From the NCBI GenBank assembly GCA_020725405.1, contig DYFB01000017.1, positions 1-59,996 on the forward strand: DNA of 59,996 nt, in the 5' to 3' direction. Positions 1-59,996 of this stretch are shown one piece after another (the first letter of the stretch is position 1; every line of letters begins with the position of its first letter). Position numbers and translations under genes: made by a program. The notes beneath the pieces were generated by a model. That model had not been told where the DNA came from. It worked only from the letters and a program-made list of their open reading frames with translations, and did not search any database. This DNA comes from Symbiobacterium sp. GTDB taxonomy: Bacteria; Bacillota; Sulfobacillia; UBA995; UBA9673.

Positions 1-1411
1 CGAGAACCGGCCTCCCCCCCGCCGTGTAGACGGGGATGAGCCGTACGGCCGCGAGCCCCTGGTCGTCAAGAGTGACGAGCAGGACGGCGCTGTCCATGGT
101 CGCCCTCGTCGTGTAGGTGAAGACGAAGTTCCCGAGGCTGTAGGCGATGAGCTTCCCCTTGTAGATCTCGATCCCCTGCAGGACGTGAGGGTGGTGCCCG
201 ATGACCATGTCCGCTCCGGCGTCCACCAGGGCCCGGCCCAGACGCTCCTGGTAGCGGTCCACGTCGTGGTCGCCCTCTATGCCCCAGTGCAGGCTGACGG
301 CGACGTAGTCGGCCTCGCCCCGCTCCTTGAGGCGGCGGATGGTCTCGAGGAGGGCGGCCTCGTGATAGTGGGTCACCGTGACCCCCGGCCGGGTGGACGA
401 GGCCACGCCGGCCGAGACGAACCACTGCGTCGCGGCGAGGAAGGCTATCCGGAGCCCGCCGGCCTCCATGATGACCGGGCTCAGGGCCGCGGCGAGGTCT
501 CGACCCGACCCGACCTGGCGTATCCCGTACTGCTCGAGGTAGGCGAGCGTGTCGAGGAAGGCGTCGAGGCCGTAGTCGAAAACATGGTTGTTTGCGGTCG
601 AGACGATGTCGACCCCAGCGTTCTTCAGGCCCGCCAACGCCTCCGGGGCGGCGCGGAAGACCCAGCGCTTGTCGACCGGGGTCCCGCGGGTCGACACGCA
701 GGACTCGAGGTTGACCATGGCGATGTCGGCCGCCGCGAGGACGGTCCGGACGCCGTCCCAGGGGTAGTCGGGACCGTGGGCGACGATACTCCTTCCGATG
801 CTCGAGGCCAGAAGGACGTCGCCGGCGAAGGCAACGGTCACCTCCCGGCGGGGACCGGGCGTCCCCGGCTCCTCCCCGCCCGGCTCCCCGCCCGGACCCG
901 CGCCCCCGCCGCCGGGAGTGGGGAGGAGGCGTCTCAAGGTCACCGCCCAGCGCACGGCATCCCACTCCACCACGAGGCCCGTCGTCTCGGCCACGAAGCG
1001 CACGGGGACCATCGTCGTCGAGCCCCAGAGGAAGGGGGCCGCGTCGAGCCCGACCGGCTCCCCGTCCACCGCGGCCTCGGCCCGGCCGAGCCACAGCTCT
1101 ATCCGCTTCCCGGGGGACTCGATGAGGACGCGGCCCGACTCGGCCTCCCAGGAAACCGTGGCCCCCAGCCGCTCGAAGAGGGCCCTGGCCGGGGCCAGGG
1201 TGTACCCGCCGGCCACGACGGCCGGGGCCGGCAGGGGCACCCTCACCCCGTCGAGGTAGATCCTGGTGTAGAAGAGCGGGCCGGATAGGTCCCCGGCGGC
1301 CAGGAGAGGTCCGGTCGCCGGGGGAGAGGCGGCAAGGAAGGTCAGCAGGGCGCAGGCGGTCCAGACGGCCAGGGCCCTTGCGAGCATTCTCCGGCCGGAG
1401 GCGGTGCGCAT
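1..1411 (-). CDS. CapA-family (PGA synthesis-like) metallophosphatase-fold protein with N-terminal copper-amine-oxidase-like stalk domain; C-terminus runs off the window
   Basis: Reading the minus strand from ATG at 1411 gives MRTASGRRMLARALAVWTACALLTFL... (signal peptide), then GVRVPLPAPAVVAGGYTLAPARALFERLGATVSWE and TMVPVRFVAETTGLVVEWD (stalk domain), then VTVAFAGDVLLASSIG...NLESCVSTRGTP...NNHVFDYG...HWGIE...GHHPHVLQGIEIYKGKLIAYSLGNFVF, which is CapA-like. The ORF in the track at 66..1436 is a different, wrong frame. Confidence 0.85.
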   Translation of the reverse strand, partial: MRTASGRRMLARALAVWTACALLTFLAASPPATGPLLAAGDLSGPLFYTRIYLDGVRVPLPAPAVVAGGYTLAPARALFERLGATVSWEAESGRVLIESPGKRIELWLGRAEAAVDGEPVGLDAAPFLWGSTTMVPVRFVAETTGLVVEWDAVRWAVTLRRLLPTPGGGGAGPGGEPGGEEPGTPGPRREVTVAFAGDVLLASSIGRSIVAHGPDYPWDGVRTVLAAADIAMVNLESCVSTRGTPVDKRWVFRAAPEALAGLKNAGVDIVSTANNHVFDYGLDAFLDTLAYLEQYGIRQVGSGRDLAAALSPVIMEAGGLRIAFLAATQWFVSAGVASSTRPGVTVTHYHEAALLETIRRLKERGEADYVAVSLHWGIEGDHDVDRYQERLGRALVDAGADMVIGHHPHVLQGIEIYKGKLIAYSLGNFVFTYTTRATMDSAVLLVTLDDQGLAAVRLIPVYTAGGRPVL

Positions 1412-1510
1412 GAGCGGTCATCTCCAGGTGGCACATTCTGGATAGAGGCCCGGGTCCGCCTCATGTTCGCCGGGGGGGATAATTGTCCCTGCATAGGAAA
1501 GGTCTGCCGC

Positions 1511-1630
1511 GAAGGTCGCCGGTCTCCGACGAAGGTCGCCGGCCTCGCGCGAAGGTCGCCGGCCTCGCGCGAAGGTCGCCGGCCCTGCGCGAAGGTCGCC
1601 GGCCCTGCGCGAAGGTCGCCGGCCCGTCCG
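1511..1630. repeat. Tandem repeat, 20-bp unit (GAAGGTCGCCGGCCTCGCGC-like), 6 copies in exact register
   Basis: GAAGGTCGCC recurs at 1511, 1531, 1551, 1571, 1591 and 1611. Confidence 0.95.
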
Positions 1631-1658
1631 GCCGGGAGGGGGCCTCCCCCCTGGTCCT

Positions 1659-2942
1659 CTAGTGGACCTGGAGGACCGCGAACTTCAGGTAGCGGGTTTC
1701 GGGTGCGGCCGGGAGGAAGGGGTGATCACGGGCCTGCGAGCGGACCTCGACGACGCGGATGCGGCGGCGCGTGTCGGCCGCGGCAGAGGCCAGAACCTCG
1801 AGGAAGAGGTCCTCGCCGAGATGCTGGGAGCAGGAGGAGGTCAGGAGGTGGCCGCCGGGCGGGATAAGACGCATCGCCCGCAGGTTTATCTCCTTGTAGC
1901 CCCGGACGGCCCCTTCGAGAGCGGCCCGGCTCTTGGCGAAGGCTGGCGGGTCGAGGATGACCGTATCCCAGGAGCGCCTGTCGGCGTCGGCCTGGCGGAG
2001 GAAGTCAAAGACGTTGGCCTCGACGAAGGAAACCCTTCCGTCGGCCCCTCCGTCCCCGCCCGCCCTTCTCTCGCCGTCAAGGCCGTTGAGGGCGACGTTC
2101 TCCCTGGCCAGGGCCAGCGCCTCGGGCGAGGAGTCAACGCCGAGGACCTCCCCGGCCCCGTATACCGCGGCCGCCACGGCGAAGCCGCCGGTGTAGCAGA
2201 AGCAGTCGAGAACCCGCCTTCCCCTAACGTAAGGGGCGATGGCCGCCCGATTCTCTCTCTGGTCGAGGAAGTAGCCGGTCTTCTGGCCCTCCTCGAGGTC
2301 GACAACCATCCTCCAGTCGCCTTCCCGGATGGTGACCCGCGGGACGGCCTCGCCCCAGCAGGGACCCTTCACCAGAGGGAGCCCCTCGAGGCGCCGGACC
2401 GGGGCGTCGTTCCGCTCGTAGGCTCCCCGCACCGGGAAGCTCGGGCCGGCCTCCTCGCGCACCAGCCGGACCAGGAAGTCCTTGACCTCCTCCACACCGA
2501 GGGCCAGCGTCTGGAAGACAAGCTGGCCGGCGTAGTAGTCGACGATGAACCCCGGCAGGTGGTCGGCCTCGGCGAAGACCAGCCGGAAGGCCCGCTCGCC
2601 GATGTCCTCCGGGAGGGCCCAGGCGGCGGCGCTCCACAAGGCCCGGCGGTAGTCCACGGCCTCGCGGACCCGGCGGCGGTAGAACTCCTCGTCGACAGGC
2701 TCGTCGCGGCGCCGGGTCAAGATGCGCACGAGGATCTGGGAGGCGGGGTTGACGTAGCCCCGCCCGACGAAGGCGCCCCGGGCGGTGACGACGTCGAGGA
2801 CCTCGCCGGGCCGGAAGTCGCCGCTGATGCGAGCGACCTCGGTTGCGAAGACCCAAGGATGGCCACCCCTTACCCGCTTCTCGCGGCCCGGGGCCAGAAT
2901 GACGCGGGCGGTTCCGGTGCTCGCCGGGAAGACCTTCCTCCG
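1659..2942 (-). CDS. Class I SAM-dependent rRNA methyltransferase, RlmI-like with N-terminal PUA domain
   Basis: VILAPGREKRVRGGHPWVFATEVARISGDFRPGEVLDVV (PUA) then DYYAGQLVFQT...EGQKTGYFLDQRENRAA...VLDCFCYTGGFAVAAA...VILDPPAFAKS...SCSQHL. The frame is open upstream of the listed Met (2729) to an in-frame TAG at 2943-2945; exact start not resolved. Confidence 0.88.
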   Translation of the reverse strand, partial: RRKVFPASTGTARVILAPGREKRVRGGHPWVFATEVARISGDFRPGEVLDVVTARGAFVGRGYVNPASQILVRILTRRRDEPVDEEFYRRRVREAVDYRRALWSAAAWALPEDIGERAFRLVFAEADHLPGFIVDYYAGQLVFQTLALGVEEVKDFLVRLVREEAGPSFPVRGAYERNDAPVRRLEGLPLVKGPCWGEAVPRVTIREGDWRMVVDLEEGQKTGYFLDQRENRAAIAPYVRGRRVLDCFCYTGGFAVAAAVYGAGEVLGVDSSPEALALARENVALNGLDGERRAGGDGGADGRVSFVEANVFDFLRQADADRRSWDTVILDPPAFAKSRAALEGAVRGYKEINLRAMRLIPPGGHLLTSSCSQHLGEDLFLEVLASAAADTRRRIRVVEVRSQARDHPFLPAAPETRYLKFAVLQVH

Positions 2943-3147
2943 CTAGAGAATGAGACCGGCGCAGGGCGCGCCAAGGCCATTCTACCGCCCGCCGGGCTCC
3001 CGTCGCAACGGCCGGCCCGTCCCCGGGTCCGGGCTCCGGCCGCGACGGCTGGCCCCGCGCCGCCCCTGTCCCCCGTACAACAGAAGAGGCACGGTGGGCG
3101 ACCGCTCACCCACCGTGCCTCCGGTCTGACGCGCCCTGTCGAGGACC

Positions 3148-3272
3148 AACCTCCGGCCTGAGGCGGCTCTCGCAGACCAACCTCCGGCCTATAGGCGGCT
3201 CTCGCAGACCAACCTCCGGCCTGAGGCGGCTCTCGCAGACCAACCTCCGGCCTGAGGCGCCTCTCGAGCCTA
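3148..3272. repeat. Tandem repeat, about 31-bp unit (GACCAACCTCCGGCCTGAGGCGGCTCTCGCA), about 4 copies
   Basis: GACCAACCTCCGGCCT recurs four times; it abuts the thiolase stop codon. Confidence 0.93.
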
Positions 3273-4451
3273 CCCCGCCCTTTCGAGCACGCCGGCGGCG
3301 CCCATGCCGCCGCCGATGCACATGCTGACAAGGCCCCAGCGGGCCTTACGGCGGGCCATCTCGCCCAGGAGGGTCACCGTCAGCTTCGCTCCGGTGCACC
3401 CGAGCGGATGGCCGAGAGCGATGGCCCCTCCGTTCAGGTTGACCTTGGCCGGGTCGAGGCCGAGCTTCCGCACGACGGCCAGAGCCTGGGCGGCGAAGGC
3501 CTCGTTGAGCTCGATGACGTCAATGTCCCCAAGGGTGACCCCGGCGTACTTGAGGGCCTTGGGGATGGCCTCGACCGGTCCGATGCCCATCACGTCGGGG
3601 TCGACCCCGCCAACGGCGAAGGACCGGAAGTAGGCCAGGGGCTTACAGCCGAGCCTACCGGCCTTCTCGGCCGACATGACCACGACGGCCGCCGCCGCGT
3701 CGCTCGTCTGCGAGGAGTTCCCGGCCGTGACCGTGCCATTCTGCTTGAAGGCCGGCCTGAGCTTGGCCAGGACCTCGGGGTTCGTGTCCGGCCGCACCCC
3801 CTCGTCGGTATCGAAGACTATCTCCTTCGCGACGACCTTGCCGTCGGGCCCGATCTCCTTCTGGACCACCTTGAGCGGGACTATCTCGTCCTTGAACTTC
3901 CCGTCCTTGATGGCCGCGGCGGCCTTACGATGGCTCTCGGTGGCGAAGAGGTCCTGGTCCTCGCGGCTCACTCCGTAGCGCTCGGCGACCTCCTCGGCGG
4001 TGAGACCCATGCCGAGGTAGACCTCCGGGAAGTTCTCGATGAGGTACGGGTTGGGGGCCATCTTGTTGCCCCCCATGGGCACGAGGCTCATGCTCTCCAC
4101 CCCGCCGGCCACGACCACCTCGGCCCACCCGCACATGACGGCCTGGGCCCCGAGGGCGATGGCCTGGAGGCCGGAGGAGCAGAACCGGTTCACCGTCTGC
4201 CCGCAGACGCCGACCGGCAGGCCGGCCCGCAGGAGGGCGATGCGGGCGACGTTCATCCCCTGCTCGGCCTCAGGAAAGGCGCAGCCGAGGATGACGTCGT
4301 CGATCTCCCCGGGTTCGAGCCCCTTGGCCCGGGCCACGGCTTCCTTGATGGCCACGGCGGCCATCTCCTCGGGCCGGGTCCGCCGGAGCGTCCCGCGCGG
4401 GGCCTTTCCCACCGCCGTCCGGACGGCGGAGACGATAACGGCTTCTCTCAT
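3270..4451 (-). CDS. fadA: Acetyl-CoA acyltransferase (thiolase)
   Basis: [30 protein letters not shown]...[17 protein letters not shown]...NEAFAAQAL...[20 protein letters not shown]...[14 protein letters not shown]. Start ATG at 4451; the longer track ORF to 5999 is read-through of another frame. Confidence 0.93.
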
Positions 4452-4465
4452 GGTCTCACCCCTCT

Positions 4466-6883
4466 CTAGTTGCGCAAGGGCTTGTTGTTCATCAGCATGT
4501 ACTGCATGCGCTCGCGCGACTTCTCCTCCCGGCAGAGCTCGACGAAGGCCTCGCGCTCGAGGTCCAGGATGAACTGCTCGGAGACCTCGGCCCCGGCCGG
4601 AGCCTGACCACCGGTGAGGACGTAGGCTATCTTGTTGGCGATGAGCCGGTCGTGAGCGCTGATGTAGCCGCCCTTGAAGAGCTGGTAGGTCTGGGCCAGG
4701 AGCGTGGCCCGGCCGTCCTCGCCGACGACCTTGACCTTGGCCGGCTTGGGCGGGCGGAACCCCGCCGCGGCCATGCCCAGGACCTCCTGCTTGGCATCGT
4801 GGAAGTGGAAATCGCGGCTCACGCTGATGCGGTCGGTCGGCCGCATGTAGCCGAGCTTGATGCTCTCGGGACCGCTCGTCGCCACCTTGGCCATGGCGAT
4901 GGTCTCGAAGGCCCGGGCCACGGCGGGAAGCGGGTCCACAGGGAGCGGGCCGCCGGCCGGGAGGCTCTCCATGTTCCGGAGAAGGAGCTCCTTGCACCCG
5001 CCGCCGGCCGGCAGGAGCCCGACGCCGAACTCGACGCAGCCCATGTAGGTCTCGGCCGCGGCGACGACCCGGTGCCCGTGCATGACGATCTCGCACCCGC
5101 CGCCCAGGGCCAGGGAGTGCGGGGCCGTGACGACCGGCTTCGGGAAGTACTTCATGGCCATCAGGGCGTCCTGGAGCTGCCTCGAGGCCATGGCGATGTC
5201 GTCGAACTTCCCCTCGTTGGCGTACATGACAACCATAAGGAGATTGGCCCCGACGCAGTAGTTCTGGGCCTGGTTCCCCACGACGAGGCCGACCCAGCCG
5301 GGCTTGGCGACCTCCTCGAGAGCCATGTAGATGCCTTCGATGAGACCCGGCCCGATGGCCTGAGCCTGGGAGTGGAACTCGAGGCAGGCCACCCCATCGC
5401 CCAGGTCGACCAGGCTCACGTCCATGTTCCCGCAGACGATGCCCCTGGACTTCTTGATGTCGGCCAGGACGAAGGTCCGGGGGTCGGTCGGGAGCGGCAG
5501 GTAGCTGCGGGTCTTCCAGTCGTAGTAGAGTTTCCGGCCGCTTTCCTCCTTGTAGAAGGAGGTCCTGCCCGACTCGAGGAGGTCCTTGACCCAGTCCGGC
5601 ACCTCTTCGCCTTCGGCCGTCATCCGCGAGACGCTCTCCTGGAGCCCGATGGCGTCCCAGCTCTCGAAGGGGCCGAGCTCCCAGTTGAAGCCCCACTTCA
5701 TGGCGTTGTCGATGCTGAAGATGTCGTCGGCGATCTCCTGGGCCACCGAGGCCGCGTAGAGCAGACCCTTCTTGGTCATGGCCCAGACGAACTGCCCAGC
5801 CCGGTCCTCGGCCGAGACGAGCATCTTCAGGCGCTCGCCGACGTCGGTGACCTTCTTGGCCGCCTTGAGCGACGGGAAGTCCGGCTTCACCTGGGGGACG
5901 TACTCCATGGTCTGGAGGTTGAGGGCGAGGATGGTCTTCGAGCCGTCCGGGTTTCTCTCGACCTTGTAGAAGCCCTGCTTGGTCTTGTCCCCGAGCCACT
6001 TCCGCTTCATCATCTCCTCGAGGATGGGCGGCTTCTCAAACGGCTTCTTGGCCTCGGGGGTGGGCATGCAGTCGTAGACGTTCGAAGCCACGTGGTAGAG
6101 CGTGTCGAGGCCGACGATGTCGCCCGTGCGGAAGGTGGCGCTCTTGGGACGGCCCATCGGCCGGCCGGTGATGGCGTCGACCTCCTCGACCGTGTAACCC
6201 TTCTCCGTCGTGTAGCGCAGGCACTCGAGCATTCCGAAGACGCCGATGCGGTTACCGATGAAGTTCGGCGTATCTTTGCACATCACGATGCCCTTGCCGA
6301 GGACGGTCTCGCCGAACCACTTCATGTACTTGACGATCTCCGGGTCGGTCTCCCGGGCCGGGATCAGCTCGAGGAGCTTCATGTAGCGCGGGGGGTTGAA
6401 GAAGTGGGTCCCGAGGAAGTGCTTCTTGAACTCGGCCGACCGGCCCTCGAGCATGGCGTTGATGGAAATGCCCGAGGTGTTGGAGCTGACGATGGTCCCG
6501 GGCTTCCAGTGCTTCTCGACCTTCTCAAGGAGGCTCTTCTTGATGTCCAGCTTCTCGATGATGACCTCGATGATCCAGTCGACCTCGCCGCACCAGTCGA
6601 GATTGTCCTCGAAGTTGCCGATGGTGATGAGATCGGCGCTTTCCGGCACGTAGAAGGCCGCCGGCCGCGCCTTCAGGGCGTTATCGAGCCCTTGCGCCGC
6701 GAAGCGGTTCCGGACCTCGGGCGATTCGAGAGTGAGGCCCTTCTTCTTCTCGTCCTCGGTGAGCTCCCGGGGGACGATGTCAAGCAGGTAACTCGGAATG
6801 CCGACGTTGGCCAGGTGAGCGGCGATCCCCGCTCCCATGACCCCGGCCCCGAGAACGGCGACCTTGCGGATCTCTCTGGGCAC
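4466..6883 (-). CDS. fadN: 3-hydroxyacyl-CoA dehydrogenase / enoyl-CoA hydratase, FadN-type
   Basis: Rossmann [35 protein letters not shown], and a crotonase-like C-terminal half (GANLLMVV...[12 protein letters not shown]...[17 protein letters not shown]); paired with thiolase as in fadNA operons. Confidence 0.92.
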
Positions 6884-7229
6884 AGGCTTCCCTCCCTTGC
6901 CGTGCGTAAGTGATATGGAAACCGGCGTCTTATGGCGGCCGCCGGCGCCGCACCTTCGTCCGGCGACGCGTCATCCCGCCTCAGGCGGCTCCCGGCGGGA
7001 CGGTGGCTCGGAACCGCCTGCGGCGCGGGACGCGGCCCGTCCGTCCGGTCATCACCTCCCACTCCGCGGCCTGGGGCCGCCTATCCTCCGGGCCGGTCTG
7101 TCGCCGGGTCTTCTCTATGTGCGGAACGCCTCACATGCGACCAGGGCTTGGGCGCGGCCTGGGCCGGCCGCCACGCGGAACAGTCCGATGCGGTGGTCAA
7201 GAAGCGGCTGACACGCAATTCAGTTTCCT

Positions 7230-7243
7230 CAAACGACCGTTTG
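7230..7243. promoter_or_regulatory. Candidate TetR-type operator CAAACG-AC-CGTTTG
   Basis: Perfect 6-bp inverted repeat in a locally AT-richer island in the gap upstream of fadN. Confidence 0.3.
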
Positions 7244-7729
7244 GTTCCTTCCGGCAACCGAAATGCAGGACAATTCCGTTCCGTCCGGCCCGGGGGCAAA
7301 GAGGACTCGCCCACTCAGGGGCCAACTCTCCTCGTGTTAGGGGTCCCTTTTCGGGCGCGAGGCCGCCTTTGGAGGCCGTAGCTCATGGGATACGAGATGA
7401 CCCTCCACGACCTGGAGAACGCGCGGGCGCTGCTGTCCCGCCCGGGTCCTGCGGCACCGGCTGGCCGGCCGGGCTGACATCCGCCCCCTCGCTCCCGCGC
7501 CGGACAGCCCGGTTCGTCCTCTCCAACACCGTTCCGGGGCCGAAGGGAACCCTCGTGCTGCGCGCCTCCCAGGAGGAGTTCGGGCGGGCCCTGCGGGCCC
7601 ACCGGGTGACCATCTCCCGCGCCCCGGAGCCTGGGCAGGAGGGCCTTGTCCGACTCGGGCGACGCAGCCTGATCGTCGAGAGACCCGCGAGTCTCCGGGC
7701 CTTCCTTCTGGGGCAGGACCTGGGCGACC

Positions 7730-8248
7730 CTAGGGAGCGACCAGCTCCAGGGCCGTCTCCACGAACTGCTTGAGGGAGTTCCTGGTCCAGCCCAGCGTGT
7801 CCTTGCGGATCACCCCCATCCGGTCGATGTGGAAGGTCCGGGGGACGGCGGTGACGCGGTAGAGAGTGAAGGCCCGGTGGTCGGGGTCGAGGAGGACCCG
7901 GTGGCCGGTCCGGCCGAGGAAGGCCAGGTCGTCGACTGTGCCCTCGGAGACGATGACGAGGTCGAAGACCCTCTCCTCCAGCTCCCGCCTGGCGTAGCGC
8001 AGCTGCAGCACCTGCTCGCGGGATGGCGGCGACCCGTGGCTGAAGAAGATGAGGGCGAAGGGCCGTCCCTGGAAGTCGGTCGGGAGGCTCACCTTCTCCC
8101 GCGTGGCCAGGTCCTCGAGAGCGACCGGCGGAGCCGGCTTACCGACCGCGGGTAGGTCGCGTTTGGGTCCGGCCGGGTGGAGCCCGTAGGCCGCGAGGGC
8201 CCCCAGGAGCAGGGCGACCACGAGGAGGCCGGCGGTCGCCCGGGTCAC
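7730..8248 (-). CDS. Membrane-anchored redoxin/thioredoxin-like protein lacking the CxxC motif
   Basis: VTRATAGLLVVALLLGALAAYG (TM) ... AVGKPAPPVALEDLATREKVSLPTDFQGRPFALIFFSHGSPPSREQVLQL ... GHRVLLDPDHRAFTLYRVTAVPRTFHIDRMGVI. GTG start at 8248 overlaps the upstream gene stop. Confidence 0.8.
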   Translation of the reverse strand: MTRATAGLLVVALLLGALAAYGLHPAGPKRDLPAVGKPAPPVALEDLATREKVSLPTDFQGRPFALIFFSHGSPPSREQVLQLRYARRELEERVFDLVIVSEGTVDDLAFLGRTGHRVLLDPDHRAFTLYRVTAVPRTFHIDRMGVIRKDTLGWTRNSLKQFVETALELVAP

Positions 8249-8787
8249 TGTCCGCCCCCACCCCCGGTGAGGTCGGTGACCGTCTCCCGGACGGCCCCGG
8301 GGGACTCCTTCACGGACCACCCCGTCATAGTCCGGTGGACGAGTCCCGCGCGGTCGACGAAGACCGTGTGGGGGATGAACGTCACCCCGTAGGCCGAGAA
8401 TGCCTCTCCGCTAGGGTCGAGGAGGACCGGAAAGCCGGTCGGGGCGAGGTACTCGAGATCGGCCCTGGTGCCCGGGGTGACGACGAAGGCCGTGAAGCCC
8501 CTCTCTCCGAACTCGGTCAGGTGGGCCTTGAGGCCCTCGACCTCCTGCCGGCACGCGTGGCAGCCCTGGGAGAAGAACAGCAGAAGAAACGGCCGTCCCG
8601 CGAGCTCGGTCGGGATGCGGACCGGCAGTCCGGTGGCCGCGTCGGTGAGGGTCACCACTGGGGCCGGCTGTCCCGCCTCGAGCCCACCTACTTGGGCGCG
8701 CTGGGGAGCCGTGTACCACCGGAAGACGGTCCAGGTCGCCCCCACGACCACCAGCGCCAGTATCAGAAGAATCGTCGCCTTCCTCAA
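8245..8787 (-). CDS. Membrane-anchored thiol-disulfide oxidoreductase (AhpC/TSA, ResA-like)
   Basis: LRKATILLILALVVVGATW (TM, TTG start) ... LEAGQPAPVVTLTDAATGLPVRIPTELAGRPFLLLFFSQGCHACRQEV ... GFPVLLDPSGEAFSAYGVTFIPHTVFVDRAGLV. Confidence 0.85.
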   Translation of the reverse strand: MRKATILLILALVVVGATWTVFRWYTAPQRAQVGGLEAGQPAPVVTLTDAATGLPVRIPTELAGRPFLLLFFSQGCHACRQEVEGLKAHLTEFGERGFTAFVVTPGTRADLEYLAPTGFPVLLDPSGEAFSAYGVTFIPHTVFVDRAGLVHRTMTGWSVKESPGAVRETVTDLTGGGGGQ

Positions 8788-8880
8788 TCTGCCATCCCTT
8801 CCCACCGGCCTCAGGGGTTGAGCCCCGCCCGGGGCCGGGTAAGCTACCCTCCGGTGACCAGAACCCACGGGGGTTGGAGC

Positions 8881-9159
8881 GTGTCCGTCACCGACATCAT
8901 CCTGCACCTCGGAGCCGTCTCCGCGGTCTATTTCCTGACGACGATGCTCCTCGCCCTCATCCGCGAGGAGCCTGGGGCCACGCTGAAGGCCTGGGGCCTC
9001 GGCGTGAGCCTGACCATCATGGTCATCGCCGCGGCCTTCCGGCCCACGCCCGATACTCGAGTGGACCCGACCTTCCGGCACCCGCCCCGGGTCCCGGCCG
9101 TCGAGCTCCGGGACCACGGCTTCGAGCTCCCCGGCGACGGAGCGGCCGGCCGGCCCTAG
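8881..9159 (+). CDS. Small membrane protein of unknown function
   Basis: VSVTDIILHLGAVSAVYFLTTMLLALIREEPGATLKAWGLGVSLTIMVIAAAFRPT; GTG start, two hydrophobic segments. Confidence 0.55.
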   Translation: MSVTDIILHLGAVSAVYFLTTMLLALIREEPGATLKAWGLGVSLTIMVIAAAFRPTPDTRVDPTFRHPPRVPAVELRDHGFELPGDGAAGRP

Positions 9160-9167
9160 ACCGCGCG

Positions 9168-9587
9168 CTAGGGAAGGTCGCGCCCGCTCGAGCTGAACGT
9201 CAGGCGGGTGTGCTTCACCCCGCGCAGACTGCCCAGGCGGTCGGCCATCTCCCGGATGGACGCCGCACGCCCCTTCACCACCAGGGCTTCGAAGCAGTTG
9301 TGGTGGTCGAGGTGGACGTGGATGGCCGAGACGACGTTCTCACCGTAGTCGTGCTGGACCCCGGTGAGGGCCTCCACCAGTCCCTTGGTGTGGTGGTCGT
9401 AGAGGAGGCTCACGACGCCGACGACGTCCGCCTCACCTCCGGACCACTCCTCCTCGACGAGGCGGTCGCGGATGAGGTCGCGCAGGGCCTCCGAGCGGTT
9501 CTGGTAGCCCTTCCGGCCGATCAGGCGGTCGAAGCGGTCGAGAAGCCTCTCGTCCATGGAGACGCTGAAGCGAGCCAGCCGGGCCAT
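9168..9587 (-). CDS. nikR: Nickel-responsive transcriptional regulator NikR
   Basis: RHH N-terminus RFSVSMDERLLDRFDRLIGRKGYQNRSEALRDLIRD and ACT-like nickel domain VVSLLYDHHTKGLVEALTGVQHDYGENVVSAIHVHLDHHNCFEALVVKG. Confidence 0.95.
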   Translation of the reverse strand: MARLARFSVSMDERLLDRFDRLIGRKGYQNRSEALRDLIRDRLVEEEWSGGEADVVGVVSLLYDHHTKGLVEALTGVQHDYGENVVSAIHVHLDHHNCFEALVVKGRAASIREMADRLGSLRGVKHTRLTFSSSGRDLP

Positions 9588-9745
9588 CCGACCCCGCCCC
9601 CTTCCTCCCGGCGCCGAGCCGGCGCCCGCAGAGACAACATACCCCGCCGGGGGGCGTCTGTAAAGGAGGAAGGCGGCCGGCCGGGGGGGCTGGTGAGTAA
9701 GCCGGAACCGGCCGGTCAGGTAACGCGGGCGCGCGGCCCCACCCG

Positions 9746-10138
9746 TTACTCGCCGGCCGACTCGAGGTGGACGTAGTCCTTGAAGACGTAGCCCTCGCGG
9801 CCGTCGGCGAAGCGCACCTCAACCCAGAGACCCTTGACTTCTTTGACGATGACCGGCGTCCCTTTCTCGGCCCGGAAGAGTGAGACCTCCTTGCTGGTCG
9901 GTCCGCGCCTCACGTTAACGTCGTGACTGGAGATGCTGCCGAAGGCCGTGAACTTATCGGGGACTTCCGTCTGGAAGAGGTCCAAAGTCTTGAGCTGGAA
10001 CTTCTGATAACCGAGCACCAGGACGGCCAGCTTCTTCTCCGTCGGCTTCACGGCCGCCGTCGTGAGGCCTTCGTAGTCCGTCAGGATCGGCTCTTCCTTG
10101 GCCTTGATCTCCTTGGCCAACTCACGCACGTTACCCAA
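9746..10138 (-). CDS. Cytosolic protein with C-terminal SH3b-like domain
   Basis: HDVNVRRGPTSKEVSLFRAEKGTPVIVKEVKGLWVEVRFADGREGYVFKDYVHLE. Confidence 0.75.
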   Translation of the reverse strand: MGNVRELAKEIKAKEEPILTDYEGLTTAAVKPTEKKLAVLVLGYQKFQLKTLDLFQTEVPDKFTAFGSISSHDVNVRRGPTSKEVSLFRAEKGTPVIVKEVKGLWVEVRFADGREGYVFKDYVHLESAGE

Positions 10139-10230
10139 GGTCGGGTTCCTCCTCCCCTCCGGGCCGGAGCCCGCGCCACAATCCTATTCGCCCGGGGGAG
10201 ATTTGTGTACAATTAGCCAGGAGGTCGGCC

Positions 10231-10941
10231 ATGACGACCTGCTCCAGGAGCCCCGGAACCGAGGCTCATCCGGCCGGAGAGGACCGGCGGCATCAGGCCC
10301 GCCGCCGGGCGGTCATCGTCACCTCGGCCGCCGGCCAGGAGGACCCCGCCTACATCGCCCGGCTGGTCGAGCCCTCCGACATCGTCATCGGCGCCGACGG
10401 GGGCGCCGCGGTGGTTCTCCGCCTCGGGCTGCGTCCGGACCTGGTGGTCGGCGATCTCGACTCCCTCGACCCGGTCGCCCTCCGGGAGGTCGAGGCTGTC
10501 AGCCCGGTCGAGGTCCACCCGGTCCGGAAGGACAGGACAGACACCCACCTGGCCATAGAGCGGGCCCGGGCCCAGGGTGTCTCGGAGATAGTCGTCTGCG
10601 GGGCTTTCGGGGACCGGCCCGACCACAACCTGGGGCTCCTGCTGCTCGTGGCCGGGCTCGAGGCGCCTCCCCGCGTGCGGCTGGTGGGCGCCCGCTATGA
10701 GGCCTTCATCGCCCGGGGACGGTCGGAGCTCTCCGGCCGCCCGGGCGACGTGGTCTCCCTCCTGCCCCTCTCACCGACCGTCACCGGGATAACTACGGAG
10801 GGCCTCCTCTACCCCCTGGAGGGGACCGTCCTATCCTGGGGCGAGACCCTCGGGGTGAGCAACGAGATGCTCGGGAGCGAGGCCGCGGTCACCTGCGAGA
10901 CTGGCGTCCTCCTCGTCGTCCACCTCAAGGGGCGGTGGTAG
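10231..10941 (+). CDS. thiN: Thiamine diphosphokinase
   Basis: VIGADGGAAVVLRLGLRPDLVVGDLDSLDP...RKDRTDTHLAIE...GAFGDRPDHNLGLLLL...SLLPLSPTVTGITTEGLLYPLEG. Confidence 0.92.
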   Translation: MTTCSRSPGTEAHPAGEDRRHQARRRAVIVTSAAGQEDPAYIARLVEPSDIVIGADGGAAVVLRLGLRPDLVVGDLDSLDPVALREVEAVSPVEVHPVRKDRTDTHLAIERARAQGVSEIVVCGAFGDRPDHNLGLLLLVAGLEAPPRVRLVGARYEAFIARGRSELSGRPGDVVSLLPLSPTVTGITTEGLLYPLEGTVLSWGETLGVSNEMLGSEAAVTCETGVLLVVHLKGRW

Positions 10942-10942
10942 C

Positions 10943-11018
10943 CCGGCCTCGGTGGGCGCGCCGGCCTCGGCGGCAGGCCCCCGGCCTCGGTGGGCGCGCC
11001 GGCCTCGGCGGCAGGCCC
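10943..11018. repeat. Tandem repeat, 38-bp unit x2, each made of two about 19-bp half-units
   Basis: CCGGCCTCGGTGGGCGCGCCGGCCTCGGCGGCAGGCCC repeated exactly at 10943 and 10981. Confidence 0.95.
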
Positions 11019-11023
11019 CCGGT

Positions 11024-12301
11024 CTACGCGGCGGCCCCGCCCCCCGGACGGTCCTCGTCCCGGTCTACGGCCCGGACGAGGTCGAGGACGAAGGTCGCCG
11101 CCCTGTCCACCGTGACCGGGTCGACGTTCTCGAAGACGTCCGTCGGCCAGTGGTAGTTGACGAGGAACCCGTCCGGCCCCTCGGCCCAGACGGCGAGCGC
11201 CCGGCAGCCGGCCGCCAGGACCGGAGTGGCGTCGGTGTAACCGAGATTGCAGGCGGAATCCCGGACGTTCCAGTCCGGACGAGCGGCCCCGAGACGTCTG
11301 GCCAGGGCCAGGAGGCCGGGGTCCATCCGGAGGGGGAGGATGATCCCCTCCCGGGTGAGGTGTCGGAGGTCGCCGGCCCCGAGGTTGTCGAGGACCAGGA
11401 TGTCGGCGTCGCCGAGCTCGTCCCGGTGGGCGTCGACGAACCTCCGTGACCCGGCCGGGTATCCGCTCTCCTCGGCCCCGGTCACCACGCACCAGACCTC
11501 GGTCCGCTCGAGCGGCTCCGCCGCCAGTCGCTCGGCCACGGCCAGCGCGACCCCGACGCCCGAGGCGTTGTCGTTGGCCCCAGCCACGTAGGGCATGACG
11601 AGCTCCCGATGCACGAGGGTGCCGAGACCGTAGGCGGCCACGGCCGCGAGGAGCGATCCGACCGCCCGCAGGACCAGGACGGCCGTCCCGGCCGGGCCGG
11701 GCGGGGCGGCCCCTAAGGCCCCGCCCCCGAGGGCGACGACCAGGGCTGGCAGAACGAGAAGCCCGATGACACTCGCCAAATTGACCATGTGGGTCAGCCG
11801 CAGCCTCTTAAGCTGTCTCGGCTCATAGAGGAGAGCGGCCCGGGTGCTGTCGACGTGGGCCATGAGGACCACCCGCCTCGGAGCGCCCGACCCGACCGAG
11901 GCCGGTATCCTCGTCCAGACGTTCTGGCTCGGACGACCGGGAAAGAGGCGGCCGACCTCACCTCGCCCGGAGGCAAGGAAGCCGTAGATGACGAGGTTCA
12001 GGGCGGAGACGATGAGGGCCCCGGGAGGGCACAGCCACAGGAGGACCCCGGCGGCGACCATGAGGAGCCCGACAAGCCCCCAGGGCAGGCTGTAGGTATG
12101 GCAGCACCGGAAGGGCTGGACCTCGGCCGCGCTCCCCCATCTTTCCATCTCGGCCCTGGCGTACTCCGAACCTCGTCGCTCGGCCTCCGTGCACGAGCCC
12201 CGGGGACCGATGTCCACCGCGAGGCGGCGGATGTGCTCCATCGCCCGGGCTCCGAGGCCCGCGCCGTCACCCGACCCCTGCGTCCGTCTCAAGTCCGTCA
12301 T
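11024..12301 (-). CDS. M28-family metallopeptidase with membrane segments
   Basis: VVLMAHVDSTR...VAGANDNASGVGVALAVAERLA...VVTGAEESGYPAGSRRFVDAH...YGLGTLVHRE. Start chosen at MTDLRR; the frame is open to 12421. Confidence 0.82.
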   Translation of the reverse strand: MTDLRRTQGSGDGAGLGARAMEHIRRLAVDIGPRGSCTEAERRGSEYARAEMERWGSAAEVQPFRCCHTYSLPWGLVGLLMVAAGVLLWLCPPGALIVSALNLVIYGFLASGRGEVGRLFPGRPSQNVWTRIPASVGSGAPRRVVLMAHVDSTRAALLYEPRQLKRLRLTHMVNLASVIGLLVLPALVVALGGGALGAAPPGPAGTAVLVLRAVGSLLAAVAAYGLGTLVHRELVMPYVAGANDNASGVGVALAVAERLAAEPLERTEVWCVVTGAEESGYPAGSRRFVDAHRDELGDADILVLDNLGAGDLRHLTREGIILPLRMDPGLLALARRLGAARPDWNVRDSACNLGYTDATPVLAAGCRALAVWAEGPDGFLVNYHWPTDVFENVDPVTVDRAATFVLDLVRAVDRDEDRPGGGAAA

Positions 12302-12434
12302 CCTCCGCGACCTCCCCGCTTCGCGCCCGACCGCGATCGCCGTCCGCTTCGGTGGGCCCGGAGTCATTTCCTTCCCCGGACCGTTGACATCGGCCGGAAA
12401 ACGCGGGTAAGATATCGCCATCTATCGGGCACAA

Positions 12435-12706
12435 GTGACTGGTGATGACGGGGAAAGTGGGAGTCTGACCGGTCGGTCCAAGAGAGCCGGGCCTAGGCTG
12501 CGAGCCCGGCACCGCGGCGCTCCTGACCCGCCCCTGAGCCGGAGGTGACGAGCCTCCCGGCCGACCCCGGCCGTTACCCCGGGGAAGCGTCCCGCGCCGC
12601 GCGGCCCCGGTCGCGGCGGCCGGTGCGCCAGAGTGGGCCTCACAGGCCAACCAAGGTGGTACCGCGGAACGACCCCTCCGTCCTTGCTCGGAGGGGTCGC
12701 CTTCAC
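12435..12706 (+). promoter_or_regulatory. T-box leader (tRNA-sensing riboswitch) upstream of proC; candidate Pro specifier CCT at 12522-12524
   Basis: GATGACGGGGA stem I start, AGAGAG at 12481, GGCTGCGAGCC apical GNTGNGA-like motif, T-box core AAGGTGGTACCGCGG at 12653-12667, then 11-bp hairpin CGACCCCTCCG/CGGAGGGGTCG at 12670-12699. Confidence 0.88.
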
Positions 12707-12755
12707 CTTGGGGGTGGGGCCGGTGGGCGCGGCTGAACGGGAACGATACGGCTCG

Positions 12756-13676
12756 ATGGGCAGGGAGGCGACGGGGGCCGTACCCCGGACCCCCCTCCCG
12801 GCCTTCCTCCCCGTCGCCTTCGTCGGCGCCGGCTCGATGGCCCGGGCCCTGGTCGGGGGCCTTCTCGCGGCCGGCTTCGCCGGCCCGGCCGACGTCCGTG
12901 TGACCAACCGGTCCGACCGTGAGCGCCTCCGGTCGATGGCCGAGACCTTCAAGGTCCGCACCTACCGCGGCGGGGCGCGGGGCCGCGCGGCCACCCTCCG
13001 CGGGGCGAGGGCCGTCGTCCTGGCGACCAAGCCGCAGGACGCCCCTGTCGCCCTCGACCAGTGTCGCGAGGTCCTCGAGACCCTCGGCGAGCGCCCCCTC
13101 GTCATCTCGGTCGTCGCCGGCCTCTCCACCCGGGCCGTCGAGGACCGCCTGCCGCCCGGCACCCCGGTGGTCCGGGCGATGCCCAACACCTCCTGCCAGG
13201 TGGGCCGGTCGGCCACGGCCCTGGCCGGGGGGAGGTGGGCCGCGGAAAGCGATCTCGAGGCGGCCAGGCTCCTTTTCGGGTCGGTCGGCTTCGTCGTCGA
13301 GGTCCCGGAGGAGCAGATGGACGCCGTGACCGGTCTCTCGGGGAGCGGCCCCGCCTACATCTACCTCATGCTCGAGGCGATGACCGAGGCCGGGGCCTCC
13401 CTGGGGCTACCCCCCGACCTGGCCTACCGCCTGGCCCTGGAGACCCTCCGGGGGGCGGTCTCGACAGCCCTCCTCACGAGTGAGAGCCCCGCGGAGCTGA
13501 AGCGCCGGGTGACCTCGCCCGGGGGGACCACCATGGCCGGGCTGGCGGTGCTCGAGGAGTCGGGCTTCAAGCGGGCGGTCATCGAGGCCGTACGGCGAGC
13601 CTCGGAGCGCTCCGCCCAGCTGGCCGCGCACGGCCGGACTTCCGGGTACCGGGCCGAAGGGGACCGCCCGGCCTAG
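12756..13676 (+). CDS. proC: Pyrroline-5-carboxylate reductase
   Basis: PVAFVGAGSMARALVGGLLAAGF...VLATKPQDAPVALDQ...VISVVAGLSTRAVEDRLP...VVRAMPNTSCQVGRSATAL...LSGSGPAYIYLMLEAMTEAGASLGL...VTSPGGTTMAGLAVLEESG. Confidence 0.96.
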   Translation: MGREATGAVPRTPLPAFLPVAFVGAGSMARALVGGLLAAGFAGPADVRVTNRSDRERLRSMAETFKVRTYRGGARGRAATLRGARAVVLATKPQDAPVALDQCREVLETLGERPLVISVVAGLSTRAVEDRLPPGTPVVRAMPNTSCQVGRSATALAGGRWAAESDLEAARLLFGSVGFVVEVPEEQMDAVTGLSGSGPAYIYLMLEAMTEAGASLGLPPDLAYRLALETLRGAVSTALLTSESPAELKRRVTSPGGTTMAGLAVLEESGFKRAVIEAVRRASERSAQLAAHGRTSGYRAEGDRPA

Positions 13677-14119
13677 AGGTCGAAGGACATCATCGCCAGC
13701 GTCTCCCGGCGGTACCAGCCGAGACGCTCGTAGAACTCGACGGCCTCGACGTTCTCCACGTGGACGAAGATGTGGACCTTCCCGGCCCCGACCTCCCGCA
13801 GGGCCTCCAGGGCGCGGCGGGTGAGGGCCGTCCCGAGACCCCGCCGCCGCCAGGCGGGATCGACGGCGAGATGGTGGAGGTAGCCTCGCCGCCCGTCCCA
13901 CGCCCCGAGGACAGCCCCGATGACGCGGCCGCCCGCCCGGGCGACGAACGAGGTCCCCGGGTTCCGCTCGAGGAAGGCGGCGAGTCCCGCCGGGTCGTCA
14001 CCGCGTCCGAGGCCCACTCCGGGACCGGACCGGCTCCAGAGGTCGAGGACTTGGGGGATGTCCTCGGGGCGGAGCTCCCCCAGGGCTTGAGTCTCCGGCT
14101 GGATATGGCAAGGGTCCAT
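13673..14119 (-). CDS. GNAT-family N-acetyltransferase
   Basis: GYLHHLAVDPAWRRRGLGTALTRRALEALREVGAGKVHIFVHVENVEAVEFYERLGW. Confidence 0.9.
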   Translation of the reverse strand: MDPCHIQPETQALGELRPEDIPQVLDLWSRSGPGVGLGRGDDPAGLAAFLERNPGTSFVARAGGRVIGAVLGAWDGRRGYLHHLAVDPAWRRRGLGTALTRRALEALREVGAGKVHIFVHVENVEAVEFYERLGWYRRETLAMMSFDL

Positions 14120-14174
14120 ATCGGTCGAACCTCCGTGGTCGGCCCTCCGGACTGGGGGGCCGGCGGTGAACCGG

Positions 14175-14594
14175 CTAGCGCCGGCCGTAGCGCAGGGCAA
14201 CGAAGCTCAAGAAAACCGCCCCCAGGGTGGCGGCGAGCGCGGGGAAAAGTTCCGGGCGGGCGTAGACGCTGAACCCCAGGGCGTTGATCGTCGCGTAGAG
14301 GAGGGCGCCCAGGGCCACCAGGGCAGCGGACAGGCCCCAGGGCCGCCCACGGAGAAGCCCGTAGCCCCCGGCCACGGCCGCGACGGCCGCCGCGACCTCG
14401 GCCGCCTGGTGGAAGACGAGGTAGGTCCCGTTCTCCACCGTCCACAGACCGCCAGTCATCCCCCCCTGGAGGATGAAGCTCACCCAGTAGCCGGCGATGA
14501 ACAGGCCGGCCAGGATGAGGAAGACGCCGACGAGGAAGGCTGGCCACGTGTAGGGGTTGACGTGGTGGTACCGCCGGGTTCCCCGGTAAGCCAT
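14175..14594 (-). CDS. Small integral membrane protein, about 4 TM
   Basis: YTWPAFLVGVFLILAGLFIAGYWVSFIL ... AAEVAAAVAAVAGGYGLL ... AALVALGALLYATINALGF ... LAATLGAVFLSFVAL. Confidence 0.7.
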   Translation of the reverse strand: MAYRGTRRYHHVNPYTWPAFLVGVFLILAGLFIAGYWVSFILQGGMTGGLWTVENGTYLVFHQAAEVAAAVAAVAGGYGLLRGRPWGLSAALVALGALLYATINALGFSVYARPELFPALAATLGAVFLSFVALRYGRR

Positions 14595-14805
14595 GTGGTC
14601 ACTCCCAAAGAGGCCGAGGCTCGCGCGCGCTCATCCCGTAGTATAACCACGCCCCCGGGAAAAGGCAAAGGACCCCGGCGGCCCGGCCCGGCTGGAGGGA
14701 AGGCCGGTCCCCTGTGGAAGAAGGTGGTCGAAGAGGCGGCCGCCGGGACGGTAATGCAGCCGCCGGGGCGGCGAGGCGCCGCCGGGACAGGCGGGGTGGG
14801 AATCG

Positions 14806-15612
14806 GTGCATCTTCGCGACAGCGTCGTCATCGTCACCGGGGCGTCCCGAGGGATAGGCCGGGCCATCGCCGACCGGCTCGCCGCAGAGGGGAGCCTTCT
14901 CGTCCTCGTGGCCCGCTCGGCCGGAGGAGGGGGACAGGGAGAGGGAGAGGGACCCGCCCCGCGGTGGGTGACCGGGGACGTCGTCGACCCGGACACGGCC
15001 CGGAAAGCGGTGGCCGCCGCCCTCGAGAGCTTCGGCCGCCTCGACGCGGTCATCAACAACGCCGGGCTCGGCCTCCGGGCCCCGGTCTGGCGCATCGCCC
15101 CCGAAGACCTCCGGTACGTGCTCGACGTCAACCTCATCGGCCCTCTCAACTTCATCCGGGCGGCCGTACCCCCGATGGTCGAGCGGGGGCGAGGCCTGAT
15201 TGTCAACGTCTCCTCGGCCGTGGCCCGCCGCCCGGTCCCCTCGCTCGGGGGCTACGCGGCCACCAAGGCCGCCCTTCTCTCCCTCTCCGAGACCCTCCGG
15301 ATGGAGCTCTCCGGTACGGGCGTCGAAGTCCTCTCCGTCCTTCCCGGCTCGGTCGAGACCGGCTTCAAGTCCGCCGCCCGGGGCGAGCCCTACCCCGAAC
15401 GACCGGGCGCGGTGCGCCTTGAGCCCACGGACGTGGCCGACCGGGTCGTCCGGGCCATGGCCGCCGGCAGGCGGGAGGTTGCGGTGCTCTCGCGGAGCGA
15501 GCGCCTGGCCCTCCTCGCCGGCCGGGTCGCGCCCGGTCTCGTGGAGAAGGCCCTGCTCAGGCGATACGGTGGTGGCGGGTCTCCGGGCGACGGACCCGGC
15601 CAAGGAGTCTGA
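14806..15612 (+). CDS. Short-chain dehydrogenase/reductase (SDR)
   Basis: VVIVTGASRGIGRAIADRLA...VINNAGLG...LIVNVSSAVARRPVPSLGGYAATKAALLSLSETLRMEL. Confidence 0.93.
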   Translation: MHLRDSVVIVTGASRGIGRAIADRLAAEGSLLVLVARSAGGGGQGEGEGPAPRWVTGDVVDPDTARKAVAAALESFGRLDAVINNAGLGLRAPVWRIAPEDLRYVLDVNLIGPLNFIRAAVPPMVERGRGLIVNVSSAVARRPVPSLGGYAATKAALLSLSETLRMELSGTGVEVLSVLPGSVETGFKSAARGEPYPERPGAVRLEPTDVADRVVRAMAAGRREVAVLSRSERLALLAGRVAPGLVEKALLRRYGGGGSPGDGPGQGV

Positions 15613-17869
15613 GAAGCCCCCACCAGGCCGCCATCCGGACCAGGAAGAACGCTTCCCTCAGTCGCAGGATGATATGAGGCCCGGCGACCGGCGAGGGTGA
15701 GGCGGACGGTCGGCGGCCTCGGGACCGGTCTTCGAGGATTCGCTCGGCGCTCAGGAGCTGGAGCCCCCACATCCCGCGGAAGAAGGTGGATTGTGCTCGG
15801 GCGAGCCACCCCGTGAGGTTGACCCGCCCCCAGTCCCCTATCCGCCGGAGCGTCGTCCACCCCCGCTGGAGAGCCGCCCGGGTGCCGCTGGCGACCTCCG
15901 TTCGGAGAGCCTGGTAGACCTCCTGGCGTGCCTCGAAGAACGCCAGCTGGAGCCTGGAGAGCTCGAGGTCGGCAGCCTCGTCGGCCAGGGCCTGGGCCCG
16001 GGCCGCCGCCGCGGACGGCTCCTGCGGTCTCCAGCGGGCGGCGGGCGGCTCCAACCTCTCCCCCGGAACGGCGGGCGGACCCTCTCGTCTCATTCCGGGA
16101 GCGGCCCTCGGCCGCCGCCCGGCCGCTCCCAGAAGATACGCGGCTTCATCCAGGAGGGCCCGGGCCAGACGGATGCCGGCGAGCTTCCGGGTGGCGCCTT
16201 CGGTCGTCGAGCCGAGGAAGTCCAAGACGTCGAGGGGGGGTCTCTCGATCAAGGGCGGGGCCGGCATCCGCAGGCGCACGTCCTGTCCGTCAAGCTCGAG
16301 CAGGGCGCCGAAGGCCTCCTCCAGGCACTCGTAGTAGCGTCCGAGCCCGGCGTCGCCGAAGACCCCGGCCGCGAAGTCCTCGATGAGCTGGCCCAGGTCG
16401 GCTTCCGGGTCCCAGGCCAGCCGGGCGAAGAGCCAAGGGTTAAGAGGCACCGTCACCCAGGGCCGGTCCGAGGTCATCAGGGCCCCCACCGTGCGGATCC
16501 CGGCAGCCCGGTAGGCGGCGAGATCCTTGGCCATCACCCGCCCGAGCGGCGGGAGCATCGATTTGAAGAGGACGGCGTCGAGGTAGTACTCGAAGACCCT
16601 CGGCTCCCGTCCGAAGACGCCGACGTTTTCGAGGAGGTCGCGGTGGTAGGCCCGGTTGACCTCGCACGACGGGTCGGCGAGGGCGTGGGCGTAGCACCTT
16701 TCCCGAGGGGCGTAGAGCAGGACGACGTTGGGTCTCGGCCGGACCCGGCCCGGGGGTCGGCGCGTGTCATGGTAGGCCAGGAAGGTCAGGACGGCCTCGG
16801 GGTGGACCTCCTCGAGAGCCTCGGCCGCGGCGTTCACCGCCAGAAGAGCCTGGTCCGAGGGGCTGAAGCCCCAGCACCGCAGGCATCGGCACCAGCCTTC
16901 GTCGACCACATCGTCCGGCCAGAGATGATAGACGTCCGGCCCCGGGTGGGCGTCAAACCAGGCCCGGGCGTTCCGGCGGACCAGTTCGAGCCCGGCCGGC
17001 CCGGTCGGGCAGAAGTTGTGGTCCGGAGTACGGCGGGCCCCGTCGTAGCGGAACAACTCAGGCCTCGAGGAAAACAGGCGTCTCGGGACGAGCCCGCTCA
17101 GGCCGTGCCCCCCGAACTCGAGCGTCAGGCCCCTCCTCCTCGCCCCGGGGGCGGCCCGGACCAAGGCCTCCCGCCAGAAGCGGGCGGGGCGCCCGCCCAG
17201 CACCGGGGGCGGGAACTCGTGCAGGAACAGGCCTGTCAGCCGGTTGCGCGCCGTCCACTCGGTCCAGCCCTGGATGTCACCGAGGTAGATATCATGGCCG
17301 AGGATGAGCGAGCGCCCGGCCAGGGCCGGCTCTCCTGTCCGGACCCCGAGGCTCAGGCGCACCTCGTCCATCCGGGGGATCCTTTCCCCCACCGGCCCGG
17401 GGTAGTACCAGCGGCAGCCGAGTTCCTCGAGGAGGTCATAAACGGCGTAGAGGAGGCCCCGCGGGCCGGCCGCCTCCACCCTCACCCCGCTGGCCGAAAC
17501 CGTCCAGCGGAAAGCGTCGGGGTCGGGCCGGCCGCCGTCGGCCGGGCCCGACGGCGTCTCAACCAGCTCGATTAGGCGCTCGGCCGGAGCGACAGGGACC
17601 TCACCCGGACCCCGGGCGGGCGTGAGGACGCTGACCCGGCAGCCAGCCAGGCGCGAGAGATAGCGGGCCAGTTCGACGGCGGCCAGCCGGCCCGGCTCGC
17701 TCCGTCCCGCGTAGAGCACCGGGAGACCCTCGCCTCCGCGGGATGCCACGAGCAACGACGGAGCCTTCGGTCCGTCCGCCACGACGGGCTCACCCCTCGG
17801 GGTGACATAAACTGTCGCCGGTAGAGTTCTACCCGCGGCCCCCTCATCCTGCCCGCGGGGAGCCTTCAT
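15557..17869 (-). CDS. DUF4838-type / alpha-glucuronidase-like large protein
   Basis: GLLYAVYDLLEELGCRWYYPGPVGERIP...EFGGHGLSGLVPRRLFSSRPELFRYDGARR...NFCPTGPAGLELVRRNARAWFDAHPGPDVYHLWPDD...WCRCLRCWGFSPSDQAL...VEYYLDA-type region; family recalled, not searched. Start chosen at MKAPRGQDEG. Confidence 0.7.
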   Translation of the reverse strand: MKAPRGQDEGAAGRTLPATVYVTPRGEPVVADGPKAPSLLVASRGGEGLPVLYAGRSEPGRLAAVELARYLSRLAGCRVSVLTPARGPGEVPVAPAERLIELVETPSGPADGGRPDPDAFRWTVSASGVRVEAAGPRGLLYAVYDLLEELGCRWYYPGPVGERIPRMDEVRLSLGVRTGEPALAGRSLILGHDIYLGDIQGWTEWTARNRLTGLFLHEFPPPVLGGRPARFWREALVRAAPGARRRGLTLEFGGHGLSGLVPRRLFSSRPELFRYDGARRTPDHNFCPTGPAGLELVRRNARAWFDAHPGPDVYHLWPDDVVDEGWCRCLRCWGFSPSDQALLAVNAAAEALEEVHPEAVLTFLAYHDTRRPPGRVRPRPNVVLLYAPRERCYAHALADPSCEVNRAYHRDLLENVGVFGREPRVFEYYLDAVLFKSMLPPLGRVMAKDLAAYRAAGIRTVGALMTSDRPWVTVPLNPWLFARLAWDPEADLGQLIEDFAAGVFGDAGLGRYYECLEEAFGALLELDGQDVRLRMPAPPLIERPPLDVLDFLGSTTEGATRKLAGIRLARALLDEAAYLLGAAGRRPRAAPGMRREGPPAVPGERLEPPAARWRPQEPSAAAARAQALADEAADLELSRLQLAFFEARQEVYQALRTEVASGTRAALQRGWTTLRRIGDWGRVNLTGWLARAQSTFFRGMWGLQLLSAERILEDRSRGRRPSASPSPVAGPHIILRLREAFFLVRMAAWWGLLRLLGRVRRPETRHHRIA

Positions 17870-17958
17870 CCTGCCGGCGAGGAGGCTGGGGTCGTTCCGC
17901 TCGTCCGACGGTGGGCAGCGAGGCCGGCTCCGGACGGCGGCTCGTCTCCGGTGCCGGT

Positions 17959-19110
17959 TCAGTAGTGCCTTACCACCACCTCCTTGCCCAGGGTCCGGAG
18001 GTGGGCAACGAGATCCTCGACCACCTGGTGCTTGATGGCGAGCTCCGGCGGGACGTCCGGACTCTGGTGGGCCGGGTTGATGGCCCGGCCGACGATGAGC
18101 TTCAGCCGGTCGGCCCGGAGGAGCAGGGCGCCGAGACGGCTCGCCCCGTCCCGGCGGCCCTCGAGGTCCCTCACCCTCCGCCCGGCCCTGAGGGTCTCGA
18201 GACACCGGTACAGGGTGAGGGTGCCCTCGGTCATGAGATCTATCCCCTCAAGGCGCCCGGTCGGGGGGACGCCGTCGTCCGGGAAATCGAGGTCGACCTG
18301 TATCTCCCGGCCGAGCTCCCGGGAAACAAGGTTCCCCGTCGTCCCGCCGCAGACGACCTTCCAGCCGGGTCCGTCCATGAGCTCGCCGGTCGCCGCCGCG
18401 TCGTCGCGGCGGTCACGGGGTGGGCCGATGAGGGCCGTCAGGAGGCGCGGGCGGCGGATACGCACGATCACAACCGTCGCGTCGTCGCCGGGACGGCCGG
18501 CGTAGAGCCTAGCGACGAGGGCGGCCGTCTCCCGGGCCATGTCGGCCGCGTCCAGCCCGGAGGCGGCGAGGCGGGCGAGATGGGAGCCGACCCTCTCCCA
18601 GCCCCATCCGAGGTTCCACACCCCGCCTATCCCCGCGTGGAGGACACCGTCGCTCACCAGAGCGACCCAGGTCCCGTCGGCCACCTCGAAGACGGTCTCC
18701 TTCACCGTCCGCCCGTGGATGTCGCGCTCGTGGCGCGCGATCTCGAGGAGGCCGTCCCCGCACCCGACGAAAGCCGGCGGGTTGTCGTACTCGGCGAGAT
18801 AGGCCCGGCCCGCGGGTGAGAGGTGGAGAAGGCTGAAGGTGCTGTAGGCCAGGTCGCGGACCCGGCAGACCGGCAACGTCTCGGAGAGGGCCTCGACCAC
18901 CGCCTCGAGCGGAAGCCCCTTCTCCAGCATCGATGTGGCGATGGTCACGGTGAGCGAGGAGAGGATGTTGGCCTTGACCCCGCTGCCGAGCCCGTCGGAC
19001 ACGGCGATGATGACCCCGCCCGGAATGTCGAGCCGGCGGACGCTGTCCCCGCAAAGCTCCTCTCCGTCCTTGTTCAGCTGAACCTGGGCGATGTCAAAGT
19101 GGAGAGCCAC
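17959..19110 (-). CDS. SpoIIE/PP2C-like serine phosphatase
   Basis: ELCGDSVRRLDIPGGVIIAVSDGLGSGVKANILSSLTV...TWVALVSDGVLHAG...GRPGDDATVVIVRIRRP. Confidence 0.85.
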   Translation of the reverse strand: MALHFDIAQVQLNKDGEELCGDSVRRLDIPGGVIIAVSDGLGSGVKANILSSLTVTIATSMLEKGLPLEAVVEALSETLPVCRVRDLAYSTFSLLHLSPAGRAYLAEYDNPPAFVGCGDGLLEIARHERDIHGRTVKETVFEVADGTWVALVSDGVLHAGIGGVWNLGWGWERVGSHLARLAASGLDAADMARETAALVARLYAGRPGDDATVVIVRIRRPRLLTALIGPPRDRRDDAAATGELMDGPGWKVVCGGTTGNLVSRELGREIQVDLDFPDDGVPPTGRLEGIDLMTEGTLTLYRCLETLRAGRRVRDLEGRRDGASRLGALLLRADRLKLIVGRAINPAHQSPDVPPELAIKHQVVEDLVAHLRTLGKEVVVRHY

Positions 19111-19146
19111 GCCTGACGGGCGCCGGATGCCCGAGAGAAGGTGGGC

Positions 19147-20985
19147 CTAGCCCTGCCCTCCGGTCGCCGCCCCCTCCTTCTGCATGAAGTCGATAAGCCT
19201 GGTGAGGATGACCTTGGTCTCGGCGGTCGTCTCCCCGAGGAGCCCGGCTATCTCCTGAGCGACCTTCATCTGCTTGGAGATGACCTCGCGGGCCCGCCCG
19301 ACGGTCTCGCTCCTCAGCTCCTCAAGCTGCTGGCGCTGGCTGGCCGCTGCCGTGTGGTCGATGAAGATGCCGACCACCGCATCGCGCTTCCCAAGGTGGA
19401 AGATGGTCTGCTGGGTGAGGAGCCCGCGGTCGGGGTAGGCCGCCTCGGTCTCGACCGTCGTCCGGTCCCGGAGGACCGCCCGGAACGTCGCATCGTCGAT
19501 GATCTCGCCGATGGGCCGGCCGGAAAGGTCCTCGTCGTGCCCCATTCGGAACATCGCTCGGAAGGCGCCGTTGGCGTCGAGGATTCTGAGGTCGCGGTCG
19601 ACCGCGACCACGCCGAAAGGCGACGAGGCGATCACGAGGTTGGAGACGGACTCGGCCATCTCGCGCATGTGGGGCATGCACATGTCCAGCTCGGCCATAC
19701 CCTGGTGGACGGCCACGGCCTTATCCCGGCAGGTCGCGTACCCGCAGACCCCGCAGTTAAGCTCGTCCTCCGGCCCGGTCTTACCGATGCGGGCCAGAAT
19801 CTCCCGTATCTCGGCCTCGGTGGGTCCCTCCCGGGGCGGACAGCGGTCGCGGTAGGTCCGGTGGAGGTCGGCGTCCGGGAGCTCCGGTCGGCCGGTGCCG
19901 GGCCCGGACCTTCCGGCCCGCTCTCTCCGGCGGGTCTCGACGAAGCCGAGGAGCCTCTGCCGCCGGACGGCCGGGCTCGTCCCGTCCTCCGGCATGGCCG
20001 GCCCGGCGACGCAGCCTCCCCGGCAGGCCAGCATCTCGACCAGGCGGATACCCTCGAGCCCGGACGCCCGAGAGTCCGGTGCGGCCGCGGACAGGGCGGC
20101 GAGGAGCTCCCGGCAGGACTCCATGCCGCTCACGGCGAGCCACCTACCTGAGAGCAGGTCGGTGGGAAGAGCGGCGGTGCGGAAGGCCCCGCCTTCCACC
20201 GGGAAGAGCGGGGCGACCTCCGGCCAGTAGCCGTCGAACTCGGACGGGTCCGCGCCGGGAAGGCCAAGACCCTCCTCGACGAGCCAGTCCGAGAGCTCCT
20301 CGAAGGTCAGGGCGGCGTCCACCGCCCCGGCCACCTCCGGCCGCTCGGCCTCGTCCTTCTTGGCCACGCACGGCCCGACGAAGACGACCCGGACCCCGGG
20401 CCTGGACCTCTTGAGGGCCCGGCCGTGGGCGATCATCGGCGAGACGACGGTCGAGGCGTACCTGACGGCCGCGGGGTAGGTGGTTTCCATGAGGTTGACG
20501 ACCACGGAGCACGACGTGGTGATGAGCGGCCGTGGGCCGCCCGGCGCGCCGTCCTCGTCCCCGAGCTCCCGCCGGAGAGCGAGCGAGACAAGCTCGGCTC
20601 CGACCGCCGTCTGCTCGACGGCGGCGAACCCGAGGGCTCGGAGAGCCCCCACCACCCGCAGGGGCTCATCGAGACCGAAAGCGGCGGCGAAGGACGGGGC
20701 CAGGCTGGCCACGACCGTCTCTCCGGCTTCGAGCCATTTCCGCACGCGGTGAGCGTCCGGCCGCACTTTCTTGGCCTTCTGGGGGCAGACCCGGAGGCAC
20801 TCACCATCGAGAATGCAGCGCTCCTTGACGACTTCCGCGTGGAGGGCCCGGCCGCCGGCCGTCGCCGTCTCGGGCCGGCTCTCGGCCAGCCGTATGCGGA
20901 TGGCCTTGACCGGGCAGGCCCGCACGCACTTGTAGCAGTCCTTGCATTTGGCCTCGATGGTGGTGATGATGGGCACAACCGCCAC
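19147..20985 (-). CDS. Sensory [FeFe]-hydrogenase-like protein: N-terminal 2x[4Fe-4S], H-cluster-like domain, 4Fe-4S domain, PAS domain
   Basis: CKDCYKCVRACPVKAI, CILDGECLRVCPQKA; TTSCSVVVNLMETTYP, VGPCVAKKDEAER, VEMLACRGGCVAGP (L1/L2/L3-like); NCGVCGYATCRDKAVAV; PAS SSPFGVVAVDRDLRILDANGAFRAMF. Confidence 0.88.
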   Translation of the reverse strand: MAVVPIITTIEAKCKDCYKCVRACPVKAIRIRLAESRPETATAGGRALHAEVVKERCILDGECLRVCPQKAKKVRPDAHRVRKWLEAGETVVASLAPSFAAAFGLDEPLRVVGALRALGFAAVEQTAVGAELVSLALRRELGDEDGAPGGPRPLITTSCSVVVNLMETTYPAAVRYASTVVSPMIAHGRALKRSRPGVRVVFVGPCVAKKDEAERPEVAGAVDAALTFEELSDWLVEEGLGLPGADPSEFDGYWPEVAPLFPVEGGAFRTAALPTDLLSGRWLAVSGMESCRELLAALSAAAPDSRASGLEGIRLVEMLACRGGCVAGPAMPEDGTSPAVRRQRLLGFVETRRRERAGRSGPGTGRPELPDADLHRTYRDRCPPREGPTEAEIREILARIGKTGPEDELNCGVCGYATCRDKAVAVHQGMAELDMCMPHMREMAESVSNLVIASSPFGVVAVDRDLRILDANGAFRAMFRMGHDEDLSGRPIGEIIDDATFRAVLRDRTTVETEAAYPDRGLLTQQTIFHLGKRDAVVGIFIDHTAAASQRQQLEELRSETVGRAREVISKQMKVAQEIAGLLGETTAETKVILTRLIDFMQKEGAATGGQG

Positions 20986-20992
20986 CGTCCCT

Positions 20993-21070
20993 CCGCGAGC
21001 CTCGCCCGAGCCCCGCCCTTCCGCGAGCCTCGCCCGAGCCCCGCCCTTCCGCGAGCCTCGCCCGAGCCGC
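20993..21070. repeat. Tandem repeat, 28-bp unit (CCGCGAGCCTCGCCCGAGCCCCGCCCTT), about 2.7 copies
   Basis: Unit starts at 20993, 21021 and 21049; it sits directly upstream of the hydrogenase-like gene. Confidence 0.93.
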
Positions 21071-21113
21071 CGTCCGACGCCACCTCCGCCAGCCGAGCCG
21101 GCCGCGCCGGGCG

Positions 21114-21359
21114 CTAGAGCCGGGCCAGGACCTCTTCCTCAAAGAGACGCGGGACGTCCCGGGCGAAGACACCGAGGAAGAGGCGCTCGTCGATCCTGAC
21201 CGTCGTCCCCTCGGTGCACTGGTCCAGGCAGAAGCACCCCTTCAGCTCCACCCGGCCGGCGAGACCGCCCTCCTCGATGAGCCTCCTGAAGGTGCCGACG
21301 ACCTCCCCCGCTCCGCGCTTGAAGCAGGACGAGCCGACACAGACAGTCACCGTGACCAA
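21114..21359 (-). CDS. (2Fe-2S) thioredoxin-fold ferredoxin (NuoE C-terminal-like)
   Basis: VTVTVCVGSSCFKRGAGEVVGTFRRLIEEGG...VELKGCFCLDQCTEGTTVRID; four conserved Cys pattern. Non-ATG (TTG) start. Confidence 0.85.
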   Translation of the reverse strand: MVTVTVCVGSSCFKRGAGEVVGTFRRLIEEGGLAGRVELKGCFCLDQCTEGTTVRIDERLFLGVFARDVPRLFEEEVLARL

Positions 21360-21379
21360 GAATCGTCATCTCACTAACT

Positions 21380-21397
21380 TTGTGCTTCGCTTCACAA
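21380..21397. promoter_or_regulatory. Candidate Rex operator TTGTGCTTCGCTTCACAA
   Basis: 18 nt; minus strand TTGTGAAGCGAAGCACAA compared with the Rex consensus TTGTGAANNNNTTCACAA (two mismatches in one half-site), about 20 nt upstream of the 2Fe-2S/hydrogenase-like operon. Confidence 0.55.
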
Positions 21398-21522
21398 ATC
21401 GTTCAGCCCCAATCTACCAGCTCCCGCGGGCAGGGTCAAGTCGGAGGGCTACTCTACCAGCTTGTCCCAGGCAATCCCGGGTCGGACCGGGGGCATTCTA
21501 TAGCGGCGGACCAAAAGGAGGG

Positions 21523-21693
21523 ATGAGAGGCATGATCCTTAACTGCCGGAAGTGTGGAAACGTTTGGCCGGAGACCGTCCCCAAGGCCGTTCCACCCAAA
21601 CACTGCCCGAAGTGCGGGGCTCCGGACGTTGTCCGCGGCTCTTCCCCGTCTCCCGGGGGGACGCCCGGACCGACCGGCACAAGCCCGTGCTGA
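21523..21693 (+). CDS. Small zinc-ribbon (rubredoxin-like) protein
   Basis: MRGMILNCRKCGNVWPETVPKAVPPKHCPKCGAPDV; CxxC...CxxC; SD AAAAGGAGGG. Confidence 0.65.
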   Translation: MRGMILNCRKCGNVWPETVPKAVPPKHCPKCGAPDVVRGSSPSPGGTPGPTGTSPC

Positions 21694-21800
21694 CGCCGGC
21701 GGCAGCCCTGCGGGACTGCGGCGACGGTGGGGTTGTCACGAACGCCCCAGGCTGGTAGAATGGGTAGCGGCAAGACCAAACCTAATAGCGGAAGTCAGCT

Positions 21801-21938
21801 TCCTTCGGGGCCGGGTGAGGGCGAGAGCCCAATTCCCGACCGGCGGTGATGCCCCTTCGGGGACGAGCCCGCGAACCTCAGGGCCGATCCGGTGAGACTC
21901 CGGAGCCGACAGTAAAGTCTGGATGGGAGAAGGAAGGC
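21801..21938 (+). promoter_or_regulatory. FMN riboswitch (RFN element)
   Basis: TCCTTCGGGGCCGGGTGAGGG...AATTCCCGACCGGCGGTGATG...AGCCCGCGA...GATCCGGTGAGACTCCGGAGCCGACAGTAAAGTCTGGATGGGAGAAGG. Confidence 0.96.
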
Positions 21939-21972
21939 CTGGACTCAGCTTGCTCATGGCCGTTTTTCTCTT

Positions 21973-22010
21973 GCGCGCTCCGAAGGTACCCTTCGGGGCG
22001 CGCTCTTTCT
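21973..22010 (+). terminator. Intrinsic terminator of the FMN riboswitch expression platform
   Basis: GCGCGCTCCGAAGG-TAC-CCTTCGGGGCGCGC followed by TCTTTCT. Confidence 0.85.
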
Positions 22011-22051
22011 GGGGGCTGACGGACGCGATACCAACGGGAGGAGCCAGTCAG

Positions 22052-22678
22052 ATGTCCACCGCGAACCACGCCAGCACTCCAGCCGTCGCCCCCGAGGCCG
22101 CCCGGCGCGGGGGAGCCCAGAGCGCCGTCGCCACCGCGCCGGCGAAACCGGGTAGTCGCACCCGAGCGCTCGTGCGCATCGGAATGCTCGGAGCCGTCGG
22201 CTTCGCCCTGATGTTCACGGAGTTCGCCATCCCGGGTTTCCCGACGTTCCTCCAGTACGACCCCGGTGACGTCCCGGCCCTCATCGGCGGCTTCGCCATG
22301 GGACCCGTGGCCGGGGCCGCCGTGGCCCTGGTAAAGGGTCTTCTCTTCCTCATATCGGGCAAGGACGAGGCCGGCTGGCTCGGGACGGCCGCGAACCTCG
22401 CCTGCAGCCTATCCCTCGTCGTCGCGGCCGCTGTCGTCTACGCGCGCGTCCGGACGCGGAAGGGGGCCCTGCTGGGCCTCGGCCTCGGCGTCGTCTCCAT
22501 GGTCGCCGTGATGAGTGTCCTCAACTATCTCGTCTTTCTCCCGGCCTACGGCCTCCCGCCCGCGGCCGTCCCGGACGCCGTCCGCATGACCATGGGCTTC
22601 AACCTGGTCAAGGGAGTCCTGACCGCCACCCTGACTTTCATCGTTTACAAGAGGGTGAGCCCGCTCCTGCGGAGCTAG
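22052..22678 (+). CDS. ribU: ECF transporter S component, riboflavin-type (RibU)
   Basis: ALVRIGMLGAVGFALMFTEFAIPGFPTFLQYDPGDVPALIGGFAMGPVAGAAVALVKGLLFLI...; directly downstream of the FMN riboswitch. Confidence 0.93.
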   Translation: MSTANHASTPAVAPEAARRGGAQSAVATAPAKPGSRTRALVRIGMLGAVGFALMFTEFAIPGFPTFLQYDPGDVPALIGGFAMGPVAGAAVALVKGLLFLISGKDEAGWLGTAANLACSLSLVVAAAVVYARVRTRKGALLGLGLGVVSMVAVMSVLNYLVFLPAYGLPPAAVPDAVRMTMGFNLVKGVLTATLTFIVYKRVSPLLRS

Positions 22679-22754
22679 ACCGCTCGCCCGGGTCCGTCGC
22701 CCCGCCGTCCCGGCCGGCCGCCCGGGCGGGCGGCGTGACCGCGCCTCCCGCCCG

Positions 22755-24845
22755 CTAGGCGCCGGCCCCGGGCGGCGTCAGCGGGCCTCCCGTCCCGCCG
22801 CCCTCGCCCTCGCCGGGGTCGCGGGGCGGGAGGCCGAGCCGGTCCTCCTCTGACAGCTCGACCTCGACCCCGAGCTCCTCAGCCTTGGCCAGGAACTCGA
22901 GAACGGTGCTGATGACCTCGGCGTGCGACCAGGTCAGGGGAGCCACCGACAGGGGCTGGCCCGAGTAGGGGTGGAGCTGCTCGGGGAGGTGGCCGCCGGG
23001 CATGGCGTGGCTCCGGACCCACTCCAGGATGGAGAGGGCCACCTTGAGCTCGTCGGCCGTCCGCGCCTTGGCCGCATACCACCGCGCCACCCACAAGGTG
23101 CAGATGATCCAGGGGTTCCCGGGCACCCGCTCGACGTCGTCGCTCTTCTTGAAGTAGTAGTCGTTGGTGTAACGGGCCACTCCGCCCACGTCGGTGGACA
23201 CCCACAGGCGGTCCCGGACAAGCTGCATGGTCCGGACGACGCGCTCGTCGTCGGCGGGCAGGAGCCCGAAGAGGATGACCCCGAAGAGGCTGGCGTCGAG
23301 CGTGTAGTCGGGCGACAGGCCGGCCTCGGCGTTGACGTAAACCCCCCGGAGGAAGCGGCCGAGCTTCGAGTCGTACAGGTGTTCCAGGACCGCCTCCCTG
23401 ACCTCCTCTCCCGCCTCGCGCCAGCGCTTCGCGGCGGGGTCCCCGAAGAGCTCCCCGAAGTAGGCCGCAGCCAGGAGACCGGCGTAGGTCGCCGCGGCCG
23501 TATAGGTGAAGACGCCCTGCCGCTCTTCCCACAAGTCCCAGCTCGGACGGGGGAGCTTCGTCTCCGGGTCACGGTAGCCGGCCAGGAACTCCGCGGCCGG
23601 CTCCACCAGGGTCTGGTAGACGGAGTCGATGAACTCAACGTTGCGGTCGCACCGGAAGTGGTTGCCCAGGGCCCAGAGAACGCTCGCCGTCTCGTCCTCC
23701 TGGACAGGCAGGACGAACTCCGCCTTGGAGACCCACGGATGCCAGCTGGAGCCAACCGAGCCGTTGGGGTGATACTTGTGCCAGAGGAAGCCCTCCCGGC
23801 TAATCGCCCGCTCGCAGAAGCGGAAGAACCGCCGGGTGATGGCGTGGTACCCGGCGAGGTCGAGGGCGTAGGCGACCATGGCCCCGTCCCTCGGCCAGAC
23901 GTAGCTGTAATGGTCCCGGTTGTGGCGGAGGATGTCGGTGTCGTTGGCGGCCACGATGCCGCCCCTGTTATCGAGCTGGGTGCGGACCACGAGGACGCTC
24001 CTCTTGAAGAACGAGGCCAACTCGGGCGGAAGATGTCCGAGGCGCGCCTCCTCTCTCGACACCCAGCCGCGCCAGAAGGTTGCCGTTTCGGCGAGAAGCC
24101 GCTCGGGCCCGGCCGACAGGGCCAGGCCGTGGACAGCGCGGGCGCTGTCGAACCCTACTCCCGCGGCTATCCAGTAGTAGAGGGTCTCCGCCCCGCAGGG
24201 AGCGAGCTCGAGGTCGAACCCGATAGCGCTGTCAACCGACCCCTGGGAGATGAGATGCCCCTCGAGCTTCCCGTCCTCGGCGTCGCGCCAGGTCCCCTCC
24301 GCCCCGGCGAACCGCTTCCGGCCGGTGGAGAACTGGACGATGCCCCGCCCCGCGCCTTCCCCCGCCCCGGTTCCGACGCGACCGTCAATGATGAAGCAGC
24401 GGTTCCGCTTATAGTGGTAGATGGCCCGCAGGTCCGGGTCGAAGAGAGCCGTGTCTCCGATGTCCGACTCGTCGATGTTGAAGTCGTTGGCGAAGAAGAC
24501 CCTCACCGCCCGGGAGTCGGCCCGGAGGTTCTCGACCTTGACCTTCTTCATGTAGAGGTCGGAACGGTAGTGGACGGCGTCGTTCACCGTTAGGCGGAGG
24601 CCGACGGTCTCGTTCTCCGCGACGCAGTGGGTGACCAGGGTATCGGGGAGGAAGTCGAGGCTCTTGGACCAGCTCGGCTCGTCTATCCAGGTGAAGTGGC
24701 CGTCGGACCAGAACCCCATCATGTTCCGCCTGCCCTCGATCTGGTTCATCATCCCGACGTAGGGGTAGTAGAGGTCCCGCATCACGAGGTCGCCGTCAAG
24801 GTTGACGAGGAGGTTCCCGTTGCCCACGCTCAGTGGTCTCGGCAC
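22755..24845 (-). CDS. Glycoside hydrolase family 15-like (glucoamylase/trehalase-type)
   Basis: GNGNLLVNLDGDLVMRDLYYPYVGMMNQIEG...RDHYSYVWPRDGAMVAYALDLAGY...YTAAATYAGLLAAAYFGE...YFKKSDDVERVPGNPWIICTLWVARW. Confidence 0.9.
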   Translation of the reverse strand: MPRPLSVGNGNLLVNLDGDLVMRDLYYPYVGMMNQIEGRRNMMGFWSDGHFTWIDEPSWSKSLDFLPDTLVTHCVAENETVGLRLTVNDAVHYRSDLYMKKVKVENLRADSRAVRVFFANDFNIDESDIGDTALFDPDLRAIYHYKRNRCFIIDGRVGTGAGEGAGRGIVQFSTGRKRFAGAEGTWRDAEDGKLEGHLISQGSVDSAIGFDLELAPCGAETLYYWIAAGVGFDSARAVHGLALSAGPERLLAETATFWRGWVSREEARLGHLPPELASFFKRSVLVVRTQLDNRGGIVAANDTDILRHNRDHYSYVWPRDGAMVAYALDLAGYHAITRRFFRFCERAISREGFLWHKYHPNGSVGSSWHPWVSKAEFVLPVQEDETASVLWALGNHFRCDRNVEFIDSVYQTLVEPAAEFLAGYRDPETKLPRPSWDLWEERQGVFTYTAAATYAGLLAAAYFGELFGDPAAKRWREAGEEVREAVLEHLYDSKLGRFLRGVYVNAEAGLSPDYTLDASLFGVILFGLLPADDERVVRTMQLVRDRLWVSTDVGGVARYTNDYYFKKSDDVERVPGNPWIICTLWVARWYAAKARTADELKVALSILEWVRSHAMPGGHLPEQLHPYSGQPLSVAPLTWSHAEVISTVLEFLAKAEELGVEVELSEEDRLGLPPRDPGEGEGGGTGGPLTPPGAGA

Positions 24846-24910
24846 TGCGGACGACCTCCCCACGTGAGCTCCCGCTCGGACCTTCCGGGCCGGTCGGCCG
24901 CCCGGCCCGC

Positions 24911-24956
24911 CGGAAGACCTGTCCCCCGGAAGACCTGTCCCCCGGAAGACCCCTTA
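24911..24956. repeat. Tandem repeat, 16-bp unit (CGGAAGACCTGTCCCC), about 2.7 copies
   Basis: CGGAAGACC recurs at 16-bp spacing upstream of the GH15 gene. Confidence 0.9.
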
Positions 24957-25094
24957 GCAGTATAACGCGGGGGAGCGGAAGGTATTTTAGACTCGTGCCT
25001 TTGGACCGCTCCTCCGCCCCTCGGCAGGCCCCCGGACGACCTTCGGGTCGGCCGGTTTCGGCGGAGGTGCTCTACCTGCAGGGGGGCTAGACTC

Positions 25095-25832
25095 ATGAGT
25101 GGCTGGCTGCTCCTCGCGGCCATCCTGGCCGTCGCTGTCATCGGGTGGCTCGTCTACTCAACCTGGCGGACTCGCAGCGTGCGGCCCGCCCCGCGGCCCG
25201 AAGACCGCCCGGACCGGCCGGTCCGCGGGGTCGTGGCCGACGTGGAGTTCTCGAGCGAGACCTTCGTCCCGCCGGAGGTCGACTCCCTGGGCACCGAACC
25301 GGACCGGCCGACCGAGCCCGTCCCGCCCCGGCGTCCTCCCCTGGCCGTCCCCGGGTGGGAGCATCCTCTCCCGTGGTCGTACGGAGAGACCCGCCTCGTG
25401 GCCCTGGTCCGCGACCCGTACTGGCTCTTCGCCTACTGGGAGATAACCGGCGACGTCCACCGCGCGGCCGAGGAGAGAGTCGGCCGCGAGGCCTGGTTCC
25501 ACGCCCGCCCGGTCCTGAGGGTCCACGACGTCACCGGCGGCACCCACTACGACGTGGGGGTGGACGAGGAGGCCCGCAACTGGTATCTGAACGTCGGCCA
25601 GCCGGACCGCACCTGGTACCTGGAGCTCGGCCGGCTCACCGAGGCCGGCGAGTTCGTGATGCTGGCCCGGTCGAACCGGGTCCACACCCCGAGGGACATG
25701 CCCTCCGACGTCGTCGACCCCCGGTGGCCCCCGCTCCAGCGGACGGACGGGTTCTGGCCGGAGGGCATGCCCGGGTCGCCCGCTCCCGGCCTTCCGGGAA
25801 GCCCCGGCGCCCCGGGAAGCCGGTGGAGGTGA
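25095..25832 (+). CDS. DUF4912-type protein with N-terminal TM helix
   Basis: MSGWLLLAAILAVAVIGWLVYSTW...GETRLVALVRDPYWLFAYWEITGDVHRAAEE...VRVHDVTGG-type...GQPDRTWYLELGRLTEAGEFVMLARSNRVHTPRD. Confidence 0.85.
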   Translation: MSGWLLLAAILAVAVIGWLVYSTWRTRSVRPAPRPEDRPDRPVRGVVADVEFSSETFVPPEVDSLGTEPDRPTEPVPPRRPPLAVPGWEHPLPWSYGETRLVALVRDPYWLFAYWEITGDVHRAAEERVGREAWFHARPVLRVHDVTGGTHYDVGVDEEARNWYLNVGQPDRTWYLELGRLTEAGEFVMLARSNRVHTPRDMPSDVVDPRWPPLQRTDGFWPEGMPGSPAPGLPGSPGAPGSRWR

Positions 25833-25833
25833 G

Positions 25834-27501
25834 GTGACTGAAATGAGCGGCAGAGACCCGAAAGGCTACGTCGGACTCCTGCTCCACGCGCACCTCCCCT
25901 ACGTGCGCCATCCGGAACAGGACGGCATCCTCCCGGAGCGCTGGCTCTTCGAGGCCATCACCGAGTGCTACATCCCGCTCCTTCAGGTCTTCGAGAGGCT
26001 CACTCACGACGGGGTCCCGTTCCGCCTGGTCTTCTCGCTCACGCCGACCCTCCTCGCCATGTGGAACGACGAGCTCCTCCGCCGGCGCTATGAGCTGTAC
26101 CTCGACCGCATGCGCGAGCTCGCCGACCGGGAGGTCAGCCGGACCCGCCACGACCACCGCCTGGCCCCCGTGGCCCGGATGTACCGGGACCGTCTGAAGT
26201 GGGTCTCCGGTGTCTACGCCGACTCCTACCGGCGCGATCTCGTCGGGGCCTTCCGCCGCCTGGCCGAGGCCGGAACCGTCGAGCTGGCCACATCGGCGGC
26301 GACCCACGCTTTCCTCCCCCTGGTCGGGGCTCTACACCGCTCGGCAATCGAGGCCCAGGTCGAGTTCGGGCTGAGGCTCTTCCGGCGCCTCTTCGCCCGG
26401 GACCCGGCCGGGTTCTGGCTTCCGGAGTGCGGCTACCGGCCCGGGCTCGACCAGGTCCTCACGGAGAAGGGTCTTTCCTGGACCTGCCTCGAGGCCCACG
26501 GCGTCCTCTTCGCCTCGCCCAGGCCGCGCTACGGGGTCCACGCCCCCGTCGTCACCCCGGCGGGGGTGGCCGTCTTCGGGCGCGACCCGGAGAGCTCGAA
26601 GCAGGTCTGGTCGGGGAAAGAGGGCTACCCGGGGGACCCCTGGTACCGGGAGTACTACCGGGACATCGGCTACGACCTCGACGACTACGACTACCTCCGC
26701 CCCTTCCTCGCCCCCGACGGCTCGAGAACCCATACCGGTTTCAAGTACCACCGGGTCACCGGACCCGGCGACCACAAGGAGGTCTACGAGCCTGACCGGG
26801 CTTACGAGAGGGCGGACGTGCACGCCGGTCACTTCATGTGGGCGAGACAGAAGCAGGTGGAGTGGCTCGCGGGCCTCTTCGACCGGAGACCGTTCGTCCT
26901 GGCCCCGTACGACGCCGAGCTCTTCGGCCACTGGTGGTTCGAGGGACCGACGTTCCTCGAGCTCTTCCTCAGAAAGCAGGCCTACGACCAGAAGGACTTC
27001 CGCCTGGTCACGCCGACGGACTACCTCGCCGAGCACCCGGTGAACCAGCCGTCCCAGCCCATCGAGTCCAGCTGGGGCTGGAAGGGCTACAACGAGGTCT
27101 GGCTGCAGGGCCGGAACGACTGGATATACCGGCACCTGCACAAGGCCGCCGAGGTGATGGAAGGCCTCGTCGCCGGTTTCCCGGCACCCGGTCCCCTCGA
27201 GCTGCGGGCCCTGAACCAGGCGGCTAGAGAGCTCCTCCTGGCCCAGGCGAGCGACTGGCCTTTCATGATGCAGTCAGGGGGGATGGACGCCTACGCCCGC
27301 CACCGCTTCACCCATCACCTCGGGTGGTTCCTGGCTCTCGCCGGGCAGCTCCGGGAGGGCCGCATCGACGGGCGGTGGCTGGGCGAGCTCGAGCGGTCGG
27401 ACAACCTCTTCGGGGACCTCATCGACTACCGCGTCTTCGGCTACCGGGCCTGGCCGCCCGCCCCCCAGGCCCTCGTCCGCGCTCCAGCCGCCGGGCGCTA
27501 G
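25834..27501 (+). CDS. GH57-family 1,4-alpha-glucan branching enzyme-like protein
   Basis: GYVGLLLHAHLPYVRHPEQDGILPERWLFEAITECYIPLL...GFWLPECGYRPGLDQVL...YDAELFGHWWFEGP...ASDWPFMMQSGGMDAYARHRFTHHL. Confidence 0.93.
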   Translation: MTEMSGRDPKGYVGLLLHAHLPYVRHPEQDGILPERWLFEAITECYIPLLQVFERLTHDGVPFRLVFSLTPTLLAMWNDELLRRRYELYLDRMRELADREVSRTRHDHRLAPVARMYRDRLKWVSGVYADSYRRDLVGAFRRLAEAGTVELATSAATHAFLPLVGALHRSAIEAQVEFGLRLFRRLFARDPAGFWLPECGYRPGLDQVLTEKGLSWTCLEAHGVLFASPRPRYGVHAPVVTPAGVAVFGRDPESSKQVWSGKEGYPGDPWYREYYRDIGYDLDDYDYLRPFLAPDGSRTHTGFKYHRVTGPGDHKEVYEPDRAYERADVHAGHFMWARQKQVEWLAGLFDRRPFVLAPYDAELFGHWWFEGPTFLELFLRKQAYDQKDFRLVTPTDYLAEHPVNQPSQPIESSWGWKGYNEVWLQGRNDWIYRHLHKAAEVMEGLVAGFPAPGPLELRALNQAARELLLAQASDWPFMMQSGGMDAYARHRFTHHLGWFLALAGQLREGRIDGRWLGELERSDNLFGDLIDYRVFGYRAWPPAPQALVRAPAAGR

Positions 27502-27933
27502 CCTACCCGCCCGCCAGCCGCGGTCGTCACCATCGGGACAGCCGGCCTCGATGCCGCCCATGACCTCAAAGACGCCGGCGATCTTCGGGTCGTCCAGGAG
27601 GAGGTACGAGCCAAGCGCCGCCCAAGTAGGTACCGGCTGCGGGTGCGCCACGGCCGCCCGCATCATCATCCAGGAGCAGACGCTTTCCTTGCCTTGACAA
27701 CCGGTCACCTCTGTAAGCACATAGCGGTGACGGCGGCTGACATCCTAATCCGCGACGGCCTGTGTCTGATAGAGCATGCCCCAAAATGAGGTAGGGGGCT
27801 CAAGCTCGCCGGTCTAGAGGTCAGGACACCTCCGTGCCAGCGCTCGAGGAGCAATCGTCCCGACCCTCGGTACCTGTCAGGCCTGGGGGCTGGGGCCACG
27901 GCGATGGTCAGGGCCCTGTGCGGTAGACTGCGC

Positions 27934-30015
27934 CTAGGACCCGGGCACCACGAGCCAGAGGACTCCGCCCGTCGTCCAACCGAGGAGGCGGCCCGTGAAG
28001 GTCCGCACCTCCTCGCCGTCAGAGCACCGGAAAAGCCGGACGGTCCCGCCGGGCACCTCTTCGACCGCCAGGAACTCCCCGCCCGGCGAGAACTCCGCCC
28101 TGCGCAGGCCAGCCGACCCCAGGAGTCTCTCCCCCGTGACGCCCGTGCCATCGACACTCCCGATCTCCAGCGGCCTTCTCCCTGTCTTCCCGACCAGCAC
28201 GATCCGCCACCGGCCCGCGGTCGTCTCAGCGCCGAGGGCGAGGCCGGTCTCGGTCCACCCAGCCCCACCGGGATGCCAGGTCCAGGCCAGCGGGCGCTCG
28301 AGCACCTTCCCGTCCGGAGCGATGAAGCCCCGCTCGACGAATCGGCCGCTCGACGGGTCAAGGACCATGAGGACCTTGCGGGCGAGGCCGCCGGGGCCCG
28401 GCGGGTGACGCCAGAGGGCCGGCTCGCCTCCGGGCAACCAGACTATCTCGGGGGTCTCGTAGTAGACACCGTCGAACAGCCTGACCGGAGCGGCAGCCCG
28501 GTACTCACGGCGCTCGAGGGTCGTGAGGTCGAGAACGGTGAAGTCCATGGTGTCAGCGTCGCCCCCGTCCGGCCGGCGGCTGACCTCGAGCCAGGCGAGG
28601 CGCCGCCCGTCGGGCGAGACCGAGTGGGAGAGGTACTTCCAGCCGTAGCCGGGGGCCGGGCCGTCGAGAACGACCGGGTTCGGAGGGCTCTCCCCCGGAA
28701 TCACGGCGACTATCCGGCCGTACTCGGGCATGACGTAGCGGCCGTCGGCGGCCCAGCCGCCCCTGTCGCCGCTCCGGTGGAGCCAGTTGAACCGGACGGG
28801 ACCGTCGAGGCACTCGGCCCGACCCGCGGCCGTCTCGACAAGCCACGGAACCGTGTGGATCTCCGGAGCCTCGCCGCTCTCGTCGAAGAGAACCGGGGCC
28901 TCCTCCCAGAGAAGAGCCCACCCGCCGTCCGGCGAAACCGCTCCGGGCACGAGCGGGATCGACAGCGGCAAGAGCCGCGGGCCCGCGGACCCGTCTTCCG
29001 GCCGGTCGTAGGTCGCCAGACTCACCGGCGCGCGCCCGGCCAGGACGAGCGGCGTCTGGCGGGCGATGGGGATGCCGCCGGGCACGGGTACTCCGTTGAC
29101 GTCGAGAACCACAGCCCGCCCGGCGGCAAGGTCCAGAGAGAGCGAAAGCCGGCGCTCTCCCTCCCAGCGCGCGGCAATGATGGAGGATCCCCGGCCGATT
29201 CCGAGCGCGGATTCGACCGCCGCCCGGTCGGGGGCGTGGGAGAAAACCAGCCCGACCTCGAGCCGGCCGGCCGGGACAGCGAAGCCGGTCAGGGTCCGCT
29301 CGCCGGACGGCGATCTCACCCAGGGTAGGCCCACAACCGTCATCTCGACGGCGGGCTCTTCACGACGTTCCAGGCGGAAGGTGAAGTCGGCCTCGAGGCT
29401 CCGGTCGCCGCCGAGCGGCATCCCCTTTCCCAGGGTCACCGAGATTCCGGGGAGCCCCTCGTCCGCAGTGTAGCGAAACTGGAGGCAGCTCCCGTAGATC
29501 CACTCTTCGAGCCAGTTCCATTGGCCCCTCGGGGCGGGGTCGAGAGAAAGATACGGCCGCACGGCCTCCAGCTTGACCGTCGCGCCCCAGATCAGGGTCA
29601 CGGTGACGGCGCCCTGCCCGACGAGAACGGTGTCGCCGGGCCGGACCACCGTCTCGAGGTAGCTCTCGACGGGAGAGCCGTAGTCAGGGGTCGGCTCCTG
29701 CAGGCGGTCGTCGTAGACCATGACCCGAAGGGGCGTGGGGGCGGTCGCCCCGCCGGACTCCCCGCCGGAGGCCTCTCCCCCGGAGGCCTCTCCCCCGGAG
29801 GCCCCTCCCCCGGGCTCACCCCCCGGCTGCTCGGGACCGGCCGGCCCGGCCGTGGGGGAATCGTCCGGAGGGGCCGCCCGCCGGCACCCCCCTGCCGCCG
29901 GAGCAAGCACAAGGCAGAGAGCAAGAACGAGGGCAAGAGCGGCAAGACCCGGACCCGGGGTCCGGAAGCCCCCCATCCCACCCCGTGACCGAACGCCATC
30001 CGCGCGACCCACCAT
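27934..30015 (-). CDS. Putative lipoprotein with Gly/Glu-rich linker and beta-propeller-like domain
   Basis: ALALVLALCLVLAPAAGGC lipobox; GGEASGGEASGGES linker; SPDGGWALLWEE, SPDGRRLAWLEV, SPGGEFLAVEE propeller-type motifs. Confidence 0.65.
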   Translation of the reverse strand: MVGRADGVRSRGGMGGFRTPGPGLAALALVLALCLVLAPAAGGCRRAAPPDDSPTAGPAGPEQPGGEPGGGASGGEASGGEASGGESGGATAPTPLRVMVYDDRLQEPTPDYGSPVESYLETVVRPGDTVLVGQGAVTVTLIWGATVKLEAVRPYLSLDPAPRGQWNWLEEWIYGSCLQFRYTADEGLPGISVTLGKGMPLGGDRSLEADFTFRLERREEPAVEMTVVGLPWVRSPSGERTLTGFAVPAGRLEVGLVFSHAPDRAAVESALGIGRGSSIIAARWEGERRLSLSLDLAAGRAVVLDVNGVPVPGGIPIARQTPLVLAGRAPVSLATYDRPEDGSAGPRLLPLSIPLVPGAVSPDGGWALLWEEAPVLFDESGEAPEIHTVPWLVETAAGRAECLDGPVRFNWLHRSGDRGGWAADGRYVMPEYGRIVAVIPGESPPNPVVLDGPAPGYGWKYLSHSVSPDGRRLAWLEVSRRPDGGDADTMDFTVLDLTTLERREYRAAAPVRLFDGVYYETPEIVWLPGGEPALWRHPPGPGGLARKVLMVLDPSSGRFVERGFIAPDGKVLERPLAWTWHPGGAGWTETGLALGAETTAGRWRIVLVGKTGRRPLEIGSVDGTGVTGERLLGSAGLRRAEFSPGGEFLAVEEVPGGTVRLFRCSDGEEVRTFTGRLLGWTTGGVLWLVVPGS

Positions 30016-30220
30016 AGGCTCGGAGCTCCACTGGTTCTTTCAAGTGGCGGGCGGCGGGCGCCTCACCGCCCGCTGAACCCGTTCCCGTTTTCTCAGGACT
30101 GGTCAGGAGTTCCTTCACTCCCGGCTCGGATCTTTGGCCGAGACGCTCACCTTGCAGACGCCCGTGAGGGCGAGGATGCTGTGCTCTCCAAGTAGGTGGA
30201 GTCGGGCGGACCCCCGAGCC

Positions 30221-31021
30221 CTATCCAAGCAGACCGGCGATAGTCTCCAGGATGTAATCGGGTCTCTGCTCGCCGGTCAGCAAGGCCGCCCCCTCCCTCG
30301 TCGTCACCCCGGAGAGGACGAGGGCCGTCGCCAGACCGGCTCTCCGTCCCATGACAATGTCGGTCTCCGGGCGGTCGCCGGCAAGGAGGCATTCCGAGGC
30401 CGGCAGGCCCAGGCGGCCCAGGGCGGCCTCGACCATCAGGGGCGAGGGCTTGCCCACGACCTCCTCCACCGCTGTCCCCGTGACCCCCTCGATGGCCCCG
30501 ATCATCCCGGCGCAGTCGGGTATCTCGCGGACCTCCCCCTCGTCCACCGGGCAGGTCCGGTCGGGGTTGGTGGCCACGAAGCGGGCCCCGCGCCTGATGG
30601 CCTGGAGGGCATGGTTAAGCTTGGCGTAGTCAAAGGTCCGGTCGAAGGCGGCCACGACATAGTCCACCCGCCACCGGACCGTGGAGGGATCGTCGAGAAC
30701 GGTGAAGCCCGCCCTCCTGAGTTCGGCCACCAGGGGCGGCTCGCCCACCACGTAGAGCGTCGCCCCCGGGGCCCGGCGGGAAAGATAGTGAGCCATGACG
30801 GCCGAGGAGTTGAGGACGTCCTCGGGCCGGGCCGGCACGCCCAGCCGGCTCAGCTTCTCGGCGTAGACCTCGCGCGGCTGGAGGGGCTTGTTGGAGAGGA
30901 AGACGATCCTCGCCCCCCGCCGCCGCAGGGCGGCGATGGCCTCGCCCGCGCCCGGCACGAGCCGCTCGTCGACGTAGACGGTCCCGTCGAGGTCGAAGAC
31001 GTAGCCAGCGTACTCCCTCAA
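30221..31021 (-). CDS. HAD-IIA family phosphatase (NagD/PNPase-like)
   Basis: LREYAGYVFDLDGTVYVDERLVPGAGEAIAALRRRGARIVFLSNKPLQPREVYAEKL...VVGKPSPLMVEAALGRLGLPASECLLAGDRPETDIVMGRRAGLATALVLSGVT; TTG start. Confidence 0.92.
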   Translation of the reverse strand: MREYAGYVFDLDGTVYVDERLVPGAGEAIAALRRRGARIVFLSNKPLQPREVYAEKLSRLGVPARPEDVLNSSAVMAHYLSRRAPGATLYVVGEPPLVAELRRAGFTVLDDPSTVRWRVDYVVAAFDRTFDYAKLNHALQAIRRGARFVATNPDRTCPVDEGEVREIPDCAGMIGAIEGVTGTAVEEVVGKPSPLMVEAALGRLGLPASECLLAGDRPETDIVMGRRAGLATALVLSGVTTREGAALLTGEQRPDYILETIAGLLG

Positions 31022-31031
31022 GGTCCGGTCC

Positions 31032-31793
31032 TCACCCTCCCGCGGCCTCCGCGTCCGCCGGAGGGGCGACCGGCCAGGGCAGCCTGGCGAGATCCGGCCG
31101 GTAGAGCTCGATCGCCCGGCGGACGGCCTCGATGAAGCCCTGGCCGTGACAGGCGGCGCAGACGTAGCCAGCCTCGTCCTTGACCTCGTCCGGGGCGTTG
31201 GCCACCGCCGCGGACCAGCCGGCCGTCCGGAACATCTCCACGTCGTTGTGGTTGTCCCCGATCGCGGCCACCTCGGCCGGCGCAAGACCGAGGGTAGAGA
31301 CGGCTTCAGCCAACCCCCGCCCCTTGTCGACGTCGGCGTCGGCGAGCTCGTAGGCGAGGCCGGAATCCAGAACGCGGGCCCGCAGGCCCTCGGCCTCCAG
31401 GAAGGCGTTGGCCTCGTCCCGGTCGATGGTCCGGAGGAGAACCAGGCTGACGACCCGGGCCGGGATGGGCACCACCTGGACCCGGCCGCCGAAGGCCCCC
31501 TTAAGCGCGGCCAGGGCCTCGTGGACCCGGGACGGGTCGGCCAGGGGGCGGACGCCGAAGCTCTCGGGCCGCAGGTTCCCCACGATGCCGCCGTCCTCGG
31601 CCACGACGAGCCCGCACGTTCCCACGTAGACGCCCAAGGTCCCGAGGGACGTGAGATCGCGGCCGCTGGCCAGGATGACCGGGAGTCCGGTCGCCTCGAG
31701 CAGCCGGATCACCCGGACGGCGTCGAGGTCCAGGAGATGTCTCTCGTCGGTCAGAGTGTGGTCGACGTCGGTGGCGATGGCCCTCAGCCTCAC
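31032..31793 (-). CDS. HAD-IIB hydrolase, phosphoglycolate phosphatase-like
   Basis: MRLRAIATDVDHTLTDERHLLDLDAVRVIRLLEATGLPVILASGRDL...DVDKGRGLAEAVSTLGLAPAEVAAIGDNHNDVEMFRTAGWSAAVANAPDEVKDEAGYV. Confidence 0.88.
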   Translation of the reverse strand: MRLRAIATDVDHTLTDERHLLDLDAVRVIRLLEATGLPVILASGRDLTSLGTLGVYVGTCGLVVAEDGGIVGNLRPESFGVRPLADPSRVHEALAALKGAFGGRVQVVPIPARVVSLVLLRTIDRDEANAFLEAEGLRARVLDSGLAYELADADVDKGRGLAEAVSTLGLAPAEVAAIGDNHNDVEMFRTAGWSAAVANAPDEVKDEAGYVCAACHGQGFIEAVRRAIELYRPDLARLPWPVAPPADAEAAGG

Positions 31794-31818
31794 TCCGGCT
31801 CTCCCTCCCGGCGCGGCC

Positions 31819-33408
31819 TCAGCCGCCCACCTTGTTGAGCGTTCGGTGAATGTCCTTCAGGGCCGGGTAGAGCCGGCGGTGGACACCCTGGTAGAGCTCC
31901 TCGTAGAGGGCCACGTTGGCGGCGATGGGCTCGAAGACCCGCTCGGTCCGCGTCATGGCCGCGGCGGCCTCGTCGGCATCCCTGTACCACCCGGCGGCCA
32001 TGGCCGCGTTGATGGCCGCACCCAGAGCGCAGGTCTCGACCGTGTGCGGCCGGCCTGCCGGCAGGCCGAAGACGTCGGCCGTTATCTGCATGGCCACGTC
32101 GGACTTCGCTCCTCCGCCGGAGACCCTGATGTCCTTTATCTTCGTCCCGAAGTCGCGCTCGAGGAGGGGGATGCCGTCCCGGAGAGCGTAGGCGATGCCC
32201 TCGAGAATGGCCCGGTAGAGATGGGCCCGCGTGTGGACGTCCGTCCAGCCCACGACGGCCCCGCGGGCGGCGGGGGCGATGGAGGTCGGCGTCCAGTAGG
32301 GTTGGACGACGAGCCCGTCCGAGCCCGGGCGGATGTCCGCCGCCCGGCGGTTCAGGACTTCCTCGGTGACGAGACCCTCCTTGTGGGCCTCCTCCTCCTC
32401 GCGGTAGCCAAACTGCTCCCGGAACCACGAGACAAGCCAGTAGCCGCGGAAGAGGAAGAACTCGGGGTTCCAGGCCCCGGGCACGGCGCTCGGCCAGGTG
32501 TAGTACTCCATGAGCGGCGAGAGCATGTAGCGCCGGGCCGTCGTCCCGATGACGGCCGCCGTACCGTAGCTGAGGACCGCCGTCCCGTGCCCGGTGCAGC
32601 CCGACCCCAGGGTCTCGCACTGCTTATCGCCGGCCGAGGCCACCACGGGCAGGCCGGCCGGGAGCCCGGTCTCCTCCGCGGCGGTCCTGGTGACCGCGCC
32701 GAGAACCTCGCCGGGACGGACAAGCTCGGCCATCTGGTCGCGGCGGCAGCCCATGAGCTCGAACATGAGCTCTATCTTGTACCAGTCCTGGGCCCGCCCG
32801 TCGAAAGGCCAGACCCCGGCCTGCATCCCGGCCGAGTCGGCGAACCGGCCGGTCAGCTTGTAGGTGAGCCAGCCGGCGACGGTGAGGAACTTCGCCGTCC
32901 GGGCGTATATGTCGGGCTCGTTCACCTTGATCCAGTTGAACTTGGACATCGGCCCGAGCATCCCGAGGAGGTCGACCACCTTCCCCGGGAACCGGCCTTG
33001 GCGGACGAGCTGGACGCGGTTCATCGTGTCCAGGGCCGCCTTGACCAGACCGTAGCCCCTGGGCTTCGGGAGGCCGGGGGTCAGGCGCTGGTCGAGCCAG
33101 GTGATGGACGGGCGGAGCGGCTCGCCCTTGGCGTCGGTGGCGACGACGTTGCCGCGCTGGGTGGTGATGGCGCAGGCGGCGAGGAGTTCGGGCCTTGCCT
33201 CTGGGCGGGCCATGAGCTTTCGTAGGACCAGGCGGAGCTTGTCCCAGTAATCCCGGGGGTGCTGCTCGGACCATCCCGGCTGGAGAGAGAAGTAGGGCTC
33301 GTGCGGCGCGGACTCCCGGGCCACGACGTTCCCGGCCCGGTCGAAGACGATGGCCCGGACGCTCTGGGTCCCCGAATCGATGGCGAGGACGTGAGGCTTA
33401 TCCGGCAT
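31819..33408 (-). CDS. FGGY-family carbohydrate/polyol kinase
   Basis: VLAIDSGTQSVRAIVFDRAGNVVA...ITTQRGNVVATD...GDKQCETLGSGCTGHGTAVLSYGTAAVIG...LEGIAYALRDGIPLLERDFGTKIKDIRVSGGGAKSDVAMQITADVFGLPAGRP. Confidence 0.92.
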   Translation of the reverse strand: MPDKPHVLAIDSGTQSVRAIVFDRAGNVVARESAPHEPYFSLQPGWSEQHPRDYWDKLRLVLRKLMARPEARPELLAACAITTQRGNVVATDAKGEPLRPSITWLDQRLTPGLPKPRGYGLVKAALDTMNRVQLVRQGRFPGKVVDLLGMLGPMSKFNWIKVNEPDIYARTAKFLTVAGWLTYKLTGRFADSAGMQAGVWPFDGRAQDWYKIELMFELMGCRRDQMAELVRPGEVLGAVTRTAAEETGLPAGLPVVASAGDKQCETLGSGCTGHGTAVLSYGTAAVIGTTARRYMLSPLMEYYTWPSAVPGAWNPEFFLFRGYWLVSWFREQFGYREEEEAHKEGLVTEEVLNRRAADIRPGSDGLVVQPYWTPTSIAPAARGAVVGWTDVHTRAHLYRAILEGIAYALRDGIPLLERDFGTKIKDIRVSGGGAKSDVAMQITADVFGLPAGRPHTVETCALGAAINAAMAAGWYRDADEAAAAMTRTERVFEPIAANVALYEELYQGVHRRLYPALKDIHRTLNKVGG

Positions 33409-33501
33409 CTCGGTTCCCTCCTCTGTAACCTCGGGGCACCCGCCCCGCCTCTCTCCAACGGGGGGCGCCTCCGCAGCGGGGCCGGCGGCGGTCCCGGCCG
33501 G

Positions 33502-34947
33502 TCAACCCGGTCCGGCGACGGACCCTTCGCGCTCCGCGGGTCCGCGGGCGGACCCTTCGCGCTCGGTGGGCCCGCGGACGGACCCTTCGGGCTCCGCGGG
33601 CCCGGGACCCTCCGGCTCCCAGGTGGGGTCGATCTTCCGATAGTAGGCGAAACACCTCTCTTTGGTGGCCTGCCGCCTCATCTCCAGGAGCTCCCGGCTG
33701 AGGACCCCGGTCTCGACCAGGTAGTCCTCTAGCCTGGCTATCGTCGGCCGGAAGGTCGGGCACCCCGGGACGATGAGCCCCTCCTGGCGGACGAGGAGGC
33801 TGTTGCGTAGCTCCTTCACCGGCCCTGTCGCGGCGCAGGCGCAGTCGCCGAAAACGATGGTGTGCCTCGGTTCCGACGGAAGCTCCCGAGGGACCTTCGG
33901 GTCGACCCCCACGACCAGGCTCCACTGGAGAGGCGCGGTCATCGATAGCTGCCTCCCGACGATGCCCGCCGTGAGCCAGCACCACGGACACGCCCCGCCG
34001 ATGAAGACGTGCACGTTCGAGAAAGCCCCGGTGACGTAGCGATCCAGCGGCCGGAACCAGTTGAACGGCGGCCGGAACGGCCGGCGGACCTCCTCCACGG
34101 TCAGGCCCCGGATCTCAATGGCCTCGAGGTCGGCCGGCCCGAGGCCGGCGTGCTGAGCCACGCGGATGGCCGGTACGTCCAGGGGGTCCAGGCCCATGAT
34201 CGCCGCGCCGACGGCGTCGGTGGCCACCACGTTGTCCCCGGCCACGACCAGGTTCATCGGCACCGGTGTCCCGTACTCCCCCGCCCCGTCACCCTCCATG
34301 GCCAGGAGCCCGTCGATGATGGTGAGGTCCGGCTGGCGGACGCGGTGGACGTCCACGAGCTTCACGTCAAGGTCGTCGCGGTGCCCGTAGTACTTCTCCG
34401 CGTCGGTGAGAAGACCTTGGAAGTTCTTCAGCCCCAGGGTGACGAGCGTGTTGACGTGGGTCTTCAGCGCGCACAGGTCGACAAGGGCGTCGGCCTCGAG
34501 GACGATGCGGGGATAGTCGAGGGTGTGGTGGACCACGCCTCCGGGCACCTCTACCCTGACCCGGGGCGCGTCCTCGAGACAGACGACCTCTCCCCCCGCG
34601 CGCTCGACGGCGGATCTGATGCCGAGCTCGCGGACGATGGCGGCCGTCGTCTCCCCCCGCCCGAGCTTGGTCCCGACGCTGACGCCCTCCACGACCGAGA
34701 CCCGGTCCGCGCCGGCCTCCCGGCAGAGCCCGACGACGGCGGCGGCGACGTGGCGGTCGACCGACACCGGAGGCGGATAAGGCGCGAAGACGTTGATCTT
34801 GATCACGACCCGGGCCCCCGGGCGGACGAAGCGCCCGACCCCCCCGAGACGGTCGACGGCCTCGCTGACCATGGCCCTGATCCGGCCCGCGTCGGGGCGG
34901 TGACCGTGTCTCACGATGGCCACGATGGGCCTCCCTGTCTCAGCCAA
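33502..34947 (-). CDS. DUF362 domain protein with C-terminal 10-aa tandem repeat tail
   Basis: GARVVIKINVFAPYPPPVSVDRHVAAAVVGLCREAGADRVSVVEG...LCALKTHVNTLVTLGLKNFQGLL...TDAVGAAIMGLDP; tail GPAEPEGSVRGPTEREGSARGPAEREGSVAGPG. Confidence 0.85.
   Translation of the reverse strand: MAETGRPIVAIVRHGHRPDAGRIRAMVSEAVDRLGGVGRFVRPGARVVIKINVFAPYPPPVSVDRHVAAAVVGLCREAGADRVSVVEGVSVGTKLGRGETTAAIVRELGIRSAVERAGGEVVCLEDAPRVRVEVPGGVVHHTLDYPRIVLEADALVDLCALKTHVNTLVTLGLKNFQGLLTDAEKYYGHRDDLDVKLVDVHRVRQPDLTIIDGLLAMEGDGAGEYGTPVPMNLVVAGDNVVATDAVGAAIMGLDPLDVPAIRVAQHAGLGPADLEAIEIRGLTVEEVRRPFRPPFNWFRPLDRYVTGAFSNVHVFIGGACPWCWLTAGIVGRQLSMTAPLQWSLVVGVDPKVPRELPSEPRHTIVFGDCACAATGPVKELRNSLLVRQEGLIVPGCPTFRPTIARLEDYLVETGVLSRELLEMRRQATKERCFAYYRKIDPTWEPEGPGPAEPEGSVRGPTEREGSARGPAEREGSVAGPG
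33515..33604. repeat. Tandem repeat, 30-bp unit x3, in frame with the DUF362 protein C-terminus
   Basis: GACCCTTCG at 33521, 33551 and 33581. Confidence 0.93.
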
Positions 34948-36355
34948 GACTATCCCCTCCCCCGCCCGCGCCCGCCGGCCCGCCCCGGTAGCTCTCGGCC
35001 AGGAGGTCGACGAGGTGCCTCACCGGGCGCCCGGTCCCCGCCTGCTCGAGCCCGTCCGAGATGTGGAGCCGGCACGATGGGCAGCCGGTGACGACGAGAC
35101 CGGCCCCGGTGGCGGCGATGTCGGCAATCTTGTCGCGCCGGATGGCCGCGGCGATATCGTAGTGCTCCAGGCAGAAACTGCCCGCCCCGCCGCAGCAGGC
35201 GCGGGGGTCGGCCATCTCCCGGAGCTCCGCCCCGGGGACAGCCCCGAGGAGGACCCTTACCTCCTCGGCGACTCCCTGGCCGCGCGAGAGATGACACGGA
35301 TCGTGGACGGTCACGACGGTCCGCCCGGGGGCGGGGAGGTCCCCCCTCCCGGCCGGACCTCGAGCCGGCGGCCTCAGCTCGACCTCGGACGCCAGGAAGA
35401 CATGGATGTCACGGGTCCGCCGGGCCAGCCAGGTCGCCCCGGCGGCCGAGTCCGGGCCCAGAACCGGGTAGTCGCGGGTCAGGACGTCGCCGCACGTGGC
35501 GCAGGCGGTGACGACGAAGTCGCAGCCCGTCGCAGCGAAGACTTCCCCGTTCAGAGCGGCGAGCCGGCGCGTCGTCTCGAGGTCCCCGCTGTAGAGGGCT
35601 GGGGCTCCGCAGCAGACCTGGGTAGCGGGGACGACCACCTCCCGCGCGTGCCGCCTCAGGACCTCGACCAGGGAGCGGCCCGTATCCGTGTAGCAGAAGT
35701 TGTCCAGGCACCCGGCGAAGACGGCGACCCGAGGACCGTCCGGGTCGGCTCCGGCCACGGGGGCGCTGAACTCCTCGGTCAGGGGCCGCCGGGCGAGCGG
35801 CGGCACCAGCCGGTTCCCCAGAGGGCCCAGAGGCAGGGTCAGGCGGGCCTTCATCGACCCGGAGGCCGTCGGCCTGAAGGCGAGACCCTGGAGGGCGGCC
35901 CCCCAGCGCCCGGCTTGGGCCAGACGGTTCTCGGCGAAGAAGTCCACGAGGAACCTCTTCAGCCGGCCGAGAGGCTCACGCCCCTCGCGGGTGGCCTGCT
36001 CGAAGTTCTTCGCCCGGATCATGAGGACGGCGCGCCAGACCGGAACATCGCCGGGGCAGGCCTCCTGGCAGGCCAGGCAGGTCGTGCAGTAGCCCTCCAC
36101 TCCGGCCGCCGTCCAGAACTCCGGGACCGACCGCGACAGGCTCGTCGCCACGGCCCGGGGGCCGGGGTAGGGGTGGGAGGCCGCGGACCCGACGACCGGG
36201 CAGACCGCGAGGCATGTACCGCAGCCGAGGCACCGCTCAAGGGCCCGCATGAGCTCGCTGTCGGACGGCGAGTAAGGAAGGAGGCGGGCGTCCCGGTAGA
36301 CGTCGAGGAACCGCTCCACTCCGTCCCGCCGCTTGAGAGCCTTGGCGGTCTTCAC
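34940..36355 (-). CDS. (Fe-S)-binding oxidoreductase subunit with CCG domains (GlpC/HdrD-like)
   Basis: CLGCGTCLAVCPVV, CTTCLACQEACPGDV; CCG motifs QVCCGAPALYSGD and DPRACCGGAGSFCLEHYD. Confidence 0.88.
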   Translation of the reverse strand: MKTAKALKRRDGVERFLDVYRDARLLPYSPSDSELMRALERCLGCGTCLAVCPVVGSAASHPYPGPRAVATSLSRSVPEFWTAAGVEGYCTTCLACQEACPGDVPVWRAVLMIRAKNFEQATREGREPLGRLKRFLVDFFAENRLAQAGRWGAALQGLAFRPTASGSMKARLTLPLGPLGNRLVPPLARRPLTEEFSAPVAGADPDGPRVAVFAGCLDNFCYTDTGRSLVEVLRRHAREVVVPATQVCCGAPALYSGDLETTRRLAALNGEVFAATGCDFVVTACATCGDVLTRDYPVLGPDSAAGATWLARRTRDIHVFLASEVELRPPARGPAGRGDLPAPGRTVVTVHDPCHLSRGQGVAEEVRVLLGAVPGAELREMADPRACCGGAGSFCLEHYDIAAAIRRDKIADIAATGAGLVVTGCPSCRLHISDGLEQAGTGRPVRHLVDLLAESYRGGPAGAGGGGDSLG

Positions 36356-37812
36356 GACTCGGCCCTCCCTTCACCGGCCGGCGGGGCGGCGGCCGGGTCC
36401 CGAGCCCCCGGCCCCCCGGCGAGGGGCTTCCTGGCCCCCAGCCTCTCCGCGGCCAGGCGCCCGGCCCGGACGCCGGTCGTCGCGGCGACCCCAGAACCGG
36501 CCCCGTCGGTAAGGTGATTGTAGCCGCCGATGACCGAGCCGGCCGCCCTGAGGTTAATGAAGACGGGCCGGCCTTCCTCATCGACAGGCCGCAGCTCCTC
36601 GTCTACGGCGAGGCCGGCGTCGAAGACCGGGTGCCTCGCCCTGAACCTGTCCCAGACCATCTCCGGGACGGAGCGGCTCCCGGCGGGAACGGGCCGAGGA
36701 GGCCAGCCCGGCGGGGGCGGGGCGTGGACGGTCAGGCCGAAGACGGGCTCGCAGAGGGTCCGCCCCCGGGCCTCGAGCCCGCCGGCCGCGAACCGCCCCG
36801 AGGCGAGGACGAAGTCTCGGGCCTCCAGGGTCCAGACCCGGCCGTGGCTGTCCACCTCGAGCGACGAGAGAAGCGCCCCGGCCCCGACGGCCGCGGCTCC
36901 GCCCGAACCGGTCGCCGAACGCGACCCGTCCACCTCCGCCGGCCTGGTGACCCGGCCGCTGACGATGCGGACCCCCGCCCGCCGGGCCGCCTCGTCCAGA
37001 AGCCGCTGCAGGCGCCAGCCGGGGAGGGACGGCGGCGGCGAGAGGAGCTCGAAGACGACCACCTCGCGGCCGCCGCAGGCGTCGCGGACGGCCCCGACCA
37101 CAGCTCGGTAGACCTTGTCGGCTCTCTCAAGACCGAGGACCGGCGGGAGGGCGACCAGGTCGGCCTTCTCCCGCGCGGCGATCCGGCCCACGGCCGTCCC
37201 GAAGCGCTCGGCGGCCCCCTCCTCCTCCAGGGCCCGGGCGACCCGCGCGGCGGCCAGACCGGCCTCGCCCTCGAGGCCGGGGACCGGAACGCGGGCGGCC
37301 GCCGCCTCCCCCGGGCGGACGAGCGACCGCCAGGCGGCCACCCTGGCCGCCCACTCGGGGCGGAACGTCCCGAAGCCCTCCATTCCGATGAAGAGCGCTC
37401 GGGCCGCCCCGCCGGCACCGGCCCAGCCGTCCAGACGGCCGGCGGCGTGCCGCTCGAAGGTGAGAGCGGTCCGCCGCACGTGGCCGGCCGAATCGAGGAG
37501 GGACATCGCTTCCCCCGGCGAGCCGGCGAGACCACCGAGCCACCCGGCGAGGAGGCGGGCGGCCTCGCCGACGTCTTCAGCGGTGAAGGAGGCCCGGCCA
37601 TAGAGGTCCGGGAGCTCGGCCGGGAAATCAAGGCCTCCCGAGGACATGGCCGTGGCGCCGAAGCCCCGCCTCAGGACGATGACCTGGAGCCCCTGGGCTG
37701 CGGCGGTCAGGGCGGCGGCGAGGCCGGCCAGACCCCCGCCGACGACCGCGACGTCGGCTCCGGCCCGGCGGTCCGGCGGACCCGCACCTTCTCTGTTCGT
37801 CACCGGCGCCAC
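36352..37812 (-). CDS. glpB: GlpB-like anaerobic glycerol-3-phosphate dehydrogenase subunit B (FAD-dependent)
   Basis: VAVVGGGLAGLAAALTAAAQGLQVIVLRRGFGATAMSSGGLDF...DFVLASGRFAAGGLEARGRTLCEPVFGL...GSVIGGYNHLTDGAGSGVAATTGVRAG. Confidence 0.83.
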   Translation of the reverse strand: MAPVTNREGAGPPDRRAGADVAVVGGGLAGLAAALTAAAQGLQVIVLRRGFGATAMSSGGLDFPAELPDLYGRASFTAEDVGEAARLLAGWLGGLAGSPGEAMSLLDSAGHVRRTALTFERHAAGRLDGWAGAGGAARALFIGMEGFGTFRPEWAARVAAWRSLVRPGEAAAARVPVPGLEGEAGLAAARVARALEEEGAAERFGTAVGRIAAREKADLVALPPVLGLERADKVYRAVVGAVRDACGGREVVVFELLSPPPSLPGWRLQRLLDEAARRAGVRIVSGRVTRPAEVDGSRSATGSGGAAAVGAGALLSSLEVDSHGRVWTLEARDFVLASGRFAAGGLEARGRTLCEPVFGLTVHAPPPPGWPPRPVPAGSRSVPEMVWDRFRARHPVFDAGLAVDEELRPVDEEGRPVFINLRAAGSVIGGYNHLTDGAGSGVAATTGVRAGRLAAERLGARKPLAGGPGARDPAAAPPAGEGRAES

Positions 37813-39545
37813 CCCCCTCGGAGGACCTTACCGGAACGGGCCGGAGTCCGGGCCTCGACGAACCCGCCGGCCGGGTCGGCCTCCGCCCACTCGGGAACCG
37901 GCCCAAGCCAGGCTCCCTGGGTCACTTCCTGCTGGCGGAGCTGGTCACCGTCGAGCGTCCCGCGCTGGCCCTTCCAGCGCCCCTGACGGAAACGCTCGAG
38001 GTCGGCCAGGACGACAGCGGGATCGAGGCCGAGCTCGAGCCCCAGAAGGGCCGCGGCCTGCTCCGAGCACCCGAAGCCCTGGCAGGGACCCATCCCGACC
38101 CGCACCCGGCGGCGGAGGTCGTCGAGGGTCCGGACCCACTCGTGCCGGACGACGTAGCGCACCTCGGCCTCGAGGACGGACTCGCAGGCGCAGACGACGT
38201 CACGTCCGCCCGGCTCGCGGCAGCCTTCCTCGAGGACGGCCTCGGCCCTCGCCCCGTGCCGGTAGGCCACCCGCGCGGCGGCGGCCACCGGGATCTTGAA
38301 GCGGGAAGCCAGCTTCTCGACGTCACGGCCGGAGAGGACTCGTTCCCCCCCGGGCAGGGGGAACTCCGCCGTGCGGCACCGGGCGCCCTCGCCGGAGAGG
38401 CCGAGGCGGGCGGCCACGGCGTCGGCCGTCTTCTCACCCATGATGCGGGCGATGGTCATCTTCCCGCCGGCGACGGTGAGAAAGCCGGCCACCCCGTCCC
38501 GGTCCTCGTGGTCCCAGACCTCGAAGTCCCGCGTCACCTTGTCCTCGGTCACGCCGTACTGGTAGAGGGTCGGCCGGAGTCCGGCCATGACCCTGATGAT
38601 CCTGGCCTTCCTGATGTCGGGCAGGACCGTCTCGTAGCTCGTGAGGAGGTATTCGACCTCCTGGGGGTCGGGCCTGACGTCGTCCTCGTCCCCGAAGTAG
38701 TCCTCGTCGGTGGTCCCGATCAGGGTCGTGTTCTCGTGCGGAAGCAGGGCCAGCCCGCGCCCGTCGATGGCCGTCGCGGAGACCCCCACGCTGGTCACCC
38801 GCCGGTCGAGGATGATGTGGATGCCCTTGGTCGGACGGAGGCGGTAGCTGTCCAGGCCGGCCATGGCCGTTATCCTCGGCACCCAGGGTCCGGCCGCGTT
38901 GACCGTGATCCGGGCCCGGATGTCCCGGGTCTCTCCCGTGAGAACGTCTCGGACCCGGGCCCCGGCGATGCGCCGCCGGGCCTGGGCCTCCGGCGGGGCC
39001 CCATCCTCCTCGACGATGAGCCCGGTGACCTCCGTGTGATTCCAGACGTCAGCGCCGTGGTCCGCGGCGTCGAGGGCGGCGAGAAGGTTGAGGCGGAAGA
39101 CGTTCACGCCGGGCTCGTCGTTCGTCAGGGCCGCGGCGAAGCCGGGGCGGAGGGACGGTTCCAGTTCCAGCGCCTCCTCCGGGGTCAGCTTGACGTGCGG
39201 GCGCCCGAACTTGGCCTTCTGGAACTGGTCGTAGTAAGCGAAGAAGGCCTCGAACTTGTCGACCTTATCCTCGTCGTGGACGAGGAGGAGGAAGGGGATG
39301 GCGAAGACGAGGTGGGGCGCGGCCCTCTGCATGATGCCGCTCTCGGCGCACTCGACCCGCGTGAGCTCCGGGTTCGACAGGAGGTACTGCAGGCCGCCGT
39401 GGAGCATGCCCATGCACGTGCCGGTCGTGCCCGAGCCGAAGTCGTTCCTCTCCACCAGGGCCACCCTGAGCCCGCGGAGAGCGCAGTCGCGGGCCACGGA
39501 CGCCCCGGTGATGCCTCCCCCGATGATCAGGACGTCGTAGACCAC
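37800..39545 (-). CDS. glpA: GlpA-like glycerol-3-phosphate dehydrogenase, FAD-dependent with C-terminal BFD-like [2Fe-2S] domain
   Basis: VVYDVLIIGGGITGASVARDCALRGLRVALVERNDFGSGTTGTCMGMLHGGLQYLLSNPELTRVECAES...AGPWVPRI; CACESVLEAEVRY...GMGPCQGFGC. GTG start at 39545. Confidence 0.9.
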   Translation of the reverse strand: MVYDVLIIGGGITGASVARDCALRGLRVALVERNDFGSGTTGTCMGMLHGGLQYLLSNPELTRVECAESGIMQRAAPHLVFAIPFLLLVHDEDKVDKFEAFFAYYDQFQKAKFGRPHVKLTPEEALELEPSLRPGFAAALTNDEPGVNVFRLNLLAALDAADHGADVWNHTEVTGLIVEEDGAPPEAQARRRIAGARVRDVLTGETRDIRARITVNAAGPWVPRITAMAGLDSYRLRPTKGIHIILDRRVTSVGVSATAIDGRGLALLPHENTTLIGTTDEDYFGDEDDVRPDPQEVEYLLTSYETVLPDIRKARIIRVMAGLRPTLYQYGVTEDKVTRDFEVWDHEDRDGVAGFLTVAGGKMTIARIMGEKTADAVAARLGLSGEGARCRTAEFPLPGGERVLSGRDVEKLASRFKIPVAAAARVAYRHGARAEAVLEEGCREPGGRDVVCACESVLEAEVRYVVRHEWVRTLDDLRRRVRVGMGPCQGFGCSEQAAALLGLELGLDPAVVLADLERFRQGRWKGQRGTLDGDQLRQQEVTQGAWLGPVPEWAEADPAGGFVEARTPARSGKVLRGGWRR

Positions 39546-39546
39546 G

Positions 39547-40755
39547 TCAGCGGTCCCCCCTTCCGGGAAAGGCTCCCACCCGCTCGGCCAGGACCTCGGC
39601 CAGGTCGGCGACCCGCAGCCGGGACGCCTTGCCGGCGGCCGGCCGGAGCATGTCGAGGCAGTGCGGGCAGGCGGTGACGAGGAGGTCGACCCCCGTCCGG
39701 GCGGCCTCGTCCAGACGCCGCCCGGCGATGGCCGTGGCCGCGTCCGGGACAACCGTCACGGTCGTGGCCGCTCCCCCGCAGCAGGCGGCTAGCCCGCCGC
39801 TCCCGTCCATCTCGACGAGGCCCAGACCGGCGACATCGGCGAGAAGACTCCGCGGGGCGTCGTAGACACCCTGGTAGCGGCCGAGGTAGCAGGGGTCGTG
39901 GTAGGTCGCCCGCCGCCGGGCGCCGGGGCCGTCCCCGGCCTCTCGGATCCTCGCCGCTCCCCGCAGGGCCGCGGCCGGGACCGGCCCGGCCAGGACCTCG
40001 GCGAGATGCCTGACCTCGACCTCGAGGGAGACCCCGAGGGCGGGGTAGCGCTCCTTCAGAACGTAGGTGCACATCGGGCAGCCCGAGACCACGGTCTCGA
40101 ACCCGCCCTCGCGCACGGCCGAGGCCAGACCGGCGGCGAAGGTGGCCGCGTCCTCCCGGTAGCCTAGGAGGTCGAGGGGCAGACCACAGCACGGCTCGGA
40201 CTCGAGCATGGCCGCCTTTACCCCGGCCGTCTCGAAGAGGCGGAGGGCGGCCCCGACGAGGCCGGGATGGAGGGCGGCCGTCGAGCAGCCGGCGAAGTAG
40301 AGGACCTTGGCCCCTGGGGTGAGCATCTCCCGGTAGCGCCGGAGGCTCCGGGCCAGCTCGGAGGCTTGCCCGTAAAGAGAGCGGTCGGCGACGAGCCGCT
40401 CGCGCAGGGCCTTCACCGGCCCGGGGGCGGAGCCGTCCAGGGCGGCCCGCTCGCGCAGGCCCCGGGTCACTTCAACGAGGTCCACGCCGCTCGGGCACCA
40501 CTCGAGACATATCTTGCAGGTCGCGCAATTGTAGAAGACCCCGGCGGCCTCCTCCGACCACAGGGTCTCGTCGCGGCCGAGGCCCCCGACCAGGGTCGCC
40601 TTCCCCCGGGGCGTGACCGTCTCGACCTTCCGCACCGCCGCCACCGGGCAAAGGAAACGGCACATGTTCGGACAGAGCGAGCAGATGCGGCCCTGGGCGG
40701 CGAGATCGAAACTCTTCCCGTCCGCCCGGCCGCCTTCCGTCCTGGTTCCGGACAC
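39547..40755 (-). CDS. (Fe-S)-binding protein with CCG domains (GlcF/GlpC-like)
   Basis: ICSLCPNMCRFLCPVA, CATCKICLEWCPSGV, ESEPCCGLPLDLLGY, DPCYLGRYQGVYDAPR, LAACCGGAATT. Confidence 0.88.
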   Translation of the reverse strand: MSGTRTEGGRADGKSFDLAAQGRICSLCPNMCRFLCPVAAVRKVETVTPRGKATLVGGLGRDETLWSEEAAGVFYNCATCKICLEWCPSGVDLVEVTRGLRERAALDGSAPGPVKALRERLVADRSLYGQASELARSLRRYREMLTPGAKVLYFAGCSTAALHPGLVGAALRLFETAGVKAAMLESEPCCGLPLDLLGYREDAATFAAGLASAVREGGFETVVSGCPMCTYVLKERYPALGVSLEVEVRHLAEVLAGPVPAAALRGAARIREAGDGPGARRRATYHDPCYLGRYQGVYDAPRSLLADVAGLGLVEMDGSGGLAACCGGAATTVTVVPDAATAIAGRRLDEAARTGVDLLVTACPHCLDMLRPAAGKASRLRVADLAEVLAERVGAFPGRGDR

Positions 40756-40756
40756 C

Positions 40757-42232
40757 TCAGCCCACCTCCCCGAAGAGCTTGCCGGGGTTCATCAGGCCCT
40801 TGGGGTCGAGGGCCCGCCGCAGGCGCCGGAGCACCTCGAGGGCCTCCCCGTGCTCGGCCGGCATCCAGCGCGCGCGGTGCAGGCCGATGCCGTGGTGGTG
40901 GCCGATGGTCCCACCGGCCTCGAGACAAGCCTCCATGGCCGTCTCCCAGATGCGGTAGTAGAGGCTCTCGGCCGAGCCCAGGTCAGGGGCGAGGGCGAGG
41001 AAGGTGATGTAGAGGTTCGTTCCCTGGGTGTAGGAGTGGGAGCTGTGAGCCGAGGCCGAGATGATGCCTTTGACGCCCCGCATCCTCTCGACCATCGTGC
41101 GGTGGAGGTCGAAAACCCGGTCCCAGGTCGCGGCCACCTCGAGGGTGTCGACGACGAGACCCTGGTTCATGAACTCCGGTAGGCCGCTGATGACGTTCCT
41201 CCGCTCGAGCCAGTGCCGGCCCGGCTCGGGGCCGAGGTCGCGGGCTCCGGCGGCGGAGCAGGTCTCCGCGACGACCCGGGCCTCCAGGTCGACCAGGGCC
41301 CCCAGGCCCTCGAAAACGAAGACGAGTATGCACCTGCCCTGGGATACGTGACTCCTGAAAGAGTGGGCGCTCTCCAGAGGGTCGTAGAGACGGATAACGG
41401 CTGGCCGAAGGCCGGTGCGCATGACCCGCCGGATGACATCGAGGCCCACGCCGAAATCGTCCACCTCGTAGGCCCGCGGCTCCCGCTTCTCGGGCCGCGG
41501 GTGGACGCGGCAGACAGCCTCGGTGACGATACCGAGGGTCCCCTCCGCCCCCAGGAAGAGATTCTTGATGTCCGGCCCGGTCGAGGCCCGGGCGGTGGCC
41601 TTGGTCCGGATGACCCGCCCGCCGGGCAGGACCGCTTCCACCGCGAGGAGCATGTCCTCGATGTTCCCGTACTTCGTCGAGAACTGGCCCGACGAACGGG
41701 TCGAGATGAGGCCGCCGAGGGTGGCGACGTCGAACGACTGCGGGAAATGGCCCATGGTCAGACCGGCGCGGTCGAGGGCCTTCTCAAGGTCGACGGCGAG
41801 GATGCCGGCCTCGGCCGTGACCGTCAGGCCCTCGTCGTTGATGTCGAGGACCCGGTCGAGACGCTTGAGGTCGACGATGACGCCGCCGGTGACGGCGAGC
41901 GTCGCGCCGAGGACCCCGGAGCCGCCCCCGTAAGGGATTATCGGGACCTCGGCCTCGTAGAGCACCCGGACCACGTCGGCGACCTCGGCGGTGTCGCGAG
42001 GCAGAACGACCGCGTCCGGCCGGGGGAGCGGCCGCCCGTGGTGGACCCTGAGAGCGGCCACCGGCCAGCTGTCCCGGGCGTAGACCGTCAGGGCGGCCGC
42101 GCCCCTGAACACGTTCTCCGGTCCCACGATGCGCTCGAGCTCCCCCGCGACCGCCGGCTCGAGGGGCCGCCGGCCTCCTCCGAGGCCGGCGAGGAGTCTC
42201 TCGAATTCGGTCGGCGCGGTTCCCTCGGCCAT
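40757..42232 (-). CDS. FAD-binding oxidase, alkyldihydroxyacetonephosphate synthase (AGPS)-like / GlcD family
   Basis: VPIIPYGGGSGVLGATLAVTGGVIVDLKRLDRVLDIN...TMGHFPQSFDVATLGGLISTRSSGQFSTKYGNIEDM...GAEGTLGIVTEAV...GGTIGHHHGIGLHRARWM...LDPKGLMNPGKLF. Confidence 0.9.
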   Translation of the reverse strand: MAEGTAPTEFERLLAGLGGGRRPLEPAVAGELERIVGPENVFRGAAALTVYARDSWPVAALRVHHGRPLPRPDAVVLPRDTAEVADVVRVLYEAEVPIIPYGGGSGVLGATLAVTGGVIVDLKRLDRVLDINDEGLTVTAEAGILAVDLEKALDRAGLTMGHFPQSFDVATLGGLISTRSSGQFSTKYGNIEDMLLAVEAVLPGGRVIRTKATARASTGPDIKNLFLGAEGTLGIVTEAVCRVHPRPEKREPRAYEVDDFGVGLDVIRRVMRTGLRPAVIRLYDPLESAHSFRSHVSQGRCILVFVFEGLGALVDLEARVVAETCSAAGARDLGPEPGRHWLERRNVISGLPEFMNQGLVVDTLEVAATWDRVFDLHRTMVERMRGVKGIISASAHSSHSYTQGTNLYITFLALAPDLGSAESLYYRIWETAMEACLEAGGTIGHHHGIGLHRARWMPAEHGEALEVLRRLRRALDPKGLMNPGKLFGEVG

Positions 42233-42376
42233 GACCACTTTCCTCGACCTCCTTCGCCCCGTCCCAAGCCGGAGGGGCCACTTGGTGGCAGATATGCGCT
42301 GCGGCTCGGGGCAAGACCGCCCTGCGGGCCGCCTTGGCCCGCGCCCCGTGCGCCCGCGAACCCCCGGACGAGCCAT

Positions 42377-42394
42377 TATACAGTATTCTGTATA
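42377..42394. promoter_or_regulatory. Candidate operator/promoter: perfect palindrome TATACAG-TATT-CTGTATA overlapping a TATAAT -10
   Basis: AT-rich 18-bp inverted repeat in a very GC-rich context, 145 bp upstream of the AGPS-like gene; minus strand reads ...TACTGTATAATGG. Confidence 0.6.
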
Positions 42395-42508
42395 TTGACC
42401 GTCGGCCAAGCCCTCCGGGGTTATGATGGGGGTGTTGACGGGGCTTCAGGAGGGAGTTCGACACCCAGGAGCGTTCGTCCTGCCCCGCCGGCGCTTCAGG
42501 CCCGCGCT

Positions 42509-43441
42509 TCAGAGCTCCGGAAGCTCCTCCCCGCGCATGACCCGCTCCTGGGTGGACCGGACCAGGCCGGGGTCTATCTTCTCGCGCAGGAGGGCCCCGA
42601 CCGCCTGGTTATCCTTCCGGGTCACCAGGACGGCCTCCCCCGTCTCGGGCGGGGGACCCAGATCACCGTCCCGGAGCGGGACCACCCTCACGCCGGGGAT
42701 GTCGGGAAGCCCCTCCTCCGAATCCCACATGGCCGCGTCGATGGTCCCCTTGAGCATCTGGTCCGGGAACTGGAGGTAGGGCAATTCGACCAGGGTGACC
42801 TTCGCCGTCCCGCACTCCCGGAGGGTCAGCGCCGTCACATCGATGGACTCCGGGTCTATCCCCACCCGCATCCCGTCCTCGATGCGGCCCCCCCGGGTCC
42901 CGCGGAGCAGGAGGACGTGCTCCCTGACCCCGCTCTGCGGTCCGAGAGGGACGGCTATCTCGAGGTGGCCGGTCTCCGCCTGGGCCACCTCGAACGAGAA
43001 CCGGGACACCAGGGCGAACTCGTAGCGTCCGGAGTCAAGGGCCGCCAGGCGCCGCCGGGCGCCCCGGATGTGGGCCAGGACCAGGGGTATCTCCGCCTGC
43101 TGGAAGGCCCGGTAGAGCCCTGTGGCCAGTCCCTTGTAGCGCAGGGAGTAGGGCAGGGGCATCACCCCGGTGACGGTTCCGAGGCCGGTGAGCTCCCAGA
43201 GGGTCGACGGGTCGATGGACTCGACGAAGGTGCCCATGTGGCCCCGGGGGATGAGCCTGACGGCCCCGCTGTCCTGCAGGAGACGGAGGGCCGTCTGCAC
43301 GGTGCCGCGCCCGACCCCGAGTTGGGCGGCGTAATCGGCCACGGGCGGAAGGCGGTCTCCGGGTCGGGCCCGGAAGAGGTCCCGGGCGATGCGCATCGCC
43401 ACCCGGGCGTGCTTGGCCATGAAGTCGCGGTAGCTCACCAT
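42509..43441 (-). CDS. GntR/YhfZ-like transcriptional regulator with C-terminal ligand-binding domain
   Basis: MAKHARVAMRIARDLFRARPGDRLPPVADYAAQLGVGRGTVQTALRLLQDSGAVRLIPRGHMGTFV followed by a periplasmic-binding-like fold (LPYSLRYKGLATGLYRAFQQAEIPLVLAHIRGARRRLAALDSGRYEFALVSRFS). Confidence 0.83.
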   Translation of the reverse strand: MVSYRDFMAKHARVAMRIARDLFRARPGDRLPPVADYAAQLGVGRGTVQTALRLLQDSGAVRLIPRGHMGTFVESIDPSTLWELTGLGTVTGVMPLPYSLRYKGLATGLYRAFQQAEIPLVLAHIRGARRRLAALDSGRYEFALVSRFSFEVAQAETGHLEIAVPLGPQSGVREHVLLLRGTRGGRIEDGMRVGIDPESIDVTALTLRECGTAKVTLVELPYLQFPDQMLKGTIDAAMWDSEEGLPDIPGVRVVPLRDGDLGPPPETGEAVLVTRKDNQAVGALLREKIDPGLVRSTQERVMRGEELPEL

Positions 43442-43460
43442 GGAGCCGAATCTTCCCCGC

Positions 43461-44390
43461 TCACGGCCCGACCAGCACCGTGAACCCCTCGTAGCCGTGG
43501 CTCCGGTTTATCCGGATGCGGGGCAGGAGGAGCGGGTCGCGGCCGACGGTCACGCGGGCCGAGGCCGTGGTCACTGCCGCCCGGTAGCCGGCGACGCGGA
43601 CGGCGTGGACCACCGTCGGGTCGTGCTTGCCGGCCGGGTAGCTGAAGGCGATTACGGTGACCCCGAGGCGCTCCTCAAGCTCCGCCCGGGACAGCGCCAC
43701 CTCCCGGACCAGGGAGAGCATATCCGACGTCAGGGTCCGGAGGTCGGGATGGGTCACGGTGTGCGACCCTATCTCGAACCCGGCGGCGGCCATCTCGGCC
43801 AGCTGCTCCCAGGTCACCCGGTTCGGGCGGCCGACGGCCCCCGTCTCGATGAAGAAGGTCGCCGTGAGCCCGCGCTCGGCCAGGACGGGGTAGACGATCT
43901 CGTAAAGGCTGGTGTAGCCGTCGTCGAAGGTGAGGAGGACGGGCTTGGGCGGGAGGGGCCGGCCCTCTTCGAGGTAGGCGAGGAGCTGGGCGAAGGAGAT
44001 GGTGCTGAAGCCCCGCCGGACAAGGTAGTCCATCTGCCGGCGGAAGACATCCGGGGCGACGAAGAGCTCGCTTTCGAGGTCACCGACCTCGTGGAACATG
44101 AGGATCGGGACGGGTCCAGGCCAGTCGGTGACCGCCGCGGGCCGCCACTCCTCCGGGTCGAATCCGCCGAGCCAGGCCGTCTTGGCGGAGGGCTCGGCCG
44201 CGAGAGCGGCCCTCAGGAGCTCGAGCTCCCCCGTCAGCGGCGGGGAGCCCGGCTTGGCTGGGGTCGAGGACGAGGGCGTCGGTGCCGCCTCTGCCGCAGC
44301 CGCCTGGAACACCGGTCCCCGGGGGCCCCAGCAGAGGCCCAGCACGAGGGCAAGGACGACGAGCCACTGCGCGCTCCGGCTCGGGACCAC
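43461..44390 (-). CDS. Polysaccharide deacetylase (NodB-like)
   Basis: PVPILMFHEVGDLESELFVAPDVFRRQMDYLVRRGFSTISFAQLLAYLEEGRPLPPKPVLLTFDDGYTSLYEIVYPVL...IGSHTVTHPDLRTL...FSYPAGKHD. GTG start with SD; the 720-aa track ORF is read-through upstream. Confidence 0.92.
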   Translation of the reverse strand: MVPSRSAQWLVVLALVLGLCWGPRGPVFQAAAAEAAPTPSSSTPAKPGSPPLTGELELLRAALAAEPSAKTAWLGGFDPEEWRPAAVTDWPGPVPILMFHEVGDLESELFVAPDVFRRQMDYLVRRGFSTISFAQLLAYLEEGRPLPPKPVLLTFDDGYTSLYEIVYPVLAERGLTATFFIETGAVGRPNRVTWEQLAEMAAAGFEIGSHTVTHPDLRTLTSDMLSLVREVALSRAELEERLGVTVIAFSYPAGKHDPTVVHAVRVAGYRAAVTTASARVTVGRDPLLLPRIRINRSHGYEGFTVLVGP

Positions 44391-44551
44391 GGCTCCCCTC
44401 CTCCCTCCTCCTCGGCCTTCACGGCCCCCGCCCAAAGGTTCGTCCCGGCTCCGACCCGGGCGGGTTCCCAACCGGCGGGTTCCCAACCTATGTTTCCGGG
44501 CCTGCCTCCGATTACCTCCCCGACCAGCGACCCCCTGAACCCCCGGGACGG

Positions 44552-46390
44552 CTACCCCTCGCGGGAGACGAGCGGAACCGGCAGGGCCGGGCCGGTCGGG
44601 ACCAGGCGCCCGGCCCCGAGCCCGGTCCCCAGGGCGAAGGCCTCCAGGTGCAGGGCGGCGACGACGGAGGCGGCGAGGAGGGTCCTCAGGGGCAGCAGCC
44701 CGTAGGCCGCGCCGAGGAGGAGGTACCACCAGGCCGGGCCGGTCAGGTAGACTTCCGGGAACAGGACGAGGAGGGCTCCGAACGGGACCAGCCCGCCGGC
44801 AAGAAGGAGAAGGTTGAGGGCCCGCCGCAGCCCGGCGAAGCGGCCGGCCGGCTCGGCCAGGAAGAGCCAGAGGAACGCGGCCGGGGCGAGGAAGGTGACG
44901 GCGGCGAAGCCTCCCCCGAAGAGCCAGGCCGGAAGGACCGAGGCGGCCAGCAGGGTCGTCAGGGCGTGCCGCCGCTCGAGCCAGTCGGCCGCCAGGGGCG
45001 GGCGGAACCAGCCGGTGAGACGCCCGACGGCGAGAGCGGTTCCCGCGCTCACCGCCGCCGCGGCGAGGAGGGGGAGGATGTCCGGGCTGTAGAGGAAGGG
45101 GTCCTTCGGGGTAGCCGGGTAGAGGTCGTAGCGGGGTAGGGCCCCGGACACGGCCAGGAGCTTGAGGGTGAGGAGACCGGCGAGGAGGCAGGCGGCGGCG
45201 GCCAAGAGGCGGCGGGCTTCGGCGCGGAAGACGGCCCACGCCGCCACGGCGGCGCGGCGCCGCTCCACCCAGGACAGGAGGGTCACCGTCCAGAGAGGGG
45301 TGAAGGCCAGGAGCTGGACGGCCCGCACGAACGGTCCAGGCAGGTAGCGGCCGTCCGGGAGGCCGAGGTAGGTCATCGACCCGGCGGCCCCGCCGGCGGG
45401 ACGCGAGAGCCGGTCGAGGCTTGAAACCAGGAGCTCGGCCGCCCGCCCCCAGCGTTCGAACGAGGCGGCCTCGAGGTTCGCGGCGATGTCGGCCGGGGTG
45501 TGGTAGACCGCCCGCTCCAGGGCTGGCTCCCGGGGCACCCCGGCCAGGTTCACCGCGGGGACGCCCGCTCGGAGGAAGGTGCCGGTGTCGGTCGGGGCGA
45601 CCGGGACCGATCGCTCGACCCACTCGGCGAGGACGCCGGCCCCGTAGGCCTCCCCGGAGCGGGCCGCCGCGGCGAGGGCCAGACTCCTGAGCCAGGGGGG
45701 AGTGTAGCCCCGCTGGGTTCCGATGGCCTCCACCGATATTCCGGCCATCTCACCCACGTTCAGGAAGTCGAGCCCGACCACCGCCGTGACGGGGCCCGGG
45801 TAGGGCGTCACGTCGAGAAAGGCCCGCGAACCGGTGAGACCGTACTCCGACCCGTCGAAGAAGACAAAGAGGATGGTCTTCTCGGTCTCGCGCGCGGCGA
45901 AGACGCGGGCGAGCTCCAGGAGGGCCCCGACCCCGGAGCCGTCGTCGGCCGCCCCTTGGAGGACGAAGGGCGGGATGTCGTAGTGCGCGTGGACCAGCAC
46001 GGCCTCGGGCGTGCGGCCCGGCTTGACCGTGAAGACGTTGGCGAGGTCATGGTGGTAGACGCCGGCCACCCAGGCCCCAAAGACCTGCTGCTGCGGGCTG
46101 TAGCCCAGATAGGCCAGCTTGGACACGAGCCACTCGGCCGCCCCGGCCTTCCCCGGGTTCCCGACCGACCTCTCGGGGAAGAGGGTGACGAACTCCGTCG
46201 TGAGCGCGAGGGCCCGATCCCCGTCGAAGGAGAGCGGGCCTTCGGCTAGGATCGGCTCCGGGAAGGGCCGGGAAGCAAGGTTCGCGATCACTCCGGCGAG
46301 GGCCAGACCCACGGCGACGGCCAGGAAGATGACCCCCAGGCGGTCGAGCTCCCCACCCGGCCTTCGCCCGTCCACCGCCCCCACCACCAC
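44552..46390 (-). CDS. M28-family peptidase with C-terminal multi-TM domain
   Basis: AVLVHAHYDIPPFVLQGAADDGSGVGALLELARVFAARETEKTILFVFFDGSEYGLTGSRAFLD...; many hydrophobic segments after about residue 330. Confidence 0.85.
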   Translation of the reverse strand: MVVGAVDGRRPGGELDRLGVIFLAVAVGLALAGVIANLASRPFPEPILAEGPLSFDGDRALALTTEFVTLFPERSVGNPGKAGAAEWLVSKLAYLGYSPQQQVFGAWVAGVYHHDLANVFTVKPGRTPEAVLVHAHYDIPPFVLQGAADDGSGVGALLELARVFAARETEKTILFVFFDGSEYGLTGSRAFLDVTPYPGPVTAVVGLDFLNVGEMAGISVEAIGTQRGYTPPWLRSLALAAAARSGEAYGAGVLAEWVERSVPVAPTDTGTFLRAGVPAVNLAGVPREPALERAVYHTPADIAANLEAASFERWGRAAELLVSSLDRLSRPAGGAAGSMTYLGLPDGRYLPGPFVRAVQLLAFTPLWTVTLLSWVERRRAAVAAWAVFRAEARRLLAAAACLLAGLLTLKLLAVSGALPRYDLYPATPKDPFLYSPDILPLLAAAAVSAGTALAVGRLTGWFRPPLAADWLERRHALTTLLAASVLPAWLFGGGFAAVTFLAPAAFLWLFLAEPAGRFAGLRRALNLLLLAGGLVPFGALLVLFPEVYLTGPAWWYLLLGAAYGLLPLRTLLAASVVAALHLEAFALGTGLGAGRLVPTGPALPVPLVSREG

Positions 46391-46486
46391 GCTCTCGCGG
46401 GGCCAGCCGGCACCGGAGCTCCGGCCGGCGGGATGTCGGGATTCTCCTTGCCTCCCTTAGTTCTTGGCCGCGACCGGTCCTGATTC

Positions 46487-49105
46487 CTACGTTTCCCTGC
46501 GAGAACGCACGAGCTCCTGCACCCGCCGCGTGTAGAGGCCGGCAAGCTCCTCGGCGAGTTCCATCGTGGGAGCCTCGGAGTAGACGTGGACGGCCGGGCG
46601 CTCGGGGTCGGGAAGGACGAGGACCCTCCCGTCCGGCGTCTCGGCCTGGAGCCCCTCCGCCGCTCCGCCGCCGGCGCCGGTGTCGGCGGCCCGGGCGCCG
46701 CCCCCGACCCGGGCGCCGCCCCCGGCTCGGGCACCGCCCCCAGCCCGGGCGCCGCCCCCGGCTCGGGCACCGCCCCCGGCTCGGGCCCGCTCGCGCCGGG
46801 CCCGCCCCGCCCCGCCTCCGCGTGCCCCGGCGTTCGGCGGACCGGGCGCCTCGAGGAGGAGGCGCATGACCCGGCCCTTGAGCTCCCAGGGGCAGGGCAC
46901 GCGAACGTGGACCCACTCGCCGAGGGGCGAGGCGTCGACCAGCTCGGCCAAGGTGCTGTCAATGTCGACAAGGTAGTCGAGGAGGCCCACCACGCCCAGG
47001 AGACCGCCGTAGACCATCTCCGACTGGTGGAAGAGGGCCGGGCCGGAGTCCCGCTCGACCTCACTCATGCGAGCCATGGTCTCCGCCCGGGTGGCCCGGC
47101 AGGGGACGGGTCTTCCGCCCAGGGCCGCGAGCCGCTCGGCCACCGCCCGCGGCAGGTCCGAGGGCACGACGAGCGGAGTCCCCTCCCGCACGAGAGCGGC
47201 CTCCGACAGGACGAGCCAGGCCTGGGCCTTGCTGAGAAGCCGCCCCTTGTTGTCGACGAGGGTCACGACCTCCCCCGTCTCGTTCGCGGCGAAGGCGAGG
47301 GCTGCTCCTTCCCGCCGGACGAGCTCGCCCACGGGCTCGGCCCGCAGCGGCGCGGAGAGGGGGATGTGCCCGACGTCGAGTCCCCGCCAGAGGCCGCGGG
47401 CGTTCTCTTCGAGCCAGGGGTGGCCGTAGGCCCCGGCGACGACGAGCCCCCGCCTGGCGAGCATCCGGCCCCGCTCCTCGACGTGGGCGAGGTAGGCTTC
47501 GCCGATGCCCGGGACGAACCGGGTAGCGCCGAGCCGGTCCGGGGGGGCCCGGCGGAAGTCCTCGCCGCCGAGGTCCTTTTCCAGACGCCGGACGGCCGCG
47601 CGGGGGATGTCGTTCCCCGCGGGGTCGAGAAGCCTGATGGCCACCTGGCCGTCCGTTTCCTCATCCGATCCGGCTCCGGGTCGTCCGATGTGGACGCCGG
47701 CTTCGGCCCCGAGGGCCCGCACGGCGTAGCGGACGGCTACGGCCGGAAGTTCGCCGACGTTCCAGACCGAGCACCCGGCGAGACCGAGGCCGGAAACCAG
47801 GGCCTCCCGGAGGAGCCGGGGAGCCGGGGCCGGGTCGACCCCCACGACAACCCGGGCCCCGGCGGCCTGGGCCGCGCCGAAGACACTCCCCACCCTCGCC
47901 GCCGTTTCGGCGCAGAGATCGACGTTGACCGTCCCCTTGACCCCCGCCTCGCTGAAGACGCCGTAGCCCCAGGCCTGGCCCCAGACCAGGCTGTCGCCGA
48001 GAACCGTCTCGGGGGCGACCCTCCGCCCGGGCCAGACCTTGACCCCGGGCTTGACCACCGTCTCCTCGCCGATGTCCACCTCGTCGGCGAGAACCGCCCC
48101 GTCGAAGACCGAGGCCCGGTTCTGGACCCTGACCCCGCGTCCGAGCACCGCCCCGCGGATCTCGGCCAGCCGCCCAACGCGGCAGTGGTCGCCGACGACC
48201 GACCGCTTCACGGACGCCTGACCGCCGATGACAACGCCTCGCCCCAGGACCGCCGGGCCCTCGACGCGGGCCCCGGTCCCGACGTAGGAATCCTCGCCGA
48301 CGAGCAGGGGGCCGGTGAGCTCCACCCCGGGAGCGATGTCCACGCCCGGGCCGACCCACACCCTTTCCCGGTACTCCGACCCGGCGACCTCGAACCTGGT
48401 CCGCCCCTCAAGCATGTCGATGTGGGCCTGAAGGTACTGCGAGTGGTTCCCGACGTCACACCAGTAGCCGCCCGGGGCGTACCCGAAGAGCGGCTTCCCG
48501 GCCTCGAGGAGCATCGGGAAGAGGTTCTGGCTGAAATCGAAGACCCGCCCGGCCTCGAAGAGGCCGAGGACCTCCGGTTCGAGGACGTAGATGCCCGCAT
48601 TGACCTGGTCGGAGAAGACCTCGCTCCAAGAAGGCTTCTCGACGAAACGGGCGATCCGACCGTCCTCCGAGCAGACGACGACCCCGTACTCGAGGGGTGT
48701 GTCCACGGCGGTGAGCCCGACAGTGGCCGCCGCCCCGCGGGCCCGATGGAAGTCGACGAGAGCGGTGACGTCCATGTCGGTCAGGATATCGCCGCTCACG
48801 ACCAGGAAGGTCCCGTCGAGCTCCGGCTCCACGCTCTTGACGCTCCCGGCGGTGCCGAGAGGCACGTCCTCGACGAAGTACCTCAGCCGGAGGCCGACCC
48901 GTGAGCCGTCGCCGAAGTAGTCCCGGACGACCTGGGGCAGGTGATGCAGAGTGACCAGGGCCTCCTCGACCCCGTGGCGGCTGAGGTGGCTGAGGACGTG
49001 CTCGAGGATGGGGCGGTTGCCGACAGGGACCATGGGCTTTGGGATGTTGCAGGTGAGGGGCCGGAGGCGGGTCCCCCAGCCTCCGGCCATGACCACGGCC
49101 TTCAA
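46487..49105 (-). CDS. Mannose-1-phosphate guanylyltransferase/sugar nucleotidyltransferase with LbH and phosphomannomutase-like domains
   Basis: MKAVVMAGGWGTRLRPLTCNIPKPMVPVGNRPILEHVL...DVGNHSQYLQAHIDMLEGR...hexapeptide repeats...PMM-like FAANETGEVVTLVDNKGRLLS...VVPSDLPRAVAERLA. Confidence 0.9.
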   Translation of the reverse strand: MKAVVMAGGWGTRLRPLTCNIPKPMVPVGNRPILEHVLSHLSRHGVEEALVTLHHLPQVVRDYFGDGSRVGLRLRYFVEDVPLGTAGSVKSVEPELDGTFLVVSGDILTDMDVTALVDFHRARGAAATVGLTAVDTPLEYGVVVCSEDGRIARFVEKPSWSEVFSDQVNAGIYVLEPEVLGLFEAGRVFDFSQNLFPMLLEAGKPLFGYAPGGYWCDVGNHSQYLQAHIDMLEGRTRFEVAGSEYRERVWVGPGVDIAPGVELTGPLLVGEDSYVGTGARVEGPAVLGRGVVIGGQASVKRSVVGDHCRVGRLAEIRGAVLGRGVRVQNRASVFDGAVLADEVDIGEETVVKPGVKVWPGRRVAPETVLGDSLVWGQAWGYGVFSEAGVKGTVNVDLCAETAARVGSVFGAAQAAGARVVVGVDPAPAPRLLREALVSGLGLAGCSVWNVGELPAVAVRYAVRALGAEAGVHIGRPGAGSDEETDGQVAIRLLDPAGNDIPRAAVRRLEKDLGGEDFRRAPPDRLGATRFVPGIGEAYLAHVEERGRMLARRGLVVAGAYGHPWLEENARGLWRGLDVGHIPLSAPLRAEPVGELVRREGAALAFAANETGEVVTLVDNKGRLLSKAQAWLVLSEAALVREGTPLVVPSDLPRAVAERLAALGGRPVPCRATRAETMARMSEVERDSGPALFHQSEMVYGGLLGVVGLLDYLVDIDSTLAELVDASPLGEWVHVRVPCPWELKGRVMRLLLEAPGPPNAGARGGGAGRARRERARAGGGARAGGGARAGGGARAGGGARVGGGARAADTGAGGGAAEGLQAETPDGRVLVLPDPERPAVHVYSEAPTMELAEELAGLYTRRVQELVRSRRET
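46690..46797. repeat. In-frame 18-bp tandem repeat encoding (GGGARA)n within the PMM-like domain, about 6 copies
   Basis: GGGCGCCGCCCCCGRCYC at 18-bp spacing; protein ERARAGGGARAGGGARAGGGARAGGGARVGGGARAAD. Confidence 0.95.
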
Positions 49106-49140
49106 GACGAAACACCCCCCCTGGCGGAAGGAGACGGGTC

Positions 49141-49187
49141 CCGGGCGACGGGCCCGCCGGGCGACGGGCCCGCCGGGCGACGGGCCC
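49141..49187. repeat. Tandem repeat, 16-bp unit (CCGGGCGACGGGCCCG), about 3 copies
   Basis: Units at 49141, 49157 and 49173; the last abuts the GT4 stop codon. Confidence 0.93.
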
Positions 49188-50578
49188 TAGGAGGGCGGGT
49201 TGTAGCGCCCGATCGGCTCGAGACCCCGGGTCATGACCCGCGTCCTCCGCCTCATCGCCTCCCAGTCTTCCCCGGGAGCGAGCGGGCCTTTCCCGGAAGA
49301 TTCCTCGTCCCCACCCCCGCCCGTCCAGCCGCTCGCCTGGGCCTCGCGGATGACCTCCTCGTAGACGGCCGCCGTCTCCAGGGCTACCGCTGACCAGGAG
49401 AACCTCTCCGTCACGGTCGAGCGGGCCCCGGCGCCCAGCCGGGCGGCGAGAGGCGGGTCACAGAGGAGCGACAGGATGGCCGAGGCGAGTTCGCCCGGGT
49501 CGGCCGGGGGCACTTTCAGCCCGGTGACGTTGTGGGCGACCGTCTCGGCCAGCCCCCCGGTGTCCGAGACAACGACCGGGCAGCCGGCGGCCATGGCTTC
49601 TAGGGCGGTCAGCCCGAAGGGCTCGTAGTAGCTCGGGACCACGGCCACCGAGGCCCAGTGGTAGAGGAGGTCCCGCGTCCGGTCGTCGAGGTAGCCGGTG
49701 AACCGGACGGCGTCCCCGAACCCCATCGCCGCCACCCGCCCTCTGAGGTGGCTCTCGTGCGGTCCGGTCCCCCCTATGACCAGGCGGGTCGCCGGACGGC
49801 GGTCGAGAACGGCCGGAAAGGCGTCGAGGAGCGTGTCCACCCCCTTTTCGCGGACGAGGCGGCCGACGAAGAAGACGATATCCTCTCCCGGCTGGGCGAA
49901 GTCGTGCCGCCGCGGCGAGGGGACACCCCTGGGGGCACCCTCTCCCTCTCCCCCGCCCTCGGCCTCCCTCACGGCCGCCTCGACCTCCGTGGGATCGACA
50001 CCGTTGGGGATGACGCGGATCTTGTCGCCCGGGAGCTGGAACTGACCGGCGAGCTCGGACTCCATGTAGCCGCTGCAGCAGATTACCCGCCAGGCCTCGT
50101 AGGTGAGCCACCACTCCACCTCGCTGATGTACCTCTGCCACGGGTTGTGGATGCCGTGGTGGCGTCCGGCCTCGGTGGCGTGGATGGTGGCCACCAGCGG
50201 CAAGCGGTAGGCGTGCTTGACCGCCCGGGCGGTGAAGGCCACGAGCCAGTCGTGGGCGTGGACGAGCTCGAACGGGCCGTCGAGTTCATCTCGCCGGACC
50301 TCGAGGCCCATGACCGTCTCAAGGAAGCTGTAGTTCAGCTGGTGCACCCAGTGCAGGAAGTCAGGCGAGGAGAGGGTGTAGGCGCTCCGGCGGTGGACCC
50401 GGAGAAGCCCCTCCCCCAGGGACACCTCCTCCGTCCCGGCCGCCTCGCGCGCCCCTTGGGTGACGACCTCGACGAGGTTCCCCCGGCGGGCGAGCTCGCG
50501 GGAGAGATGGTGGACGTGCCGCGCGAGACCCCCGACGTTGGCCGGCGGGTACTCCCAAGAAAGCATCAGTATCCTCAT
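49187..50578 (-). CDS. GT4-family glycosyltransferase, glycogen synthase-like
   Basis: MRILMLSWEYPPANVGGLARHVHHLSRELARRGNLVEVVTQ...VHAHDWLVAFTA...VIPNGVDP...VFFVGRLVREKGVDTLLDA...PSYYEPFGLTALEAMAAGCPVVVSDTGGLAE. Confidence 0.93.
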   Translation of the reverse strand: MRILMLSWEYPPANVGGLARHVHHLSRELARRGNLVEVVTQGAREAAGTEEVSLGEGLLRVHRRSAYTLSSPDFLHWVHQLNYSFLETVMGLEVRRDELDGPFELVHAHDWLVAFTARAVKHAYRLPLVATIHATEAGRHHGIHNPWQRYISEVEWWLTYEAWRVICCSGYMESELAGQFQLPGDKIRVIPNGVDPTEVEAAVREAEGGGEGEGAPRGVPSPRRHDFAQPGEDIVFFVGRLVREKGVDTLLDAFPAVLDRRPATRLVIGGTGPHESHLRGRVAAMGFGDAVRFTGYLDDRTRDLLYHWASVAVVPSYYEPFGLTALEAMAAGCPVVVSDTGGLAETVAHNVTGLKVPPADPGELASAILSLLCDPPLAARLGAGARSTVTERFSWSAVALETAAVYEEVIREAQASGWTGGGGDEESSGKGPLAPGEDWEAMRRRTRVMTRGLEPIGRYNPPS

Positions 50579-50582
50579 CTTC

Positions 50583-52787
<2,205 letters not shown>

Positions 52788-52904
52788 GGCCGATAATTCC
52801 CCCGGTACGGAGAGTCTCTGGTGGGACCTACCCGGCTTCTCGGAGTTCTCTCTGGTAGGACCTGCCTTCTGCCTAGAGTCTGCGGTGCGGGCGGGGATTA
52901 TTCT

Positions 52905-52980
52905 CCGGCCCCGCGGGGTGCGGCCGGGCGGGATCCGGCCGGGCGGGATGCGGCCCCGCGGTCTCCGGCCGGGCGGTCTG
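52905..52980. repeat. Degenerate tandem repeat, 14-16-bp unit (CGGCCGGGCGGGATC-like), about 5 copies
   Basis: CCGGCCCCGCGGGGTG / CGGCCGGGCGGGAT / CCGGCCGGGCGGGATG / CGGCCCCGCGGTCT / CCGGCCGGGCGGTCTG. Confidence 0.88.
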
Positions 52981-53006
52981 CGGGACCCGGCCGCCGGTCG
53001 AACGCC

Positions 53007-53468
53007 CTACTTGGGCAGGAGAAGCATCTGGACCAGACGCACGACCGTGGCCAGGATGGCTCCGGCGAAGCCGGCCACCGTCCCCGTCAGGGGAGGGAGC
53101 CAGAGGTAGGCGGCGGGGGAGGCCGCTATCTCCCGGAAGAACGCGGCGTAGCCGGGGATGAGGATGCCGAAGAAAGTGAGGAGGTAGCCGAGGCCGGCCC
53201 CCTCGGCGAGGAAGTGGGCCATGTCGACCCCGGGCTCAGGCCGCCGGGCGACCCTCGTCCCGGCCAGGGGGGCCAGGAGGGCGGCGGAGAGGAGGGCCGC
53301 TCCGACGATGGCGAGAGCGGCGAGGCCGTGGCCGCCCCCGTAGGGGTACCGCGCGGTGACGGCGACGCGGGCCGCAACCCCGAGAACGGTCAGGACGGCG
53401 GTCGAGGCGGCCACAAGAAGGAAGGTCCTGTTCCCGGCCGGGCTCTGCTCCTGGTCCAGCGGGCCCAC
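53007..53468 (-). CDS. Integral membrane protein of unknown function, about 4 TM
   Basis: TFLLVAASTAVLTVLGVAARVAV...LAALAIVGAALLSAALLAPLAG...LGYLLTFFGILIPGYAAFF...LWLPPLTGTVAGFAGAILATVVRLVQMLLLPK. Confidence 0.75.
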   Translation of the reverse strand: MGPLDQEQSPAGNRTFLLVAASTAVLTVLGVAARVAVTARYPYGGGHGLAALAIVGAALLSAALLAPLAGTRVARRPEPGVDMAHFLAEGAGLGYLLTFFGILIPGYAAFFREIAASPAAYLWLPPLTGTVAGFAGAILATVVRLVQMLLLPK

Positions 53469-53498
53469 CCCCCCATCATCCGGCTTGCCGCGGCACCG

Positions 53499-55271
53499 TC
53501 ACTGCGGGTAGCGGTTGGTTATCGGCAGCCGCCGGTCCCGGCCGAAGGCGCGGGCCGTGACCTTGAGGCCCGGCGGCGTCTGCCGGCGCTTGAACTCGCT
53601 GCGGTTGACCATGGCCGCGATCCGCCTGACGGTCTCCTCCGGATGACCCATGGCCACTATCTCCTCCACTGGACGGTCCTCCTCCACGTAGGCCTGGAGG
53701 ATGGGGTCGAGGACCGGGTATGGCGGGAGGGTGTCGGTGTCGCGCTGGTCGGGCTTGAGTTCGGCCGAGGGCTCCTTGGCCAGCACGGCTTCGGGTATGA
53801 CCGGAGAGAGGGAGTTCCTGTACTCGGCCAGGCGGTAGACCATGGTTTTGGGGACGTCCTTGATGGGCGACAGGCCGCCGGTCGTGTCCGCCCCGTAGAG
53901 CGTGGCGTAGCCCGTGGCCACCTCGCTCTTGTTCCCCGCGGTCAGGGCCAGATAGTGGAACTTGTTGGCCAGGGCCATGATGATGGTCCCCCTGAGGCGG
54001 GCCTGGAGGTTCTCTTCGGCCACCCCGGGCTCCGTGCCCCTGAAAGTCTCACCGAGGGTGTCGAGAAGGGCCTGGAAAGACGGTTCGATCGAGAGGGTGA
54101 GGAGGCGCAGGCCCAGCCTTTCGGCAAGGTCGCGGGCGTCCTCGACACTGCCCGGGGAGGTGTAGCGCGAGGGCAGGGACACGCCGACCACGTTCTCCGG
54201 CCCCAAGGCGTCGGCGGCTATGGCCGCCACGAGGCTGGAATCGATGCCCCCCGAAAGACCGATGACGACCTTCTGAAAGCCGTTCTTCCTCACGTAGTCG
54301 CGCGTTCCCAGGACAAGGGCGGCGTAGATCTCGGCCACGCCCTCGAGAACGGGGGGAGGCTCGTGCGCAGGCAGCGGCGGCTTCCGGGCCTGCCAGCCCG
54401 GGCCGGGCCCGAGGGGAGGGTCCGCCGCGGGCCGGGAGCCCTCGGAAAGCACGACCCGGAAGACCCGGGCCTCGCCGTCGGCCCGGGCCAGGGGTCCCTT
54501 CCGGGAGCGCGGGTCGTGCAGGCGGTGCCGGAAGATCGCCTCGGCGTCGAGGTCGGCGACCACCAGGTCCTCCTCGAACTGGCGGCCCCGGGCGAGAATG
54601 CGGCCGGTGGGCTCGACGACGAGGCTGGCACCGTCGAAGATGAGCTCGTCCTGGCCCCCGACAGCGTTCACGTAGCAGACCACCGCTCCGCTGTCAACGG
54701 CCCGGGTGGCCAGCATCCTCTCGCGGTGCTCCCGCTTCCCGGCGTGGTAGGGGGAAGCGTTGATGTTCACCAGGACCTCCGCCCCGGCCTGGGCCTGGAT
54801 GGCCGCCGGGCCGGTGGGGTACCAGATGTCCTCGCAAATGCTGAGGCCCACGGTCACCCCGGCCACGACGAAAAGAGGCTGTTCCGTGCCGCGGCGGAAG
54901 TAGCGGTCCTCGTCGAAGACTCCGTAGTTCGGAAGGTAGGCCTTGTGGTAGACGCCGGCGACCTCGCCGTCGTGGATGACTGCGGCCGCGTTGTAGAGGT
55001 CGGCGGCGGCGTCCACGAACCCGACCACGGCGGTGATGCCCCGCACCCGGTCGGCGATGCGCCCCAGGCGCTCCAGGTTGTCCTTTACGAAGGTGGGCTT
55101 GAGGAGGAGATCTTCCGGAGGGTAGCCGGTGAGGGTGAGCTCCGGGAAGGCGACGAGGTCGGCCCCCGCCTCTCGGGCGAGCTCGACGTTCTCCAGAATG
55201 AGCCGGGCGTTCCCCTCCAGGTCGCCGACGGTGGGGTTTACCTGAGCCAGAGCCACTCTGAGGGAAGGCAT
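53499..55271 (-). CDS. nadE: Glutamine-dependent NAD+ synthetase
   Basis: MPSLRVALAQVNPTVGDLEGNARLI (nitrilase domain), SICEDIWYP; GFQKVVIGLSGGIDSSLVAAIAADALG...TAGNKSEVATGYATLYGADTTGGLSPIKDVPKTMVY. Confidence 0.96.
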   Translation of the reverse strand: MPSLRVALAQVNPTVGDLEGNARLILENVELAREAGADLVAFPELTLTGYPPEDLLLKPTFVKDNLERLGRIADRVRGITAVVGFVDAAADLYNAAAVIHDGEVAGVYHKAYLPNYGVFDEDRYFRRGTEQPLFVVAGVTVGLSICEDIWYPTGPAAIQAQAGAEVLVNINASPYHAGKREHRERMLATRAVDSGAVVCYVNAVGGQDELIFDGASLVVEPTGRILARGRQFEEDLVVADLDAEAIFRHRLHDPRSRKGPLARADGEARVFRVVLSEGSRPAADPPLGPGPGWQARKPPLPAHEPPPVLEGVAEIYAALVLGTRDYVRKNGFQKVVIGLSGGIDSSLVAAIAADALGPENVVGVSLPSRYTSPGSVEDARDLAERLGLRLLTLSIEPSFQALLDTLGETFRGTEPGVAEENLQARLRGTIIMALANKFHYLALTAGNKSEVATGYATLYGADTTGGLSPIKDVPKTMVYRLAEYRNSLSPVIPEAVLAKEPSAELKPDQRDTDTLPPYPVLDPILQAYVEEDRPVEEIVAMGHPEETVRRIAAMVNRSEFKRRQTPPGLKVTARAFGRDRRLPITNRYPQ

Positions 55272-55604
55272 GTCCTCGCCCCTTCGCGACGTCGGCCTGC
55301 CCGGCGGACTGGGCCGCGCCGGACGAGGTCCGACAGACACCCGCTTGCACCGCCCGGGCGCGGGAGTTTCAGGCTCATTGTACACGTAAGGGGGCGCCGA
55401 AGCCAGTCCAGGCACCCGCCCGGAGGGGTCGGAACCTGGGACCCTGCCACGACGGCCCGACACCGAGGAGCGGGATAGACGCGTCGAACATGACCCTGAG
55501 GAACGGCGCGCGGGCGCCACGAGCAATAGGATATAGGGCACGGCGGCCCGCTGCGTCCCGCCGCGGTCCCCCAATCACCGGAAGGACCGGAGAGAATTCT
55601 TCCA

Positions 55605-56726
55605 ATGAGGATCGCCTACGACGCCCACCCGCTCATCAGTCAAAGCCAGCGGGGCATCGGCAAGACCACGCGGCGGCTCCTCGAGGAATACGCCCGCCGG
55701 GAGAGCCCCTTCGACATCTGCTACTACCTTCCAGGAGACGCCTGGCCCCACCCCCCGGAATGGACCGGCGTGACGCCCCGATTCCTCGCGCCCGGTGAGT
55801 CCCTGCCGTCCGCCGCCGCACGTGACGGCGCCGCCCTCGTTCACATCACGGACTACTTCTTCCCCCTCTACCACCCCTCCGAGCTCGCCGCGCACCCCGA
55901 GCGACCGTTCCGGCTCGTCGTTACGGTGCGTGACATCATCCCCCTCCACCTCCCGCGCGAAAAGAGGAGCGGTCTGGTCCGCCTGCAGCGGTACCTGTTC
56001 CCGCTCCTCGAAGCCGCCGACGGGGTCATCACCATCTCTTCGGCCACCAAGGCCGACCTGGTGAAGCACCTGGGCGTCAGCGAAGGAAAGATCGACGTGG
56101 TCCACCACGGAGTGGACCACGAGGTCTTCCACGATCGCTACCGCCCCGAGGAAGTCGCGGAAGCAAAACGCCGCTACGGCCTTCCGTACCGCTACATCGT
56201 CTACGTGTCCGCCTTCGATCCCAGGAAGAACCACGTCTTGCTCCTCAACGCCTACCACCGGCTCCTCCGTCTGAGCCGCCACCGGTGCGGACTTGTCCTC
56301 GTGGGCCCAGGCCGCCTGCCCGTCGAACTGGGCCAGATCATCGGGAAGCTGCGACTCCGCGAGCGGGTGACCATCCTGAGCGACCTCCCGGAGCGGGATC
56401 TCGCGCTTGTCTACCGCGGTGCGGCTCTCTCGGCCTTCCCTTCCCTCTACGAAGGCTTCGGCAACCCGCTCGTCGAGGCGATGGCCTGCGGCACGCCCAC
56501 GGTGGCCCTGGCCCGGTCCTCCGTGCCCGAGGTGGCCGCCGACGGAGCGCTCCTAGTGGAGCGCGGCGATGACGGAGCCTTCGCCAGGGCAATGGCCAGC
56601 GTCCTCGAGGATCCCGATCTGGCGAGCGACCTGGCCGAGAAGGGGAGGCGACGGGCGTCCGACTTCACCTGGTCGGCGACGGCCCGTGAAACCCTGGCCG
56701 TTTGCGACCGGGTCCTGCGGGGTTGA
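55605..56726 (+). CDS. GT4-family glycosyltransferase
   Basis: MRIAYDAHPLISQSQRGIGKTTRRLLEEYA...VVTVRDIIPLHLPREKRSG...DGVITISSATKADLVKHLGVSEGKIDVVHHGVDHEVF...YEGFGNPLVEAMACGTPTVALARSSVPEVAADGALLVERGD. Confidence 0.93.
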   Translation: MRIAYDAHPLISQSQRGIGKTTRRLLEEYARRESPFDICYYLPGDAWPHPPEWTGVTPRFLAPGESLPSAAARDGAALVHITDYFFPLYHPSELAAHPERPFRLVVTVRDIIPLHLPREKRSGLVRLQRYLFPLLEAADGVITISSATKADLVKHLGVSEGKIDVVHHGVDHEVFHDRYRPEEVAEAKRRYGLPYRYIVYVSAFDPRKNHVLLLNAYHRLLRLSRHRCGLVLVGPGRLPVELGQIIGKLRLRERVTILSDLPERDLALVYRGAALSAFPSLYEGFGNPLVEAMACGTPTVALARSSVPEVAADGALLVERGDDGAFARAMASVLEDPDLASDLAEKGRRRASDFTWSATARETLAVCDRVLRG

Positions 56727-57967
56727 CCCAAACCGGCGGGCCCGTCGAGGCGGAGCACAACCGCGCCCTGATCCCATACCTGCCAGGGGTCGGCGATAAC
56801 GGCCCCTGGAGATACGAGCCGGGTCAGCTCATGCCACGGCAGAGTGCGGTATTCGCGGTGCGGAACGGTGACGAAGACTTCGGAAGCCCCCTTGAGGACC
56901 CCCTCGAGGTCGTCCGTCGCCCCCGCGGCGCGGACTCGCGGGTCGTGCGCCGCGGGAGCGCAACCGCGCAGCCGAAGGAGTTCAACCAGCTTCACCCCGA
57001 GCGAGCTGCGGCAGTCGTCCGAGTCGGCCTTGAAGGCCAGCCCGAGGACGACCGGATTACGCATGGGACCCAGCCGTTCGACCTGCTGGATGAAGTACTC
57101 GGGGAGGCCCTCGTTCACCTTCCACGCCGCGAGAAGGAGGTCACCTCCGGCAAGTGGTTGGCCTAGGGCGAAAGCATCCTTGAACAGACAGGGTCCGGCG
57201 GCGTAGCCCGGGTCGGGAATCCTACCCCGGCGGTAGCCGTGGTTCGCCGCCCGGATGGCCTCGTGACCGAAAGCCCCCAGGGTTGTGGCTATCATCAGGA
57301 ACTCGTTGCTGAGGGCGAAGTTCACGTACCGGTGGGCGTTGTTGAACAGCTTCGCCAGCTCGGCCTCCACGATCCCGGTATGGACGAGCTCGACTCCCAG
57401 CGCCCGGAAGACGCCGGCGGCCGCCTCGGCGGACCGCGGGTCGTCAGCCCCGATTATCTGGGGCAGCTCGAAGATCTCGTGGGAGGCCCCCTCGAGGGTC
57501 CGCTCGGGGCAGTAGGAGATGAGGAATTCCTTGCCCGGAGTCAGGCCCCATCGGCGCTCAGCCATGCGCACGAGGCCGACCGTACTGCCGGGAACCACGG
57601 TGCTCCGGACGATGACAAGCGGCGGCCTCGACCCGGCCGCAGCCCGCCGGCCCAGAAGGCGGGCCGCGACCTCTGAGAGGGCCGTCTGCTCCAGAACCAG
57701 CCTGTCGTTCAAAGGAGTGCCCAGAGCGATGATGAACGTGTCGCATTCCTCGATGGCCCGGTCAAGGTCCCCGGTCATTGTGAAGGTCCGGCCGACGGTC
57801 GCCTCCAGGAGGGCAGCCGCCGATTCGTCCTGGAAGGGCAGCCGTCTCTCGGCGACGGCCTCCCTGACCCCCACGTCGGTGTCGACGCCGAGGACACGCT
57901 GACCCCGCGCGGCAAGACCCAACCCGCGGGGCAGCCCGACCCGCCCGCACCCGACCACGGCGATCAT
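56447..57967 (-). CDS. Nucleotide-sugar dehydrogenase (UDP-glucose/ManNAc dehydrogenase family); last about 93 codons antisense to the GT4 gene
   Basis: MIAVVGCGRVGLPRGLGLAARGQRVLGVDTD...FIIALGTPL...VIVRSTVVPGSTVGLV...CPERTLEGA...ELAKLFNNAHRYVNFALSNEF...DPGYAAGPCLFKDAFAL...VLGLAFKADSDDCRSS. C-terminal tail after about residue 413 is low complexity. Confidence 0.88.
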   Translation of the reverse strand: MIAVVGCGRVGLPRGLGLAARGQRVLGVDTDVGVREAVAERRLPFQDESAAALLEATVGRTFTMTGDLDRAIEECDTFIIALGTPLNDRLVLEQTALSEVAARLLGRRAAAGSRPPLVIVRSTVVPGSTVGLVRMAERRWGLTPGKEFLISYCPERTLEGASHEIFELPQIIGADDPRSAEAAAGVFRALGVELVHTGIVEAELAKLFNNAHRYVNFALSNEFLMIATTLGAFGHEAIRAANHGYRRGRIPDPGYAAGPCLFKDAFALGQPLAGGDLLLAAWKVNEGLPEYFIQQVERLGPMRNPVVLGLAFKADSDDCRSSLGVKLVELLRLRGCAPAAHDPRVRAAGATDDLEGVLKGASEVFVTVPHREYRTLPWHELTRLVSPGAVIADPWQVWDQGAVVLRLDGPAGLGQPRRTRSQTARVSRAVADQVKSDARRLPFSARSLARSGSSRTLAIALAKAPSSPRSTRSAPSAATSGTEDRARATVGVPQAIASTSGLPKPS

Positions 57968-58986
57968 GGCGCTCCCTCCCGCGGAAGCCGAAGCCTCAGA
58001 GAGGCGGGCTTGGAAAGCTCCACCGTGACGGCCCGGACCATGTTCCGTTCAAAGAGACTCTCTCGTTCGGCGGCGCCGGGGTATCCGTACCGCTCCCTGG
58101 CCTCAGCCATGAAGAGGTGTGGGAAGAGGAGATCAACGGCCAGGAGCTCGAGATCTTCAGGGGCCAGGTCGCGTTCCCGGCGGTAGGCACCGAGGAGCTC
58201 CCCGGCCAGTCTCTCGTCCCAGGAGCCGAGGTGGATGAAGACCCGGTTCAGGAGCTTGCGAAGGTCTCGCACGGGGAGGTCGACGGCGATCCTGTCCAGG
58301 TCGAAGACCACCGGCCCGCTTTCGGTTACGACCATGTTTGAGGGGGCGAAATCCTGGTGGCAGAACCCCGATTCCTCACGCCAGCGCCGACAGCCGTCAG
58401 GATATGGGAGACCGTCGAGCCGCCGGCGCGCCGTCTCGGCACGCCCCAGCAACACGGGTAGCGCGTCCAGGAAGACCCGGTCGGCGGGACGGTCTCTCCG
58501 CCTCGCGGCGGCGGCGAAGGTGCTGGCGCGGCTGATCCGCTCTTCGTATTGGACCGGCCAGGCTCCGAGGTAGTCTCGCGGGTTGGAGTCAGCGGGGGCG
58601 CGGAACCCATGCGAGGCGGCGTGGAACCGCCCCGCGGTCGAGAAGGCCAGGCGGAGGTCGCTAGACCGGCTGAGACTCGGGCGCCGGCCGTCCACCCACC
58701 TGTAAAGGGTATATCGCACCTCGTCGCCGTCGACAAAGGGCAGCCGTGTGCGAGTCCGCCGGAGGGCCGGCACCAGGCCCGAACCGTGGAGATGCTCGTG
58801 AGCGGCGGCAAGGAAACGCACCCGCCGCGGTGGGACAGCCAGCTCCTTCAGCGCATAGCCACCCTCGGAGGTGGTGACCTCCCAGACGGCCCGCTTGCGC
58901 TTCCGGGTGACCCGCCGCAACCCAATGACGGCCACACCGTATTCGGCCAGGGCCCTCATCGGACCCGCATCGGCCGGAGCGGCCAT
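57964..58986 (-). CDS. CotS-like spore coat kinase-fold protein (aminoglycoside phosphotransferase fold)
   Basis: VTRKRKRAVWEVTTSEGGYALKELAVPPRRVRFLAAAHEHL...YTLYRWVDGRRP...FCHQDFAPSNMVVTESGPVVFDLDRIAVDLPVRDLRKLLNR. Overlaps the dehydrogenase start (ATGA). Confidence 0.82.
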   Translation of the reverse strand: MAAPADAGPMRALAEYGVAVIGLRRVTRKRKRAVWEVTTSEGGYALKELAVPPRRVRFLAAAHEHLHGSGLVPALRRTRTRLPFVDGDEVRYTLYRWVDGRRPSLSRSSDLRLAFSTAGRFHAASHGFRAPADSNPRDYLGAWPVQYEERISRASTFAAAARRRDRPADRVFLDALPVLLGRAETARRRLDGLPYPDGCRRWREESGFCHQDFAPSNMVVTESGPVVFDLDRIAVDLPVRDLRKLLNRVFIHLGSWDERLAGELLGAYRRERDLAPEDLELLAVDLLFPHLFMAEARERYGYPGAAERESLFERNMVRAVTVELSKPASLRLRLPREGAP

Positions 58987-59146
58987 CGTCTCCCCCCTGT
59001 TCCGCAGCGGAGCCGATACTGGGCTGTCGGAAAGCCCGGAGCGGACCGGCGCCGGGTGCATTAACATAATACGCCACGCTTGGGTGAGGTTCTCGCCACC
59101 AACCCAGGCAAAGCTCCACCTCCGATGGCACTTCCACCCTGAGTTG

Positions 59147-59156
59147 CATAGGATTA
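59147..59156 (+). promoter_or_regulatory. Possible sporulation sigma (SigK/SigE-like) -10: CATAGGATTA
   Basis: CATA-NNN-TT form, with an AC dinucleotide about 15 nt upstream (GGCACTT), about 11 nt before SD AAAGGAGGT. Confidence 0.25.
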
Positions 59157-59182
59157 TGTAGCAACGAAAGGAGGTAAGGCCT

Positions 59183-59533
59183 ATGGGAAAGGACCCGGGC
59201 TCCGAGCAGCAGTCCAACAGCCAGGCGCAGGCCGGAGCCGCATCCCAGCTGGTGGTGAACATCTTCTTCGTCTCCGCCAACGATCGGGAGTGGATCGTCA
59301 AACCCATCGGGTTCTACTACAACCGTTCGGAGAGGCCGCTCACCGGCGGCGGAACCGAGCCGAGGCCCGAGGTCGATGTTAAGCTCGAAGCTGAGAGGGA
59401 TACCAACGCTCAGGGCCAGGGGCTGGCCATCGTCAACGACCTCAGCTTCCTGGACATCCTCAGCCAGGCCATAAGGGCCAGCTCGGAAGACCCTGACATC
59501 CGCGCGGCGCTGAACCCGAAGGAAGACGAGTGA
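59183..59533 (+). CDS. Small protein, family unrecognised; paralog of the next gene (acidic member)
   Basis: SD AAAGGAGGTAAGGCCTATG. MGKDPGSEQQSNSQAQAGAASQLVVNIFFVSANDREWIVKPIGFYYN...EVDVKLEAERDTNAQGQGLAIVNDLSF... Confidence 0.8.
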   Translation: MGKDPGSEQQSNSQAQAGAASQLVVNIFFVSANDREWIVKPIGFYYNRSERPLTGGGTEPRPEVDVKLEAERDTNAQGQGLAIVNDLSFLDILSQAIRASSEDPDIRAALNPKEDE

Positions 59534-59548
59534 GAGGAGGTGAGGCTC

Positions 59549-59800
59549 GTGGGCGGCGGCAACCAGGTTAATTCGCAGTCGCAGTGCGGCACCGCGGCCT
59601 TCAACTACGGATACGGAACCGGGCTGGACCAGCAGGGAGGCTGGTCCGCCAATGACGGTGTCGAATTCGAGGCGATCAAGAAGAAGGTTAAAGTCAAGGT
59701 CAAGGCCAAGGACGATAGCAACGCCCAGGGTCAGGGGCAGATCGTCCAGGCGGACTTCAACATCCCTTTCCTGGTCACCTACGACGACAAGGTGGAGTAG
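59549..59800 (+). CDS. Small protein, family unrecognised; paralog of the previous gene (basic member)
   Basis: SD GGAGGTGAGGCTCGTG, same spacing as the previous gene. MGGGNQVNSQSQCGTAAFNYGYGTGLDQQGGWSANDGVEFEAIKKKVKVKVKAKDDSNAQGQGQIVQADFNIPFLVTYDDKVE. Confidence 0.78.
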   Translation: MGGGNQVNSQSQCGTAAFNYGYGTGLDQQGGWSANDGVEFEAIKKKVKVKVKAKDDSNAQGQGQIVQADFNIPFLVTYDDKVE

Positions 59801-59814
59801 GAGAGGAGCCTCGT

Positions 59815-59856
59815 CCGCGGGCGGTGGGGGTGCGGGCGCGCCCCCACCGCCCGCGG
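59815..59856 (+). terminator. Strong 16-bp GC hairpin after the small-protein pair
   Basis: CCGCGGGCGGTGGGGG-TGCGGGCGCG-CCCCCACCGCCCGCGG then CTCTTC; no long T-tract. Confidence 0.75.
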
Positions 59857-59965
59857 CTCTTCAGGTCCGAACCAGCCTCCTCGCTCACAGGGCACGCTCC
59901 GCCTCACGGGGATTCCGCAGGACCGTCCTGGTGGTATCGGGGGTCACCGGCCAGTTTTTGCAGGC

Positions 59966-59996
<31 letters not shown>

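Follow-up and report, generated by a model that had tools for sequence, protein, structure and literature searches.

A tandem pair of small NxQxQ proteins divergent from a cotS-like gene in Symbiobacterium sp.: an orphan family with a plausible spore-surface role

Described spore-surface systems and the locus

The crust proteins CotX and CotV are small, contain Q and N residues, carry no signal peptide and polymerise at the spore surface. The two proteins studied here, P1 and P2 (Table 1), resemble them in small size, in Q/N content and in having no apparent signal peptide (both sequences were inspected by eye, and no membrane segment was apparent either); membership was rejected, because Pfam's spore coat X/V domain matched neither. 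In Firmicutes, small beta-rich spore-surface subunits of the S-ENA (DUF3992) and F-ENA (DUF4183) kinds form fibres (PMC11952670). We rejected assignment to S-ENA (no CC motif in P1, P2 or their one homologue, from the genome SURF_36, and no DUF3992 match) and to F-ENA (no M-P-(I/V)-(I/V)-x-P hook and no DUF4183 match). For the gene neighbourhood, the described counterpart is the CotS/YtaA-CotSA-YtcABC cluster, a known type of spore-surface polysaccharide cluster; in Bacillus subtilis the transcription of cotS/ytaA depends on sigmaK and GerE (PMC2860764). Our locus is like this cluster in its kinds of neighbouring gene (kinase, GT4 glycosyltransferase and nucleotide-sugar dehydrogenase) and unlike it in that Table II of the cluster's description (PMC2860764) lists no small NxQxQ proteins, and in that the SURF_36 homologue of the pair lies outside any such cluster. 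Searches of Pfam, NCBIfam and PHROGs returned no family match for P1 or P2, and a search of the PDB returned only matches with E > 0.8, to alginate lyases, which bears out the view of the first-pass annotation that neither protein belongs to a named family.

The window (the whole stretch of DNA analyzed, 59,996 nucleotides, G+C approximately 71%) is one entire contig from a 2.23 Mb genome in 97 contigs. P1 and P2 sit at its right end, divergent from a CotS-family kinase gene and near polysaccharide genes, an arrangement that had been proposed from the letters and that the profile matches in Table 1 confirm. These three genes are given as context for the pair, and the ugd-like open reading frame is possibly over-extended in its 3' part. 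Because the contig terminates 196 bases past the P2 stop, additional genes may exist 3' of P2. The final 28 letters (59969-59996) are all C; this run is probably not genomic but an artefact of sequencing or assembly (poly-G dark cycles). The genome encodes a full-length SpoIVA (790 bits in a profile search), so the host is a spore former.

Table 1. Coordinates of the pair, its signals and the neighbouring genes in the window
Feature	Coordinates	Strand	Evidence and remarks
GT4 glycosyltransferase	55605..56726	+	PF00534; context
Nucleotide-sugar dehydrogenase, ugd-like	56447..57967	-	TIGR03026, 241 bits (cut-off 189.8); context
CotS-family spore kinase gene	57964..58986	-	TIGR02906, 205 bits (cut-off 172.7); divergent from P1; context
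CATAGGAT, sigmaE/sigmaK -10-like box	59147..59154	+	-36 from P1 start
P1 Shine-Dalgarno, GGAGGT	59170..59175	+	Read directly; 7 nt ahead of ATG
P1, 116 aa	59183..59533	+	ORF list, codon-position GC
P1 first NxQxQ motif, NSQAQ	59216..59230	+	DNA pattern, motif scan
P1 second NxQxQ motif, NAQGQ	59405..59419	+	Pattern, motif scan
P2 Shine-Dalgarno, GGAGGT	59536..59541	+	Read directly; 7 nt ahead of GTG
P2, 83 aa, GTG start	59549..59800	+	ORF list, codon-position GC
P2 first NxQxQ motif, NSQSQ	59570..59584	+	DNA pattern, motif scan
P2 second NxQxQ motif, NAQGQ	59720..59734	+	Pattern, motif scan
Hairpin, G+C, very stable	59803..59862	+	Folding; 3' of P2

Two tandem genes with a doubled motif

P1 and P2 are real genes, because their GC contents by codon position (0.63/0.42/0.85 for P1 and 0.60/0.35/0.84 for P2) are typical of genuine genes in this genome. 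We place the start of P2 at GTG 59549, because the spacing of its Shine-Dalgarno sequence points there and the program-called start, 59540, overlaps that site. With this start the two genes have the equal Shine-Dalgarno architecture first read from the sequence. Only 15 nt separate the P1 stop from the P2 start, and the two are therefore probably carried on a single transcript. The strong hairpin reported to follow the pair was recovered on folding (-58.3 kcal/mol for an 83-nt stretch, z -5); no T run follows it, so that it does not qualify as a canonical intrinsic terminator. Both full-length proteins are acidic (pI 4.5 for P1 and 4.9 for P2), and P1 contains no Cys.

The claim that the two are small tandem paralogs stood up to shuffling. 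The score of a gapped local alignment over the two shared blocks is 64, the mean for shuffled sequences being 26 (z 8.3), and none of 5000 shuffles equalled it; BLASTP of one against the other gives E 0.007, over 16 aligned residues only. The two are thus tandem paralogs, and their similarity is not due to chance. Scanned for NSQxQxG with a DNA pattern, the whole 2.23 Mb genome gave exactly two hits, at the N-termini of P1 and P2. The N-terminal and second shared blocks also resemble each other, as both hold N[SA]Q[SAG]Q, which appears twice per protein (at residues 12 and 75 in P1, 63 residues apart, and at 8 and 58 in P2, 50 apart); two N.Q.Q motifs are found in 0.02-0.1% of shuffled copies. 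The second-block pattern, which was fitted to the P1 and P2 sequences, has two occurrences in the window and none in shuffles. The features by which we define the family are a pair of N[SA]Q[SAG]Q motifs, spaced by 50-63 residues, and a [VI]x[VIL]xA strand whose end lies five residues ahead of the second motif; P1, P2 and the SURF_36 protein have them all.

One homologue in the same family-level lineage

A BLAST search of 154 genomes from the class yielded a single homologue, of P2 (E 8.8e-9, 47% identity, from the same family-level lineage), and none of P1. The host is the metagenome-assembled genome "Bacillota bacterium SURF_36" (81% complete; contig QZJP01000101.1, 24,364 bp). Its protein carries NSQSQ and NSQAQ motifs, a basic strand (KKIKIEVKA) and the same QIVQADFN end as P2, and over 68 codons its alignment gives dN 0.47 and dS 1.05 (NG86), and is thus constrained (dN < dS). 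The gene is solitary, lying between a GNAT gene and panB and not at cotS, and neither BLAST nor a profile built on all three proteins detected a P1-like partner in this genome. Compared by itself with the homologue, P1 shows marginal similarity (equalled in 262 of 5000 shuffles), and its similarity to P2 is strong, so that P1 may have arisen by local duplication.

Across eight genomes of the order, the three-protein profile matched exactly P1, P2 and the SURF_36 protein, and three genomes of the order that are more than 90% complete and have SpoIVA above cut-off (G147, G150 and G151) are without the family. A two-member profile returned nothing convincing from 399 genomes of the phylum, and a loose DNA pattern run over 85,462 species returned the SURF_36 copy and otherwise unrelated matches, mostly to one Bradyrhizobium protein; we rejected these last as chance (apparently a single large protein and its homologues, probably the exonuclease VII large subunit). 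A back-translation search of genome contigs found nothing even though the SURF_36 copy is in the collection, its tblastn confirmation step missing a homologue at 47% identity, and the negatives from this search, on genome and viral contigs alike, accordingly carry little weight. A phage or plasmid origin was rejected, the tblastn and viral-contig scans being empty. The family is thus real, small and, as far as seen, lineage-restricted, with the tandem pair so far unique to the Symbiobacterium sp. genome.

A possible spore-surface role and its competitors

At -40 from its own start, and in a locus unrelated to that of P1, the SURF_36 homologue has CATATCCT, which shares the core CATANNNT with the box upstream of P1; CATATACT lies upstream of the spoIVA gene of the same lineage. 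A -10 of this type is common to sigmaE and sigmaK, the -35 being ATA for the former and AC for the latter (PMC3789822; reference for -35/-10 spacing, PMC517825). No sigmaE ATA stands at the proper distance upstream of the boxes of P1 and the homologue, and an AC of the sigmaK kind stands 15 and 17 bases ahead of them, at spacings that differ. The box is a short consensus chosen post hoc (it was sought in P1 first, then in the homologue). Counting both strands, 192 kb of lineage DNA contain CATANNNT 25 times, and shuffled upstream regions carry one in the same interval about 2.5% of the time. What was found for a putative mother-cell promoter is therefore a consensus match at -36 and -40 with an unconvincing -35, which we regard as suggestive.

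The pair's adjacency to cotS, GT4 and ugd genes, for which conservation in spore formers had been put forward as a check, is not conserved. SURF_36 keeps its cotS-ugd adjacency (L046 8193-10546) without the small protein pair, and no NSQ protein flanks the cotS homologues of the class (loci L115-L124 and L097); for this reason little can be concluded from the neighbourhood alone about what P1 and P2 do. At L115, L116, L117, L119 and L120, from genomes of the class, at least two CotS-family genes neighbour each other, and Symbiobacterium sp. and SURF_36 show one each.

The explanation we favor, tentatively and at a little short of an even chance, is that P1 and P2 are small structural proteins of the spore coat or crust whose genes are expressed in the mother cell, under sigmaE or sigmaK. 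Both are tandem duplicates within an orphan family seen so far in a single family-level lineage of uncultured Bacillota that form spores; they would be synthesized during sporulation and incorporated into the coat or crust. The two NxQxQ segments of each protein would form short beta-strands that place the Asn and two Gln on one face, where their side chains could stack between neighboring subunits, and the alternating V/K (or V/D/E) strand beside them would be the exposed face; such stacking is plausible, and the timing, location and assembly are what we infer. Speaking for a spore-surface role, as the first-pass annotation had it, are the significant paralogy and motif, the constraint on the homologue, the full-length SpoIVA of the host, the divergent cotS gene with its ugd and glycosyltransferase companions, the box common to two unrelated loci, and the apparent lack of a signal peptide or membrane segment, as in coat proteins assembled from the mother cell. 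Speaking against it are the unconserved cotS adjacency, the post hoc choice of the box, the unconfident AlphaFold2 models and the SpoIVA-bearing genomes of the order that are without the family. The spore-forming host, the neighbourhood and the shared box fit such a role, and the expected conservation of the cotS adjacency was not borne out. An orphan family with a plausible spore-surface role is how we read the observation as a whole.

The same unconserved adjacency, together with the homologue's position between GNAT and panB genes with no spore genes adjoining, would also fit a small cytoplasmic family, perhaps of regulatory or stress proteins, that has nothing to do with spores and lies beside cotS by chance, and the weakness of the promoter-like box as evidence adds to this. 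We consider it unlikely, though a serious competitor: CATANNNT is common to two unrelated loci, and a composition rich in beta-strand and Q/N, for which no globular fold is predicted, suits structural proteins better.

The segments before the shared turn do differ in charge, as had been noticed (acidic or mixed in P1, strongly basic in P2): EVDVKLEAERDT in P1 has a charge of -3 and KKKVKVKVKAKDDS in P2, with its strand KKKVKVKVKAK, has +5. These opposite charges, and tandem genes with a strong Shine-Dalgarno sequence on each, are what suggest that P1 and P2 form a heteromeric spore fibre in which acidic beta-strands of the one complement basic beta-strands of the other. That proposal was not upheld and we judge it improbable, because the basic-strand protein of SURF_36 has no detectable partner in its 81% complete genome, P1 and P2 are both acidic overall, and the acidic stretch NDGVEFEAI directly precedes P2's own basic strand, so that the charges could pair within P2 itself. 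Nor is an interface supported by any model: AlphaFold2, run on shallow alignments, gave pLDDT 46 and 42 for the two proteins and no confident model. The fuller version, in which P1 and P2 are subunits of a novel heteromeric spore-surface polymer, with stacked NxQxQ beta-strands and charge-complementary faces, invented within this lineage, we hold to be quite improbable.

Gamma-type SASP are likewise short and Q/N-rich, in spore-forming hosts, and have TNAQ and GQGQ words that look superficially similar. A gamma-SASP-like store of amino acids in the spore core, suggested by the short, N/Q/G/A-rich composition of the pair, is nevertheless very unlikely, and membership was rejected: there is no Pfam SASP match even at E 10 and no GPR-type (T/G)EF(A/V)SE site, the V/K alternation is not SASP-like, and the -10-like box is mother-cell-like, whereas SASP genes belong to the forespore. 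That tandem small paralogs adjoin an APH-fold enzyme might suggest RiPP or bacteriocin precursors modified by that kinase-like protein, but this is scarcely credible, as the enzyme belongs to the CotS family of spore kinases, the neighbours examined included no recognizable modification or export genes, the SURF_36 homologue is solitary, and the proteins are conserved in blocks at both ends and not in a leader.

The favored reading, that of small coat or crust components, matters because knowledge of spore coats in uncultured Bacillota is nearly nil and coat proteins outpace homology detection. The doubled, searchable motif with its sigmaE/sigmaK-like box would offer a handle on a lineage-specific coat component and, if the family were shown to polymerise, on a new spore-surface material.

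Elsewhere in the window, an FMN riboswitch (RF00050, 100 bits, 21797-21938) lies directly upstream of a + strand open reading frame at approximately 21923-22678. The match of the protein encoded at 17959-19110 to SpoIIE is confined to the C-terminal phosphatase region (41.8 bits, a long way under the cut-off); this protein adjoins a [FeFe]-hydrogenase-like protein at 19147-20985. Two glycogen/alpha-glucan gene groups (22755-27501 and 46487-52787) include genes for 1,4-alpha-glucan branching enzyme-like, oligosaccharide amylase-like, debranching enzyme and glycogen-synthase-like GT4 proteins, as well as a sugar nucleotidyltransferase fused to a phosphomutase-like domain.
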